Part shown: in pieces, positions 1 to 64,000 of the stretch
Layout of the letters: every line of letters starts with the position of its first letter
How positions within the stretch are numbered: the first letter of the stretch is position 1
Source of the DNA: Anaerococcus vaginalis ATCC 51170
GTDB taxonomy: Bacteria > Bacillota > Clostridia > Tissierellales > Peptoniphilaceae
Reading direction: 5' to 3'
NCBI RefSeq assembly: GCF_000163295.1
Contig: NZ_GG700527.1
Span: forward strand, 1,524,500-1,588,499
DNA length: 64,000 nt
Notes under the pieces: generated by a model
Told to the model about the DNA's origin: nothing
Databases searched by the model: none
Seen by the model: the letters and a program-made list of their open reading frames with translations, nothing else
Made by a program: the position numbers and the translations under genes

Positions 1-451
1 TTGCTTTTTTGAATTCTGGATTTTTGTCTAATAGATTATATTTTCCTTGTATAAACATTTTGTTGGCAAATCTTATTCCTACTGTAAAAGTATATTGAAT
101 CAAAAATCCATATACGAAATATGACAATGGCATCCTTTGAAACAGAATTGAAATACCAAAAATATGAACTAATAATGATAAAGCTACTGCTTGAGTTATT
201 TTTATTAATTCAGTATATGATGCATATTCCAAAATTATTCTATATAGCTTGAAAGCTGAATATATAGCAATTGTTATAACTGTATTTATAAGAGCATAGT
301 TTTCAAAAGCTTTTAAATATATCCTTGGTATTTGAATTAAACTTCCATCAAACCTTAAAAATAAAGCTAAAAAATATGCTAAGTTAATGATTATAATATC
401 AAAAACTAAGAGTATATATGTTTTTTTATTTATTATTTTTTTAGTATCCAT
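1..451 (-). CDS. Polysaccharide-biosynthesis epimerase/dehydratase, FlaA1/CapD type (N-terminal part only)
   Basis: The gene runs off the window at base 1, so about 150 N-terminal residues are readable. They form a membrane domain with about four hydrophobic segments; the first is followed by the motif ALFLRFDG, characteristic of the membrane part of CapD/FlaA1-like NDP-sugar 4,6-dehydratases and epimerases used in capsule or wall-polysaccharide synthesis. The catalytic NAD-binding domain would lie outside the window. I chose the ATG at 451 because AAAGGA lies six bases ahead of it; an in-frame ATG at 517 (22 residues longer, GGAG 12 bases upstream) is the alternative. The LytR-CpsA-Psr gene immediately upstream on the same strand supports a cell-surface polysaccharide operon. 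Family assignment rests on the membrane part alone. Confidence 0.72.
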   Translation of the reverse strand, partial: MDTKKIINKKTYILLVFDIIIINLAYFLALFLRFDGSLIQIPRIYLKAFENYALINTVITIAIYSAFKLYRIILEYASYTELIKITQAVALSLLVHIFGISILFQRMPLSYFVYGFLIQYTFTVGIRFANKMFIQGKYNLLDKNPEFKKA

Positions 452-598
452 TTTCATTCCTTTTATAGCTCTTCTTTTTTTACTTTTTAAATTTTCTTTA
501 TTTATATAAATACTCATAGGGTAAGACATCTCCGCTTACAATTTTTACTAAGAAAAAGATCTCAAGCACTGTATACCTTACCCTTTTAATTAAAATAT

Positions 599-2038
599 TT
601 ATTTATCTGTTTTATTATTTTTCAAAATCCCATCATGAACTTGGTCAATAGATTCTTCATCCGCTCTCATCATGTATAAATTACTTCCTGGCATTAGGTA
701 TGATGGTAGACCTGGTTCGCTTGTTCCTGTTACTGCTTGACTTTTTATTTTCCAGTCCTTTGCGTCATCTATTTGACCATTTACTAATTCTATCATTTTA
801 TCATAAGGCATATTTGTATTTACTGAATCAAGTGCAACTTCTGCTATCGAATTGAAATTCAAAAGTGTTTCAGTTGATAATAATTTTTTTATTATACCTG
901 TCATTACTCTCACTTGATTTTTTCCTCTATCAAAATCGCCTTCTGCAAGGTGGTATCTTTCTCTTGAATATGCCAAAGCCATATCTCCATCCATGTGAAT
1001 TGTACCTTGTGGGAAATATTTGCCACCATTGGTTTCAAAAGCAACAGGATTTTCGACATCTACTCCACCCAATAAATCTATAAGTTGTATAAGAGTTGTG
1101 AAATTTACTTTTGCATAATAGTCTATATTTATATCAAGGAAATTTTCCAAAGTTTTTATAGATGTGTCTACTCCAAATAAGCCTGCGTGAGTTAATTTGT
1201 CATTTGCATAATCTCCCATTCCAGCTATATTTACATAAGTATCTCTTGGAATTGTTGTTATTAAAATTTTTCCTTTTTTAGGATTTACACTTACTATCAA
1301 ATTCACGTCAGATCTTGATACAGTTGCAAGATCTCCATAAGTGTCTATTCCTGAAATATATACATTAAAACTTTGATCTTTTTCAACTTCATTGTTTTGA
1401 TTTAGCTTTTGATCTCCCTTAACAGAATAAGATTTTAAAACTCTAGTTTTTTGGCTAAATCCTTCAATATTATCATCTAACATTTCTCTAAAGCCTTCAT
1501 TTAATAAAACAGCTTGAACATTTCCATTAATTAAGCTGTTACCTAAAGTTAAATAATCTCCCAAATCCTCAACATTTAAATCATCGCCATTTTCTTTTTT
1601 GAATTTTTTTAAAGCTTGTTTAACATTTTCTTTGTCCACTTGCTTAGCTATGGCAACCTGATTTTCATTCAAATCATCCAATGTTTCAATTGGAGATTCT
1701 TTCAAAACAACAAAAGACATTTTTGTTTTGATTACTTCTTTTTTGTCATTTATTTTTTGAACAGTTTGTATCGAAGTACTTGCGTAAGAAATAAATAAGC
1801 CTTCCACTGCACTTACAAACAAAAGTACAATTATAAAAAAGGCTTTAATCGGCTTGCCAGCCTTTTTTCTTTTGAAAATCAATAAAGAAAATCCAAAAAT
1901 AAGTAAAAATATAAGTCCCAAAACTATAAACCTATATTTCACTGGCAAAATGCTATATTTATTTAAAAAATAAAAAAATATTATGTACACAATAGTTGAT
2001 AAAAAAATCGAAATTTTAGATATTAAATTTTTCATCAT
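599..2038 (-). CDS. LytR-CpsA-Psr family glycopolymer transferase
   Basis: 479 residues. Three hydrophobic segments occupy roughly residues 1-90, then an extracellular region of about 120 residues resembling the accessory domain of CpsA-like proteins, then the LCP catalytic domain from about residue 230. Seen motifs: SRSDVNLIV, the arginine in TTIPRDTYVNI, and YSRERY...FDRGKNQVRV, which carries the conserved arginines binding the polyprenyl pyrophosphate substrate. Members of this family attach capsule or teichoic-type polymers to peptidoglycan outside the membrane. The gene precedes the truncated epimerase gene on the same strand, with about 80 to 150 bases between them, so a capsule operon is likely. 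Two adjacent Met codons (2038, 2035) could serve as start, with GGAG about 14 bases upstream. Confidence 0.9.
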   Translation of the reverse strand: MMKNLISKISIFLSTIVYIIFFYFLNKYSILPVKYRFIVLGLIFLLIFGFSLLIFKRKKAGKPIKAFFIIVLLFVSAVEGLFISYASTSIQTVQKINDKKEVIKTKMSFVVLKESPIETLDDLNENQVAIAKQVDKENVKQALKKFKKENGDDLNVEDLGDYLTLGNSLINGNVQAVLLNEGFREMLDDNIEGFSQKTRVLKSYSVKGDQKLNQNNEVEKDQSFNVYISGIDTYGDLATVSRSDVNLIVSVNPKKGKILITTIPRDTYVNIAGMGDYANDKLTHAGLFGVDTSIKTLENFLDINIDYYAKVNFTTLIQLIDLLGGVDVENPVAFETNGGKYFPQGTIHMDGDMALAYSRERYHLAEGDFDRGKNQVRVMTGIIKKLLSTETLLNFNSIAEVALDSVNTNMPYDKMIELVNGQIDDAKDWKIKSQAVTGTSEPGLPSYLMPGSNLYMMRADEESIDQVHDGILKNNKTDK

Positions 2039-2296
2039 ATCTTCGGAAAATTCTCCTTCATTTAAAATTTGTAATTATTCTCAAACAATGATATAACAAC
2101 TTGTAGTATTTGTCAATAATAAAGCAGCTCAAACATTTAAATTTTGCGATTTTCATAACTTTTAAAAATCAATTTTAAAAGTTCTTTTATAATTTTTCAA
2201 ATTAACAAATAAAACTTCTTACTATAATATAAAAACAAGTTATTATCGTTTTTTGCCTTGTTGAAAGTATAATATTTCCAAAGAAAGAGGTGACCT

Positions 2297-3616
2297 ATGA
2301 TATTAGATGAAAAAATATTTAAAGAATTAGAAAAAAATTATGAAAAAGATCCTAAAAATAAAGTTATTGAAAATGCCATTTCAAATATGGGGATAATGGA
2401 GGCTTCTTTAAATAAAAATATTATCAACAAACACGATTTTATTTTTTCTAACGAAGTTGAAACTAAAGAAGTTACTAATCAAAGAAAAACTGGTAGATGT
2501 TGGATGTTTGCTGGTCTTAATATGATTAGGATGCATATTGCCAAAAAACTTAATATGGAAAAATTTGAGCTTTCTGAGTCTTTTCTTTATTTTTATGACA
2601 ATATGGAAAAGGCAAATTTGTTTTTGCAAAGAGTAATTGATACAAAAAATTTGGATATTAAAGATAGAAAAGTTGAAGATGTTTTCTATTCAACTCCAGA
2701 AGATGGCGGATATTTTGAATTTTTCTATTATTTGATAAAAAAATATGGAATTGTTCCAAAGACAAATATGGGCGAACTTTTCCATACAGAGGAATCTTCT
2801 TTTATGTTTTATACTTTGGAAAATGCCCTCAAAAAAATCGCTATGGATATTAGAGCGACGGATGACGAAAAAGAAATTGAAATTTTAAGAAAAAAAGGTC
2901 TATCCTATGCCTACAATATTTTTGTAAAATCCATTGGAAAACCTGTTGAAAATTTTGATTTTAAATACTATGACAAGGACAACAATTACAAAATTGAAAA
3001 AGATATGACGCCAAAGAAATTTTTTGACAATTACGTTGGGGATTTTTTTGATGGAAAAATAAAATTATTAAATGACCCGAGACATCCTTACAATAGGATT
3101 TTGGTTGATAAAAACGCAAAAAATGCAGTAGATTTGCCAGATCTTGTTGGAATTAATGTTGACATGGATACAATGAGTAAATCCGCTCAAAAATCTATAA
3201 AAAACAACGAAACAATGTGGTTTGCTTGCGATGTTGACATAGATAAAGACAGAGAAAGCGGAGTTATGGATGAAAATTTATTTAATTTCGACCAAACTTT
3301 TACCAATTTTGACAAAATGACAAAAGCTCAAAGAATTGATTCAAGATATTCTACAGCCTGCCACGCCATGAATCTTACTGGCTTTGACAAAAAAGATAAA
3401 GACGTAAAATTTTGGAAAATTGAAAATTCATGGGGAGAAGATAACGGACACGACGGATATTTTTCTATGACTGACAAATGGTTTAGGGAAAATACTTTTG
3501 AATTAATTGTTGATAAGAAGTTTTTGACAAAAAAAGTGATGGAGGCTTTTGATAAGGAAAAAATTTATTATGATGAGTTTGACCCGATGTATAAAATGCT
3601 AAAAAATATAAAATAA
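2297..3616 (+). CDS. pepC: Aminopeptidase C (peptidase C1B, bleomycin-hydrolase family)
   Basis: 439 residues, full length for the family. The papain-type catalytic triad is visible: Cys68 in TGRCWMF, His356 in TACHAMNLTG and Asn377 in IENSWG. These cytosolic enzymes form hexamers with an internal active site and remove N-terminal residues from peptides; Clostridia-type members take part in peptide nutrition. The start follows AGAGGTGA at a normal distance. The gene is transcribed away from the LCP gene and stands alone, followed by a hairpin at 3666-3681. The same window also encodes PepF and M29 peptidases, suggesting a peptide- and amino-acid-using metabolism. Confidence 0.93.
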   Translation: MILDEKIFKELEKNYEKDPKNKVIENAISNMGIMEASLNKNIINKHDFIFSNEVETKEVTNQRKTGRCWMFAGLNMIRMHIAKKLNMEKFELSESFLYFYDNMEKANLFLQRVIDTKNLDIKDRKVEDVFYSTPEDGGYFEFFYYLIKKYGIVPKTNMGELFHTEESSFMFYTLENALKKIAMDIRATDDEKEIEILRKKGLSYAYNIFVKSIGKPVENFDFKYYDKDNNYKIEKDMTPKKFFDNYVGDFFDGKIKLLNDPRHPYNRILVDKNAKNAVDLPDLVGINVDMDTMSKSAQKSIKNNETMWFACDVDIDKDRESGVMDENLFNFDQTFTNFDKMTKAQRIDSRYSTACHAMNLTGFDKKDKDVKFWKIENSWGEDNGHDGYFSMTDKWFRENTFELIVDKKFLTKKVMEAFDKEKIYYDEFDPMYKMLKNIK

Positions 3617-3909
3617 AATCTTTGAAAAATAAATTTACAAAGCTGGGCTTAATACAAATAAAAAACCCAGCCTAAGCTGGGAAAATAAAGAAGAACGTTA
3701 TACGGTATAAAATAAATAAGTCCGGGATTAAACAAAGTTCAACTTTATAAAATTTACAAAAGTAGTATTACTTCTTGTAAAAAATTATACCTCAGCAAAT
3801 CGAAAAAGCAAGCGGAAACGATTTTTTGATAAATTAAAATTATCTTTTGATTATGTTCAAATTTTTTAAATTTAATTTATTTTGAGAAATTTTAGTTTTT
3901 AATTAAATA
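3617..3909. other. Intergenic region with overlapping hairpins
   Basis: No gene seen. Three copies of one hexamer pairing set occur: GCTGGG (3642-3647), CCCAGC (3666-3671) and GCTGGG (3676-3681), so the middle segment can pair with either neighbour. The second hairpin is followed by an A-rich run rather than T-rich, so it is not a standard terminator for pepC. A further imperfect inverted repeat lies at about 3757-3786. Confidence 0.45.
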
Positions 3910-3910
3910 A

Positions 3911-3964
3911 AAAGTGGCTTTTGCAAAACTATGATTATAAATAATTTTGCATCAGCCACTTTTA
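3911..3964 (-). terminator. Rho-independent terminator of the S41 protease gene
   Basis: Inverted repeat AGTGGC...TTTTGC/GCAAAA...GCCACT with a loop of about 20 bases, followed on the minus strand by five T. It lies directly after the stop codon of the S41 peptidase gene and, read on the plus strand, is also T-flanked, so it may stop transcription in both directions. Confidence 0.7.
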
Positions 3965-3965
3965 T

Positions 3966-5360
3966 TTATTCCTCAATTTTTTCCAATTTTTTTATTGTAT
4001 CTATTGATTCGTTTAGGCTTTCTGTGTTTATGTCTGGGTTTGTTTTTTCTTCTTCGTTTATTTTTCCATCTGGTGCGTAGCCTAGGGTGTTTGTGTAGGT
4101 GAAAACTAAGCCGGAATTTGGGCATACGTCATTTATTAAGCCAAGTGTTACTCCATCGCCCCCGGTTTTTTTGCCTACTAATTTTGCAATTTTTGCGTTT
4201 TTGCAAAAATTTGCCATTCCTTCGGCTGCTGAATATACTCCTTCGTCAACTAATAAATACAAATCTCCTTTAAATTTATTTTTTTTCATTGGAGTGATTT
4301 CTATTTTGTCTTTGCTATAATATGAAAAATCTTTTAAATCTTCTTTGTGTTCAAGCTCCATTTTTTCTATATTTACATTTGAAATATCTTCAAATCCAAG
4401 CTCTTCGCTTTCTAATAATAGTTTTGTTCTCATTCCATCTTTAAAAAACATGTGATTGTTTACGGAAATTTTTTTGTCTATGAGTCTTGGTAAAAGATAT
4501 TCTTGCCAATATTCTATATTTCCACCGGAATTTTCTCTGATGTCTATTATTATTGTTTTTAAATCTTGATTTTCTTCTAAAAATTTGTCTAATTTTTTCA
4601 TATCTTCTGAAAGCTCATATTCTGCTAGCATTTCTTTTATTTTTATTAGTCCCAAACTTGGTGCTAGCATTTTTACTTCCATATTTTCGCCGGAATTTTC
4701 TGTGTATTGGGTTCTTCTCCTGATTTTTTTCCTATCAGCTTTATTTGATTGGACTCCATCAACTCCGTATCTATCTCTTACGCTTTCTTTGTTCAGCGTT
4801 AAAAATTCATAATACATTGACGGATCTGTCCAAAAATGTGAATAGTATTCTAAGGTTTCTTCTACGTAATCTTTTTGTGCAATTGTTGCGTGGTCATTGT
4901 GCAAATCTTCCATTATTTTTCCCATAGTGTTTGTAAATTCTTGGTCGTTTTTGCAAAATTTTATTTCGCTTAAATATTTTGAATAATTTGCCAAAAAGTC
5001 AACTCCGTATTGCCTTTTCAAAACTCCAAAAAATGGATAATTATCTCTAATTTCATTGAAAAGATAATTGAAATCTTCTACCATTTCTTCTTGGCTTAAT
5101 TCTTTTTTTTCTACCTTATTTTCAAAAACTAATTTGCATGGCCCATCTAATTTTTTATACCATGCCATATAGGCTTCTATTGATTTAAATTCATCAATTT
5201 TATCTGGGTTTATTTTTATTATTTTCTTCTCTTTTGGCTTTTTTTCTGAAATCAAACTATCTTTTCTTTTTTCTAGATAGTCTAATCTCCTTTGAGCGCA
5301 TGATGAAAATAAAATAATAATCGCCAAAAATAAAATGCTTATTTTACTTTTTTTCTTCAT
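3966..5360 (-). CDS. S41 family peptidase, lipoprotein
   Basis: 464 residues from the ATG at 5360, chosen because GGAGG sits five bases ahead; an upstream in-frame ATG at 5372 overlaps that ribosome binding site. The N terminus is a lipoprotein signal peptide with a lipobox ending in FSSC, so the mature protein is tethered outside the membrane. The C-terminal half carries the tail-specific protease/S41 core, including IIDIRENSGGN and GVYSAAEGMANF, which contains the likely catalytic serine. Substrate unknown. The start codon overlaps the end of the upstream 115-residue membrane protein gene, so the two are probably translated together. Confidence 0.82.
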   Translation of the reverse strand: MKKKSKISILFLAIIILFSSCAQRRLDYLEKRKDSLISEKKPKEKKIIKINPDKIDEFKSIEAYMAWYKKLDGPCKLVFENKVEKKELSQEEMVEDFNYLFNEIRDNYPFFGVLKRQYGVDFLANYSKYLSEIKFCKNDQEFTNTMGKIMEDLHNDHATIAQKDYVEETLEYYSHFWTDPSMYYEFLTLNKESVRDRYGVDGVQSNKADRKKIRRRTQYTENSGENMEVKMLAPSLGLIKIKEMLAEYELSEDMKKLDKFLEENQDLKTIIIDIRENSGGNIEYWQEYLLPRLIDKKISVNNHMFFKDGMRTKLLLESEELGFEDISNVNIEKMELEHKEDLKDFSYYSKDKIEITPMKKNKFKGDLYLLVDEGVYSAAEGMANFCKNAKIAKLVGKKTGGDGVTLGLINDVCPNSGLVFTYTNTLGYAPDGKINEEEKTNPDINTESLNESIDTIKKLEKIEE

Positions 5361-5691
5361 CAAGTCCTCCATTTATAACCCAATCTCTTTTTTTTATCTC
5401 ATATAAAAAGGGAAGAATGCCTATTGGATTTATTAATGAAAAAGCCATTATCATCAAAAGTTTAAAGTAAAGTCCTTTTTTTTCATTTCTCAAAATAGAA
5501 GCTGTGCTTTTGTTGTTGGTTTTTATTAAATATATTCCTCTTAAAAGCAAAAATATTCCACCAGCTATTTCAAAACCTTCTTTATAATATATGCCAAAAG
5601 CGAAAACGCAAATTGCAGACAAAAAGTAAAGAAAGTATGCTATTTTATTTTTTGTATTGTATGTTTTTAATTTTGTAATTTCTCTACTCAT
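5344..5691 (-). CDS. Small membrane protein of unknown function
   Basis: 115 residues with four hydrophobic segments (about residues 14-28, 31-50, 70-90 and a short one near 88-98) and a charged C-terminal tail. I do not recognise a family. Its 3' end overlaps the S41 lipoprotein gene by 17 bases, and it begins 17 bases downstream of tsaD, so it probably belongs to the long tsaE-tsaB-rimI-tsaD transcript. It could help the lipoprotein protease, but that is only inferred from coupling. Confidence 0.7.
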   Translation of the reverse strand: MSREITKLKTYNTKNKIAYFLYFLSAICVFAFGIYYKEGFEIAGGIFLLLRGIYLIKTNNKSTASILRNEKKGLYFKLLMIMAFSLINPIGILPFLYEIKKRDWVINGGLDEEKK

Positions 5692-5708
5692 AAGTCTATT
5701 ATATCAAA

Positions 5709-6719
5709 TTAAAGTCCTAAATTTGGATACACTTTCAAATAATTATCAGACCTTGCTCCGGCTTTGTAATTTAAATATCCTGCCATAGCAATCATGGCCG
5801 CATTATCTGTGCACAAAATTATATCTGGATAATAAAATTTGACTCCCCTTTTTTCACATTCTTCTTTTAATCTTTCTTTTAATCTAGAATTTGCAGCAAC
5901 TCCTCCTGATACTGCAAATGTATTTAATCCTGTTTCATCTATCAATCGCATAGATTTTTCTACCAAAACATCTACAACGGCTTCTTGAAAACTTGCTGCC
6001 AAATCTGCCTTGTTTATTTCTAAATTTTTTTGGTTTTGGTGGTTCATATAATTTAAAACTGAAGTTTTAAGTCCTGAAAATGAAAAATCGTAAGAATCTT
6101 TTTCAAGCATAATTCTTGGAAAATCTATGGCATCCTTTCTTCCTTTTTTTGAAAGTTTATCAATTTTTGGTCCGCCTGGATAGCCAAGTCCGATTGACCT
6201 TGCAATTTTATCGTAAGATTCTCCAGCAGCATCATCTCTTGTCGTTCCAATTATTTCATAATCTGTATAGCCATTTACTTTTACAAGATAAGTATGACCT
6301 CCACTTACAACCAAAGAAATAAACGGTGGTTCTAGGTCTTTATTTGACAAATAATTTGCGCAAATATGGCCTTGCATATGATTTGTTCCAATCATTGGAA
6401 TATTTGCTGACAAAGAAAGAGCCTTTGCCGCAGAAATTCCTACCAAAAGTGAACCAATAAGTCCAGGACCTTTGGTAACAGAAATTAAATCAATATCGCT
6501 ATAAGATAAATTTGTATCTAAAAGCGCCTTTTCAATCAAAGGATTGATTGCCTCAAGATGTTTTCTTGATGCGATTTCTGGCACAACTCCTCCAAATATT
6601 TTATGTATATCAATTTGTGATGATATTAAATTAATCAAAACTTCCCTGTCGTTTTTCAAAATAGCAACTGAAGAATCGTCACAAGAAGTTTCAATTCCCA
6701 TTGTATAAAAATCTTTCAT
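5709..6719 (-). CDS. tsaD: tRNA N6-threonylcarbamoyladenosine transferase, catalytic subunit
   Basis: 336 residues, standard size. TsaD joins the threonylcarbamoyl group to A37 of ANN-decoding tRNAs together with TsaB and TsaE. Visible signatures are GIETSCDDSSVAIL at the N terminus (ASKHA fold), the metal-ligand pair His114 and His118 in NHMQGH, SGGHTYLV, and FAVSGGVAANSRLKE near the C terminus. The start codon directly abuts the rimI stop. TsaB and TsaE lie upstream in the same operon, so all three subunits of the complex are made together. Confidence 0.96.
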   Translation of the reverse strand: MKDFYTMGIETSCDDSSVAILKNDREVLINLISSQIDIHKIFGGVVPEIASRKHLEAINPLIEKALLDTNLSYSDIDLISVTKGPGLIGSLLVGISAAKALSLSANIPMIGTNHMQGHICANYLSNKDLEPPFISLVVSGGHTYLVKVNGYTDYEIIGTTRDDAAGESYDKIARSIGLGYPGGPKIDKLSKKGRKDAIDFPRIMLEKDSYDFSFSGLKTSVLNYMNHQNQKNLEINKADLAASFQEAVVDVLVEKSMRLIDETGLNTFAVSGGVAANSRLKERLKEECEKRGVKFYYPDIILCTDNAAMIAMAGYLNYKAGARSDNYLKVYPNLGL

Positions 6720-7157
6720 CTAATCCAATTCCTTTAACATTATATAAGCATCTTCGTGAACTCTGGCATAATAATTTTCCCTAAGTCTAATTTTTTCAAA
6801 ACCAAATTTTTGATAAAGATTTATAGCTGGAAAATTTTTTGTAGAAACTTCTAGCCAAATTTTTGAAACTTTTAAACTCTTTGCAAAATTTATCATGTGC
6901 TCAAGCATAAATGAACCAATATTTTGCCCACGATAAAGTTCATCAACTGCAATAGTATAAATTTCTATCTCATCCAAAATTTTTGAAATTATATAAAAGC
7001 CTAGAGTTTCTCCATTTTTTTCATATACAAAACACTCTTTGTGCTTATTTTTTTCAATATCATTTATAAGATCCTTTTTAGGCATAGGCTTATAAAAAGC
7101 ACTAGATTCGATTTTATAAACCTTATCCGTATCTCCTACAGTCATTGTCCTAATCAT
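6720..7157 (-). CDS. rimI: Ribosomal protein S18 alanine N-acetyltransferase
   Basis: 145 residues, a single GNAT domain. The acetyl-CoA binding stretch is seen as VDELYRGQNIGSFML, and the C-terminal part contains ISKIWLEVS-type and NLYQKFGFEKI motifs typical of RimI. Its place between tsaB and tsaD is the common arrangement in Firmicutes and supports RimI over other GNAT enzymes. The start overlaps the tsaB stop by eight bases; an internal Met at codon 5 is possible, but neither has a strong ribosome binding site, consistent with translational coupling. Confidence 0.9.
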   Translation of the reverse strand: MIRTMTVGDTDKVYKIESSAFYKPMPKKDLINDIEKNKHKECFVYEKNGETLGFYIISKILDEIEIYTIAVDELYRGQNIGSFMLEHMINFAKSLKVSKIWLEVSTKNFPAINLYQKFGFEKIRLRENYYARVHEDAYIMLKELD

Positions 7158-7818
7158 TTTTCTTTTCTCTATCCCTTTCCGCTTGTGATTTTCTCAAATA
7201 ATTTGGCACAAGCTTATAAAGATCATAGTCCTCATCTTTTTTCAAAAGAGCAAGCTTACACAAATTTTTTCCAATACAAGAATTATAAGAAAAATCCAAA
7301 ATTCTTGCCCTATCAAATTTGTCCCTATATTTTTCACCAACTTCCGAAACCAAATCAAAATCTACATTTTTTTCATTACAAAGTTTCGAAAAATCATCAA
7401 TATTATATAAATCTTCCTTAACAATTTCATTCATATTTTCATCATACATTGCCCCATAAATTCTTTTTCCCCTTGCATCAAGCATAGAAGCCTTAAAAGA
7501 ATTCGAAGAAGAATTTAGGGCAAGAGCCTTCAAAGTTGAAACTGGAATTAATTTTTTATTTCCAACTTGGGCAAAAGTCTTTGCAATTGTCATTCCAATT
7601 CTTAAACCCGTAAAAGATCCCGGCCCTTGGCTAATGGCAAAAATATCAATATCAGAAAGCTTTAGTCCCAAAAGATTTAATAAAGTTTCAATCATTGGCA
7701 CAAGCGATTCCGAATGAGTTTTTTCTTGATTTACATTAAAATCCCCAATGACTTTTTCATCCTCAACAACAGTTACAGTAGAAATCATTGTGGAAGTATC
7801 AATTCCTAAAACCCTCAT
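7150..7818 (-). CDS. tsaB: tRNA threonylcarbamoyladenosine biosynthesis protein TsaB
   Basis: 222 residues. N-terminal ASKHA fold signature LGIDTSTMISTVTVVE and ISQGPGSFTGLRIGM, the hallmark of TsaB. It is a non-catalytic TsaD paralogue that forms the heterodimer core of the t6A synthase. The C-terminal third is basic and divergent, as usual. Eight bases separate it from tsaE upstream, and it overlaps rimI downstream. Confidence 0.95.
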   Translation of the reverse strand: MRVLGIDTSTMISTVTVVEDEKVIGDFNVNQEKTHSESLVPMIETLLNLLGLKLSDIDIFAISQGPGSFTGLRIGMTIAKTFAQVGNKKLIPVSTLKALALNSSSNSFKASMLDARGKRIYGAMYDENMNEIVKEDLYNIDDFSKLCNEKNVDFDLVSEVGEKYRDKFDRARILDFSYNSCIGKNLCKLALLKKDEDYDLYKLVPNYLRKSQAERDREKKND

Positions 7819-7826
7819 AAAATCTC

Positions 7827-8252
7827 CTAATCTAAAAATTTCACGCTAATTTCCCTAGCGTTTTCATCAATTTTTTCTATATTAACTTCAATCATATCAT
7901 CTGGAAGATAATCCTCTGCCTTATCTGCCCATTCCAAAAATGTTACAGCATCCTCTGGGTAAAAATAATTTTCAAAATCTATATCTAAAATTTCATCAGG
8001 ATCTTCAAACCTATAAAGGTCTAGATGATAAATTGGAAAATCTTCCCCTTGCTTTTCTCCATTATAAATATTTACGATAGCAAAAGTTGGAGATGAAGTA
8101 TTAGAAATTCCAAAATATTTGCAAACAAAAGAAACAAAAGTAGTTTTGCCACTACCCATTTCTCCAATTAAATTTACAACTTGGCCCTTTTTCAATTTTT
8201 TAGAAAAATCAAAAGCAAAATCTTCCATTTCCTTTAAAGAATTAATTCTCAT
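7827..8252 (-). CDS. tsaE: tRNA threonylcarbamoyladenosine biosynthesis ATPase TsaE
   Basis: 141 residues. P-loop GEMGSGKTTFVSF at about residues 29-41, followed by TSPTFAIVN and YHLDLYRFE, the typical TsaE motifs. It is the small ATPase that drives turnover of the TsaBD complex. First gene of the tsaE-tsaB-rimI-tsaD run; upstream lies a 234-base gap holding the ribU terminator, so its promoter must be in that gap. Confidence 0.95.
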   Translation of the reverse strand: MRINSLKEMEDFAFDFSKKLKKGQVVNLIGEMGSGKTTFVSFVCKYFGISNTSSPTFAIVNIYNGEKQGEDFPIYHLDLYRFEDPDEILDIDFENYFYPEDAVTFLEWADKAEDYLPDDMIEVNIEKIDENAREISVKFLD

Positions 8253-8445
8253 AAAAACTCCTTCTAATCTATTATACTACAAAAGTTTAATTTGAAGCTT
8301 TTTGTAAGATATATTATAGTCTAAAATAAAAAAAATCCAATGATTTTTAAGGTAAAAATAAAATTCTATCTATCTCCAAAAATAATAATAGAGATCTCTT
8401 TTATTAAATTTATAAAATAATAAATTTCAGCTTTCAAAAAAATCA

Positions 8446-8473
8446 AAAAAACAGACCACAAAGTCTGTTTTTA
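8446..8473 (-). terminator. Terminator after ribU
   Basis: AAACAGAC/GTCTGTTT hairpin with a six-base loop and T runs on both sides, shortly after the ribU stop. The upstream flank (8390-8399) contains the sequence AGAGATCTCT, a motif that recurs in several intergenic regions of this window. Confidence 0.8.
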
Positions 8474-8486
8474 AAATTTAAAATAA

Positions 8487-9083
8487 TTATTTTCTATCGT
8501 GCAAAATTCCTGAAACGTGTTTGTATAATAATTTTGTTACCAAAATTTCTATTGAACCTTTTATCAAATTAAATGGAACAATCGCGAAAAGCATCATAGT
8601 AAAATAAGAATTTACTAAAGTATTTGTTTTGTGTGCCATAGCTACAAAGGCGCTCATTTCTACTCCCATTGCTTTTCCATAAAGTGGAAAAATTACAAAG
8701 GCATTTGATAAGGTTGCTGCAAGTGTCATAATTAACATTCCGCAAATCATAGCTATAGTTGCATTTTTTTTGGTTTTTTTCCTTTTATATATACTTGCTG
8801 ATACAAATACAAAAAGTCCTCCAACTATAAAATTGGAAATTTCTCCAACTCCACCTGTGCTTGTCTTGCTCAAATTCAAAATATTTTTGATAAGTTGAAT
8901 TAAGACTCCATACAAAGGCCCCATCGAAAATCCACCAATAAGAGCTGGCACATCTGCAAGGTCAACTTTCATAAAAGGTGGTGCAACTGGAATTGGAAAT
9001 TGAATAAACATAAGTATAAAACTCATGGCTGAAAGTATTCCAACTTTAACTAAGTTTCTTAATTTTTTTTGATCATGACTCAT
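8487..9083 (-). CDS. ribU: Riboflavin ECF transporter substrate-binding subunit RibU
   Basis: 198 residues, about six transmembrane segments. The motif FPIPVAPPFMKVDLADVPALIG after the first segment and GGFSMGPLYGVLIQLIKN are typical of RibU S-components, which bind riboflavin in the membrane and work with a shared energising module (EcfAAT, not in the window). An FMN riboswitch about 280 bases upstream on the same strand strongly supports the substrate. The start at 9083 follows AGGAGG. The leader is unusual: a repeat element sits between riboswitch and gene. Confidence 0.93.
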   Translation of the reverse strand: MSHDQKKLRNLVKVGILSAMSFILMFIQFPIPVAPPFMKVDLADVPALIGGFSMGPLYGVLIQLIKNILNLSKTSTGGVGEISNFIVGGLFVFVSASIYKRKKTKKNATIAMICGMLIMTLAATLSNAFVIFPLYGKAMGVEMSAFVAMAHKTNTLVNSYFTMMLFAIVPFNLIKGSIEILVTKLLYKHVSGILHDRK

Positions 9084-9113
9084 AAAATCCTCCTAAAATT
9101 TGGCATAAAAAAA

Positions 9114-9340
9114 TGCCCTTTCAGGGCTCAGACTGTTGACAAAGTTTACAAATCCTCATGCTAAGAATATCATACGGAAAAAATTGATTTGATTTCAAAT
9201 TTTAAAATTCGTTAAAAATCGCACTGTTTGAGCGTTAGCGAGTTTGCGATTTTAGAATTTTGAAATTTAGAAATCAACAATTTTTGAAGTCAGATATTCG
9301 TGCTTGAGGGTTTGTATACGATCCGTGCCCTTTCAGGGCT
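9114..9340 (-). repeat. About 190-bp palindromic element (copy 1) flanked by a 15-bp direct repeat
   Basis: The core (about 9128-9320) matches, in opposite orientation, the sequence at 53976-54164 nearly base for base. It is itself an imperfect palindrome centred near 9228. It is flanked by two identical copies of TGCCCTTTCAGGGCT (9114-9128 and 9326-9340), each a small hairpin. The copy nearer ribU is followed on the minus strand by seven T and is therefore a terminator; the other copy lacks the T run. The whole unit lies between the FMN aptamer and ribU. The arrangement resembles an insertion that duplicated its target hairpin; this is inference. Confidence 0.8.
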
Positions 9341-9360
9341 AAATAATTTCTCATAAAAAA

Positions 9361-9474
9361 GAATATCTTCTCTCATCCAGACTATAACTGTCGGTATGGG
9401 AATTTCACCCATTCAGTAAAAAACTCGCAGACTTTAACTGCCGGTTAGGAATCAAACCTCACCCTGAAGATATT
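9361..9474 (-). ncRNA. FMN riboswitch (RFN element)
   Basis: On the minus strand the conserved blocks appear in order: ATCTTCAGGGTGAGGTTTGA, CCTAACCGGCAGT, AGTCTGCGA, TGGGTGAAATTCCCATACC, GACAGTTATAGTCTGGATGA and finally GAGAGAAGATAT, which closes the P1 stem with the first block. This is the FMN aptamer. It controls ribU downstream. The expected expression platform is the GCCCTGAAAGGGC hairpin with its T run, which here is present twice around a repeat element. Confidence 0.95.
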
Positions 9475-9477
9475 TAT

Positions 9478-9506
9478 ATAATATCACAAAATAATTTGTG
9501 GCACAA
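9478..9506 (-). promoter_or_regulatory. Promoter of the FMN riboswitch-ribU transcript
   Basis: Minus-strand TTGTGC (9501-9506) and TATTAT (9478-9483) separated by exactly 17 bases, ending just upstream of the riboswitch P1 stem. Fits a housekeeping sigma promoter. Confidence 0.6.
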
Positions 9507-9569
9507 GATAATCAATATCAATTTTATTTTTTTATTTGCATTTGAAAATCTCTAAATTTTTTCAAAAAA

Positions 9570-9662
9570 ATAACCCATCTAACAAAGTATAAAAATTTCA
9601 AAATTTAAATTTTCCAATTTTAAAATTTTTATACCTCTCCCGCTAGTTAGATTTGGGCTATT
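9570..9662 (-). terminator. Long hairpin after the response regulator gene
   Basis: Inverted repeat AACCCATCTAAC...GTTAGATTTGGGCT continuing inward through GTATAAAAATTT/AAATTTTTATAC, so a stem of over 35 pairs with an AT-rich top and an asymmetric CCTCTCCCGCTA bulge. On the minus strand it ends in seven T. Acts as terminator for the response regulator gene. Confidence 0.65.
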
Positions 9663-9708
9663 TAAATTATTCATATTCTATATTATAAAAATCATTGTAT
9701 AAATGGGG

Positions 9709-10374
9709 CTAATTTCCTATTTCACAAGATTCTAAAATCCATTCGTATCCTTGTCCTCTTACTGTTTTAATTGGTTCAAGTTTTGCTTTTTTAAATTCTT
9801 TTCTGATTTTTCTAACATGCTCTCTAACTGATCTGTCTGTTGTTTCAATTCCCATTTTTGACATTTCTTTTACAATAATTTCTTTTGAAACTGGTCTGTT
9901 CATATTTTTTATTAGAATTGTACAAAGACTAATTTCGGATTTTGTAAGATCTAAAATTTCATTTCCTATCCTAAAAATCCCATTGTCCACTTCAATTGAA
10001 CAAAAACCAAAAGAAATAATTTTGGAATTGTTAATTTCTTCGACCTTTTTCAAAGTATATTTTATAAATTCATCTCTTGAATAAGAATGAATTACAAAAT
10101 CCTTGTCGTCAATTTTTGCCTCATAGGGACTTTTTTTGTACCTATCTGTAAGATAAATTACCGGAATATTTGTTGTTTGTTTTATGTACTGGATAAGCTC
10201 AATACACCTAGTATGAGTCATATCCACTAAAATTAAATCAAATTCCGACAAATCATCTTCAAGAATAATGTCTTCAAAATTCTCATATTTTTTTACAACA
10301 ACTTCATTCTCATCAAATTTAGAGTTGAGCAAGTTAGAAATCCCATTTTTGTATTCCATCGATGCAATTTTCAT
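9709..10374 (-). CDS. Atypical OmpR-type response regulator
   Basis: 221 residues. The N-terminal half (1-115) follows the receiver-domain pattern, with an aspartate in DLILVDMTHT where the phosphoacceptor is expected and VIYLTDR after it. However the usual acidic pair near the N terminus is absent (IASMEYKN) and the Lys-Pro motif near the end is replaced by VIHSYSRDEF. Residues 125-215 form a winged-helix DNA-binding domain (LDLTKSEISLCTILIKNMNR, RSVREHVRKIRKEFK, IKTVRGQGYEW). No histidine kinase is adjacent. It may be regulated by something other than phosphorylation. Confidence 0.82.
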   Translation of the reverse strand: MKIASMEYKNGISNLLNSKFDENEVVVKKYENFEDIILEDDLSEFDLILVDMTHTRCIELIQYIKQTTNIPVIYLTDRYKKSPYEAKIDDKDFVIHSYSRDEFIKYTLKKVEEINNSKIISFGFCSIEVDNGIFRIGNEILDLTKSEISLCTILIKNMNRPVSKEIIVKEMSKMGIETTDRSVREHVRKIRKEFKKAKLEPIKTVRGQGYEWILESCEIGN

Positions 10375-10766
10375 AAGGTCTCCTAACTTTTAAATATTAT
10401 CACGTTAATTTGTAATAATTTCACTCATTACTATTATATTATATAGAAAATTCTTGCAAATATCAATATAAATATTCACAATTATTATAGAATTATTTAA
10501 GCTTTGAAAATTATTTTAAAATCGCTCATTTCAAACAATTTAAAATTTTTCAAAATCCTTTTAAATTTTCCGAAGTTTATTTTACCTCATTTTTCTTTTA
10601 AATTCCAATATTTATTTTATATGATTATTTGATTGTTTTATGCAAGATTTTCTTTCAATAAATTATAAGATAAAAAATCCAGAAAATTTTATTGAAATAT
10701 GATATAATATTTTGTATAAATTATGTGGATATTTTCCCGTTATATTTTATTATTAAGGAGGAAGTT
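10375..10766. other. AT-rich intergenic region between divergent genes
   Basis: Contains no gene. The only element I can support is an extended -10 box, TGATATAAT at 10700-10708, about 50 bases before the ribosome binding site AAGGAGG of the plus-strand membrane protein; it lacks a clear -35. The remainder is AT-rich sequence that must include the response regulator promoter. Confidence 0.5.
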
Positions 10767-11747
10767 ATGACAAAAAAACAGGGAAAACTTGCTGTCTATA
10801 TTGGACAAATTATTACTAATTCATTATTGGTACTTTATTTGGGAATGATTTTGGCGAAGATGAAATCATTTTCAAATATTTACGAATCCATTGAAAACGG
10901 CGCAGGTAATATTGAAGATTTTTTAAGCCAAATGGAATTTGCTATTTTTGAATATCTTGGAAAATTCAAAAATATAATTCAATACATAGGATTTATCAAA
11001 TTTTTATTTTTTGTAAATCTAGTTTTGTTAATTGCTGGAATTTTTATTTTTAAAGAACAAATTAAAAAATATATTTTCTCAGCTGCTGGAACATTGGTTT
11101 TATTAATATCTTTTATTACAATTTCTCCATTGATGGAATTTGTTAAAGTAGTTAAAGCAAATATTATGGCAATTAATTTTTCAAATCCAGACTTGGGAGC
11201 AATCGAAGGAAGTTTTGCAAACATTAGTCAAGCTTTACAAAATTTAGCCAATGATTTTGACCCACAAAAAGCAAAATTTGCTAAATTTTTGGTAATTTTG
11301 GCAATAATTTTATTTGTTGTTTCAATAGTATTTTTTGCCCTAGCAATTAAAAATAAAGAATATGATAATCTTTCAGATTTAAATACAGACGCAAAAAATG
11401 CACCTGAAAATTCTTTAGAAAATGACAAACAAAACCAAACAAAACCAAGCGAAGAATTAAAGGAAGAAGTTAAATGTGAAAAAACAAATGAAAATATAAA
11501 AGAAGAAGAAAACAAGAGTAAAAAAGAAAAAATTTCTGAAAAATCTGATTTAGCCAAAGATACAAAAGAAAAAGAAAATAAAAATAAATCCACAAAAGAT
11601 AAGAAAAATCAAGAAAAAGACAAAAATACAAAATCAAAAAATGATGACATAATAATCAAACGTGGCGCTTACGACTTTTCTTCTGGTTTCAAAAAAAATA
11701 ATATCGAAGAAAAAAAACAAGAAAATCCACAAGAAAATAATAAATAA
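10767..11747 (+). CDS. Membrane protein with a charged C-terminal tail, unknown function
   Basis: 326 residues from the ATG at 10767, chosen because AAGGAGG lies six bases upstream; a longer reading from 10692 has no ribosome binding site and would start inside the promoter. Four hydrophobic segments occupy about residues 1-200 (after the N terminus, two in the middle, one near 180-200). The last 120 residues are very rich in Lys, Glu, Asn and Asp and probably lie in the cytosol, ending in a less charged patch with IIKRGAYDFSSGFKK. I do not recognise the family. A strong hairpin terminator follows. Confidence 0.75.
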   Translation: MTKKQGKLAVYIGQIITNSLLVLYLGMILAKMKSFSNIYESIENGAGNIEDFLSQMEFAIFEYLGKFKNIIQYIGFIKFLFFVNLVLLIAGIFIFKEQIKKYIFSAAGTLVLLISFITISPLMEFVKVVKANIMAINFSNPDLGAIEGSFANISQALQNLANDFDPQKAKFAKFLVILAIILFVVSIVFFALAIKNKEYDNLSDLNTDAKNAPENSLENDKQNQTKPSEELKEEVKCEKTNENIKEEENKSKKEKISEKSDLAKDTKEKENKNKSTKDKKNQEKDKNTKSKNDDIIIKRGAYDFSSGFKKNNIEEKKQENPQENNK

Positions 11748-11760
11748 AAATTTACGAAAA

Positions 11761-11812
11761 AAAGGACTGTTGCACAATGAAAAAACATTTAATCTTGCAA
11801 CAGTCCATTTTT
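11761..11812. terminator. Bidirectional hairpin terminator
   Basis: GGACTGTTGCA...TGCAACAGTCC stem with a loop of about 20 bases and T runs on either side. It separates the converging membrane protein and CPBP protease genes. The stem core CTGTTGCA recurs in other terminators of this window (48758-48895, and CTGTTACA at 21358-21392). Confidence 0.8.
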
Positions 11813-11829
11813 ATTTAATATTTTAAAAA

Positions 11830-12507
11830 TTAAATAGCATAATATAAAATCACACTTGACAATAAATTCCAACAAATATGCACAAAAGCTGATAATTTTA
11901 AATTATTTGTCAAAAATATTACCATAACAAGGACAAAACCAATTGAAAAATATACCAAAAAACTATAAATATCAGTTGGAAGATGGGCAAGAGAAAAACA
12001 AACATTCGCCAAAATAAGGGCGAAAAAATCCTTAAAATCCTGATCACGTCTTTTGAAAATATTTCTAAAAACACCAGGAAGATATTCCCTAAAAGTATAT
12101 TCTTCAACAAGAGGTCCCAAAAAAACTATATGAGCAAGAAGAGCCGGAGAAAAATTTCTCCTAAGCATAGACTCAATCGCCTCTTGATTTTGAGGATTTG
12201 AAATATTATCCCCAAAAGCTAATTCAATCAAAAAAGACAAAGCATAAATTGCCACAAGAGAAATCAAAATCACTTTTAAATTTGCAAAAAATCCCCCAGA
12301 CAATTCAAATTTCCTATAAAAAATAAGAAAAAATAAAATAGCCGCAAGAAGATAAGCCCCAGTAATAATATAAAGCAAAGACTTGTCCACGCCCCTAATC
12401 AAAATACTATAACTTGCAGGCAAAGCTCCAAACAAAGTTAATAATAACAAAAAAACAAATTTAATTATCCCATAATTTCCGGTAAATCTTTTAGATAAAT
12501 ATTTCAT
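11830..12507 (-). CDS. CPBP family intramembrane glutamic endopeptidase
   Basis: 225 residues, about six to seven transmembrane segments. The three family motifs are visible in the last 110 residues: the EExxxR motif in LVEEYTFREYL, a histidine in SLAHLPTD, and HICWNLLSS near the C terminus. Members (Abi/Rce1-like) cleave membrane proteins or process peptides; the substrate here is unknown. Monocistronic: the shared hairpin terminator lies downstream and a 387-base gap upstream. Confidence 0.85.
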   Translation of the reverse strand: MKYLSKRFTGNYGIIKFVFLLLLTLFGALPASYSILIRGVDKSLLYIITGAYLLAAILFFLIFYRKFELSGGFFANLKVILISLVAIYALSFLIELAFGDNISNPQNQEAIESMLRRNFSPALLAHIVFLGPLVEEYTFREYLPGVFRNIFKRRDQDFKDFFALILANVCFSLAHLPTDIYSFLVYFSIGFVLVMVIFLTNNLKLSAFVHICWNLLSSVILYYAI

Positions 12508-12632
12508 AAAATTCCTTTCTACATATATGTATTTATATACTTACCCAAAAATAAAAGAAATTTAAAATTTACAATAAGGAAGAAATAAAAACTCATCAAG
12601 TGAGAAATATTTCTCTAATCGTACCAATCCAA

Positions 12633-12817
12633 AGAGATCCCTCCACTTAGGTCGGGATGGGTGATGGCATCTTTATTTTAATTGCTAAAGTTTTATTTTT
12701 TGATTTTTCTTAATATAGGTCTAGTTTTATTTTATTATTATTTTTACTTAATTACATCAATATCAATAATAACTCTAGACAAAGTAAAACCCATCTCGAT
12801 CTTGTCGAGAGATCTCT
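12633..12817. repeat. Inverted pair of a dispersed AGAGATCTCT/GAGATGGG repeat
   Basis: The 29-bp unit at 12789-12817 (minus strand AGAGATCTCTCGACAAG then ATCGAGATGGGT) is itself a hairpin and occurs again, diverged and inverted, at 12633-12662. The 126 bases between are AT-rich with no gene. Shorter relatives are found at 8390, 17387, 19128-19210 and 21470-21509, all intergenic. No gene is present anywhere in 12508-12894. Confidence 0.55.
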
Positions 12818-12894
12818 TATTTATTTTTTGATTATAAATTTCTATTTCCTTAAAGATTTTCTAAGAATTTAAATTAAGATAGATTAGTTACTTA

Positions 12895-14067
12895 TTATTG
12901 TTTTACCAATTCTCTTAATTCATCAAATTGTTTACTGCTTATTTTTTTCTTTTCATTATTTTTATCAAAATAAGATAAATTACCCTTACTTATCATTCCA
13001 TTTTGAGAGTTGAAAATATAAAAATATTCTCTTTCAAATACTTTGATATATTCTTTTATAATTTCACTATCTATTTCTTCTTTGTTTATTTCATACAATG
13101 TATCCACTAATATATCTTTCCAATCAGGACTTGTTTTATTGCAATAAGATCTAAAAATAAATATTGGTTTTTCTGTATTATTATCTTTTTCTAAATCATT
13201 TAAATATTGTCCAATTCTATACCAAATTATATAAGCGGAAAATTTTCCATAGTCAGTTCTACTTAATTTCTTAACTGCATTTGCATTTTTTGATCTAAAA
13301 GGACATAATTCAATATTTACAACTTTATTTGTGGTAACTCCTCTAGCTTTATCTTTACTTTCCCCATACAATTTATAATCATCTGGCAAATTATTATAAT
13401 TCAAATAGGTAGATTCTTTTAATAATTTTTTAAAATAATGCCATATATAGTAAATATTTCTAGTTAAATCATCTTTTTTCTTTAGCTTTTTCCATGTTTT
13501 ATCAAATTCATTTTCTTGGAGATAATATTTTATTTTCAATAATTCCTTGGTTAGTATAGAAGTTTTTTCATCGTATATGTATTCTTTAACCATTTCTTTA
13601 TCTAAATTTCTATAATTATCTTTTATTTCTAAATCCATTTGTTCATAAAAATAATAATCTGATTCTCCATATTCCTTTGTCAATCCTTTTTCTACCTTTT
13701 TAGATAAAGCTTCATAATAAGACTTAATATTATCAAATTTTTCTTTATCATTTATTTGCATACCTGGATTTAGTAAACAAAGATATATTAAACCATTTTT
13801 ATAATCTCCATGCACATGTGTTGGCATACCATAATTTACATTAGGCTTGTACTTTTCTCCTTCTGAAATAACACCAAATTTTTCTAACCAATAGAAACCC
13901 TCGTTTGAATTTTTAGAATTTAAAGACTCACAAAATTCCCCAACTATCTTATCAAAAATTTTACCGTCCTCTTTTAAATAAGGATTTTTTGCATCTAAAT
14001 CTTCATTTTCTGCAAATTTTTTTAAAGCTTTATTTACATCGTCAATTGTAAGTTCTTTTTTTGTCAT
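12895..14067 (-). CDS. Unrecognised 390-residue protein
   Basis: A full open frame with AGGAGG ahead of the ATG and normal codon use for the window. No signal peptide or membrane segment; rich in Lys, Glu, Tyr, Asn. Features that may help recognition: NYGMPTHVHGDY, IYLCLLNPGMQIND at about residue 95, then a helical charged middle, then VVNIELCPFRSKNANAV and SAYIIWYRIGQYL. The LNPG and ELCPFRS pair faintly recalls the motifs of uracil-DNA-glycosylase-like folds, but this is weak. It stands alone between a CPBP protease and pepF, next to the repeat pair at 12633-12817, so it could be accessory. Confidence 0.7.
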   Translation of the reverse strand: MTKKELTIDDVNKALKKFAENEDLDAKNPYLKEDGKIFDKIVGEFCESLNSKNSNEGFYWLEKFGVISEGEKYKPNVNYGMPTHVHGDYKNGLIYLCLLNPGMQINDKEKFDNIKSYYEALSKKVEKGLTKEYGESDYYFYEQMDLEIKDNYRNLDKEMVKEYIYDEKTSILTKELLKIKYYLQENEFDKTWKKLKKKDDLTRNIYYIWHYFKKLLKESTYLNYNNLPDDYKLYGESKDKARGVTTNKVVNIELCPFRSKNANAVKKLSRTDYGKFSAYIIWYRIGQYLNDLEKDNNTEKPIFIFRSYCNKTSPDWKDILVDTLYEINKEEIDSEIIKEYIKVFEREYFYIFNSQNGMISKGNLSYFDKNNEKKKISSKQFDELRELVKQ

Positions 14068-14169
14068 AGCTCCTCCTGATAATAAATATTTCTTACTCTA
14101 TTTCTACCCAAAAAAATAAAAAAAGGAAGAATCATCTCCTTCCTTTAGTTTTTTTTATTCTTAATTATT

Positions 14170-15969
14170 TTATTCATACAACCCAAGCTTCTCACAAAGC
14201 TCATCTATTTGGTCAATTATTTCTCCTATAAATTCAATGGTTTCTTCTAAGGCTTTTGTATTTGTCATATCTACTCCAGCTTTTTTTGCAAGATCCATTG
14301 GGCTTAGGGTTGAGCCTAAGTTTAAAACTTCTCTCCAATTTTTTATGTCTTTATCGTTTCCATTTATTATTTTGTCGGAAACTTTTGTTCCTATTGTAAG
14401 TCCTGCTGAATAGGTGTATGGATAAAGTCCCATGTAATAATGTGGTTGACGCATCCATGTTAGGTCAGCTCCTTCTACAAGTTTTACATCTTCTCCCCAA
14501 AATTCTTTTAATTTTTCACCAAAAATTTCTTTGAAATCTCCTGCTGTAAGGCTTTCTCCCTTGTCAATTCTTTCATAAACTTCTCTTTGGAAAGCTGCCT
14601 CTAGAAAATGGGTTACGAAATTATGGTAGTAGGTTTTTGAAATCATTGTATCCAAAACCCACAATTTTTCCCTATCGTCTTTGGCGTTTTTTAGTAAATA
14701 TCTTTCCATGGTGATTTCATTTGCTGTTGATGGACTTTCTACAAAATACATTGAAACATCTGTGTTTATTGCATCTTGGTTTTTATTTGTATTTTCAAAA
14801 TGTCCAGCGTGTCCCAATTCGTGAGCAAGAGTCATAACTTGGCTCATGTCCTTGTTGTAGGTTGTCATTATATATGAATGAGATCCATAAGGTGTATCGC
14901 AAAATGCTCCAGTTCTTTTTCCTTCGTTTTGTGCATAGTCAATCCACCTATCACTAAAGGCTTTTTTGAGCATTTCTACATAATCCTCTCCCAAAACTTT
15001 AAGCCCATCGATTATATAATCTCTTGCCTCTTCGATTTCAATTTCTTTTGAAAAACCAGAATCAATTGAAAGTTTCAAATCCGCATAAGTCATCTCGTCA
15101 AGTTTGTAAACTTTTTTCAAAATATTTGCATATTTTCTCATGTGCTTTGGAAGTTTTTCCATAATTGTATCAATGTGATTGTCATAAATTTCTCTTGGAA
15201 TATCTTGATAATCCAAAAGCATATCGATTACTGAATCAAATCCCCTTAAATTTGCAAGGATTTTTTCATTATTTATGTGGGTATTATAAATTGCTCCGTT
15301 TCCTGATTCGTAGCGAGAAAGTGCCTTATGATAATTTTTGAAAGCAGCCCTTCTAATTTCTGCATTTTTATCAGTTTCATAATATTCTTCAAAAGTATTG
15401 TGATTTAATGGAATATTTTTTCCGTCAATTTTTATATCATCAACTTTTATATCCCCATAACGCAAAGACGCATATTCTCCGTAAGGAGCGTCAAAAGTCG
15501 GAGACAATTTTGAAATAACTTCTTCAGCTGCATCATCCAAAATATGGTATTTTTTGTCCAAGGCTCTTTTTAGAAAATAATCATAATCTTTGTGATTTTC
15601 TCTCACTTCATTTACAATTTTTTCATCAATTTTTGTCAAAAGCCCATCAAAAAAAGCTAAATTTGCATTGATTTCACTTGCCTTTGCTCCAAAATTTGCA
15701 TATCTTTTTTGTGGATGTGGGTCATTGGCGTCAACTTCTGTAGAAATTCCTGCAAAAGATCCCAACCTGTGCATGGCCCCATAAATTTCGGACAAATCTT
15801 TTAATCCCTTGTATAATTTATCGGAAGAATCTATTTCATTGTAAGTTTTTTTGAAATTTTCACTTTTTTTGATTGTTTTATCAAGTTCTTCATAAAATTT
15901 CTCATCATTTTCAAATAAATCTTCCAATTTCCATGTTTCTTTTATATCAACTTCATTTCTTTTTACCAT
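14170..15969 (-). CDS. pepF: Oligoendopeptidase F (M3B metallopeptidase)
   Basis: 599 residues from the ATG at 15969; GGAGG lies five bases upstream and is overlapped by an earlier in-frame ATG at 15981. The zinc-binding HEXXH is HELGH (His383, Glu384, His387) in TLAHELGHAGHFENT, followed by the downstream glutamate region SPSTANEITMERYLL. Full length for PepF. It cleaves peptides of about 7-17 residues in the cytosol. Divergently transcribed from an M29 aminopeptidase gene, with only about 70 bases between, which hold both promoters. Confidence 0.95.
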   Translation of the reverse strand: MVKRNEVDIKETWKLEDLFENDEKFYEELDKTIKKSENFKKTYNEIDSSDKLYKGLKDLSEIYGAMHRLGSFAGISTEVDANDPHPQKRYANFGAKASEINANLAFFDGLLTKIDEKIVNEVRENHKDYDYFLKRALDKKYHILDDAAEEVISKLSPTFDAPYGEYASLRYGDIKVDDIKIDGKNIPLNHNTFEEYYETDKNAEIRRAAFKNYHKALSRYESGNGAIYNTHINNEKILANLRGFDSVIDMLLDYQDIPREIYDNHIDTIMEKLPKHMRKYANILKKVYKLDEMTYADLKLSIDSGFSKEIEIEEARDYIIDGLKVLGEDYVEMLKKAFSDRWIDYAQNEGKRTGAFCDTPYGSHSYIMTTYNKDMSQVMTLAHELGHAGHFENTNKNQDAINTDVSMYFVESPSTANEITMERYLLKNAKDDREKLWVLDTMISKTYYHNFVTHFLEAAFQREVYERIDKGESLTAGDFKEIFGEKLKEFWGEDVKLVEGADLTWMRQPHYYMGLYPYTYSAGLTIGTKVSDKIINGNDKDIKNWREVLNLGSTLSPMDLAKKAGVDMTNTKALEETIEFIGEIIDQIDELCEKLGLYE

Positions 15970-16037
15970 AATATCCTCCATTTCTAAATTTTATTATACC
16001 ATCACAATATAGTATAATGAAAAAAACGGAGGAAAAT

Positions 16038-17276
16038 ATGACAGTAAACAAAAATAAATTAGAAAATTATGCCAAACTTGCAGTTGAATTTGGTGTAAAT
16101 GTACAAAAAAATGAAGACGTTTTGATAAATTCTTCCTTGGAAGATCCTACTCTTGCAAGACTTATTGCAAAATATGCCTACGAGAAAGGTTCAAGACTTG
16201 TAAGCATTAATTGGAAGGATGAAGAGCTTACAAAATTAAAATATACCTACGAAGACCAAGAAACATTGAATGAAGTTCCTGATTATATTATAGAAAAAAA
16301 TATTTACCAACTTGAAAAACATAGGTCAAATAGGATTTCTATAATTGGCGATGACCCAGATTTGTTAAAAGATTTGGACCAAAAAAAGATAGCCGAAGCG
16401 GTCAGAGAAAATTCTTTAAAATTAAAAGATTTTGTAAAATATACAATGAACGATATGGTTTCATGGCTTGTAATTGCATATCCAACCAAAAAATGGGCAA
16501 AGAAAATTTTCCCAGACCTTGATGAAGAAAAGGCAGTAGACAAATTATGGGAAGTAATTTTTGACGTAAGTCGTGTTGATGAAGATTGGGGAAAAACCAA
16601 GAAAAATTGGAACGACCATGTTTCTTTATTGAATGAAAAAGCAGAATTTTTAAATTCTCACCAATTTGATGAAGTTCATTACTCATCAAAAAACGGAACC
16701 GATTTGAGAGTAAAATTGCCAAAAAATCACATTTGGATGTCAGCTTCATCAAAAAATGAAAAAGGCGATTTATTTTTGCCAAATATTCCAACAGAAGAAG
16801 TTTTCACTTCCCCTCAATTTGACGGAGTTGATGGAAGACTCGTTGCTGTAAAACCACTCGTTTATAATGGGGTTATAATAAATAATTTTGAATTTACATT
16901 TGAAAATGGAAAAGTTGTAGATTTTAAAGCGGAAGAAGGCTACGATACATTAAAAGAAATGTTAGAATCAGACGAAAATGCAAAATATTTAGGAGAAATT
17001 GCCCTAGTTCCATACGAATCACCAATTTCAAAATCAAATATTTTATTTTTTAACACCCTTTTTGACGAAAACGCATCCTGCCACTTCGCCCTTGGAAAAG
17101 CCTACCCAACAACAGTAAAAGGTGGAACAGAAGTTGATGATAAAGATCTTCACAAAATAGGCTTAAATGATTCTCTAATCCATGAAGATTTTATGGTAGG
17201 AGCAAAGGATTTAAATATAAAAGCCTACAAAGACGGGGAAGAATTTGACGTATTTGTTGATGGAAATTGGGCGTAA
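16038..17276 (+). CDS. M29 family metallo-aminopeptidase (AmpS/thermophilic type)
   Basis: 412 residues from the ATG at 16038, with CGGAGG six bases upstream; the seven codons before it are likely not translated. N-terminal ENYAKLAVEFGVNVQKNEDVLI is typical of the family. The C-terminal half contains the two-metal site regions: IPTEEVFTSP, LGEIALVPYESP, NTLFDENASCHFALGKAY and IHEDFMVG, each with the expected Glu, His or Asp ligands. It removes N-terminal residues from peptides and complements the divergently encoded PepF. Confidence 0.94.
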   Translation: MTVNKNKLENYAKLAVEFGVNVQKNEDVLINSSLEDPTLARLIAKYAYEKGSRLVSINWKDEELTKLKYTYEDQETLNEVPDYIIEKNIYQLEKHRSNRISIIGDDPDLLKDLDQKKIAEAVRENSLKLKDFVKYTMNDMVSWLVIAYPTKKWAKKIFPDLDEEKAVDKLWEVIFDVSRVDEDWGKTKKNWNDHVSLLNEKAEFLNSHQFDEVHYSSKNGTDLRVKLPKNHIWMSASSKNEKGDLFLPNIPTEEVFTSPQFDGVDGRLVAVKPLVYNGVIINNFEFTFENGKVVDFKAEEGYDTLKEMLESDENAKYLGEIALVPYESPISKSNILFFNTLFDENASCHFALGKAYPTTVKGGTEVDDKDLHKIGLNDSLIHEDFMVGAKDLNIKAYKDGEEFDVFVDGNWA

Positions 17277-17386
17277 AATATTTTATTTTAAAAATGATTA
17301 AATATAGAATAATAGATTAGTATGTAAGTAGCTTAATTTTTGAGTATTAGGCAAAGTAAAAGTAAATTATATTCTAAAATTAATCC

Positions 17387-17395
17387 AGAGATCTC
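17387..17395. repeat. AGAGATCTC motif of the dispersed intergenic repeat
   Basis: Lone AGAGATCTC in AT-rich sequence about 110 bases after the M29 gene, preceded at 17349 by TAGGCAAAGTAAAA, which resembles the flank of the 12789-12817 unit. Probably a degenerate copy. Confidence 0.35.
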
Positions 17396-17457
17396 ATTTT
17401 TAATGTAAGCATAAAATTATATAACGTAGATTTTTAAATATATATAATGAAAACATA

Positions 17458-17556
17458 TTGAAAATAAAATAAAAAGATGTAAAATAATATTAAACATGGA
17501 GTCGAATATACCATGACCAATTAAAAAGACAGGAGTGACGGCTCCTGTCTTTTTAT
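17458..17556 (+). ncRNA. Antisense antitoxin RNA of type I module 1
   Basis: Promoter TTGAAA (17458-17463), 16-base spacer, TAAAAT (17480-17485). Expected start near 17492 and end at the terminator GACAGGAG/CTCCTGTC (17528-17549 plus T run), giving an RNA of about 63 nt, close to the RNA II antitoxin of the pAD1 par system. It contains GAGTCGAAT (17499-17507) and CCATGACC (17511-17518), which repeat the toxin start region GAGTCGAAT (17643-17651) and CCATAACC (17656-17663) in direct orientation. Because the toxin mRNA is read from the other strand, this makes the RNA complementary to the toxin translation start, in addition to the shared terminator. Confidence 0.75.
17523..17554. terminator. 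Bidirectional terminator shared by toxin and antitoxin RNA, module 1
   Basis: AAAAAGACAGGAG / CTCCTGTCTTTTT with a six-base loop. Five A on one side and five T on the other allow termination from both directions, so the two convergent RNAs share this complementary segment. Confidence 0.9.
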
Positions 17557-17563
17557 GTGCTAA

Positions 17564-17659
17564 TTATCGTCTTTTAATATACCTATCTAGCCGCTTGCTG
17601 ATATAATTTGCTATTATACCAGCTACGATAGATATAATCATAGAGTCGAATTTTTCCAT
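17564..17659 (-). CDS. Fst-like type I toxin peptide, module 1
   Basis: 31 residues beginning MEKFDSMIIS, with a hydrophobic helix of about 15 residues (IISIVAGIIANYI) and a positively charged tail SKRLDRYIKRR. This is the plan of Fst/Ldr-family membrane toxins. The SD GGGAGGTGAGG stands directly before the ATG and is partly inside a hairpin (CCCAAACTG/CAGTTGGG, 17670-17690), as in Fst mRNA, where such a stem limits translation. An extended -10 TGATATAAT (TATAAT at 17706-17711, minus strand) lies at the expected distance upstream. The mRNA converges with its antisense RNA at a bidirectional terminator (17523-17554). Confidence 0.82.
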   Translation of the reverse strand: MEKFDSMIISIVAGIIANYISKRLDRYIKRR

Positions 17660-17739
17660 AACCTCACCTCCCAACTGTTACCAGTTTGGGTACGATAACA
17701 TTTTTATTATATCATTTTAAAAAATCTTAAACTATTAAA

Positions 17740-17838
17740 TTGAAAATATTATAAAAACTTATATAATAATATTGAGCATGGTACCGAGTTATATCCATGA
17801 CCAAACAAAAAGACAGGAGTGGCTGCTCCTGTCTTTTT
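17740..17838 (+). ncRNA. Antisense antitoxin RNA of type I module 2
   Basis: Promoter TTGAAA (17740-17745), 16-base spacer, TATAAT (17762-17767); same geometry as module 1. Expected RNA about 17774-17838. It carries GGTACCGA (17780-17787) and CCATGACC (17795-17802), matching the module 2 toxin start GGTACCGA (17924-17931) and CCATAACC (17938-17945), and not the module 1 version GAGTCGAAT. The antisense RNA and its own toxin have therefore changed together. Confidence 0.75.
17812..17838. terminator. Bidirectional terminator shared by toxin and antitoxin RNA, module 2
   Basis: GACAGGAG (17812-17819) pairs with CTCCTGTC (17826-17833), flanked by A and T runs. Same stem as module 1 with a different loop. 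Confidence 0.9.
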
Positions 17839-17842
17839 TGTG

Positions 17843-17941
17843 CTAATTATCGTTTTTTATATAGCTGTCTAGCCACTTGATAATATAATGAGCTATTACA
17901 TTACCTGCGACAGATATTAAAATGGTACCGAATTTTTCCAT
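17843..17941 (-). CDS. Fst-like type I toxin peptide, module 2
   Basis: 32 residues starting MEKFGTILIS, with a hydrophobic stretch ILISVAGNVIAHYII and a tail KWLDSYIKNDN that is less basic than module 1. It shares MEKF, the AG..IA.YI.K.LD.YIK pattern, the SD, the 5' hairpin (17952-17972) and the extended -10 (TATAAT at 17988-17993, minus strand) with module 1, so the two arose by tandem duplication. The ends differ because the module 2 frame runs three bases further to a TAG stop. Confidence 0.8.
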   Translation of the reverse strand: MEKFGTILISVAGNVIAHYIIKWLDSYIKNDN

Positions 17942-18042
17942 AACCTCACCTCCCAACTGTTACCAGTTTGGGTACGATAACATCTTTATTATATCATTTT
18001 GTTTATTATTTTATTTTAAATTCTAAGCAAAAACCCTAAAAC

Positions 18043-18300
18043 TTTACAAATTACAAAAACAAGGTATTATAATATACGAAGAACTGTTGTAAAACGGTGG
18101 TTGCCGGTTTTTTATCGGTAGTTTTTATCTGATTCGTGGGAGTTGAACCTTGCCAAATAAGTGCCTGATGTGGGATTTATTTGACCTTAAATTCTTCTAT
18201 AAGCTCAGAGTTTTTACAAGAAAAAATAATCTAAACAAAAAAGCATCAACACCAGCCGAAGATTGCGCGATTAGTTATTACTAAGACAGCAGTCTTTTTT
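18043..18300 (+). ncRNA. Structured RNA of about 220 nt, class not assigned
   Basis: Promoter-like TTTACA (18043-18048) and TATAAT (18068-18073) precede a predicted start near 18080. The 5' segment AAGAACTGTTGT pairs with 3' ACAGCAGTCTT (18287-18297), forming a long-range closing stem that ends in six T. Inside, GGTGGTTG (about 18096) can pair with CAACACC (about 18247), CCGG/TCGG (18103-18119) and AAATAA/TTATTT (about 18161-18184) form local hairpins, and TTAGT/ACTAA (18270-18283) another. No open frame. Candidates are 6S RNA, a raiA-type RNA or a cis-acting leader of the YitT gene that starts 35 bases later. I cannot choose by eye. Confidence 0.6.
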
Positions 18301-18334
18301 GTTTTGCTAATCGCCAGATTAGGAGTGAAAATTT

Positions 18335-18994
18335 ATGCTCAGAAAATTTCTGAGAAGTTTAGAAGTTACAAAAAAAGAATTTTTGATTATTTCCCTTGGT
18401 TGTGCAATTATGTCCTTTGGAGTAATAAATATCCACGAACAAGCACAAATAACTGAAGGTGGAGTTTTGGGACTTGGCTTATTTTTAAAAAAAGCCTTTA
18501 ATATGAATCTTGCCTACACCACACCTATTTTGGATGCCTTATGTTATGCCCTTGGCTTTTCAATGCTTGGAAGAATATTTTTAAAAAAATCAATTGTAGC
18601 AACAATAATGTTTGCAGTTTTTTATTGGATTTTTGATTTTATTGGACCAGTGATTCCAAGTCTTTACGATATGCCCTTAATGGCAGCAATATTTGGTGGA
18701 ATATTTATAGGATGTGGCTGTGGAATAGCAGTTACAGCCGGAGGATGTGCAGGAGGCGATGACGCCTTGGCAATGACAATTTCCAAAAAAACAAAATGGC
18801 CAATATCAAGAGCCTACTTGTTTACAGATTACGTAGTTCTTGCCCTTTCTTTAATATACATCCCAATGAACCACCTAATATATTCATTTTTAACAACAAT
18901 TATCTCATCATTTTTGATAGGACAATTCGAATTAAAAATGGAAATACCAGCCTGGCAAGTATGCCAAGGAAATTTAAATCATGCAAAAGGTTAA
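18335..18994 (+). CDS. YitT family membrane protein
   Basis: 219 residues, five to six transmembrane segments. N-terminal region FGVINIHEQAQITEGGVLGLGLF and the glycine-rich GIFIGCGCGIAVTAGGCAGGDDALA match the YitT (DUF161-type) pattern of GG and GGxD motifs. Usual YitT proteins of about 280 residues carry a C-terminal cytosolic domain, which is missing here, so this is the short membrane-only form. Function unknown; transport has been suggested for the family. AGGAG lies ten bases upstream of the start, within the hairpin CTAATC/GATTAG that follows the structured RNA and could hide the ribosome binding site. Confidence 0.8.
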   Translation: MLRKFLRSLEVTKKEFLIISLGCAIMSFGVINIHEQAQITEGGVLGLGLFLKKAFNMNLAYTTPILDALCYALGFSMLGRIFLKKSIVATIMFAVFYWIFDFIGPVIPSLYDMPLMAAIFGGIFIGCGCGIAVTAGGCAGGDDALAMTISKKTKWPISRAYLFTDYVVLALSLIYIPMNHLIYSFLTTIISSFLIGQFELKMEIPAWQVCQGNLNHAKG

Positions 18995-19000
18995 TTTAAA

Positions 19001-19044
19001 AAGGATATTTCAAAGTATCAAGTATTTTGAAATATCCTTTTTTA
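19001..19044 (+). terminator. Terminator of the YitT gene
   Basis: AAGGATATTTCAAA/TTTGAAATATCCTT hairpin of 14 pairs with an 11-base loop and six T, starting seven bases after the stop codon. Confidence 0.88.
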
Positions 19045-19127
19045 TATATAATTTTATCTTTCGCAAGGACTTTTCTTATTTTTTTCTTTAATATACGCAC
19101 TTTTATCCTAGATTTTTTTAATTAATT

Positions 19128-19210
19128 AGATCTCTCCGCTTCCTCTGCACGATAAATAAAGATAAACAACCGAAGCAGACGAATGTTTATCTGGTCGATA
19201 GATCTCTGGA
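19128..19210. repeat. Diverged copy of the AGATCTCT intergenic repeat pair
   Basis: AGATCTCTCCGCTTC at 19128-19142 and GGTCGATAGATCTCTGG at 19194-19210 flank GATAAATAAAGATAAAC and GAAGCAGACGAATGTTTATC, which are partly complementary to each other. Same box vocabulary as 12633-12817. The rest of the 389-base gap 18995-19383 holds only the YitT terminator and the hppA promoter. Confidence 0.4.
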
Positions 19211-19321
19211 TTATTTTTATATAATACTTTACATTTTCCTTGAATTTTTTTGATTTTTAAAATTTTTACAAAATTCTTAGACAATTTTTCTTCTTTTTTT
19301 CCAAGTTTCTTTCAAAAATGA

Positions 19322-19350
19322 TTGTTTATATCAATATTATGTTATATAAT
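19322..19350 (+). promoter_or_regulatory. Promoter of the membrane pyrophosphatase gene
   Basis: TTGTTT (19322-19327), 17-base spacer, TATAAT (19345-19350), about 20 bases before AGGAGG and the start codon at 19384. Confidence 0.7.
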
Positions 19351-19383
19351 AATAAGAGTAAAATTTAATAATAGGAGGAATTT

Positions 19384-21345
19384 ATGTTATCTGATTTACT
19401 ACCTGTTATAGTGGCAGTTATCGCTATTTGTTTTATGGGACTTCAAATTAAAACAAATATACTTCCAGTTAGCGAAGGAAATGATAGAATGAGAACTATA
19501 TCAGGAAATATTAAAGAAGGAGCTATGGCATTTATATCTCGTGAGTATAAATACGTTGTTATCTTTGTAATTATTGTTTCAATTCTTATAGCAATTTTTA
19601 TTAACATTAATACCATGATTTGTTATATCCTTGGCTCTTTATTATCAATGGCAGCAGGTTATGTAGGTATGAGAATTTCTACAGCCTCAAATGCTAGATG
19701 TACAAACGAAGCTATGGAAAGTGGACTTCCATCTGCCCTTAAAGTTGCCTTTGCTGGTGGATCTGTTATGGGATTTGCAGTAACAGGATTTGGACTTTTG
19801 GGAGTTGGAATTGTTTATTTGATCTTTAGAGACCCAACAATCCTTATGGGATATTCTTTTGGAGCAAGTTCAGTAGCACTTTTTGCAAGAGTTGGTGGAG
19901 GAATCTACACAAAAGCTGCAGACGTTGGAGCTGACCTTGTAGGAAAAGTTGAAAAAGGAATTCCAGAAGACGATCCAAGAAACCCAGCAGTTATTGCCGA
20001 TAACGTAGGAGATAATGTAGGAGACGTTGCAGGAATGGGAGCTGACCTTTTCGAATCTTATGCAGGAGCAATCCTTTCATCAATGGTTCTAGGTTTTTCA
20101 ATCTTTGGAGATGCTGGAATTAGATTTCCACTTGTACTTTCATCAATAGGAATACTTGCATCAGTTCTTGCAGCATTCTTATTCCTAAGAAAGAAACAAA
20201 AATCCCCACAATCTGCATTAATGATGACAATTTATCTATCAGGAGCAATTGTTCTTGTAGCATCATTTATCCTTTCACCAATATTTTTTGGAAATATGAA
20301 AGCAGCAATTTGTATAATTGTGGGAATACTTGTAGGAATTGCAATAGGATTTTTATCAGAAGTATTTACATCTGAAAAATATAGCCAAGTAAAAAGAATA
20401 GCAGAAGAAAGTCAAACAGGAGCAGCTACAAATATAATCGCAGGATTATCAAGTGGTATGCTTTCAACAGTAGGACCAATTGTTCTTATAGCAATAGGAA
20501 TTTTAGTTTCATTCCACACAATGCAAATGTACGGAATTGCCCTTGCAGCAGTAGGAATGTTATCAATCACAGCAACAACAGTAACAGTTGACGCTTACGG
20601 CCCAATTTCAGACAATGCCGGTGGAATCGCAGAAATGAGTGGACTAGACGAATCAGTTCGTGAAATCACAGACAGCCTTGATTCAGTAGGAAACACAACA
20701 GCAGCAATCGGTAAAGGATTTGCAATTGGATCTGCAGCTTTAACAGCACTTTCATTATTCGTAACCTACACCGACACACTAAACCTTGACAACCTATCAC
20801 TACTAGATTCAAAAGTAGTCGCAGGAATGTTTGTAGGAGGAATGTTACCATTTTTATTCTCAGCTTTGACAATGAATTCAGTAGGAAAAGCTGCAACAGA
20901 AATGATTAACGAAGTAAGAAAACAATTTAGAGAAAAACCAGGCATCCTAGAAGGAACAGAAAATCCAGATTACGCATCATGCGTAGACATCTCAACAAGA
21001 GCATCCCTAAAAGAAATGGTAATACCAGGAGCATTAGCAATCGTAGTACCATTATTTATAGGAAAAGCATTTGGACCAGAAACCCTAGGAGGACTATTAG
21101 CAGGAGCCCTAGTAACAGGCGTATTAATGGCAATCTTTATGTCAAACGCAGGTGGAGCTTGGGATAATGCAAAGAAATTTATAGAAACTGGAGCAGAAGG
21201 CGGCAAAAACTCACCAGCCCACCACGCTGCAGTAGTAGGTGATACAGTAGGAGATCCATTCAAAGATACATCCGGCCCATCACTTAATATCCTAGTAAAA
21301 CTTATTACAGTAGTATCTGTAGTATGCGCAGGATTATTTATCTAA
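19384..21345 (+). CDS. hppA: Ion-translocating membrane pyrophosphatase
   Basis: 653 residues with about 16 transmembrane segments. It hydrolyses pyrophosphate and pumps H+ or Na+ across the membrane. The substrate loop [20 protein letters not shown] followed by [18 protein letters not shown] binds Mg-pyrophosphate; a second acidic motif [15 protein letters not shown] is near the C terminus. In [18 protein letters not shown] the residue after GNTTA is Ala, where K+-independent enzymes have Lys, so this should be the K+-dependent type. Pumped ion cannot be told by eye. AGGAGG precedes the start. Single gene with its own promoter and a strong terminator. Confidence 0.95.
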
Positions 21346-21357
21346 TATAAAAATAAA

Positions 21358-21392
21358 AGCTGTTACAAAATGTAAGTATTTTGTAACAGCTT
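21358..21392 (+). terminator. Terminator of hppA
   Basis: AAGCTGTTACAAAAT/ATTTTGTAACAGCTT hairpin with a short loop, followed by TATTTTTTT. Confidence 0.88.
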
Positions 21393-21772
21393 ATTTTTTT
21401 CCATTTTTTTATTAAATCTAATGGGGATTTTATAATTACTTAATATTCTAAAAAACAAAACTAACTATTACCCATCTCAATCGAATATAATGAATAGAGA
21501 TAGCTCTTGAATTAAATTTATATTACAATTTATTCTTTCTTTTAAAATCTTTTTTATTAGCTTTAAGTGCAAATTAATCCCTTTTTTGAAATTTTAATTT
21601 AAGACTTTGATAATTAATATTTATATTTTCCATTACAAATCACAAGTTTATATATTTGAATCTTCAACATAAGCAATAAAAAATACTATATTTATTTACA
21701 AGAAAAAATATAGTATAATATAAAAAACTTAATTACTAAAATATACAATTAAAAAATAGAAAGGAATAGAAA
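21393..21772. other. Gene-free AT-rich stretch
   Basis: Contains a degenerate repeat copy with ACCCATCTC at 21470-21478 and AGAGATAGCTCT at about 21497-21508, related to the boxes at 12633-12817. A TATAAT-like box lies about 60 bases before the TraX start. Nothing else was recognised. Confidence 0.4.
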
Positions 21773-22489
21773 ATGAAAAAATTTAAACAAATACAGAAAA
21801 AATTCCAATTAAATGGTGCCCAGATGAAATATATTGCTTTTATTTCAATGTTTATCGACCATTTTAACAAGGCAATCATTACACCAAAACTAAATTACCA
21901 ACAACCCCTAGTTACAATATCAATGATTTTTGATATACTAGGCAGGATTGCCTTTCCGATTTTTGCCTTTATGATTGTAGAAGGCTTTTACAAAACAAAA
22001 TCAAGATTCAAATATCTAAGAAATCTTTTAATTTTTGCCGTAATTTCAGAAATCCCCTACGATATGTTTCAATCAAAAGTTTTTATAAACAACAGATCAC
22101 AAAACATAATGTGGGCCCTTGCCCTTGGACTTTTGACCTTGATGGTTGTTGATAAATTAAAAGAAAAAATCAAAAACAAATACCTTTGGCTTTTTCTTTC
22201 AATACTAATCGTTGCAATAAGCGCAATATCAGCAACTCTCCTATCATTTGACTACGATTATTATTCCATAATAATAATTTTTATCCTCTACCTTTTCTAC
22301 GACAAAAGATTAGTTGGAAGCCTGTTGGCATACCTTGTAATAATAAAAGAAGTTTATGCAATTTTGGGCTTTGCAACCATTAATTTTTACAATGGAGAAA
22401 AAGGAAAGCAAAATAAATGGTTCAATTATTTGTTCTATCCAGTACATTTGCTTATACTTGGGATTTGTAGGTTTTTGTTTGGGTTGTAG
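21773..22489 (+). CDS. TraX family protein
   Basis: 238 residues, about six transmembrane segments. KYIAFISMFIDHFNKAII and DILGRIAFPIFAFMIVEGF near the N terminus, then LRNLLIFAVISEIPYDMF, are the typical TraX-like motifs. The founding member is an F-plasmid pilin acetylase, but chromosomal Firmicute members are of unknown role and are often linked to membrane or surface acylation. No conjugation genes are nearby, so transfer is not implied. AAAGGA lies eight bases ahead of the start. Confidence 0.85.
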   Translation: MKKFKQIQKKFQLNGAQMKYIAFISMFIDHFNKAIITPKLNYQQPLVTISMIFDILGRIAFPIFAFMIVEGFYKTKSRFKYLRNLLIFAVISEIPYDMFQSKVFINNRSQNIMWALALGLLTLMVVDKLKEKIKNKYLWLFLSILIVAISAISATLLSFDYDYYSIIIIFILYLFYDKRLVGSLLAYLVIIKEVYAILGFATINFYNGEKGKQNKWFNYLFYPVHLLILGICRFLFGL

Positions 22490-22650
22490 ATATTTTATAA
22501 ATATAAATTTATCCCTAATAAATCTAGGGTAAATTTATATTTAAATATCTTATTTTCGCTAAAAAAATAAAATAACAATTATTTTCTCTAATTATTTATC
22601 TTAGTTCATAAATAAATACATAGTTTTTTCTAACTTGACTTATAAATACC

Positions 22651-22909
22651 ATCACACCTATCTTCACAATAATCTTCTTTTAAAATAATTAGAATCAGAT
22701 ACAATTTATGATATTGTTGAATTTAACAGATTTATTGGCACTTTTGAGTAAATATATATTCCATTATTGCTTCACATCTATCTTCACACAGATTTCATTT
22801 TAATTCACATCTTGATACAGTTATTTTTGATAAAACATTGAAATATTAATGTTCTATTAATTTATTTAGCAAACAATCATAATTATATGTCTTCACATCT
22901 GTCTTCACA
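22651..22909. repeat. Three degenerate tandem units, period about 120 bp
   Basis: The doublet ATCACACCTATCTTCACA (22651), TTCACATCTATCTTCACA (22771) and TTCACATCTGTCTTCACA (22892) recurs at intervals of 120 and 121 bases. The sequence between is AT-rich and only weakly conserved. On the minus strand each doublet reads TGTGAAGAYAGRTGTGA. The units lie directly beyond the stop of the AlbA_2 regulator gene, in a 512-base gene-free region (22490-23001). Confidence 0.6.
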
Positions 22910-23001
22910 TTTGTATTAACATTAATCATTTTTAAAAATATAAAGCTAATTTAATTATATAATTTTACTATAAATTTATTAATCCAATAAAAGTTATATA
23001 A

Positions 23002-24522
23002 TTACATATGATTTTTCAATACATCAATCATAGAATACATGACATCAATAACACTATATTTAGCAAAATCCTTATTAATATTTATCATGTACACATATTT
23101 ATTTCCTATTTTGGATTGATATAATATCCCCTTATCTTTGAGTCCATTCAAATATTTATAAGATGTATTTCTATGAATATTTAAATTATTTACAATTTCA
23201 TTAACTGTAGCTGTTTTGTGTGCTAAAATGAATTCAAGTATATTCCTTTCTATTTCATTTTTTATATCAAAGCTATCAATAATGGAAGTATCCCAAAGAG
23301 TAAATTCAAACTTATCAATTTCAGTAATTAAAGATGGATATCTATATTTATTATATTCTACAGCTTCCATTATTTTAGGCACCCCAGATCCAGCCTTTTC
23401 ACATAAATTTACCAATCTAAATATTTCCTGTATATAATAATTTCTAGGTTTAGAATGCTCCCCTTTGAAAAAATCAAGTTTACTTATTCTAAGAGAGCCA
23501 CCATTCTTAAATGTTATATTATCTGAATATCTAGTTATAACTATCCCTAAATCAACTTGATAATCACAATGTATTATAGAGTTTACTAAAGCCTCTCTAA
23601 TTGCAATTTTAAATTTAGAAGATGATTTTCTAGTTATAGAATCAGACAATATCTCTGAAGATTCGTTTACAGTAAGATACAATTTGTCTGCCGTTTTATT
23701 AAAAAAATTATATAAATTATCCTCTCCCCATGTTCCATCATATATCAATCTGTCAATAAAACCGTAATTCTTTTTATTACCTTTTTTACTAATATATTCA
23801 ACATTATAGTGAGGTAAATATTCTTTAATAGATGTATGCTTTCCAAAAACTAATAGACCTGCTACTGTAGGTTCAATATCACTATTATGTCTTGATTGTC
23901 TTAAAGCATTAATTTTAATGAGAAAGTCGATATTACTTAGTTTATTAAAAGGATGTTCAGGTTTTCCTTTCTCAAACTTATACCTATATTCATTTATAGT
24001 ATCAATATCAAAATCATTTATAGAATAGCCTTTTATAATTTTGCTATCAAAAGATATTTCGAGAGAGTCCCTTATCATCATCTCTATAGTCTTTCTATCA
24101 CATAAATAATCATCTCTTCCAATTCTTCTATAAGTATATCTATCATTATCTTTTAAAAATATTGGCATTTCAGAATAACTCATCTTAGGTATAGGAACTA
24201 TCAATAAATCTATATCTTTATTTTTATATTTTATTTCTTTTACATCATTAAAATCAATGGGATTATAATTTATAGCTTTTGGTTGCAATAATAAATCATA
24301 CATTCTACTTTTTACTTTATCTATATTTTTAACACCAACTGCTTCGAATTTGCCGTCTGCAATTTCTTTAACGCCTAAAATTAAATATCCACCATCGGTA
24401 TTAGCAAAAGCACTTATAGTTTCCAATGCATCTTTAGGAAAATCATTTTTTGCTTCTTTAAATTCTATATGTTCATCTTCACCATTTTTAATTGCCTTAT
24501 CTAAAAATTTATCAAAATTCAT
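23002..24522 (-). CDS. AlbA_2/Schlafen-type putative transcriptional regulator with ATPase-like domain
   Basis: 506 residues from the ATG at 24522; CAGGAGA is nine bases upstream, while an in-frame TTG at 24543 overlaps that site. Residues 15-130 are an AlbA_2 domain (HIEFKEAKNDFPKDALETIS, ANTDGGYLILGV). Residues 290-420 carry the HATPase_c_4 pattern: REALVNSIIHCDY, ITFKNGGSL, EKAGSGVPKIMEA. A winged helix follows (ATVNEIVNNLNIHRNTSYKYL). Such COG2865-type proteins are found as regulators and in defence or mobile contexts; the target here is unknown. It is not in an operon. Confidence 0.85.
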   Translation of the reverse strand: MNFDKFLDKAIKNGEDEHIEFKEAKNDFPKDALETISAFANTDGGYLILGVKEIADGKFEAVGVKNIDKVKSRMYDLLLQPKAINYNPIDFNDVKEIKYKNKDIDLLIVPIPKMSYSEMPIFLKDNDRYTYRRIGRDDYLCDRKTIEMMIRDSLEISFDSKIIKGYSINDFDIDTINEYRYKFEKGKPEHPFNKLSNIDFLIKINALRQSRHNSDIEPTVAGLLVFGKHTSIKEYLPHYNVEYISKKGNKKNYGFIDRLIYDGTWGEDNLYNFFNKTADKLYLTVNESSEILSDSITRKSSSKFKIAIREALVNSIIHCDYQVDLGIVITRYSDNITFKNGGSLRISKLDFFKGEHSKPRNYYIQEIFRLVNLCEKAGSGVPKIMEAVEYNKYRYPSLITEIDKFEFTLWDTSIIDSFDIKNEIERNILEFILAHKTATVNEIVNNLNIHRNTSYKYLNGLKDKGILYQSKIGNKYVYMININKDFAKYSVIDVMYSMIDVLKNHM

Positions 24523-24718
24523 TATTAAATTCTCCTGACTCAAAAACTATGTTTTACTAAATAAAAGACCTAATTAAATTAATTTCAAATAAAATCCAAT
24601 ACTGGTTTTAGATATGATATTATAACGTATCGAATTAATTATTATATTAATTTTTTATTTATCTTTGACCATTACCAGCTTATATTAAATATACTATAGA
24701 TTAAAATTTTATTCTATA

Positions 24719-25660
24719 TTAATTAAGAAACAGTAACTTAAAAGGAAAATCTAAAAAACTATCAGAATTCATTAGTTTTTTTAATATATTTTTAAATTTA
24801 TCTTTATAACGGAATACAAAAAGACAATAAATAATTAAGATTATAAAAATTCTATCAACACCGAGGAAAAATATTTTTACAAAATTTGGAAACTTATTTA
24901 TATCATCTATAGCTAAAAACCTATATAAATCAAGAGTAATTTTAGAGTTTTGTGTTAGTATGATTAATATATAAATAAATAAATTAAGAAAAGCTAGTAT
25001 TATTCTCATAAATGCAAATTTATCCTTTAGTTCTTGCTTTCTTATTGAATTTATAATTAATGTTTCTTTAAATATGTATTTATAAATTGAACTATAGTTA
25101 TCATAATTAATACATAAAGAAATAAAGGCGAATAACAAGGATATTATTTGCCAACTATTAATACTTATTATTCCAGCTAAAAAAATCCAAGAACCGAATA
25201 TTAATAATTTTTTGTAAGATATACATAAAATATATTTTCTAATAAGATCAAATGACTTAAAGAAAAATAATATTATAATCATGAAATTAATGTATGGTAA
25301 AATTACACAAATCTTATATATAAGCCCATAACTTTCATCTATATAAATTATATTGTTCAAACTTTTTATATATAAAAATATAAATAATAAAAGAACAATA
25401 TTAGAATAATCCATCATTTCTTCATAAATTAATTTACTTTTCTTAAAAATTTTAGAACTTTTTAATTTTTTATCCATATATTTTTTAAAAGCTAATACAA
25501 TTATTAATATAATAATTAATAACATAGCATATATCTTGTCAGTATTTTGTAAATTTTTAAACAATATATACAAAATGAAGTTAATAAACAACAAGAAAAT
25601 CCATAAAAACGTATTAGCTATAATATAATTTTTACAGTAATTTTTTTTATTTGAATTCAT
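24719..25660 (-). CDS. Polytopic membrane protein, unknown function
   Basis: 313 residues, about eight hydrophobic segments, rich in Ile, Leu, Lys and Asn. AGGAGG stands five bases before the ATG. No family recognised; no charged or catalytic motif stands out. It has a lower GC content than the neighbouring housekeeping genes and lies beside the AlbA_2 regulator, which hints at accessory DNA, but no mobile-element ends were found. Confidence 0.65.
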   Translation of the reverse strand: MNSNKKNYCKNYIIANTFLWIFLLFINFILYILFKNLQNTDKIYAMLLIIILIIVLAFKKYMDKKLKSSKIFKKSKLIYEEMMDYSNIVLLLFIFLYIKSLNNIIYIDESYGLIYKICVILPYINFMIIILFFFKSFDLIRKYILCISYKKLLIFGSWIFLAGIISINSWQIISLLFAFISLCINYDNYSSIYKYIFKETLIINSIRKQELKDKFAFMRIILAFLNLFIYILIILTQNSKITLDLYRFLAIDDINKFPNFVKIFFLGVDRIFIILIIYCLFVFRYKDKFKNILKKLMNSDSFLDFPFKLLFLN

Positions 25661-25756
25661 GATATCCTCCTTTGTCTCATTTCATATATAATAAATACAA
25701 ATTATTAATAAAATATGTAGAAGAAAAATAATTTATAATATTATATTAAATTCCAC

Positions 25757-25793
25757 AAAAAAACTACCCTGCCAAGCAAGGTAGTTTATTTTT
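25757..25793 (-). terminator. Terminator of the pilin genes
   Basis: AAACTACC/GGTAGTTT hairpin with loop CTGCCAAGCAA-like sequence and seven T on the minus strand, just after the minor pilin stop. Confidence 0.85.
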
Positions 25794-25806
25794 TTCTTAT
25801 TATATT

Positions 25807-27048
25807 TTATTCTTTAGCCCTTACAAATTTTACTCCAACTCCTATCATTAGTAGGCCTAGTAGTAGGATTAGGTAGATTGTTGCGTCGCCGGTTTTTGCC
25901 ATGGCGTCTACTCTTTTGCTTAATCTGTTGTTTCCTCCTTTTGGGCCTGGGGTTGTTGGTTTGTAGTTTTTAACTTTTATTGTTTTGTTTGATGAAGTTT
26001 CTCCAATTGTAAAATCTACTGCGTCTAATTCTGGAATGTAGCCTTGTGGGGCTTTTGTTTCAATTAGTCTGTAGTCGCCGTAAGGGAGATTTTTTGTTTT
26101 AAATTCTCCGTTTTCGCCACTTGTTAGGGTGTAGACTTTTCCGTTTTCTTCCAAGTCTTTGTAGCCATCTTTGGTTTTTTCTTGAACCTTAAAGATAGCA
26201 CCTTTAAGTGGATCGTTGTTAGTTCCGTCGATTTTTTGGAATGAGAAATAATTTTCTGGTTTGTCTTTTTCGTTTAAAAGCTCAATACTTCCTGATCTTT
26301 TAAATTCACTTTCTACAACATCTTTCTTATAACCTTCCAAAGGTTTGGTTTCTTTAAACTTTACCTCTTCTTCTAAGCCAAATAATTTAATTTGACCTTT
26401 TTGGTCTGTAAAAATTTCTGTTATCTTCCCATTTGGGGAGTAGGTCAATTGTTCATTGCCATTTTCATCTTTAATTTTGTTAAATTTAAGAATCTCGCCC
26501 TTTTTATTTATCACATTAAAACCAACTCCAGAAAGGACTTTTGTTGTATCATCCTTGTCCCTTTTTGTAAGAGTTAGGGTATCAGGAGCTTTTTTTGGAT
26601 AAATTGTGAGAGTATTTTCAGTGTTTTCGTCAATGATTGCTAGGAAAGGAATGTATGGTCTTGATGGATCATTTGATCTATATCTTAAAAGATATACTCC
26701 CTTTTCCAAGCCTTCAATTAAAGCAAAAGCCATCCCATTTTTTTCTTCTGATTTGATAGAAGTTTTCATCTCTCCCAAATCTTTTGAAATTTCCTCATCA
26801 TACTTGTCCTTATAAGAATTAATAAGATCAAGTTGTTTTTCTGGTTTTTCGATATTTTCGATTTTTTCATCAGGAACTTTCCAATAATCAACATAATCAA
26901 CTACGATTTGTTTGGAATTTTCATCAGTATAATTTGTATTAATTCTTAGGCTATTTCCGCTTTCAGCATAAGCCAAAAGAGGAGCAACTAGCTGTAATAT
27001 TACCATAAGAAATATGGAAGATATTAAATTTTTATTGAACTTTTTCAT
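25807..27048 (-). CDS. Minor (probably basal) pilin with Cna-B domains
   Basis: 413 residues. Signal peptide (residues 1-28, ending LLAYAES). The N-terminal domain is followed by two Cna-B/SpaA-type domains, the second with LKGAIFKVQEK and the E-box YRLIETKAPQGYIPE that form an intramolecular Lys-Asn isopeptide bond. The C-terminal sorting signal reads DAMAKTGD, a hydrophobic segment, then VRAKE. The expected LPxTG is therefore replaced by MAKTG, which is unusual. Smallest of the three pilin genes and last in the cluster, 24 bases after the major pilin, so it is likely the wall-anchored base or an ancillary subunit. Role is inferred from size and order. Confidence 0.85.
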   Translation of the reverse strand: MKKFNKNLISSIFLMVILQLVAPLLAYAESGNSLRINTNYTDENSKQIVVDYVDYWKVPDEKIENIEKPEKQLDLINSYKDKYDEEISKDLGEMKTSIKSEEKNGMAFALIEGLEKGVYLLRYRSNDPSRPYIPFLAIIDENTENTLTIYPKKAPDTLTLTKRDKDDTTKVLSGVGFNVINKKGEILKFNKIKDENGNEQLTYSPNGKITEIFTDQKGQIKLFGLEEEVKFKETKPLEGYKKDVVESEFKRSGSIELLNEKDKPENYFSFQKIDGTNNDPLKGAIFKVQEKTKDGYKDLEENGKVYTLTSGENGEFKTKNLPYGDYRLIETKAPQGYIPELDAVDFTIGETSSNKTIKVKNYKPTTPGPKGGNNRLSKRVDAMAKTGDATIYLILLLGLLMIGVGVKFVRAKE

Positions 27049-27072
27049 AGTAACTCCTCTATTTAGTTAATA

Positions 27073-29178
27073 TTATGCTTGTTCTTTGTTAGCTTTCATT
27101 TTGTAAGCAGCAAGTCCCATAATCATTAGACCAGCAACTACAAAGATGATTGAACCAATTCCACCTGTTTGTGGGATTGATACTAATTTATTTTTGATTT
27201 GTTTACCAAATACTTGAGTACCTTCTTGTTTGTAGTCTAGTTCTCCTTTTGCTTGTTTGCTATCGTATGAACCTTTTTCTACTTTAAAGTCAACTGTTCC
27301 GTTAAGTTTAGCGAATCCTTTTGGAGCTTGTTTTTCTTCAAGTTTATAATCGCCATATTCAAGACCAGTAATTTCTAGTCTACCTTCAGAATCAGATACT
27401 AATACAACTGCATCAGTTGGAGCTGTAGTAGCTTCTTTCCATTCATAAGCTTGTGCTGCTTTTACAAATGCTTCATTGTATTCTTTTTGAGCTTTATCTA
27501 TAGCTGCTTTTTTCTCTTTTCCAGCTTCGCCTTTTTGTTGTTCAGCTGAAAGCTCATTATAAGCTTTTACCGCATTATCTAGTGCTGTTTTCTTTTCAGA
27601 TACATCAATAGATTCAGCATCAGCTTTTGTTGATGATTTAGCTACTAGATATTTTTTACCAGTAGAATCTTTAACGTAGAATTCAGCACCTGCAAGTCTG
27701 TTTGGTGTGTCTTCGCTATCAGTTTTTACAAATCTTCTACCACCATTAACAACCTTTGGAGTAGTTGGTTTTAATGTTTTTGGATTATCGTTGTCAATTT
27801 TATCTACTATTACAACTTTGCCATCTTCAGTAGTTTTTTGATATTGTGGTTCATAACCTGACACAGATTCTACTACTCTATATGTTTTAGCATTATCTAG
27901 ACCAGTAAATTCATGTTCAAAGTTTTCTTTATAATTTGATTCGTATTCTGCTACGTCTTTCCAGCTTCCGTCATTTTGTTTTTCTTGAAGTGTAAATACT
28001 GCTTTAACGTGTCTATCAGCTTCTGTTATTTCCGGACCATCTGCTGCCCATGTTTTAGAAACTTTTATTTTTTGATCAGCAGGTTTTGTTTCTGGTGGTT
28101 CATTTTCATCACCTGGTTTGTTGCTGTAATCAAATGTTACATTGTTTTCTTTTACTTGATCTGGTTTAACTGTTCCATCAAGATGTGCAGAATATGTTAA
28201 TGTTAATTCAACTTCACCTTTTTCTGCAGCTTCTTCAACTTTTTTAAGACCTGAATCTTGCATTACAAGTCTAAATCCTCTGTTTGTTTCGTATACTTTA
28301 TAATCTGTTCCTTTTTCTAAATTAAGACCAGAAATTGTTAAGTCTTTATTATAAACAAGACCTTTTTCCATTTGGTCATCCCAAACTAATTTTTTATATT
28401 TAGCTTTTGCTGGGATTTTTGTTTTAACTTCGAATGGAATCTTCTTTCCAAGTTCTGAAGTTACTGTAGCTTTAGTTTTATCAGAGTTTTCATATTTTGC
28501 TCCAACTTCTGCACCTGCACCTTCATCTGCAGCTTTATATCCTTCTGCTACTTTTGATTTTCCTTGTTCATATTTGAAGTTCTTGTCAATTAATGGTTTA
28601 TCTTCAGTATTCTTTGGATAAACGTGAGCATTTTTTACAACTCCATTATCATTAACTAATGGAAGTGCAATTTCTATAGGAACTGCTTTAGCATCTGCTA
28701 AAATTGATTGCCCATCAGCATTCTTATAAGAAGATTTAGATTGATCTTCATAAATTTTATAAGTTCCTTTTTTTAGATTTGATGTATTTAATACTAAACC
28801 ATCTTTTGTTGTTTTACCTTTTAGAGCTTCTTCTTCTTTGTCAGTTTCTGTACCGTCTTCTTTGATGAATTTAGTACCATCTGCATTTTTAACTACGAAA
28901 TATGCTCCTTCTATTTCAGTAGCTGTACCTTTTGTATTTTCTTTGGCAACAAAGAAATCTTTTACATTTGCTATTTTGTTACCATCATATTTGGTACCAT
29001 CTTTACCTGTTGTTCCTACATCAAATGCGTTAAATGATGTTTTGTCCATTAAGATTTTATGAACTGTTACGGTTTCTGTTTTTTCATCATCAGCCGCACT
29101 AGCATTTACAAAAGGTGCTGCAACTATTCCGAACACCATTGCGAATGCTGTTAAAAATGACAAAATTTTGTGTTTCAT
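27073..29178 (-). CDS. Major pilin backbone, SpaA/FimA type
   Basis: 701 residues. Signal peptide (1-29). The N-terminal domain ends in the pilin motif KNAHVYPKNT, whose Lys is the acceptor for sortase-made polymerisation. A D2-type isopeptide domain follows, then a domain around EITEADRHVKAVFTLQEK, then a C-terminal Cna-B domain with the E-box YKLEEKQAPKGFA. A helical insert of about 60 residues rich in Lys, Ala, Glu and Gln (from KKTALDNAVKAYNELS) interrupts that last domain. The sorting signal is IPQTG. Lies between the tip gene and the minor pilin gene; a 193-base leader with a hairpin separates it from the tip gene and may raise its expression. Confidence 0.93.
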   Translation of the reverse strand: MKHKILSFLTAFAMVFGIVAAPFVNASAADDEKTETVTVHKILMDKTSFNAFDVGTTGKDGTKYDGNKIANVKDFFVAKENTKGTATEIEGAYFVVKNADGTKFIKEDGTETDKEEEALKGKTTKDGLVLNTSNLKKGTYKIYEDQSKSSYKNADGQSILADAKAVPIEIALPLVNDNGVVKNAHVYPKNTEDKPLIDKNFKYEQGKSKVAEGYKAADEGAGAEVGAKYENSDKTKATVTSELGKKIPFEVKTKIPAKAKYKKLVWDDQMEKGLVYNKDLTISGLNLEKGTDYKVYETNRGFRLVMQDSGLKKVEEAAEKGEVELTLTYSAHLDGTVKPDQVKENNVTFDYSNKPGDENEPPETKPADQKIKVSKTWAADGPEITEADRHVKAVFTLQEKQNDGSWKDVAEYESNYKENFEHEFTGLDNAKTYRVVESVSGYEPQYQKTTEDGKVVIVDKIDNDNPKTLKPTTPKVVNGGRRFVKTDSEDTPNRLAGAEFYVKDSTGKKYLVAKSSTKADAESIDVSEKKTALDNAVKAYNELSAEQQKGEAGKEKKAAIDKAQKEYNEAFVKAAQAYEWKEATTAPTDAVVLVSDSEGRLEITGLEYGDYKLEEKQAPKGFAKLNGTVDFKVEKGSYDSKQAKGELDYKQEGTQVFGKQIKNKLVSIPQTGGIGSIIFVVAGLMIMGLAAYKMKANKEQA

Positions 29179-29303
29179 AATTTTCTCCTTTTTATTTTTT
29201 TGTCAATTTGCCTTGATATGTTTTGGCTTTTGCCTTATCAATTATGTATAATCTGTATTTCAAGATTTATACTAGAAACATTCCTACATTTATAATAACC
29301 CAA

Positions 29304-29339
29304 GCTTGCAAGAAAATTTTATTTTTCTTGCAAGTTATT
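29304..29339 (-). promoter_or_regulatory. Hairpin between tip adhesin and major pilin genes
   Basis: CTTGCAAGAAAA/TTTTCTTGCAAG, a 12-pair stem with a short AT loop, about 30 bases beyond the tip stop codon. It lacks a T run on the minus strand, so a partial terminator, processing site or mRNA-stabilising stem is more likely than a full terminator. It could allow much higher pilin than tip output. Confidence 0.5.
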
Positions 29340-29371
29340 ATTAGGTTTATTACCGAAAATTTTTAGATATC

Positions 29372-32300
29372 TTATACTATAAGTTTATCTTTTCTTTTTG
29401 AATAGGTCAATACTGCGACAAACATTATTATTAGTCCTAGGATTGTGTATCCTATCCAAACTCCAGGGCCTCCTGTGTGAGGATATTCTGCCTTTTTGTT
29501 TGTGACTAAAATTCTATTTGTATCTGAATTTTCTTTATTTTTATCTTGAATATTCAAATCAATTTTAGAAATCTTATTATCTTTCTTATCCTTATATATT
29601 ATTTTACCATTTTCTACATCAAATTTGAAGATTATTTTTTCAACAAGTGCGTAACCTTCTGGCGCTTTGGTTTCGACAATTTGGTATTCGCCATTTGGAA
29701 TTTCTTTAAATTCAAATTGACCTTGGGCATTGGATGTAACTTTCCATTTTTCTTTTTCATCGTCGTTTGGTAAAAATTCTTTTCCGTCTTTTCTTAGTGC
29801 AACGAAAATGCCCTTATCATTTTTTCTATGAATTTCAAATTCCGCTCCAGCAAGTGCCTTGTCAGGTTTATCTGCGTCTACTTTTTTGAAGTAGATGTCT
29901 GGGTTTTTGATATTGGCGATGTCTAATGTGATTAGATTGACGTCACGGTCTAGATATTTACCTTCGTACTGTGTCATATCGACTTTGTCATTGCCCGCTG
30001 TTATTTGCGATGCTTTTTCTAGATATTTATCTAGGGTTAATTTTGTATCATTTTCGCCAAATTCTACTTTGCCACTTGTTTTATTGATTGTGCCGATTTG
30101 ATAGGTTGCTTTTGCTCCTATTCTTCCTTCATCTTTGTATGGCATATCCACAATAAATTGATAGTATTTTTCTTTTTCTTCTTCTTGTGGTGTTTGTCCT
30201 TGTTCTGATCCTACTGGTTTATTTTTATCTTCTTCCTTGTATGGAGGTGTGATTGTTAGGGTCAAGTTTGGACTATTTCCATCGTTGATTTTAACTTTAT
30301 AAGAAGTGTTGTCTTTCTTTCCTATCTGATTTGCTTCATCGCCTGCTACTAATCTTACTTTTGTATTTGCTTGACTTAGTTTTAGTGATGGGTCTGTGGA
30401 TTCTAGGATTAGTTTTGTTTTCTTTATGTCGCTTGGTTTTGCTTTGATGGTTATTTTTTGTCTAAATGTTTTGTTTTCTTTGTCTATTCCGATGATTTCT
30501 GTGTCAAGATTTTCTGGCTTTTCGCCATTTTGTTTGTAGTTTAAATTTTCTACAGTTTTCATCTTGTCATTTGTATCATCGAATGAGTTTAGCCATTTGA
30601 CTTTACCATCTCTTGTTACTTCAAGTTTCCAAACTGCGTCAGATTTGGTGTAGCCTTTTGGAGCTTTTCTCTCTGTTAGAGTATATTTTCCTGCTGGAAG
30701 ATTATTAAATAAGATTGTTCCATCTTTTTCTAATGTTCCTATATTAGGTGTGTATTTATCATCATTATCTTTTTCTAGTAGGAATTCTGCTCCTGTGATA
30801 CTTTGTCCATTTTCGTCAGTTTTTCTTACTCTTATTTCTGCTTTCTTGTAGTTTTCTATGATTTGTTTATTGTTTTTTATTTCTACAATATTTCCTTTTT
30901 CATCTACTTCGAAAGTAGAAACTTCTTTTGCTGGCAAGTCGTAATGTTCATTATCAGGTGTGACGGTTTCTATTACTCTGTACGTACCTTCGGATAATCC
31001 TTCCCAAGAAAATACTCCGTTATCGTCTGATATTCTTGTTGAATTATTTACTTCGTCCCATGATAAGCCATTTTGTTTTTGGAGTTTGAATGTTGCTCCT
31101 CCTAAAACTCTTCCTATGCCTAAATCTTTGAGAGATTCTGGATTTTCGCTTGATTGGTCTACTACATTTGATAAAACTCCACCGTCAATTTTTACAAATT
31201 CTATTTTGTTTTTGAAGTTTAGAAGTTTTAATTCTTTGTTAGCATCTCCAATTGCTCCAGGATTAAAGAATTCTGAGAAGGTTTTGAAATAATCTGTGTG
31301 TGTTCGTGTGTAACCATAATAGTCTTTCTTATTATATACCGCCTCTGATGTTGTCTTTAGTGATTGAGCTTTTCCTTCCAATTCTCCTTTGATTTCTATA
31401 ACGTAGGTTGCATCGTTTGGATATCCATTTTTATTAATTACACTATTAAATTCAATTCTATCGGTTAATGTATTGTCTTTTGTAATTTGATAATATCTCC
31501 ATCTTCTAGCAGAATAATCATATTTTCTATAGTCATAACCGTCATAGTAATTAACTTCAGTGTGAACTCTCCTAGCGTATACATCATAGTCATATTTCGA
31601 ATCGCTTACTAATTCTAAGTCATCTTCGTTTATATCGTAAGAATCTGGCAAGTCTCCATTTTGCCATCCCTGTGTAGCATTATTCACAGTTTTGTGGCTT
31701 CCTGAACCAGTTTTAACATAGGTTTTTACTGATAGGTTCTCATTTATCTTGATATATTTATCTGTTGTAAATGATAGACTCTTATTCCAAATATTACTGT
31801 TCCAAGGATTTAGATAAAGAATTGCTGTAAAGGTCTTTTGATCTGGATCAAGTCTTAGCATATATGATGATATAGCTGTATCTGGATTTTGGTATCCGTC
31901 GTATTCCTCTTCAGCATTGTATCCTCTATAGTTTATATTTATAGAATCTGAATAATGATAATTTGTATTTGTTTTATCGGTGTTATTTCCTATGTTTACA
32001 TCGACTGTTATGTCTTGTGTATGGTCTACCACTCTTCTGTTTGGGAAGATTTGCATAAACATTGACATAAAGTCTGGTCTGTAGTCGCCTACGTATTTTG
32101 TAAAGGTATAGGTGATTGATTTTCTGTCAGAATTTATTTTTGCCTCAGCAAGTTTTCCAGCAGGTCCGATTATATCAAATTGTGAATCTGGATTTTTTCC
32201 TTTGTTATCATTATCTTTAAATATTCCATCTAAATCTACATTTTCTGAGAAATGGATTGTGAAGTAATCTCCAGGTTTAATTTCTTTGTTAGGATCGATT

Positions 32301-35300
32301 TTAAATTTGAAATTTGCAATCATTCCTTCAGCCTTGTTTGGATATACAGTTGTCTTACTTGGTATATCAGCTGTAGAAATTAATTCTTTTTGATCTCCAT
32401 CAAATGTTATATATTTTGAAACATCGCTTTGTCTATCTGGAGTTTTGCCCCAATCTCCTCCTCCAAGAGTGATTAATTTTTTCTTGGTATCTAGGATGTA
32501 GCCGTTTATTGTTTTTCTTTCTTTTAACCAATAGTAGCCATAAGGCAAGTCTTTGAAAGAAATTTCTCCATTTTCATCTGTTATTCTTTCTTCTCCAACT
32601 TGTGTTTCATTTTCGTCGGTTTTGTGAAGGGTGTATTTTACATTTGCAAGTGGCCTGTTATTTTCGTCAACTTTTTTGATTTTAAATTCGCCCTTGCCTG
32701 GTTTTTCGTTGATGATTTTACCAAGTGTTCCAATGTTATCATCGGTAACTTCTTTTTCAATGAAATCATCGCCGACTTTGTCGTAGATATAGATTTTACC
32801 TTCTAGAACTCTGAATTTCTTGACTGGACCATTTACTTGCATGAAGCCTTCTGGTGCATTTGGTTCCATAATTTGATAGAAACCATCTGTTAGACCTTCG
32901 AAGGTGAATTTACCTTTTGCATCAGATTTTCCTTTGTAAGCGCTGTTGTCAATTGTTACATTGCTTACGCCAGATTTACGTTGTTTTGTTCCATCGGATT
33001 TTTCGATGTAGAGGCCTTCTTTATCTTCTTTGATAAATTCTATATCTTTTGTTACTGGATAGTAGCCGTTGTTTTCTTTGTAGTAATCTTTTGGATCTTG
33101 TTTTTCTAGGATAAATTCTACATTTTGTAGAGGATCTTCCTTGGTTATAAGTTTGCCACCTTCTCCTTTTTCTTCGTCTTTACCAACTTTTGTAAATTCA
33201 ACTTTATTTTTTTCGTTGATGACTTTGAGTATAGAATTTGGATCGGCAATATTGATTGTTATTCCATCTCCGATTACTTTTCCATATTCTGTAACAAGTT
33301 GTCCTCTTGCATTTTTGAGTTCTTTGTTATTTTTATCTAGTACAGCTTTTAATATAGCTATAACTTTTCCAGGATTTTGTGTATCATTTACAAATAAAAG
33401 TTTGTATTTGTTTGTAGATAACTTGTAACCGTTTGGTGCTTTTTCTTCTTCTAGAAGATAGGTCTTACCATTTTTGATTCCGTTTACATCAAACTTATAG
33501 ATTCCAGCATTTGAACCTTTTGCAAGGTCGATAGTTGTTCTAAATACATCCTTATCGTCTTCTGTGTTGGTTAGTTTTAAGTGTAACTCGCCTTTTGTGA
33601 TGTTATTGAATACTTTTCTACCATTTGAATCTGTTAGGAATCCTTTGGTTAAGTAGAAGTATTGTTGTTTTTCATCGTTTTTAATGTAGAAATAGCCAAA
33701 TCCATCTGTATCTACTTCTGTATTATTTTTTCTAGTAAAGATGTATGAGAACTCTTGGGTTTTATCTACCAATACATTATCGCCATTGCCATCCTTTTTC
33801 ATTTCATAGAATTTCTTCTTTAGCTTGTAGTTATCATTTGCGTCTTCGTAGATTTGGATAACTATTTGCTTATCCATTTCTTTGAAGCCATCTGGCGCTT
33901 TGGTTTCTATTAATGTATAGATACCTTTGGATAAGTTTTTAACTTCAAATGTACCATCAGTTTCTATAAGTTCGTAAGGCGGTGCTGATGAATTTCCATC
34001 TTTCGCTGCATCTAATTTTGTTGGATCATCAGAGTTTTTGAGCATAACGAATTTGGTTTGTTTATCTTTGATTATATCTTTATTTACAGTTACCTTCTTC
34101 CACTTCAAATCTACAGTGGTTTTGGTGTTTGTTAAGATGTAATTAAATTCGCCAACTTGTTTTTGTTCCAAATTGCTCTTTTTATCAAATCCATTTTTGA
34201 TATAGGTTGTGTAATAATTATCTTCTTCTTTATTTGGATTTGTATCATGATTTGAATATTTTTCGTAATACTTTTTCTCAAAAGCTTTATCGTATTTTGC
34301 TTGTAGACCATTTTCAGTTTTTTCAACTGTTATTATCCACCTATCTTGAACAGCCTTGCTGTCGTAGCCTTCTGGCTTGTCGGTCTCTCTTAGTTCGTAG
34401 ATACCTTCGCCAAGTGTGTCGAATGTGACTGAACCAGATTTTTGAGAACGTGCACTTTTGTTGTACATGTAGGTTGCACCTGAGACAGCATCATAGTCAT
34501 AAGCTTCACTATCAAATGTTTGTCTCAACTTTTTGAGATTGAAGTATACATCTGGAAGTATATTTCCATCTTGGTCTTGTTTTTTAAATACAAATTTAGT
34601 TTTTTTGTAGTTTGCAACCTTGATGTCTTTTGGATTGCCTTTATCGTCAAGTTGTGGAGTATTTTTGCCATCTGTTTCATTTTCTGGCGTAAATCTAATT
34701 GACGCATCGTGGTCTTCAAAGACTATTTTTAGTTTGTAGGTTTTTGGATCTTGAACTACTCTGAAATACCATGGATCAGGTTTTATAAATTTCTCCAAAG
34801 CTCTTGTTTCTTGTAGTTTGTACCTACCAACGCCAAGATTTTTGAAAGTGAATTTTGAACTTACGTAAGAATATAGAGGTTGATCATATCCACCAGGGAT
34901 TGGCTTTCCATCTTCATCAACTTGGGTTACCCTAAAGTCTGATGACTCTACTAGAATATCATTTCCCTTTTCATCTTTTACGCCTTCGATTTTTTGGAAT
35001 TTGAAGTCAATGTAGTCTTTGTTGTTAAATACAATATCCAAATCTCCCTCTTGATCTTTTTGGAAATGTAATCCAGGCTTTTCTACTTCTACATATTTTC
35101 CATTTTGTTTTTCATAAGCCTTGATAACTTGCTTCCAATAACCTTTTTCATCGGCTTTGAAAGTGATAGCTAGGAATTTATCTTCTAGCTTATAACCAGC
35201 TGATGGCTTTGTTTCTTTGAGGATATAAGTACCTTGTTCTAGATTAGAGAAAAGAACTTGTGTATCCCTCTTTGACGTCTTTTTGACACCGTTGATAGTT

Positions 35301-38300
35301 TCATCATAGCCTTCTGGTTTGATAAACTTATCATATTCTTTGCCATCATCAGCCTTTTCTTTTTCGTTAAGATTTTCGTATTTTGGATTTCCTTCATTAT
35401 CAAATGTTAGATTGCCATCTCCATCGAGTTTTGCTCTTCTTAAAATAAAATCTGCTCCATCTATATTTTGATAGGTCGCAAGGTCTTTTTTGTAGAAGCC
35501 TAGCTCTGTTGTTTTGAGGAAGTTTGTAACTCTAACATCGTCGATACCCTTGTATGGAGCATCTGGTCTTGCTGGGTCTGACCTGTGGTCGTCCTTGATG
35601 ATTTGAGTGAATTTATCATACTCATTATCGCCAAGCTTAATACCTTTGATTGGTTTACCTAGAAGCTCTTTTCTATCTTTTTTTGGTATTGCCCATCTTG
35701 CATCTTCTACATTTTCTGGCAAGGTTTCAGTAAATTGGAATTCTATTTTCATGTAGTCATCGTCAGATGGTTTTTTGTAGTTTCCATTAGCATCTTTTGC
35801 GACTTCTACCTTGAAATACCATTTCTTGTCATTGCCATTTTCATCTTTAGGAAGTCTATAAGCTCCACTTGGTGCTTTGATTTCTGTTAGCTCATAGAGA
35901 CCTGGCGACAATTCTCTGAAGTAGTTATCTCCTGGAAGACCAGTTGCTTCTGATACACCATCAAATTCCTCATTACCATATACAGGAGGTTTTTCATCAA
36001 TAATTTGATCACTCTTTAGAAGCTTTCTAGCTCTAAATTGAGCACCTGTTAGGACACCATTGTTTTCATTGACCTTGGTAATTCTTAGAGGAATCCTAAA
36101 TCCAGTTTCGTCTTTATTGAAGATGTCCATGGTGTTACCATTGGCTATTGTTAAGCTCACGGTATCTTTAGCTTTTGTTATTGATTCACTATCTATTGTG
36201 TAATTAGATACATTTGGTAGTGCCCAATCTTTAGCAAGGCTAGGTTTTATAGTATAGACAAGTCTATAGTTCTTATTAGAGTCAAGCTTGGTCTTAAATT
36301 GTACCTTACCTGAGTTTACAGCATCTATAGTCTCTATTGCTTCTAGTTTACCTTCTTCGAAGAGTTTTAGTCTACCTGGAGAATCAGTAGTACCTGGACC
36401 TGCTGCATTACCATTTACTGATCCAGAGTAAGTGAAGTTGACCTCTAGATTTTTGTCACCTTGAGGTGTTGTAGAATCTTCTACGAAGATCGCAGTTACT
36501 GTTACGTCTGATGCTGGCATTGTGAATTGATTTCCGTTAACAGTTACAGGTTGACCGTTTGCTGTTACGATATATTTAACAAATTTATAACCTTGGGCAG
36601 GCGTTGCTGATAATGTGATAGTTTCTCCTGCCTTTTCAGATGTTGGATTTGCACTAACTGTACCACCTGTTTGTGGCTGTTTTAGGTTTACTTTATAAGT
36701 GTTTGGTAATGGTGGTGTATCTTCCTTGTCTCTATAGGTCACAAGCTTTGAATCTGGGTCTAAATCCATTTGATTTGCACCAGAATTTGCCTTAAAGTTT
36801 ATCAAATTATGGATATTTACAATCTTATTGAGATTGTCAGTAGAATTTTCATCCACATATATCTTGTAAGATAATTTGTATTCAGAATCCGCCTTATCTA
36901 AAGAGAATTTCTTAGAATAAGGTCCATTTTCTAGGTTAGGATTTGTGCTATTGCCATCTATGGTCTCTGTGACTTTTCCATCTGTTTTGATATAATCAGC
37001 TAGGTTTACATTTATAACCGCATCTTTCACAGGAGATTTATAATCTGATAAAGGCTGGAATATTCCTCTTCCAAGAATACTGTTTCCAGCACCGTCTATT
37101 ATTTTTCCACCTAGATAGTATTCAAACTTAACTCCTTCAGTTTCTTGCATTGATTCAACATATTTTTTTGTATTACCTACCAAAGCACTAGCTCCTACAA
37201 TATGGGTAAAGTTTATTTCAAATCCATTATTAGTGAAATTAGATAATACATCCTTGTAATTATTAGCAGACCCAGCATCTGGTAATCTGTGAGTATTGAT
37301 TACAAATAGGTATTTGTTATCATAAGTTCCATTTTTTAGGAAGGACTTGTCAAAGGTTCTATTATTGAATTTGTTTTTCAATGTCGCACTTGGATCAGTC
37401 CTATTGTCAACTTTTCTTTCACTCACTCCGCCAGCTGCTAAGTAGTCTCTATAGCTTACTTCTGTTCCTTGACTACCATCTATATTATATGGAGTAAATC
37501 TTTTTTCTTCTGCATTTATGGTATCAGAGTTTTGATTTACTATGCTTAATAATTTAGTATTGTTAGAATTATTATCAAACTGCATTATGGTTAAGTCAAT
37601 CTGTTGTGATCCATTAGCTTTTGCCATATCGACAAGTTGTGTGATGTAGTAGTTGATATTCATATCTAAGTAACCTAAACTTTGATCTTTTAGCCTGTCA
37701 ACTAAAAATACAGCGTGGATTTTATCACCTTTTAGCGTTGAAATTGATCCAGTTGGCTTGATTGATATGTTAATATCTCTAGCACCTGTACTTGTGTCAA
37801 CTTTTCCAGCCTCTACCTTTACTCTTACATCATCATTAGATAGATCATAACTTAATTGATCTAGATTTGGGTTGCTTGGAGCTTGCATCAAATTATTAAA
37901 TTGTATTGGTTCTGATACATCAAGTCCTGCCATTTGTAGTCTTGGGCTCATTGATGGGTTTGTGATGGAGCTTATTGACTGGATTCCTTGAGCTAAGGTT
38001 TTTGGGTCGAATTTTTTATCTGACCTGTAAGTTCTTCCAGCCTCATCTACATATACATACCACTCATCGGTTGTTTTTTCGTAACCTGCTGGTCCTCTAA
38101 ATTCTTGTAGAACGTAGTAGCCAGGTTTTAAGTTATCGAAAGTCACAATACCTTGATTTGCTGGTAGAGTTGATGGGTCTTCACCAATTCTAAATCTCTT
38201 ACCATCTTTATCTACTGCATAACTAACTTCTTTTCCATCTTTGCTTTTGAAATTTTTGTAACCAACTACCCCTAATTTATTTAGGTCTTCTCGGCTCATT

Positions 38301-41300
38301 GTTTTAGCTTTTTCTTCAGTTAGGTATAAGATTATCGGATTACCTGGAGTTACTTTTTGGATATATTCTTTTGCGTAACCGCCTGGGTTCATCTCGATAT
38401 TGAATTTGTTATCTGCAGTATAGAGTCTGAAGTAAGCACGTCTTAGACCAACAATCTTAGGATTGTCTTTGCCTATTGTTACAAGTTTTCCATTTTTATC
38501 AACATAGGAAATTGCATTACCAGTTTTTCTGATTGAGAATTTACCTAGTTGCTCGCCTTCTCTAAAGTCGATTACACCTTTGAAGATAGAATGGGCACCT
38601 GTATCTGCGTTGGTGTTAGGGTCTCTTACTATTACCTTCATCTCACCAACGTTGGTTATGGCTTCTGCCTCTACCTTAAGTAGAATGTCGTTTGCAACAT
38701 TGTATCCTTCTGGTGGATTTGTTTCTCTTAGGACATAATACTTACCAAATTCTAATCCCTTTAGGTGGAAGAATCCATCTTCAGCTTGGGTTATACCAGT
38801 TTGTATTGGTTGTATTTTACCATCTACTTTTTTACCAATTATTGCTCCGTAGTAGTCTGAGCTATAAAGGTCGAAGCTTACTGGCTTATTATCTTTGCCT
38901 GGAATTTGCTTTTTGTATTCTTCTTTGTGGACAATAGGTTTGCCATCTTTATCTAGTTTGATTTTTCCATCTTCATCTTTTTCTAGTTCGCCTAGGTATT
39001 TTGTAAACTGAATGTCAATTTTTCTAGGCTTGTTTGTTAGTTCGTAGACTGACTCATCATTTAGATTTATCTTCTTTTCTCCACTGCCGTCCTTTTTGAC
39101 TTCATAGACTGTTTTTACAAGCTCGCCATTTACTTCGCGAACTTCTATTCTCCAATATGAATCTAGTACTTGGTAACCATAAGGAGCTTGGATTTCTGTT
39201 AGCTTGTAGTTACCTTCGACTAATTTATCAAAACGGAAGTAGCCTTTTTCGTTTTCTTTGCCGCCGTCTTTTTTGATAGAATCTGATGTCAAATCTTTTA
39301 GGTAGGTTGATCCATCTTTGGTCCAGAGTGATTCTAATCTAAATCTAGCATCTGTAAGACCTTGCTTTTCTTCGCCATTTTGTATTTCTCTAATTTTCCT
39401 AAATTCTATCTCAGTTTCTTTTGGATAGTTTCTTACAATTGTTAAGTCACCATCTTTTTCCTTAGGAGCATTCTCTCCTACAAAATGTAAAACTACTTTA
39501 TTTTTTCCAGCAACTGTTTCTTCTTTTGCTTCAAGAATATAAAGTGGGGCTTTTTGGTAGCCTGCTGGTACTTTTGTTTCTTCCAGGATATAGTAGCCTT
39601 TTGGAATTTGTTCAAATTTGAATTCTCCATAATATCCTTTTGATGTTTGCTTGTAAGCATCATCGTATTTAATTGTAGCTGGATCTTTTATTTGAGTTTT
39701 TACATCATCAAGGGAGTTTGCTGTTACTTTTCTTAGTGTAAATTCTGCTCCGTTTAGTTTTGCAAATTCATTTTTCTTTACAAATTCTAAATCGCCTAGG
39801 TTATCTTGGATATTTGTTAATTTAACTTTGACTTTGTTGTCTTTGTCAACTTCTACCAAGTTTGTGCCTTCAGCAGATTTTGGAATATCTTTGTCTTTTA
39901 TTATTACTTCTGTTTTGTAGCCGTCGTTTACATGAATTTCTGGTAAATTTTTAAATTTGTATGGCCCTTTATCTTCATTGACTAGGCTTCTTTTTACTTG
40001 AATTTCGAATTCTTTGATTGGCTCATATCCTGATGGAGCTTCTTCTTGAACTATATAATAACCTGGTTTTAAATATAATTTTTCGTTATTATCTTTTTGG
40101 GAAGTCCATTCTACTTTTTCATTTGTATATTTGTTGATAAAAGTAAATTTTGCTCCTTCAAGTTTTGTCTTGCCATCATTTGTATATTTGTCAATTTCAA
40201 GTGGTTCTGTAATACGACCTGTGATTAGCTCTTGGTATTGTCCTTCTTTGGTGTGGCTGTAGAAAACTAATTGAACTGTGTTTGCTTTATCTTTGTTCCA
40301 ATCAGAACCTTTTTTATAAGATGCAATAACTTTCTTTAATAGTTCATTAGCCATCTCATATTGAGTGTTTTTTACGATTGGGTAGTTTTTGATAGTTGTT
40401 TCATTATCTTTTAATTTTCTAAGACCTTCGTAAGTATTATGATTTTTCTTCTCTCCATCGAAATAATCACCTTTCCAACTACCGTCAGCATTTCTATCTC
40501 CTGTTAGGGTGTAGTTTACTTTCCATGAATCTTCGTTATAATTTGATGAAGTTTCGAAAAAGTCCTCACTTATGTTTAAACCATCTGTGAAGTGATGGAG
40601 TACTCTTTGGTACATGGAGTTTTCGATGAGCCTGTGCATTATTTCGCCATTAGTTTCGCTTCCAAGTAAGTCGTTGAATTTACCTTGAGTGTATTCTTTT
40701 TTAACTTGTTCACCATAGAAGTAGATTCTTTTCATCAAATCTTCCATGGCTTGACCTTGATCCATTCCGTTTGGATTCAAATATATTCCATCGCTAGTTA
40801 CTTGTCCATTTAAGTGATCAACAAGTCTATAGTTTCCTTTAGGATTTCCTACTCTTTCGTTAAGTCTTGATATTAAATAATAACCTGATGGATCTTCGTG
40901 AATATCTAGGAATATTCCATCACTACCCTTAAATGCTGGGTCTGGAGTTCCATTGTTGAAACATTGTACCATATCAAAGTTTTTGTTGATACGCATTATT
41001 GGATATGGATTTTCTAGGTAGGCTAAGTATTTATCTGTTAGGTCTTTGTTGGAAACTTTTTTTGTAAATAAGTTTATAGGTCCACCAGTAGTTGTTTCTC
41101 CTACTAGATTGTTTACTTTTTTCTCTTTGATATTTGCTTCGAAACGATAAGTATCATCTCTTGTACCTATTTGGTTGTCATATTCATAAGAGATTAAAGT
41201 TCCTGGGAAAAAATCTCCATATTCTGTTACAACTTCACCTATATTAGGAGTTCTTTTATAAAGTCCATTTTCTAGTGGAACATAGTAGAATACTTTTGGA

Positions 41301-43618
41301 TTAATTGGTTTGCTTGGTGTATTATTTATTAAAAAATCAGGATAGTTAAAGGCTTGGTCTGGTTTTTCGCCAAGTCTTAATAAGTCTAGTGCGTACCAGT
41401 CGACATTTTTATCAGAATCTCTTTTTGCATAGATTGTTCTTGATGAATCGTAGTAGAAGTTCTCGCTTGTAAAGTTATCTCTTCCGGTACTTTTGGCAGG
41501 AATCATTGTTTCTACTAAGTTAAATGGAAGTTTTGCAAATTCTTTTGCTTGTTCAGCTCCCTTCATCCATTTGATGATTGCTGGAAGCTTGTTATATTCT
41601 TCTATAAATTCGTCAAGCATTTTTTTGATGTAATTGCCATCTGGATTTATTCTTAGACCTATAGAATAATAATCGTGTAGACGATTTTTGTTTACTTCAG
41701 CTTTTACTCTAATAAATAATTTTTCTCCAAGAGCATTTTTAGCTATTGAAGTGTTTTTTTGTAGAATTTCTCCCAATCTTGATGATGAAATATAATTACG
41801 TGTATCGTCAAGATCAAACTTATTTGTTGATGCCTTAAACTTGAAATTATTTAAACCTTGTTCTGCTCCTGCAAATATAGAAACATTTAGATTATTAAAG
41901 TCAAGATTCTTATCTTTTAGGGAAGCTGTGTCCACTTCTATGTTCCATTCCACAGTTGGATTTGTACCACCATAATATTGTTGTTCGGATGTCCAATTTA
42001 GTTGGAATGGATAATGTTTTGCTTCACTTTGTCCTTGGCTTACAACATTGTAAGAACTTTCTACAGGATTGTCGTCATTTATATTTACATGTTTAGTTGT
42101 CATTGACTGGATTGGGTTGTTTTTTGGTGCAACCTTGATGTCAATGTCAATTTCTGTTTGTCTTCCAATATTATCTAAATCAAAACCCAAATATTGGTTT
42201 ACTGTTAATTTAGTATCTTTTGTAACACTTGTTTGGAAAACATACCTTATTACGTGTTTTGCTTTATCATATACTGGGCTTGCTATTAGTCTGTTGCCAT
42301 CATACAAATCATTCCAAGCTTGACCGATGTCTTCTTTTAGATATGGTCCAAGTTGAACATCAAAATACCAACCTTGAGGTATAGGATTTGCTGGAGATGC
42401 TTTGACATTCATTTCAAGATTTAGGTGGAAAAGTTTACCATCCCATGAATTTGATGGGACTCTTCTTGGCAACTGTCTAAGCATATTTGCCCTAAAATTT
42501 TCGTTCCTATCTTTTTCCACAAGAGCTTTTATTGCAGAATCATTTTCTGCCATTAATTTTTCTTGATTAGCTAATGACAAATTATATTTTTCGCCAAGTT
42601 CTGTAAGAAGTTTTTGTATATCTTCGATTGAATTATTTTCATCTTCCAAAGCCTCTTTTAATTCTTTGTTGGCTTTTTCAAAATTTGCATTTTCTTCTTT
42701 TTGTTTTTCTTCTTGGGCTTTCTTTTCTTCTTCTGCCTTTTTTTCTTCCTTAGCTTTTTCTTCAGCTGCCTTTTTTTCTTCTTCGGCTTTTCTTTCTTCT
42801 TCAGCTTTTTTTTCAGCCTCTTTTTGTGCCTTTTCTTCTTCAGCTTGTTTTCTTTCTTCTTTATAAGCATTCAAGCTATTTAAATCATTTTTCAAAGAAT
42901 TGGTGTCATAAAGATTTTTCTTATCTTCATTAATAAGGGCAAATATATCTCCCTCATTTTTTATATTCCAATTTCCTTGTTCATCTTGTTCAAACAAATT
43001 GTAATTAGGGTCAGGGGATATATTTTTAATAAATTCTAAATTGAATACTAATTTATCTTGGTTAAGTAATTTTTGATTTCCTTTTTCATCAAAATCGAAA
43101 TCGTCTAATATTTTAAAGTCTATGTATGAATAATTTTCTCCATAAAAATTATCTTTTTTGCCTTGTTCAAGATTTTCCATCTCATTTTTTGTAAGGATTT
43201 TATATCCTTGGTCTTCTTTGATGATTTCAAGATCAAGATCAAGACCTTGCAAGTTTAGCATATCTTTTATACGCCAATATTCCTTACTTGCATCTTCATT
43301 TGTTTGGAAAATTTTATCCTCATAAAGCTTGAGGTCATTTCTTTTTACAAGTCTAAAACTTGAACTTGTAGAAGGAAGACCTACTGCAATAGAAAATTTG
43401 CTTTCATCCTTATCTACCTTTTTCTTATCATAAATTTTTTGGGAATTTGTGATAGATAAGTAAGCATCTTCGTTCGTTTCAAGATTTTCAATGTTTTTTA
43501 TAGTATTTGGTTCAAGCTCTTCAGCCTTCGACCTCGTAGCAAAAGCTGGTAGCATAACTTGCAATACCATAAAAAGTGCGATTGCAAATGATGTCAATTT
43601 TCTTAATAACCTTTTCAT
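29372..43618 (-). CDS. Giant pilus-tip adhesin (4748 residues) with thioester domain and about 16 Cna-B domains
   Basis: Order: signal peptide (1-32); N-terminal region; Glu/Lys/Ala coiled coil (about 250-320); an adhesin head (about 380-1130) holding a likely thioester domain, Cys886 in VQCFNNGTPDP and Gln1004 in SMYQRVLHHFTDG; five Cna-B domains (about 1150-1890); a vWA-like domain (about 1960-2220) whose MIDAS reads DRLKD rather than DxSxS; an InlB B-repeat-like unit (about 2325-2390); eight more Cna-B domains (to about 3740); a fibrinogen/collagen-adhesin-like region (about 3740-4140); three further Cna-B domains; sorting signal YPHTG, membrane segment and basic tail. Many E-boxes such as YVLRETNPPEGY are seen. 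First of the three pilin genes after the sortases, AGGAG before the ATG. Domain edges are by eye. The frame is open throughout. Confidence 0.9.
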   Translation of the reverse strand: MKRLLRKLTSFAIALFMVLQVMLPAFATRSKAEELEPNTIKNIENLETNEDAYLSITNSQKIYDKKKVDKDESKFSIAVGLPSTSSSFRLVKRNDLKLYEDKIFQTNEDASKEYWRIKDMLNLQGLDLDLEIIKEDQGYKILTKNEMENLEQGKKDNFYGENYSYIDFKILDDFDFDEKGNQKLLNQDKLVFNLEFIKNISPDPNYNLFEQDEQGNWNIKNEGDIFALINEDKKNLYDTNSLKNDLNSLNAYKEERKQAEEEKAQKEAEKKAEEERKAEEEKKAAEEKAKEEKKAEEEKKAQEEKQKEENANFEKANKELKEALEDENNSIEDIQKLLTELGEKYNLSLANQEKLMAENDSAIKALVEKDRNENFRANMLRQLPRRVPSNSWDGKLFHLNLEMNVKASPANPIPQGWYFDVQLGPYLKEDIGQAWNDLYDGNRLIASPVYDKAKHVIRYVFQTSVTKDTKLTVNQYLGFDLDNIGRQTEIDIDIKVAPKNNPIQSMTTKHVNINDDNPVESSYNVVSQGQSEAKHYPFQLNWTSEQQYYGGTNPTVEWNIEVDTASLKDKNLDFNNLNVSIFAGAEQGLNNFKFKASTNKFDLDDTRNYISSSRLGEILQKNTSIAKNALGEKLFIRVKAEVNKNRLHDYYSIGLRINPDGNYIKKMLDEFIEEYNKLPAIIKWMKGAEQAKEFAKLPFNLVETMIPAKSTGRDNFTSENFYYDSSRTIYAKRDSDKNVDWYALDLLRLGEKPDQAFNYPDFLINNTPSKPINPKVFYYVPLENGLYKRTPNIGEVVTEYGDFFPGTLISYEYDNQIGTRDDTYRFEANIKEKKVNNLVGETTTGGPINLFTKKVSNKDLTDKYLAYLENPYPIMRINKNFDMVQCFNNGTPDPAFKGSDGIFLDIHEDPSGYYLISRLNERVGNPKGNYRLVDHLNGQVTSDGIYLNPNGMDQGQAMEDLMKRIYFYGEQVKKEYTQGKFNDLLGSETNGEIMHRLIENSMYQRVLHHFTDGLNISEDFFETSSNYNEDSWKVNYTLTGDRNADGSWKGDYFDGEKKNHNTYEGLRKLKDNETTIKNYPIVKNTQYEMANELLKKVIASYKKGSDWNKDKANTVQLVFYSHTKEGQYQELITGRITEPLEIDKYTNDGKTKLEGAKFTFINKYTNEKVEWTSQKDNNEKLYLKPGYYIVQEEAPSGYEPIKEFEIQVKRSLVNEDKGPYKFKNLPEIHVNDGYKTEVIIKDKDIPKSAEGTNLVEVDKDNKVKVKLTNIQDNLGDLEFVKKNEFAKLNGAEFTLRKVTANSLDDVKTQIKDPATIKYDDAYKQTSKGYYGEFKFEQIPKGYYILEETKVPAGYQKAPLYILEAKEETVAGKNKVVLHFVGENAPKEKDGDLTIVRNYPKETEIEFRKIREIQNGEEKQGLTDARFRLESLWTKDGSTYLKDLTSDSIKKDGGKENEKGYFRFDKLVEGNYKLTEIQAPYGYQVLDSYWRIEVREVNGELVKTVYEVKKDGSGEKKINLNDESVYELTNKPRKIDIQFTKYLGELEKDEDGKIKLDKDGKPIVHKEEYKKQIPGKDNKPVSFDLYSSDYYGAIIGKKVDGKIQPIQTGITQAEDGFFHLKGLEFGKYYVLRETNPPEGYNVANDILLKVEAEAITNVGEMKVIVRDPNTNADTGAHSIFKGVIDFREGEQLGKFSIRKTGNAISYVDKNGKLVTIGKDNPKIVGLRRAYFRLYTADNKFNIEMNPGGYAKEYIQKVTPGNPIILYLTEEKAKTMSREDLNKLGVVGYKNFKSKDGKEVSYAVDKDGKRFRIGEDPSTLPANQGIVTFDNLKPGYYVLQEFRGPAGYEKTTDEWYVYVDEAGRTYRSDKKFDPKTLAQGIQSISSITNPSMSPRLQMAGLDVSEPIQFNNLMQAPSNPNLDQLSYDLSNDDVRVKVEAGKVDTSTGARDINISIKPTGSISTLKGDKIHAVFLVDRLKDQSLGYLDMNINYYITQLVDMAKANGSQQIDLTIMQFDNNSNNTKLLSIVNQNSDTINAEEKRFTPYNIDGSQGTEVSYRDYLAAGGVSERKVDNRTDPSATLKNKFNNRTFDKSFLKNGTYDNKYLFVINTHRLPDAGSANNYKDVLSNFTNNGFEINFTHIVGASALVGNTKKYVESMQETEGVKFEYYLGGKIIDGAGNSILGRGIFQPLSDYKSPVKDAVINVNLADYIKTDGKVTETIDGNSTNPNLENGPYSKKFSLDKADSEYKLSYKIYVDENSTDNLNKIVNIHNLINFKANSGANQMDLDPDSKLVTYRDKEDTPPLPNTYKVNLKQPQTGGTVSANPTSEKAGETITLSATPAQGYKFVKYIVTANGQPVTVNGNQFTMPASDVTVTAIFVEDSTTPQGDKNLEVNFTYSGSVNGNAAGPGTTDSPGRLKLFEEGKLEAIETIDAVNSGKVQFKTKLDSNKNYRLVYTIKPSLAKDWALPNVSNYTIDSESITKAKDTVSLTIANGNTMDIFNKDETGFRIPLRITKVNENNGVLTGAQFRARKLLKSDQIIDEKPPVYGNEEFDGVSEATGLPGDNYFRELSPGLYELTEIKAPSGAYRLPKDENGNDKKWYFKVEVAKDANGNYKKPSDDDYMKIEFQFTETLPENVEDARWAIPKKDRKELLGKPIKGIKLGDNEYDKFTQIIKDDHRSDPARPDAPYKGIDDVRVTNFLKTTELGFYKKDLATYQNIDGADFILRRAKLDGDGNLTFDNEGNPKYENLNEKEKADDGKEYDKFIKPEGYDETINGVKKTSKRDTQVLFSNLEQGTYILKETKPSAGYKLEDKFLAITFKADEKGYWKQVIKAYEKQNGKYVEVEKPGLHFQKDQEGDLDIVFNNKDYIDFKFQKIEGVKDEKGNDILVESSDFRVTQVDEDGKPIPGGYDQPLYSYVSSKFTFKNLGVGRYKLQETRALEKFIKPDPWYFRVVQDPKTYKLKIVFEDHDASIRFTPENETDGKNTPQLDDKGNPKDIKVANYKKTKFVFKKQDQDGNILPDVYFNLKKLRQTFDSEAYDYDAVSGATYMYNKSARSQKSGSVTFDTLGEGIYELRETDKPEGYDSKAVQDRWIITVEKTENGLQAKYDKAFEKKYYEKYSNHDTNPNKEEDNYYTTYIKNGFDKKSNLEQKQVGEFNYILTNTKTTVDLKWKKVTVNKDIIKDKQTKFVMLKNSDDPTKLDAAKDGNSSAPPYELIETDGTFEVKNLSKGIYTLIETKAPDGFKEMDKQIVIQIYEDANDNYKLKKKFYEMKKDGNGDNVLVDKTQEFSYIFTRKNNTEVDTDGFGYFYIKNDEKQQYFYLTKGFLTDSNGRKVFNNITKGELHLKLTNTEDDKDVFRTTIDLAKGSNAGIYKFDVNGIKNGKTYLLEEEKAPNGYKLSTNKYKLLFVNDTQNPGKVIAILKAVLDKNNKELKNARGQLVTEYGKVIGDGITINIADPNSILKVINEKNKVEFTKVGKDEEKGEGGKLITKEDPLQNVEFILEKQDPKDYYKENNGYYPVTKDIEFIKEDKEGLYIEKSDGTKQRKSGVSNVTIDNSAYKGKSDAKGKFTFEGLTDGFYQIMEPNAPEGFMQVNGPVKKFRVLEGKIYIYDKVGDDFIEKEVTDDNIGTLGKIINEKPGKGEFKIKKVDENNRPLANVKYTLHKTDENETQVGEERITDENGEISFKDLPYGYYWLKERKTINGYILDTKKKLITLGGGDWGKTPDRQSDVSKYITFDGDQKELISTADIPSKTTVYPNKAEGMIANFKFKIDPNKEIKPGDYFTIHFSENVDLDGIFKDNDNKGKNPDSQFDIIGPAGKLAEAKINSDRKSITYTFTKYVGDYRPDFMSMFMQIFPNRRVVDHTQDITVDVNIGNNTDKTNTNYHYSDSININYRGYNAEEEYDGYQNPDTAISSYMLRLDPDQKTFTAILYLNPWNSNIWNKSLSFTTDKYIKINENLSVKTYVKTGSGSHKTVNNATQGWQNGDLPDSYDINEDDLELVSDSKYDYDVYARRVHTEVNYYDGYDYRKYDYSARRWRYYQITKDNTLTDRIEFNSVINKNGYPNDATYVIEIKGELEGKAQSLKTTSEAVYNKKDYYGYTRTHTDYFKTFSEFFNPGAIGDANKELKLLNFKNKIEFVKIDGGVLSNVVDQSSENPESLKDLGIGRVLGGATFKLQKQNGLSWDEVNNSTRISDDNGVFSWEGLSEGTYRVIETVTPDNEHYDLPAKEVSTFEVDEKGNIVEIKNNKQIIENYKKAEIRVRKTDENGQSITGAEFLLEKDNDDKYTPNIGTLEKDGTILFNNLPAGKYTLTERKAPKGYTKSDAVWKLEVTRDGKVKWLNSFDDTNDKMKTVENLNYKQNGEKPENLDTEIIGIDKENKTFRQKITIKAKPSDIKKTKLILESTDPSLKLSQANTKVRLVAGDEANQIGKKDNTSYKVKINDGNSPNLTLTITPPYKEEDKNKPVGSEQGQTPQEEEKEKYYQFIVDMPYKDEGRIGAKATYQIGTINKTSGKVEFGENDTKLTLDKYLEKASQITAGNDKVDMTQYEGKYLDRDVNLITLDIANIKNPDIYFKKVDADKPDKALAGAEFEIHRKNDKGIFVALRKDGKEFLPNDDEKEKWKVTSNAQGQFEFKEIPNGEYQIVETKAPEGYALVEKIIFKFDVENGKIIYKDKKDNKISKIDLNIQDKNKENSDTNRILVTNKKAEYPHTGGPGVWIGYTILGLIIMFVAVLTYSKRKDKLIV

Positions 43619-43644
43619 AAGAACTCCTCAAGGGCAATTTTATG

Positions 43645-43657
43645 TTTTTTTTTTTTT
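43645..43657. promoter_or_regulatory. Homopolymer of 13 T in the tip adhesin leader
   Basis: An uninterrupted run of 13 T (A on the transcribed sense strand) 27 bases upstream of the tip adhesin ATG, between it and the presumed promoter. Tracts of this length slip during replication and can vary expression; this role is inferred. Confidence 0.5.
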
Positions 43658-43678
43658 GAAAATTACCTAAATAATTAT

Positions 43679-43697
43679 GACTTGTTATCCACAAGTC
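43679..43697. promoter_or_regulatory. Perfect inverted repeat upstream of the tip adhesin
   Basis: GACTTGT-TATCC-ACAAGTC: seven-base arms with a five-base spacer, about 60 bases ahead of the start codon. Its size and position suit a repressor or activator operator. No clear -35/-10 pair could be assigned around it. The 646-base gap 43619-44264 has no other recognisable gene and is very AT-rich. Confidence 0.4.
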
Positions 43698-44218
43698 TAG
43701 TTTTTTAGCCATAAATAGCACATGATTTTTAAGCAGTAAAATTATTGCCACATTTTTTTCCTGTGCATTGCTAAAGTATCAACCTACATTTTTTCTTAAA
43801 TAAATTAGTATGTCTTTAGGATTTTGATTTAAGCATGGAAAAATTTCTTTGAAATCATCTTATTTCAAAAAATTAATTTAAATTTTAAATCGTCCTAAAA
43901 TATTTATTTAGAATTTAGACAATTCTAAGTTTTCTTAATTATATCTAAAAAAAAATTTTTAGTCAACACATTTTTTACATATTTTTAAAAACTTAATATA
44001 TATTTAAAAATATTTGAAAGCTCAATTTTCTACAAATAATTTTAAATTTTTTTGTTTATTTATTCTTATAAAATTATTAGCTTATCGTTGAAAATTTCTA
44101 ATTTTTTATAAGTAGTGTAAAAATATTTCTTAAATATTTTTTCAACAGAAAATGAATGATAGTGAATTTATTTACGGAAAAAAATTTTCCAAATATAAAA
44201 AATTAATTTTAGGCACAA

Positions 44219-44252
44219 AAAAAACTTGGAAATTTCTTCCAAGTTTTTTGAT
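44219..44252. terminator. Terminator of the sortase operon
   Basis: AAAACTTGGAA/TTCCAAGTTTT hairpin with a five-base loop and A/T runs on both sides, just after the third sortase gene. It separates sortases from the pilin genes, so the two sets are probably separate transcripts. Confidence 0.8.
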
Positions 44253-44264
44253 TTTTCTTTATTT

Positions 44265-45104
44265 TTATTTCCTTATTGTTTTTATTATTTTTGATATTAC
44301 GAATAAAATCAAAAGGAAATCTATTATCAAAAATCCAACGTACAAATAATTTGTGATTTTTACATTTTTGCTTATTGTGGTAGTTTGGATTTCATCTTGT
44401 GCTAGTTCTTCTTTTTCTTCTAGTCTTTTTGCGTTTACTAGAAGTCTTTTTGGCCTTGGCCATCTAAATGGGTGGCAAGTTAGAAGGGTAATAATGTCTT
44501 CTCCTTCTACAACTTTTAATTTTTCCCAATCATAAGGTCCTATTACTTCTTTTGATGAAACTTCGTATGTTAGGGTTTTTTCTGCTCTTTTTATATAAAT
44601 TTTATCGCCTTGTACTAAGTCATCTGCGTACAAAAGCATGGTATCTCCCCACCAGCCTCTGTGACCTGCAAGGACACTTCTTGTTGATTTGCCTCCGATT
44701 GGAATTGATGTTCCTGAAACTTGTCCAAGTCCCCAAGCTATATGCTCATAGCTTGCATCAAGATAGATTGGGATTTTTTTGTTTAATTTTGGTATTTCGA
44801 TATAGGCAAATATATCATCTTGATTATTTAAAATATTTACTGAGCCAAGATTTTTGCTTGTAAATGGATCAACCATAGATATATCGGATTTTTTTACTAT
44901 TTCGTTATATTCTTTGGCTTTTTCTTCTATTTGGTCAAATTTTTCGTCTTCTTTTTGGGCTTTTATTATTTTTTCTATTTTATATTTGTTTTCTATGTTT
45001 GAATAGATTCTTTTTGAAAATGGAAAGGCAAGTGTTATCAGTCCAAAAAGTATTAATATATAGCCAAAGATTTTAATTTTCTTTTTCGCTGAGTTTTCTT
45101 TCAA
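44265..45104 (-). CDS. Class C-like sortase 3 (divergent active site)
   Basis: 279 residues. N-terminal and C-terminal membrane segments flank the sortase domain. A class C lid is seen in SMVDPFTSKNLG. Catalytic His is in AGHRGWWGD and catalytic Cys in TLLTCHPFRWPRPKRLLV. The usual TCTPYxxNxHRLLV is altered: the Asn is gone and the Arg is one residue further from the Cys than in the two neighbours. It may serve a different signal, for example MAKTG of the minor pilin. The start is a TTG with GGAGG nine bases ahead, overlapping the end of the previous gene by 32 bases. Confidence 0.85.
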   Translation of the reverse strand: MKENSAKKKIKIFGYILILFGLITLAFPFSKRIYSNIENKYKIEKIIKAQKEDEKFDQIEEKAKEYNEIVKKSDISMVDPFTSKNLGSVNILNNQDDIFAYIEIPKLNKKIPIYLDASYEHIAWGLGQVSGTSIPIGGKSTRSVLAGHRGWWGDTMLLYADDLVQGDKIYIKRAEKTLTYEVSSKEVIGPYDWEKLKVVEGEDIITLLTCHPFRWPRPKRLLVNAKRLEEKEELAQDEIQTTTISKNVKITNYLYVGFLIIDFLLILFVISKIIKTIRK

Positions 45105-45954
45105 TGTCTATTACCTCCATTTTGATTTTCTTTGAATATCTTTTTTCTCTTAGATATACCATTATTGTAAATAATAATATTGGCAAGAGTACTAAGAATA
45201 ATTGGAAGAAATTTGGTTTTAGTCTTGGTGTGTTTGCTTTTCCGTCGTCTATGGCTTGGGTATATGGAATCCTATATCCTCTTACCAAAAGCCTATGGGA
45301 ATTTATCATATAAGGTGTACAGGTCAAAAGGGTCGCATAATCTTTTTTTTCTGAAACTAAAATCGGTTCGAAGTTGCTTGGTTCTACAACTTGGATTTTG
45401 TCGACTTTGTATGCCAAGGTTTCTTTTATATTATGGATATAAAATATATCGCCTTCTGTCATTTGATTTAAATTTCTAAATAAAAGTGCGTTTGGTAGTC
45501 CTCTGTGGGCTGTTATAACTGTGTGGGTTGATTCGCCACCGATTGGAAGGGATGTTCCTTCCAAATGGCCTGCTCCTTTTTCCAAAACGTCATCGCTTGT
45601 TCCTGCATAAATTGGAAGATCGACTGCGATTTTTGGGATTTCTATATGTCCCAACATTTCGTGAACTTCTAGCATTTTTGCGTATTCTGCTTTGGCATCT
45701 TTTACTTTTTCATCGTAGGGGTCTACAAGTTTTGATGGATCAAGAGTTTGGTTATAAATTCTTGCAAGCTCCATCCTTCTTTCTAATTCTTTTTTGTCGA
45801 TTTGTTCTTTTTCTTTATTAAATATAACAATCTCATCATTGGCTTTTATTTCATAAAATTTTTGGCTTATAAAAGGATAGGAAAAAATCAAAAATCCTAC
45901 TAGAAATATTAGTAAAAAGGGAAGATTTTTCTTTATATTAATCTTTCTTTTCAT
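45073..45954 (-). CDS. Class C pilus sortase 2
   Basis: 293 residues from the ATG at 45954, with AGG eight bases ahead; an in-frame GTG at 45963 overlaps that site. Transmembrane segments at both ends. Lid motif LVDPYDEKV, catalytic His in TAHRGLPNALLF, catalytic Cys and Arg in TLLTCTPYMINSHRLLVRG, all standard for class C sortases that polymerise pilins. It overlaps both neighbours, so the three sortases form one translationally coupled operon. Confidence 0.93.
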   Translation of the reverse strand: MKRKINIKKNLPFLLIFLVGFLIFSYPFISQKFYEIKANDEIVIFNKEKEQIDKKELERRMELARIYNQTLDPSKLVDPYDEKVKDAKAEYAKMLEVHEMLGHIEIPKIAVDLPIYAGTSDDVLEKGAGHLEGTSLPIGGESTHTVITAHRGLPNALLFRNLNQMTEGDIFYIHNIKETLAYKVDKIQVVEPSNFEPILVSEKKDYATLLTCTPYMINSHRLLVRGYRIPYTQAIDDGKANTPRLKPNFFQLFLVLLPILLFTIMVYLREKRYSKKIKMEVIDIERKLSEKEN

Positions 45955-46846
45955 TATCTTCACCTATCTTGTCTAATTTTTCTTTGATTTGGTCAATTTT
46001 ACTTGATGTTTTTTTGTTTTCTTTCCTTAGTTTTCTAATTCTCCATAAAAGTATAATTATTATAATTAGGGCTATGAAGAATAAAATTCTAAATATCCAA
46101 TTTGTTTTATTTTCTTTTATCAATTCTTCATCTACACTTTCTACGTATTCTACTCTGTGTCCTCTTACTAAAAGTCTGTGGGAATTTATCATAAAAGGTG
46201 TGCAGGTCAAAAGGGTTGCATAATCGTGGCCTGGTGCTATCATTAAATCTTCAAAATTGCTTGGCTCTATGACTTTGATTTGGTCAACTTGGTAGGCTAT
46301 AGTTTTTTCTATATTATGAATATAAAATTTATCTCCTACTTCAAGCTCGTTTAAATTTGTAAACAAAGTTTTTTCTGGAAGACCTCTGTGAGCTGTTAGG
46401 ACTGTGTGGGTATTATTTCCTCCAATTGGAAGGGATGTTCCTTCCAAATGGCCAACTCCTTTTTGCAAAACATCTTCACTTGTTCCTGCATAGATTGGCA
46501 AGTCTTGGTTTATTTTTGGAATTTCAATATGACCGATCATCTCCTCAACTTCAAGCATCCTAGCATATTCTTTCCTACCTTCTTTATATCTTTTTTCGGT
46601 AAAAGGATCAGTTGTAGGTCCTCCTGACAAGGAATCATTGTAGGCTTTGGCAAGTCCCATTCTTCTTTGGATTTCTTCTTTATCAAGTTTTGATTTTCCT
46701 TGATTAAAAACTTCAACTTGATTGTTCGATTCAATCCTATAATAAAATCTGGATATAATAGGATACAACAAAATTAATATTCCTATCAAAAATATTAATT
46801 TCCACACTATATTCGTTTTTTTTGATTTTTTCTTTTTATTTTCCAT
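45938..46846 (-). CDS. Class C pilus sortase 1
   Basis: 302 residues. Transmembrane segments near residues 12-30 and 245-265, followed by a charged cytosolic tail. Lid motif in TTDPFTEKRY; catalytic His in TAHRGLPEKTLF; catalytic Cys and Arg in TLLTCTPFMINSHRLLVRG. About 60 percent similar by eye to sortase 2, so the pair arose by duplication. First gene of the operon; its promoter must lie in the 159-base gap before the divergent DUF1659 gene. Confidence 0.93.
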   Translation of the reverse strand: MENKKKKSKKTNIVWKLIFLIGILILLYPIISRFYYRIESNNQVEVFNQGKSKLDKEEIQRRMGLAKAYNDSLSGGPTTDPFTEKRYKEGRKEYARMLEVEEMIGHIEIPKINQDLPIYAGTSEDVLQKGVGHLEGTSLPIGGNNTHTVLTAHRGLPEKTLFTNLNELEVGDKFYIHNIEKTIAYQVDQIKVIEPSNFEDLMIAPGHDYATLLTCTPFMINSHRLLVRGHRVEYVESVDEELIKENKTNWIFRILFFIALIIIIILLWRIRKLRKENKKTSSKIDQIKEKLDKIGEDNEKKD

Positions 46847-47005
46847 TTTATCACCATAAATTTTTTATAAATCTTTCTTACTAGATTTAATCTTACACCA
46901 AAAATACTTATTAATAAAGGCTTTTTTCTAGAAATTTGAAAATCTATAAAATTTTTATGGACATTTTCTCAATTTTGATTATCTATATATGAAAGGAGCG
47001 ATAAT

Positions 47006-47188
47006 ATGAAGCTAAGAATTAAATTCGATGTAAACGAAGGACAAGAAGTAAAGAAAGTTTCTAGAACATTTTCAAATCTAGATGATGCTCTAACTAATGA
47101 CGAGCTTAAAAATTTTGCCAATGCTTATATAAAGCTAAGCGAAACAGATTCATATAGTTTTGAAAAAATCACTGAAGAAGTTATTTAA
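47006..47188 (+). CDS. DUF1659 family protein
   Basis: 60 residues, compact and soluble. The beginning KLRIKFDVNEGQEVKKVSRT and the later YIKLSETDSYSFEKITEE fit the small DUF1659 proteins of Firmicutes, function unknown. AAGGAG lies eight bases ahead. Followed 19 bases later by a DUF2922 gene, a pairing seen widely in Bacilli and Clostridia. Confidence 0.78.
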   Translation: MKLRIKFDVNEGQEVKKVSRTFSNLDDALTNDELKNFANAYIKLSETDSYSFEKITEEVI

Positions 47189-47207
47189 TTAAAAGAAAGG
47201 AGATAAT

Positions 47208-47429
47208 ATGCAAACAAAAAAACTAAAACTATCTTTCAAAGATGCCTTGGGCAAAACAAAAATGGTAAGTATAGACCATCCAAAAGCAAATTTGAATGAC
47301 GAAATCGTAAAAGCACAAATGGGAGAGATGATAAATTCAAAAGTTCTCCAAACAAAAGAAGGTAAAATCACAACTATGAACAAAGCCTATATGGAAAATA
47401 TTTCAAGAGATGATTTTACACTAGCATAA
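47208..47429 (+). CDS. DUF2922 family protein
   Basis: 73 residues. KKLKLSFKDALGKTKMVSID at the N terminus and the glycine-poor Asp/Asn-rich middle match DUF2922, a small domain of unknown function almost always encoded beside DUF1659. AAAGGAG precedes the ATG. Operon with the preceding gene, ended by a perfect hairpin. Confidence 0.78.
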   Translation: MQTKKLKLSFKDALGKTKMVSIDHPKANLNDEIVKAQMGEMINSKVLQTKEGKITTMNKAYMENISRDDFTLA

Positions 47430-47431
47430 GA

Positions 47432-47460
47432 TAAAAGACGGGTTTTCCCGTCTTTTATTT
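47432..47460 (+). terminator. Terminator of the DUF1659/DUF2922 pair
   Basis: AAAAGACGGG/CCCGTCTTTT with a loop of four T, followed by more T; starts three bases after the stop codon. Confidence 0.92.
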
Positions 47461-47640
47461 TGCTCTTTTTTTATAATAATTTTTATATTAAATTCCTTTT
47501 ACTTTAATTTTTCTATCGCCAAATCTCTTTTAGGCGAATTTTTTTTATTTTTTTGTATTTTATCTGATTAAACTTTTTCCAAAATTTTTACTAGAATTAT
47601 GGTGTCGACAAATACAAGCGATCGCAGTTAGGAAAATTTA

Positions 47641-48162
47641 ATGAAAATATGTATAGAAAATTTGGATGCGATTATTGAAAAATACCAACCTCTTTTGCTT
47701 TCTATGGCAAATAGATTTGATATTTTTGACAAAAATGAGGCTTATATTATGGCAAGGGATATGGTATTTGAAATTGTAGAAGATTTTGATGCTAAGAGGG
47801 GGTCTTTTGGTGGATATTTGAAATATAGGCTGTATTTTTATTTTTTGAATGAGTGTAAGAGGGAAAAAATTTATTCTTTAAATTCTAAGGATATGCAAGG
47901 TGTGGAAATTATAGAAAAAATAGATGATGATATTTCGATTGAGGATGATTTTGTAAGAAAAATCGAAATAAATGAATTGGAAAATGCTATTAAATCTTTA
48001 AAAAAACAAGAAAGGGAAATTTTGTATTTAAAATATGATAAGAATTTTTCTCACAAGGAAATTGCAAGGCTTTTGAATCTTTCTCCTAAATCTATTACTA
48101 ATTATCACTACCTTATTATTAAAAAGCTTAGGAAATATTTTGAGAAAGAGGATTTGGTTTAG
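47641..48162 (+). CDS. Small sigma-70 family RNA polymerase sigma factor
   Basis: 173 residues. Region 2 is seen in residues about 5-75 (LLLSMANRFDIFDKNEAYIM, FDAKRGSFGGYLKYRLYFY) and region 4 in about 112-165 (SLKKQEREILYLKYDKNFSH, KEIARLLNLSPKSITNYHYL), a clear helix-turn-helix. It resembles sigma-like factors of the ComX/YvrI type. No anti-sigma gene is seen. AGGAAAA lies before the start. Followed by the ComK-like gene, so it may act in the same regulatory circuit. Confidence 0.78.
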   Translation: MKICIENLDAIIEKYQPLLLSMANRFDIFDKNEAYIMARDMVFEIVEDFDAKRGSFGGYLKYRLYFYFLNECKREKIYSLNSKDMQGVEIIEKIDDDISIEDDFVRKIEINELENAIKSLKKQEREILYLKYDKNFSHKEIARLLNLSPKSITNYHYLIIKKLRKYFEKEDLV

Positions 48163-48169
48163 TCTATTA

Positions 48170-48198
48170 TTGACTAAAATATTAATTTATTGTACACT
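48170..48198 (+). promoter_or_regulatory. Promoter of the ComK-like gene
   Basis: TTGACT (48170-48175), 17-base spacer, TACACT (48193-48198), with AGGAGG and the ATG about 40 bases downstream. The promoter starts eight bases after the sigma factor stop, so the two genes are not necessarily co-transcribed. Confidence 0.65.
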
Positions 48199-48241
48199 TA
48201 ATGTCTAGAGAAGTCTTTCTTCTTTAAAGAAAGGAGGATTT

Positions 48242-48718
48242 ATGGACAAGGTTGTTGCAATTCTTCCAACTATAATCAAGGGAGTTGGGATTGGATGTGA
48301 AGTTTATACCAACAAAAAAGTTTTTGTTGATAGGAGATCTTGCGAAGTTTTTTTAAAACACATGGCTTGTGAGAGGTCTATTTCTGTTAAACTTATGCAC
48401 AAAAATATCAGGGAAATTTTAAAGGTTTCTAGGAATTTGCCTTATTGCATCGATGCTTTTAATGTGTTTTTTCCTTTTAAGATTAACCAAACCGAAAATG
48501 ACGATTTTAGGCGTGGTTTTGTGAATTGTTATTATGTAAGGGATATTAAAAACTCAACTATAATCCTTAAAAATGGAATGACTCTTTCAAGCCTAAATAG
48601 GGACAGAGCACTTAAAAATAATTTCAACAACGCAAGTAAAATTATGTATATGAAATTTGCAAGAGATATGGCAAAGATGAGAAGATCTATGGATTTCATT
48701 GATGAAATTGCTTTGTGA
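48242..48718 (+). CDS. ComK-like protein (putative competence regulator)
   Basis: 158 residues. I see the order of blocks of ComK-type regulators: a short N-terminal VVAILPTIIKG, then RRSCEVFLKHMACERSISVK, then LPYCIDAFNVFFPFKI, an aromatic NCYYVRDI, and ILKNGMTLSSLNRDRALKNN ending the domain. In Bacillus ComK, equivalent blocks read ...FFPT.SP..., ..W... and ..F.NG.T..L..S...F.NQ. The match is by pattern only. It may bind DNA and switch on uptake or other late genes. Preceded by a sigma factor gene. Confidence 0.55.
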   Translation: MDKVVAILPTIIKGVGIGCEVYTNKKVFVDRRSCEVFLKHMACERSISVKLMHKNIREILKVSRNLPYCIDAFNVFFPFKINQTENDDFRRGFVNCYYVRDIKNSTIILKNGMTLSSLNRDRALKNNFNNASKIMYMKFARDMAKMRRSMDFIDEIAL

Positions 48719-48757
48719 TTTTCTTATTATGGAATGTAAAAATTCGCATTTAAAAAA

Positions 48758-48895
48758 GGGCTGTTGCAAAATTATGAATAATCATTATATGGCTAGGAAT
48801 TCTTTCGAAGATTTTTAGACTTGGGTCTAATTGGAAAAATCTTTGTAGATATTTTTCTAGCAATTTGAAATGACTTATTCATTTTTGCAACAGCC
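48758..48895. terminator. Long (138-bp) hairpin between the ComK-like gene and nagB
   Basis: GGGCTGTTGCAAAA at 48758 pairs with TTTTGCAACAGCC at 48883-48895; further inside TGAATAA/TTATTCA, GGCTAGGAA/TTTTCTAGC and AAGATTTTT/AAAAATCTT pair, with TTAGAC/GTCTAA at the top. Ends in T on the plus strand and A-rich on the other side, so it could end both genes. Much longer than a normal terminator. Confidence 0.6.
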
Positions 48896-48905
48896 TCTTA
48901 TTTTT

Positions 48906-49628
48906 TTATTCTCCCATTGCTTCTTTGTCTACAAATAGGTAGCAGTTTGGATGAAGTGATAGGAAGGATGCTGGGAAAGATGGGGAGATTTCTTTACCTT
49001 CTATTAATTTTTTAACTACATCTTTTTTATTTTTTCCGCTTGCTACAACTATTAGGGTTTTGGCATTAAAGGCATCTGCCATTCCCATTGATATGGCGTA
49101 TTTTGGAACATCATCTTTTGATTCGAAAAATCTTGAGTTTGCTTCGATGGTTGCGTCTGCTAATTTTACTATTGATGTTCTTTTATTTAAAAATTCTCCT
49201 GGTTCGTTGAAAGCTAGGTGACCATTTGGTCCAAGGCCTAGAACTTGCAAATCTCTTGTTCCAAAATCGTCTAATAATTTATTGTATTCTTCTGCGTATT
49301 TTTCATCGTTTGTGTCTGCTTTTGGTAGGTGGGTATTTTCTTTTTTGATATTTACGTGGTTAAATAAATTTTCATTCATAAAATATTGGTAGGATTGTTC
49401 ATTTTGTGGACTGATTCCTACGTATTCGTCTAAATTTATTGTTTTTGCCCAATGAAAAGAAATTTCTCCTTCCTTTTGAGCTTTTATTAGGTTTTTATAT
49501 AATCCGATTGGGGATGAGCCTGTTGCAAGCCCTAATTTTGATTGAGGTTTTTCTTGCAAAATGCTTATAAAAAGATCGGCTGCTTTTTGTGATAATTCTT
49601 CGTATGATTCTGAAACTATTACTTTCAT
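48906..49628 (-). CDS. nagB: Glucosamine-6-phosphate deaminase
   Basis: 240 residues. The signature LGLGPNGHLAFNEPGEFLNKRT is complete, as are the N-terminal LGLATGSSPIGLYKNLI phosphate-binding loop and the INLDEYVGI motif. It converts glucosamine-6-phosphate to fructose-6-phosphate and ammonia in the cytosol. Length is right for the short Firmicute form. No nagA or nag regulator is adjacent; a pgi gene lies 3 kb away and would take the product into glycolysis. Confidence 0.95.
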   Translation of the reverse strand: MKVIVSESYEELSQKAADLFISILQEKPQSKLGLATGSSPIGLYKNLIKAQKEGEISFHWAKTINLDEYVGISPQNEQSYQYFMNENLFNHVNIKKENTHLPKADTNDEKYAEEYNKLLDDFGTRDLQVLGLGPNGHLAFNEPGEFLNKRTSIVKLADATIEANSRFFESKDDVPKYAISMGMADAFNAKTLIVVASGKNKKDVVKKLIEGKEISPSFPASFLSLHPNCYLFVDKEAMGE

Positions 49629-49752
49629 TTTTTCTCCTTTTTATTTTTTATGCTATTTTTTGCTCTTAGGCTTTGGGTAAAATTTATTTTGCCTAAGTTT
49701 TGATATTAGTATTTTACTGGACTTTTAGATTTTTAAAAGATTTTTCCTTGTT

Positions 49753-51108
49753 CTAATTTTTAAATGAATGGACTGGAGCTGGGATTCTTCCTCCCCTATT
49801 TACAAATTTTTCTGCACTTGAATTATTCACTTCCATAATTGGAGCATAACCCAAAAGTCCTCCAAATTCTGCAAATTCTCCTTTTTTCTTGCCATAAACC
49901 GGAATAACTCTTACGGCTGTTGTTTTTTGATTTATAACTCCTATAGATGCCTCATCCAAAATCATAGCAGAAATTGTTGATGCTGGTGTATCACCGGCAA
50001 TTGCAATCATATCAAGACCAACAGAACAAACTGAAGTCATGGCTTCAAGTTTATCGAAAGTCAAATGTCCAGCTTGGGCAGCTTTTATCATTCCCTCATC
50101 TTCGCTTACTGGAATAAATGCTCCAGAAAGTCCTCCGACTGATGATGAAGCCATAAGGCCTCCCTTTTTGACTGCATCATTTAGCATGGCAAGGGCAGCA
50201 GTTGTCCCGTGTCCTCCAACATTTTCAATTCCAATTTCTTCTAAAATTCTTCCAACGCTATCTCCAATTGCAGGTGTTGGAGCAAGTGATAAATCCAAAA
50301 TTCCAAATTCTTTGCCAAGTCTTTTTGCAACATCACGACCTATCAAATCTCCCATTCTTGTGATTTTGAAAGCAGTTTTCTTGATTGTTTCATAAACTTC
50401 GTTGATTGGTTTTCCCCTATCTTTTTCAAGGGCAGATTTTACAACGCCAGGACCTGAAACTCCTACGTTTATGACTGTATCGCCTTCACCTACTCCAAGA
50501 AAAGAGCCTGCCATAAATGGATTGTCTTCAACAGCATTTGCAAAGGCAACAAATTTTGCACATCCAAGTGAATCTTGGTCCTTGGTTAATTTTGCCAATT
50601 CTTTTATTTTTTCGCCCAAAAGTTTTACAGCATCAAGATTAATCCCAGATCTTGTTGAACCAACATTTACAGATGAACAAACATAATCAGTTGTAGATAA
50701 GGCATGAGGAATGGAATTTATCAAAATTTCGTCAGATTTTGTCATGGATTTGTGAACAAGGGCAGAAAATCCCCCAATAAAATCAACGCCAACTTCCTTA
50801 GCAACCTTGTCCAAAACTTCTGCATAAGGCGTATAATCATCAATTTTTGAGCTTGCTGCAACAAGAGAAATTGGAGTTACAGAAATCCTATTATTAATTA
50901 TAGGAACTCCATAAATTTCTTGGGCAAGTTTTGTGGTTTTGATGAAATTTTCAGTTTCTTTCATCATCTTGTCATAAATTTTTTGGCATGATTTTTTATA
51001 ATCACTATCTGCACAATCAAGAAGAGAAATTCCCATAGTTATGGTTCTAATATCAAGGTGTTCTTGGTCGAGCATTTTTATAGTTTCAATAATTTGCTTT
51101 GTATCCAT
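49753..51108 (-). CDS. PFL family protein (UPF0210/DUF711)
   Basis: 451 residues from the ATG at 51108, one base after the stop of the ACT gene, with AAGGA ahead. A full-length DUF711 protein: [18 protein letters not shown]-like start, [20 protein letters not shown] and GFVGLSPTPA-type C-terminal blocks (here [20 protein letters not shown]). These proteins are glycyl-radical-like folds of unknown role that nearly always follow an ACT-domain gene. Confidence 0.9.
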
Positions 51109-51109
51109 A

Positions 51110-51379
51110 TTAAATCCTTGCCATCTTATCAAAAAGATCTTCGTTTTGAAGTCTTAGTTCAAGACCAATTTCTTCGCCCAATTTTGTCAAATCATCCTTT
51201 ATTTTTTCAAAAGATTCGTTTGCATTAGTCAAATCAACGTTAATGATTCCCACAAAATTTTTCTCCATTATAGTTTGGTTAAAGTCTAAAATATTCATAT
51301 TATATTTATAAAGTAACTCACTTACCCTATACACTATCCCAGGTTTGTCGTTTCCAATTATGGTTAAAATTGCTTTCAT
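51110..51379 (-). CDS. ACT domain protein (UPF0237)
   Basis: 89 residues. [20 protein letters not shown] is the typical ACT amino acid-binding start, as in the UPF0237 group. Translated in tandem with the PFL family gene (stop and start one base apart), so the pair probably acts together, perhaps in amino-acid sensing. Confidence 0.92.
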
Positions 51380-51568
51380 AAAAATCTCCTTTTATTTTCT
51401 TACAAATATTTTAGCACATTAGCGAAAATATTGAAATTTATTTATAATTTTTGAAAATAATTTCAAAAAAATAAGGACTAAAAATAAAGTCTAAGAAATT
51501 TTAATTTGCATTTTTAAAGTTTTAAAAATTTATCGAAAGCAAATTTAAGATAAGATAATTTTGGACAA

Positions 51569-51600
51569 AAAAAATCCTGCTTTATGCAGGACTTTTTTTG
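51569..51600 (-). terminator. Terminator of rubrerythrin
   Basis: AAATCCTGC/GCAGGACTTT hairpin with loop TTTAT and seven T on either strand. Lies about 50 bases after the rubrerythrin stop. Confidence 0.82.
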
Positions 51601-51652
51601 AAAGATTCTAATTTTTGTTTTTTTTTATATTTTCGTGTTAATTTTTTACTTA

Positions 51653-52246
51653 TTAATAGTTAAAGTTTGCAACTTCAAAGTATTCTTGTGGATGTTTACA
51701 AGCTGGACAAAGTTTTGGAGCTTTTTTGCCTTCGTAGATATATCCACAGTTTAAACATTTCCATTTAACTGTTTCTTCTTTTTCAAATACTTTTCCATTT
51801 TCGATATTATCATGTAATTTTTGGTATCTATCTCTGTGAGCTGCTTCAACTTTTGCGATTTGTTCCCAGCTTCTTGCGATTTCTTCAAATCCTTCTTCTC
51901 TTGCAACTTCTGCAAATTTTGGATACATATCTTCAGCTTCTTCGTTTTCTCCGCCGATTGCACCTTCAAGATTTGTTAATGTATCATGATATACAACTGG
52001 GAATGCTGTATATTCTGGATTTAATTCGATTGCATCTAATTTAAATTCTTCTTTTAAATATTTATAGAATACTTTAGCGTGTTCTTGTTCGTTTCTTGCT
52101 GTTTCTTCAAAAATTTCTTTGATTTGAACATATCCTTCTTTTTTAGCAATTTTAGCTGCTATTGTGTATCTCATTGTTGCTTGAGATTCACCTGCAAATG
52201 ATGTAATTAAATTGCTAGCTGTTTTTGTTCCTTTTAATTCTGGCAT
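51653..52246 (-). CDS. Rubrerythrin
   Basis: 197 residues. A four-helix di-iron domain with ExxH motifs (RNEQEHAKVFYKYL and KVEAAHRDRYQ) plus further Glu ligands, followed by a C-terminal rubredoxin-like domain with two CxxC pairs (CLNCGYIYEG and CPACKH). It reduces hydrogen peroxide in anaerobes. Monocistronic, with a strong promoter overlapped by PerR-like boxes. AAGGAAG lies before the ATG. Confidence 0.95.
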   Translation of the reverse strand: MPELKGTKTASNLITSFAGESQATMRYTIAAKIAKKEGYVQIKEIFEETARNEQEHAKVFYKYLKEEFKLDAIELNPEYTAFPVVYHDTLTNLEGAIGGENEEAEDMYPKFAEVAREEGFEEIARSWEQIAKVEAAHRDRYQKLHDNIENGKVFEKEETVKWKCLNCGYIYEGKKAPKLCPACKHPQEYFEVANFNY

Positions 52247-52296
52247 ATATGTACTTCCTTTCTACGTATTTTTTTACCGTTTCGTCTTTACACTTT

Positions 52297-52326
52297 ATAG
52301 TATATCTTTTTATTTTAATTTGTCAA
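52297..52326 (-). promoter_or_regulatory. Promoter of rubrerythrin
   Basis: Minus-strand TTGACA (52321-52326) with TATACT (52299-52304) at a 16-base spacer, or TACTAT (52297-52302) at 18. The -35 overlaps a PerR-like box. Confidence 0.75.
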
Positions 52327-52355
52327 GAATGATTCTAAAGTTTTAATCATTCTAA
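52324..52355. promoter_or_regulatory. Two PerR-like boxes at the rubrerythrin promoter
   Basis: CAAGAATGATTCTAA (52324-52338) and TTTTAATCATTCTAA (52341-52355) both resemble the PerR box TTATAATNATTATAA (7-1-7 inverted repeat), starting 17 bases apart, the first overlapping the -35. A further ATTATCATTATCA at 52368-52380 recalls a Fur-like site. Consistent with peroxide control. Confidence 0.5.
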
Positions 52356-52380
52356 ATAGTGATTTTTATTATCATTATCA

Positions 52381-52640
52381 ATTTAGAAATGTTTTCTATT
52401 ATTGAGACTTTCTATTTTATTACTTTTAAAGTTTCGACTTATTTAGATTTCAAAATATTTTTGTAAGCAAACTATAAAATTATATTGCGCTATTTAAGGA
52501 TTAAAGGTAAGCTTTTAGTTTTATAATTTTTTGCTTTTTAATTTTATTTAATTAATTACTTTATTTATTAACTATATTAGCAAAATAAATTTCCCTTATT
52601 ATTCCTTTTTGGGTATAATTTATCCAAAGGAGGATTTGTA
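52381..52640. other. AT-rich stretch between divergent rubrerythrin and pgi
   Basis: No gene. A TATAAT box (about 52613) sits 27 bases before the pgi start and is a likely -10, with no clear -35. The rest is AT-rich sequence. Confidence 0.4.
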
Positions 52641-53915
52641 ATGAAAATTGATTTTAATAATGTCGACTTATCAAATCTCAATTCTTATAAGGAAAAAAGT
52701 CTTGATGCTTTTTCTTCTTTAATTAACAAAGACGGAGAAGGCAATGACTTTTTGGGTTGGATTGATAGGCCAAATAACCTAGATATGGAAGAATATGAAA
52801 GAATTAAAAAAGCTAGCAAAAAAATCCAAAACAATTCTGATTGTTTGGTAACTATTGGTATAGGTGGATCTTACCTTGGTACTAAGGCTGTTGACTATGC
52901 TATGAAAGGATATTTCCCTAAAAATGATAAGACTGAATTAATTTATGCAGGTCATCAAATTTCTGGGGAATATTTGCATGAACTTCTTGATTATTTAAAG
53001 GAAAAAGAATTTTCTATTAATGTAATTTCAAAATCAGGTACTACTACTGAACCTGCTATTGCCTTTAGATTTGTTAAGGAGCTTTTGGAAGAAAAATATG
53101 GAAAAGAAGAGGCTAAAGAAAGGATATTTGTTACAACTGATAGGCAAAAGGGAGCTTTAAAAGATTTGGCTAATAAGGAAGGCTATGAAACTTTTGTAGT
53201 TCCTGATGATATTGGGGGAAGATTTTCTGTAATTTCTGCGGTTGGTCTTTTGCCTTTGTGTGTTGCCGGAATTGACATTGATAAATTTGTCGCTGGATTT
53301 AAAAAAGGAATTGAAAATTATACTGTAGATTCTTTTGAAGAAAATAAGGCTATTCAATATGCGGCTATTAGAAATATGTTAAATGAAGATGGCAAAGACC
53401 TTGAAGTTTTGGTAAATTATGAGCCAAAATTAAAATATGTTTCTGAATGGTGGAAGCAATTATTTGCTGAAAGTGAAGGAAAAGATGGAAAGGGAATTTT
53501 CCCTATTTCTGTAAATAATACAACCGACCTTCACTCTGTTGGTCAAATGATTCAAGAAGGCAAGAGAAATTTATTTGAAACTGTTTTGAAAGTTGAAAGT
53601 GCCAATAAGGACCTTACTATTATGGAAGATGAAGAAAATCTTGATGGTCTAAATTATCTTGCTGGCAAAAAAATGTCTTTTGTAAATGAAAAAGCAATGG
53701 AAGGGACAATAATTGCCCATGTTAAGGGAAATGTTCCAAATATTTTATTGACAATTGATGATGTTTCAGCTGAAAGTTTGGGAGAATTATTCTATTTCTT
53801 TGAAATAGTTGTTGGAGTAAGTGGATATATGCTAGGAGTAAATCCATTTAATCAACCAGGAGTTGAAGAATATAAATCTCAAATGTTCAAATTATTAGGA
53901 AAACCAGGATATTAA
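52641..53915 (+). CDS. pgi: Glucose-6-phosphate isomerase
   Basis: 424 residues, the shorter Firmicute form. Signatures [15 protein letters not shown] (with the sugar-phosphate-binding SGTTT) and the [15 protein letters not shown] block are intact, and the catalytic Glu is in [13 protein letters not shown]-like context with [14 protein letters not shown] near the end. Interconverts glucose-6-phosphate and fructose-6-phosphate. AAAGGAGG lies before the start. Single gene, ended by the hairpin that contains a repeat element. Confidence 0.96.
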
Positions 53916-53947
53916 AAAAATTTAAAAATTTTATAATGTGTTTTACA

Positions 53948-54192
53948 AAAAAGCTGTAGATTACTACAGTTCAGAGCGTAAACAAACCCTCAAGCACGAA
54001 TATCGGACTTCAAAAATTGTTGATTTCTAAATTCCAAAATTCTAAAAACGCAAACTCGCTAACGCTCAAACAGTGCGTTTTTTGACGAATTTTAAAATTT
54101 GAAATCAAATCAATTTTTTTCGTATGATATTCTTAGCATGAGGATTTGTATACTTTACCAACAGTCTGAACTGTAGTAATCTACAGCTTTTT
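53948..54192. repeat. About 190-bp palindromic element (copy 2) within a bidirectional terminator
   Basis: The element core (53976-54164) is the reverse complement of copy 1 at about 9128-9320 with few differences. Here it is flanked by inverted arms GCTGTAGATTACTACAG+TTCAGA (53953-53975) and its exact reverse complement (54165-54187), each followed outward by A or T runs. Each arm is also a small palindrome (CTGTAG/CTACAG). The 23-bp arms with T run form a terminator for pgi and for the minus-strand gene beyond. In both copies the element is enclosed by a pair of the same small hairpin. Confidence 0.82.
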
Positions 54193-54198
54193 ATATTA

Positions 54199-54849
54199 TT
54201 ATTTATCAGAATATTTCAATGCCCCACCCAAAATTCCATTTACAAAATCTCTTGATTCGTATATTTTGTAGTAGGTAAATTTTTTTTCTAGAAGGAGTTT
54301 TGCCCTTATCGTTAATTTATCTTGATTGTCATTGGACAATTTTTTTATATATGTTGCATGAACATTTGTGTCTTTGTTTTTTAAATTATCATATACATCG
54401 ACATAGGAAATATTTGTTACATCAACCTCAACTTCCAATCCATCTTTTGTCCTTTTTTTGCCCTTTACATCGACTTTTAAATTGGCAAAGTTTGCCTTCA
54501 AAAATTCTTCCTGTTCTTTCTTATCAGATGAATAAGATTTTTTCAAAATGTCCTCTACATTGGTAATCTTATCAAAATATTTTTCTTGTTTTTCATAATC
54601 CAAATTCTTGATTGAGGCAACAGCTTTATTTATAGTCCTTTGAGGAGTGTTGATAAATTTTTGGTATAAAAACAATGGTATCATTAAAATTATAAAAACA
54701 AGTAAGAGCTTGATTAAGCTATCCCTTTGTTTTCTTTTTCTTCTATTTCGCCTCTTATCTTGGATTTTTTTATTATTGTATTTATTTGTGTTTTGTCTGT
54801 TTGGATGGCTTTTTTCCAAAAAAGCCTCGCTTCTTTTTTTCCTTGTCAT
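54199..54849 (-). CDS. Membrane-anchored protein of unknown function
   Basis: 216 residues. A very basic N terminus (rich in Arg, Lys, Asn), one transmembrane segment (about residues 45-65), and an extracytoplasmic domain of about 150 residues, alpha/beta in look, like small NTF2- or DUF4878-type domains with VDVKGKKRTKDGLEVEVDV and ATYIKKLS. No family confirmed. Divergent from the membrane protein at 54911, 61 bases away. Confidence 0.7.
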   Translation of the reverse strand: MTRKKRSEAFLEKSHPNRQNTNKYNNKKIQDKRRNRRKRKQRDSLIKLLLVFIILMIPLFLYQKFINTPQRTINKAVASIKNLDYEKQEKYFDKITNVEDILKKSYSSDKKEQEEFLKANFANLKVDVKGKKRTKDGLEVEVDVTNISYVDVYDNLKNKDTNVHATYIKKLSNDNQDKLTIRAKLLLEKKFTYYKIYESRDFVNGILGGALKYSDK

Positions 54850-54910
54850 AATTTCCCCTAAATAATTTTCTTTTAAGCTGATATTATTATATAATCATAG
54901 TGGTGATACT

Positions 54911-55762
54911 ATGAAAAAACAAAAAATAATAATAGCAGATCTTATAGCAATTATTTTTACCTTAATTACAATATACTTACCCTTATTTACAAATAAAATA
55001 ACCTTTACACAAATATATTTTTTGTATATTTGCGCATATTTTTCAGTAATCTTTTCAAATCAAAAGGATAAAAAAGTTTTTTATTTTTTTATTCCCCTTT
55101 TGACACTAAGCCTTATACTTATTTTATTAGATAAAGTAGATATTTACAACATAAATGTAGTAAGAAAAAATTTTTTGACTATAATTAATAAAAATTACAA
55201 AATTTTACTAGGAATTTTTCTCTTATATATTATAGAAAGATGCTCAACTAAAATATTTGGCTCTTATTTTTCCATGGCAGTTGGAATAATAAGTCTAATT
55301 TTATTTTTACTTGCCTATAACACAAAATATCTAGAAGCTATCGAAAAATATCAAAAATACTTATTTTATATTTTTATTTATTTCTCCTTTGCAAGAATTC
55401 TTCCAGCAAAAGAAGTAAATAAGTACCTTTATATAATAACCCTATTGATATTTTTTATAGAAATCCTTGCCATAGACAAATATAAAATTTTTATAGGATT
55501 TCACATTTCAGTAGTTTTGATAATTTATTTAATACTAAAAACAAATATTTACGAAGTGAATTTTGAAAAATATTTTTTGAGCGGACTACTCTACCTATTC
55601 CCCTTTACAAAAATAATCTTAAATTCCTTTCTAAACCTTACAAGCCCACTGCTACAAATAGCAACAGGCCTTGTGGTATTTTTCCTATCTCTTATTTTTT
55701 ATCAAATAAGATTAGGCTTTTTAGATTATATATTTTTGGGAATCCATAAAATCAAAAAATAA
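54911..55762 (+). CDS. Polytopic membrane protein, unknown function
   Basis: 283 residues, eight to nine transmembrane segments, strongly hydrophobic with Lys/Tyr/Ile. GTGATACT-type leader; the SD is weak. No family recognised. Paired divergently with a membrane-anchored protein. A perfect hairpin terminator overlaps its end. Confidence 0.65.
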   Translation: MKKQKIIIADLIAIIFTLITIYLPLFTNKITFTQIYFLYICAYFSVIFSNQKDKKVFYFFIPLLTLSLILILLDKVDIYNINVVRKNFLTIINKNYKILLGIFLLYIIERCSTKIFGSYFSMAVGIISLILFLLAYNTKYLEAIEKYQKYLFYIFIYFSFARILPAKEVNKYLYIITLLIFFIEILAIDKYKIFIGFHISVVLIIYLILKTNIYEVNFEKYFLSGLLYLFPFTKIILNSFLNLTSPLLQIATGLVVFFLSLIFYQIRLGFLDYIFLGIHKIKK

Positions 55763-55784
55763 GGGCATTCGCCCTTATTTTTTT
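55758..55784. terminator. Bidirectional terminator
   Basis: AATAAGGGC/GCCCTTATT hairpin with loop ATTC and seven T, placed between the converging membrane protein and GH101 genes. Confidence 0.9.
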
Positions 55785-55786
55785 AA

Positions 55787-61261
<5,475 letters not shown>

Positions 61262-61274
61262 TCAATATACATTT

Positions 61275-61286
61275 TGGTAATTACCA
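61275..61286. promoter_or_regulatory. Operator-like palindrome at the GH101 promoter
   Basis: Perfect 12-bp palindrome TGGTAATTACCA, a few bases past the predicted transcription start. Its GGT-N4-ACC form is that of GntR/HutC operators such as NagR (YvoA) sites in Bacillus. A roadblock-type repressor responding to amino sugars would fit the gene; not tested. Confidence 0.45.
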
Positions 61287-61296
61287 CTTCAAATTT

Positions 61297-61325
61297 ATAA
61301 TACACTATTTGCTCAAAGCTGTCAA
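61297..61325 (-). promoter_or_regulatory. Promoter of the GH101 gene
   Basis: Minus-strand TTGACA (61320-61325), 17-base spacer, TATTAT (61297-61302). Near-consensus; predicted start about 61290, 55 bases before the coding start. Confidence 0.85.
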
Positions 61326-61376
61326 AACATTTTCCCAGATGTAAATATTCTTAATATTAAAAATTTTTAAATTAAA

Positions 61377-61409
61377 AAAACCAGACCTGAGTAAATAAGT
61401 CTGGTAAAA
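61377..61409 (-). terminator. Terminator of the MATE gene
   Basis: ACCAGAC/GTCTGGT hairpin with a loop of about 12 bases; six T follow on the minus strand. Lies ten bases after the MATE stop. Confidence 0.85.
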
Positions 61410-61418
61410 ATTAATTTA

Positions 61419-62774
61419 TTATAAAATTTCTATTTTTTCTTTGTAATCGCGTCTTAAAAAATATGCGCAATAAAGTCCTGCCAAAAATTCTGCTATTATA
61501 AATGAATACCAGATTTTATTAATATCTCCAGTTTTTTCTCCAATAAGATACATCAATGGCAATAAAATTATAAATTGTCTCAAAAATGGTTCAAAAAGTG
61601 CTATGCCTGCACTTGATAGGGATTGGAAAATTGATGCGCATACTATGGAAAAACCTACTGGCAAATATGAAATCGCAACAATTCTAATCATTGGTATTCC
61701 TATTTCTTTCATTCTATCTGTGGCTGAAAATAAATTTAAAATTGTCTCTGGAAATACCATAAATATTATCATACCAAAAATTATCATAAGGGTTGCCCAC
61801 GTGATCGATAATTCTATTGATTTTTTTATTCTCTCTTTGTTTCCCGCCCCAAAATTATAAGAAATTATTGGAACTATAGCGTTTGATATGCCCAAAACTG
61901 GCATAAATTCAAAACTTTGTAGTTTAAACAGTACCCCATAAACTGCTATGGCTGATTGGCCAAAGCCTGCAAGGATTGTATTTATAAAAAATGTTGCAAA
62001 GGATGTGATTGCATTCATAAGAGCAGCCGGAAGTCCTATTGAAAAAATTTCTTTAAAAATCAAATGGGACATTGAAAAGCCTTTGAAAGTTAATTTTACT
62101 TCCTTATTTTTTACTAAATTTAAAAAAAGTCCTATCAAAGCTCCCAAAATTTGTCCAGTAACTGTTGCAATGGCAGCACCTTTTACTTCAAGTCTTGGAA
62201 ATCCAAAAAGTCCAAAGATAAAAATGGGATCCAAAATTAAATTTATAACCGCCCCAATAACTTGAGTTAGCATAGTATAAACTGTAAGTCCAGTTGATTG
62301 AAGAAGTTTTTCAAAAAATATTTGGAAAAATACCCCCAAAGAAAATAGGCAAACTATGTGAAGATAATCTATACCATAAGAAATAATTTTAGGATCATTT
62401 GTTTGCATTTTTATAAAAGGTTCAACAAAAAATATTGCAATAAAAACAAAAATCAAAGACATAAGTGCTGATAAAATTATTCCGTGAACCGCAACGCTAC
62501 TTGCCTTTTTTTCATTTTTCATTCCCAAATACCTAGACAAAAGTGCCGAAACACCAATGGATAAGCCAACACTAAAGGCTATAATTATATTTTGAATTGG
62601 AAAAGAAATTGTTACAGCCGTAAGAGCTTTTTCTGATAATCTAGCTACAAAAATTGAATCGACAATATTATAAATCGCTTGAACAAGCATGGAAATTATA
62701 ATTGGAAGACTCATTTCAAACAACAATTTTCCCTCAGGCATTTTCCCAAGTTTTTCTGATTTTACTTCTGCCAT
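61419..62774 (-). CDS. MATE family multidrug/Na+ efflux transporter
   Basis: 451 residues from the ATG at 62774 (GGAG five bases ahead; a TTG one codon earlier is less likely). Twelve transmembrane segments in two similar halves. N-terminal MSLPIIISMLVQAIYNIVDS with the following FVARLSEKALTAVTISFPI is typical of the DinF/NorM type. It would export cationic drugs or metabolites by Na+ or H+ antiport; substrate unknown. Separate from GH101; the small hairpin at about 62809 ends the upstream ligase gene. Confidence 0.92.
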   Translation of the reverse strand: MAEVKSEKLGKMPEGKLLFEMSLPIIISMLVQAIYNIVDSIFVARLSEKALTAVTISFPIQNIIIAFSVGLSIGVSALLSRYLGMKNEKKASSVAVHGIILSALMSLIFVFIAIFFVEPFIKMQTNDPKIISYGIDYLHIVCLFSLGVFFQIFFEKLLQSTGLTVYTMLTQVIGAVINLILDPIFIFGLFGFPRLEVKGAAIATVTGQILGALIGLFLNLVKNKEVKLTFKGFSMSHLIFKEIFSIGLPAALMNAITSFATFFINTILAGFGQSAIAVYGVLFKLQSFEFMPVLGISNAIVPIISYNFGAGNKERIKKSIELSITWATLMIIFGMIIFMVFPETILNLFSATDRMKEIGIPMIRIVAISYLPVGFSIVCASIFQSLSSAGIALFEPFLRQFIILLPLMYLIGEKTGDINKIWYSFIIAEFLAGLYCAYFLRRDYKEKIEIL

Positions 62775-62807
62775 CAAAACTCCTTTCTTTAAATAAAAAA
62801 TACAGAA

Positions 62808-62834
62808 AAAATAACGGCAAAAGCCGCTATTTAT
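62808..62834 (-). terminator. Small hairpin at the end of the ATP-grasp gene
   Basis: AATAACGGC/GCCGCTATT with loop AAAA and six T beyond on the minus strand; it overlaps the stop codon. Confidence 0.65.
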
Positions 62835-64000
62835 TCTTCATTTTCAATTTGCTTTTCTCTTCTTATTATACTTTTTTCTACTGTTTTTCTTCTTTTTCTC
62901 GAATCATCTTGATCATTTATTAATGGATTTTGAGAAAAACTTAATCTTTCGTTAAAATCGTCAAGCAAGTCTTTATTAATATTTTCTCTTATAAAGCTAT
63001 CTGACAATGCTTTTAGCATAAATTTTTTGTCTGGTCTTTTTTCATAGGATTCGCCAAACACCTTATCTTTTATAGCAAGCTCTATTAAATTTACACCTGA
63101 AAGGTTTGTGTAATAGAAAGTTCTACCTTGTCTGACATTCATTTCCAAACAATAAATTTTTCCTGTCTTAGAATCTTTTTTGAAGTCAAAGTTAAATAAA
63201 CCATAATAATCTATTTTTTCAACTATTTTTTTTGCAATTTCATAAAATTCTTCATCATCATAATCAATTTGAACAAGATGATTGCCAACCCACATATCTC
63301 TATGATCTGATAATAAATTTCTAGCCAAGGTCATTGAAACTTTTCCATCATTAGCTCTATATCCATTGAGGGAATATTCGCTTCCATCTACTCCATTTAT
63401 ATATTCTTGGACTATCATATTATGATCGTAGCCTTTTTCAAATATTTCCTTTAAAATATCTATTGCCTCTTGTTTTGATTCTATTTTATAACCCTTTTTC
63501 TTATTTTTAAGGTCTAAATCCAAAAATTGTGAATAATCATCGGCTTTTACAAAAAGATCGCCATCAAGATCCAACTGATCCAAATTATCCTTATTTATTA
63601 GTTGAGTTTTTGGATAAATTATATTGTTTTTATCTAATAACTTATAAAAATTTGATTTTTCTATAAGTTTTTCTCCCATTTCTTTGTTAGGGTATGGAAT
63701 TTCAAAATCAAATTCTAATCTGTCTATGTTTTTTAAAAGCATTGACATATATTCTTCAGTTGGTACAAAAAAAACTAATTTTTCATCCTTGTGTTTCTTA
63801 CCTATCTTATTTAAAAGTTTTACAAAAACATCATCATCTGTTGAAAAATTCTTTTTTGTATTAATATCAGCAATCTTTGAATCGACAAAAGGTACTAATA
63901 CTGCACTACCAGCTACAATAGCTTTTTTTGAAAAAGCCTCATAGAAACTTCTTGCTACGGAGTAAGAATTGGAATCTGTTCCCAAGATTAAAGCATTAAA
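62831..64000 (-). CDS. ATP-grasp carboxylate-amine ligase (5' end outside the window)
   Basis: About 390 residues visible; the frame is open to base 64000, where FNALILGTDSNSY is read, so the true start lies beyond. The ILGTDSNSYSVARSF start is the N-terminal fold of D-aspartate-ligase-like ATP-grasp enzymes. The central part has ATP-binding features (DGDLFVKADDYSQF, MIVQEYINGVDGSEYSLNGY) and the metal/phosphate region FNFDFKKDSKTGKIYCLEMNVRQGR. It could add a D-amino acid to the peptidoglycan cross-bridge or form another peptide bond; substrate unknown. A Lys/Arg-rich C-terminal tail follows. Confidence 0.8.
   Translation of the reverse strand, partial: FNALILGTDSNSYSVARSFYEAFSKKAIVAGSAVLVPFVDSKIADINTKKNFSTDDDVFVKLLNKIGKKHKDEKLVFFVPTEEYMSMLLKNIDRLEFDFEIPYPNKEMGEKLIEKSNFYKLLDKNNIIYPKTQLINKDNLDQLDLDGDLFVKADDYSQFLDLDLKNKKKGYKIESKQEAIDILKEIFEKGYDHNMIVQEYINGVDGSEYSLNGYRANDGKVSMTLARNLLSDHRDMWVGNHLVQIDYDDEEFYEIAKKIVEKIDYYGLFNFDFKKDSKTGKIYCLEMNVRQGRTFYYTNLSGVNLIELAIKDKVFGESYEKRPDKKFMLKALSDSFIRENINKDLLDDFNERLSFSQNPLINDQDDSRKRRKTVEKSIIRREKQIENEE

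Follow-up and report, generated by a model that had tools for sequence, protein, structure and literature searches.

The window analysed here, a stretch of 64,000 nucleotides from Anaerococcus vaginalis ATCC 51170 (host assembly size 1.89 Mb), contains at positions 17458–18003 two convergent modules in tandem that follow the par/Fst plan, as read from the sequence, its repeats and its open reading frames (ORFs). Both are probably type I toxin-antitoxin modules of the chromosome, functioning like par/Fst and each silenced mainly by its own antisense RNA. Comparisons within Peptoniphilaceae, the family that contains Anaerococcus, indicate that the Anaerococcus modules are a multi-copy chromosomal family missed by the toxin and RNA models that we tried.

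Each module consists of a hydrophobic peptide gene on the minus strand, an antisense RNA of about 65 nt on the plus strand and its own bidirectional terminator (Table 1), and the pair forms direct repeats of about 282 bp each. A first-pass annotation of this DNA had described two tandem modules with 31- and 32-residue peptides, and the sequence, repeats and ORFs agree with that description. Its assignment to the par/Fst plan was likewise borne out by the convergent genes, direct repeats, bidirectional terminator, predicted SD hairpin and predicted sequestered 5' end. Each module has one bidirectional terminator common to its two RNAs, and the feature begins at 17458 as given but ends at about 18003, not at 17972. 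GGGAGGTGAGG precedes the ATG start of both toxin coding sequences (CDSs), and GTTATC, six bases after TGATATAAT in each toxin gene, was taken as the mRNA 5' end. The antisense RNAs would then measure 64 and 66 nt and the mRNAs 180 and 179 nt, close to the transcript sizes suggested earlier. Overall, the promoter scan was at chance level, with 9 sites against 6.6 ± 3.0 in shuffles, and the promoter assignment therefore rests on position and on conservation in relatives. A simple terminator scan reported the module 1 terminator alone, in shortened form; the module 2 stem was seen from the sequence and repeats.

Table 1 Elements of the two modules and flanking genes, with positions counted from the first base of the window.
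Element	Position	Strand	Description
Aminopeptidase-like flanking gene	16017..17276		presumed; name read from ORF
Antisense RNA 1 promoter	17458..17485	+	TTGAAA-16-TAAAAT; consensus match, kept in relatives
Antisense RNA 1	17492..17555	+	about 64 nt; predicted, ends deduced
Module 1 recognition box, antisense copy	17499..17507	+	GAGTCGAAT; predicted in loop of CATGG-box-CCATG hairpin
Antisense RNA 1 start-codon complement	17511..17518		CCATGACC, following the hairpin; predicted
Module 1 bidirectional terminator	17523..17554		13-bp perfect stem, loop CCGTCA (toxin strand)
Module 1 long-range helix, 3' strand	17563..17570	-	ACGATAAT; partner of mRNA 5' end
Toxin-like CDS 1	17564..17659	-	31 aa, MEKFDSMIISIVAGIIANYISKRLDRYIKRR; stop included
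Module 1 recognition box, toxin copy	17643..17651	read on +	GAGTCGAAT
Toxin 1 5' UTR	17660..17699	-	GTTATCGT 5' end and SD-sequestering hairpin (predicted)
Toxin 1 extended -10	17706..17714	-	TGATATAAT; read from sequence, kept in relatives
Antisense RNA 2 promoter	17740..17767	+	TTGAAA-16-TATAAT; consensus match, kept in relatives
Antisense RNA 2	17774..17839	+	about 66 nt; predicted, ends deduced
Module 2 recognition box, antisense copy	17778..17787	+	ATGGTACCGA, 10 nt; core GGTACCGA at 17780-17787
Antisense RNA 2 start-codon complement	17795..17802	+	CCATGACC
Module 2 bidirectional terminator	17807..17838		13-bp perfect stem, loop CAGCCA (toxin strand), inverted vs relatives
Toxin-like CDS 2	17843..17941	-	32 aa, MEKFGTILISVAGNVIAHYIIKWLDSYIKNDN; stop included
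Module 2 long-range helix, 3' strand	17846..17853	-	ACGATAAT
Module 2 recognition box, toxin copy	17922..17931	read on +	ATGGTACCGA; core GGTACCGA at 17924-17931
Toxin 2 5' UTR	17942..17981	-	SD-sequestering hairpin (predicted)
Toxin 2 extended -10	17988..17996	-	TGATATAAT; read from sequence, kept in relatives
YitT-like flanking gene	18335..18994		presumed; name read from ORF

To place the two modules in context, we assembled a set of 82 homologous modules from Peptoniphilaceae; the 25 genomes that carry them comprise 22 Anaerococcus genomes and three from other genera, and orthologues from several genomes were counted separately. At least two modules were present in 19 genomes, 18 of which were Anaerococcus (18/22 in the module set and 18/31 of those searched), and the highest count was seven (genome G007); a duplicated pair is thus not the rarity in this lineage that it had been taken for. 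A profile built from the two window sequences matched 26 of the 31 genus genomes at an E threshold of 1, the weakest matches probably being due to chance. With a profile of 44 sequences and an E threshold of 0.001, 28/130 family genomes in 6/39 genera were matched; 22 of these 28 belonged to the 31-genome genus set, and some of the other six are doubtful. A UTR pattern, itself built from these loci, gave 35 matches in 19/31 genomes and none in the reversed control. Candidates from the searches were read individually before entry into the set. Left out were G114 and G025, in which the script detected no terminator, G015:1564744 and G007:1049393 (disrupted or without terminator), a disrupted G010 copy (L186), and matches of the two-sequence profile above E 0.01 without support from another search.

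In both window modules the box of the antisense RNA is identical to the start-region box of its own toxin, as had been noticed from the sequence (GAGTCGAAT in module 1; GGTACCGA within ATGGTACCGA in module 2), and the two boxes co-vary over the 82 modules in the 25 genomes. The word shared by a toxin start region and its cognate antisense RNA had a median length of 11.5 nt (range 6–18) and reached at least 8 nt in 81/82 modules. The median was 6 nt for non-cognate pairs and also for shuffled antisense RNAs, 10.5% of which reached 8 nt or more; these comparisons rule out chance repeats as the source of the box match. In the 19 genomes with at least two modules, the strongest predicted partner was the cognate antisense RNA for 74/76 toxins, and the best target was the cognate toxin for 75/76 antisense RNAs, against 19 expected in either direction, so that the joint change of both boxes claimed for the window pair holds over the collected modules. 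Mean predicted binding in the 82-module survey was -36.9 kcal/mol for cognate and -18.2 kcal/mol for non-cognate pairs. One of the two exceptional toxins, in G006, is a near tie (-32.2 vs -32.4). The other, G005_C2_348198, has a start region that fits the antisense RNAs of two neighbours better than its own (-40.1 and -30.7 vs -23.8), and its toxin gene carries an insert. Five toxin genes bear the same repeat, this one among them, and other such genes retain matched boxes; that the one clear mismatch lies in an altered toxin fits the toxin reading, though this is a single case.

For the window, pairing of each antisense RNA with its own mRNA was predicted to be bipartite, with 8–9 bp across the start codon and 13 bp at the box, separated by a small internal loop, and in the non-cognate pairs the start-codon pairing was kept and the box pairing broken up. 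Predicted cofold binding was -21.8 and -27.5 kcal/mol for the cognate pairs vs -12.8 and -10.6 kcal/mol for the cross pairs, which are thus 9–17 kcal/mol weaker. Plain duplex energies over a longer stretch were -34.7 and -43.0 vs -26.0 and -27.6, values at which the window cross pairs match the weakest cognate pairs elsewhere; the second match of the frameshifted module G002_C41_45633 was left out of this duplex comparison. Since start-codon pairing persists in the cross pairs and their predicted binding is reduced rather than abolished, some cross-protection may still occur in the window. The idea that every antisense RNA shows its box in a loop was ruled out: among 80 analysed RNAs, 31 form a class with a CATG-closed loop, and all 31 carry the box inside it. 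The box was more open than the rest of the RNA in just 51/80. This analysis dropped two modules with boxes shorter than 7 nt, namely G005_C2_348198 (a true mismatch) and G023_C1_718410 (a misplaced start). The latter shows a 13-nt match in another search, and by eye many other antisense RNAs carry the box in a largely unpaired 5' tail.

The modules had been said to be alike outside their boxes, and this holds for the first 53 nt of the two deduced mRNAs, which are identical through codon 4 plus one base and diverge inside the recognition box; the six-base terminator loops, missed earlier, also differ (CCGTCA vs CAGCCA on the toxin strand). Since one DNA encodes the loops of both RNAs, any loop change is matched automatically. 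The unit 2 loop reads CAGCCA in the window and its reverse complement TGGCTG in A. obesiensis, A. vaginalis PH9 and G002, probably through an inversion within the stem. By eye, YUNR, the U-turn motif, is absent from both CCGTCA and CAGCCA. Not all par homologues have this motif in the toxin terminator loop (PMC7472228). In pAD1, complex formation starts at the terminator loops (PMC7472228), which makes the loops a further possible specificity element. As evidence for insulation they were ruled out, identical loops being about equally rare in co-resident (1/117) and other pairs (36/2439).

Insulation between sister modules was analysed with 72 of the 82 modules, intact and within the genus (five with disrupted toxins and five from outside the genus were dropped), giving 2556 pairs, 117 of them co-resident. 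No co-resident pair exceeded a backbone identity of 0.90, vs 26 other pairs, a lack that could follow from the rarity of recent duplicates alone. At an identity of at least 0.75, none of the 12 co-resident pairs fell under a separation of 8 kcal/mol, compared with 2.99 expected by matched permutation (p = 0.013), and their mean separation was 14.88 against 12.14 kcal/mol expected (p = 0.015). At an identity of at least 0.70 (24 pairs), none was weakly separated, compared with 3.42 expected (p = 0.009), and the mean separation of 15.22 vs 14.37 was not significant (p = 0.16). All these p values are optimistic, because the pairs share ancestry and both the 8 kcal/mol and the identity thresholds were the analyst's choice. 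An earlier pair comparison on 64 modules gave the same pattern. One intact co-resident pair of G007, at lower identity, had a separation of just 5 kcal/mol. Had the dropped G005_C2_348198 been included, it would have weighed against insulation, its toxin start fitting the antisense RNA of co-resident G005_C2_346070 at -40.1 kcal/mol. The selection for insulation put forward in the first-pass annotation thus finds modest support (p about 0.01 in the backbone-matched test, from 12 non-independent pairs).

In one alternative, the loci are type I modules without meaningful insulation. The boxes would drift because the peptide N-terminus is weakly constrained, compensatory change would only keep self-silencing, and sister antisense RNAs would cross-protect by constant start-codon and terminator pairing. 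The constant start-codon pairing and the identical terminator stems in the window are in line with this account, as are the non-significant mean separation at the lower identity threshold and the co-resident loops, which are no more different than others. A C. difficile antitoxin protects despite three or more mismatches (PMC7699646), and the lack of very similar co-resident pairs may be due simply to a scarcity of recent duplicates. Against it stand the complete lack of poorly separated pairs among the 12 close co-resident ones, their higher mean separation, and the weaker predicted binding of the window cross pairs. We regard this account as rather unlikely and prefer modules that are each silenced mainly by their own antisense RNA.

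The history of the locus could be followed at one syntenic chromosomal site that is occupied in six genomes with varying unit content. The site holds units 1 and 2 in the window, units 1, 2 and 3 in A. obesiensis, unit 1 and the antisense half of unit 2 in A. jeddahensis, a unit-1 type in A. senegalensis, unit 2 in A. vaginalis PH9, and units 3 and 2 in G002, where unit 2 is frameshifted. The A. obesiensis genome (G028) is the closest relative of the window genome among the genomes compared and was graded as the same species. The 5' flank of window unit 2 equals that of A. obesiensis unit 3 over 54 aligned bases, ending just past the -10, a pattern that loss or gain of a unit by exchange in the identical 5' region would produce. 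Such exchange would keep both boxes of a unit together, and exchange between the boxes would uncouple them; given the long identical stretch outside the box-to-box interval, whole tandem units may come and go. In A. obesiensis, the UTR change GTTGTC is common to units 1 and 2 and absent from the window units, which suggests an exchange between these sister units that halted short of the box.

The occupation of the same site in six genomes would also suit a small regulated membrane protein, for example a transporter regulator or stress peptide, that is under antisense control and is not a toxin, and the toxin reading is a sequence-based one. The variable unit content at the site, the repeat carried by five toxin genes and the retention of the par features all argue against such a peptide, as does the fact that the one clearly mismatched toxin is repeat-bearing, though other repeat-bearing genes keep matched boxes. 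We therefore consider this explanation improbable and continue with the toxin reading.

Further support for a par-type organization came from the predicted mRNA fold. At the stop codon, ACGATAAT can pair with the mRNA 5' end GTTATCGT, a complementarity missed in the earlier annotation. In 43 distinct anchored rows, 80.9% of cells of this helix were paired vs 71.8% in shuffles, double-change cells numbered 46 vs 18.4, and the covariation score was 0.365 vs 0.239, each with 0/500 shuffles as high; since the rows are related, the shuffles overstate the support. Two weaker measures gave 8 double-change pairs vs 6.0 (56/500 shuffles as high) and 21 further pair types vs 17.5 (15/500), and slid versions of the helix scored lower on every measure. 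A simple count over the 9 positions gave 7.91 pairs for cognate ends vs 7.08 for non-cognate ones. Seven or more of these positions were paired in 60/74 anchored modules and fewer in 14/74, several of the low counts arising from an anchor on the wrong TAG; 8/82 modules were skipped. We find the helix persuasive because pair types differ between groups (GTTACTATC with GATAGTAAC, GTTATCATC with GATGATAAC), and the covariation supports a long-range helix that would join the mRNA 5' end to the stop-codon region. In toxin 1, a one-base shift makes the peptide C-terminus KRR and leaves the RNA element, the helix strand, intact. Pairing above 0.5 in the SD region was predicted in 79/82 modules, a count made without a shuffle control, and the folded 5' pieces of the window gave z -2.60 for module 1 (1/200 shuffles as stable) and z -1.76 for module 2 (11/200). 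Chance or degenerate repeats without function could be imagined for very short genes in AT-rich DNA with a promoter scan at chance level, but conservation and covariation in other genomes leave this explanation hardly any credibility.

The mechanism we propose combines these elements. Sequence comparison shows convergent genes, one terminator shared by the two RNAs of a module, an mRNA 5'-3' helix with compensatory changes, and antisense/mRNA complementarity in two parts, one constant and spanning the start codon, the other variable and spanning about codons 3–8. Folding predicts a 5' hairpin that sequesters the SD and an antisense hairpin that presents the box in its loop. The mRNA would be made in a silent fold, and the antisense RNA would first contact it via the terminator loop and the box. 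Pairing would then extend over the start codon, blocking translation of a membrane-disturbing peptide, and the box, perhaps with the terminator loop, would serve as a barcode. A broader proposal, possible but clearly more tentative, is that Anaerococcus maintains type I modules insulated from one another, with as many as seven per genome among those collected, and that the barcode of these modules is under diversifying selection. Recombination between tandem units would take place in their identical 5' stretches, adding or removing whole matched units, and a single loop inversion would change the kissing specificity of the two RNAs together.

We next compared the loci with curated families. 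The two window peptides matched nothing in Pfam and, in NCBIfam, one model of no relevance. Pfam PF13955 (Fst_toxin) had no match in the genome itself and was over cut-off in 0/14 control genomes too. NCBIfam NF033608 was over cut-off in 0/31 genus genomes and 1/14 controls, and was matched weakly by 2/44 peptides (best E 0.0023). For Rfam fstAT (RF01797; gathering score 72 bits), the best score in the genome was 21.9 bits, none at the locus, with 0/14 controls over cut-off, which leaves this model, like PF13955, with no positive control. Strict membership in the Fst family is not upheld by any of these three models. The PXXXG motif, found in the hydrophobic domain of Fst toxins (PMC7472228), is absent, the 44-peptide consensus having no conserved P; this consensus contains KWLD, with K and L invariant and W and D nearly so. 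As plan and covariation are par-type and the Fst and fstAT models miss the loci, they appear to work like par/Fst without being recognised as members by sequence. The cut-off of 60 bits for NF047374 (C. difficile type I toxin) was not reached, 6/44 peptides matching weakly (best E 0.011). Other weak matches among the 44 peptides were to Pfam DUF2158 (11 members, best E 0.0014), phrog_33013 (2, 0.00022), phrog_738 (14, 0.0019) and the holin family phrog_6918 (14, 0.031), which we take as typical of short hydrophobic peptides. PADLOC gave no match among the 44 peptides, PDB sequences gave nothing under E 1 for them, and a plasmid and phage DNA search with the locus gave no match. A known RNA family at the locus was rejected, its 11 weak Rfam matches lying far below thresholds; the single Rfam match in the window that reaches its gathering score, an FMN riboswitch, lies outside the locus.

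Among described systems, par/Fst of pAD1 and of the Enterococcus chromosome shares the convergent RNAs, bidirectional terminator, direct repeats in the start region, SD-sequestering 5' stem-loop and sequestered mRNA 5' end, the last as in par RNA I (PMC7472228). In S. mutans fst-Sm/srSm the sizes are similar, with an antisense RNA of about 70 nt and an mRNA of 200 nt (PMC3543317). Unlike par/Fst, the Anaerococcus peptide lacks the conserved PXXXG proline and is missed by the Fst models, the antisense RNA is missed by fstAT, several barcoded copies occur per genome, and the box can lie in a CATG-closed antisense loop. The zor/orz loci of E. coli O157:H7 also comprise closely similar type I pairs in tandem, with antitoxins that tell them apart via a short variable region, and orphan antitoxins occur there as well (PMC3919570; PMC11264685), but the zor/orz genes are divergent and pair far upstream in the 5' UTR (PMC3919570). 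The NF047374/RCd modules of C. difficile likewise combine a small hydrophobic toxin with a convergent, specific antitoxin RNA (PMC7699646); profile similarity to them is below the curated cut-off, and the available part of that report mentions no direct-repeat barcode. In Ldr/Rdl of E. coli, a gene for a 35-aa peptide is present in three tandem copies, each with antisense RNA, but the system is Gram-negative and its regulation is described as hok/sok-like (PMC4147584).

The pAD1 RNA II gives no protection against the chromosomal paralogue (PMC7472228), and sequence variation in the pairing region has been proposed to prevent crosstalk between pAD1 and chromosomal par (PMC7472228) and in zor/orz (PMC11264685). 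The principle of insulation by barcodes is thus already in print and not new; the lineage, the copy number and the covariation evidence appear to be. Our literature search, with most subscription journals outside it, found no paper joining type I toxin-antitoxin systems and Peptoniphilaceae. The one paper in it that mentions Anaerococcus concerns type II systems, according to its abstract. Apart from showing a chromosomal type I family that the models tried overlook, the loci provide dozens of antisense-toxin pairs that are related and built on one scaffold but carry different barcodes, a series that would let one test how much complementarity, and where, sets silencing and insulation in par-type systems. 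Unannotated Staphylococcus plasmid peptides, compared by eye at two loci, resemble the Anaerococcus modules in their GVIANYIS-type core, a short 5' hairpin before the SD, a terminator and a partial direct repeat.

Two of the sequence changes in the tandem units affect ends or loops. In toxin 1 a one-base shift has produced a C-terminal KRR in place of NDN, despite which the RNA element ACGATAATTAG is intact. In unit 2 the terminator loop is the reverse complement of the loop in three relatives, and our guess would be template switching within the perfect stem. The genome also contains a third module (L064), in which ATA replaces the TTG start of relatives (GGGGGTGATTATCATAGATTATG), identically in four genomes (its own, A. 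obesiensis G028, G003 and G002). This module may start at a non-standard codon, or else at an in-frame GTG touching the SD.

Five toxin genes (L184, L186, L187, L188 and L191), from G005, G010, G015 (two genes) and G023, carried copies of a dispersed repeat that is roughly 60 nt long (GCAAGCCCGTCYGGCT...GACCCTCCAYGGAGTGGTCAAGCGAAGCTTGA), in each case at the codons for the KWLD residues or immediately 3' of them. A pattern search of the 31 genomes returned nine matches in six genomes, five of them within toxin genes. Two further copies (L185, L190) lay downstream of a 5S rRNA-like sequence, as judged by eye. In A. jeddahensis (L179) the toxin of unit 2 has been lost and its antisense retained with box and terminator, an orphan antisense resembling the orphan orz of E. 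coli.

Among the 58 plasmid records matching at E up to 1, 50 were from Staphylococcus. Two such plasmid loci (L133, L134) encode unannotated peptides of 31–34 aa with a core of the GVIANYIS type, their genes showing, by eye, a 5' hairpin ahead of the SD and a terminator; a predicted qacG lies near the L133 gene. The FMN riboswitch in the window bears no relation to the toxin-antitoxin modules.

Coordinates of the features discussed (window positions unless another sequence is named)
Feature	Position	Strand	Remark
FMN riboswitch	9361-9475	minus	Rfam RF00050 match
Toxin 1 C-terminus and RNA element	17563-17580		
Unit 2 terminator	17807-17838		
Unit 2 terminator loop	17820-17825		
Third module	C6:1740751-1740831		L064
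Orphan unit 2 antisense, A. jeddahensis	L179, ~2735-2858
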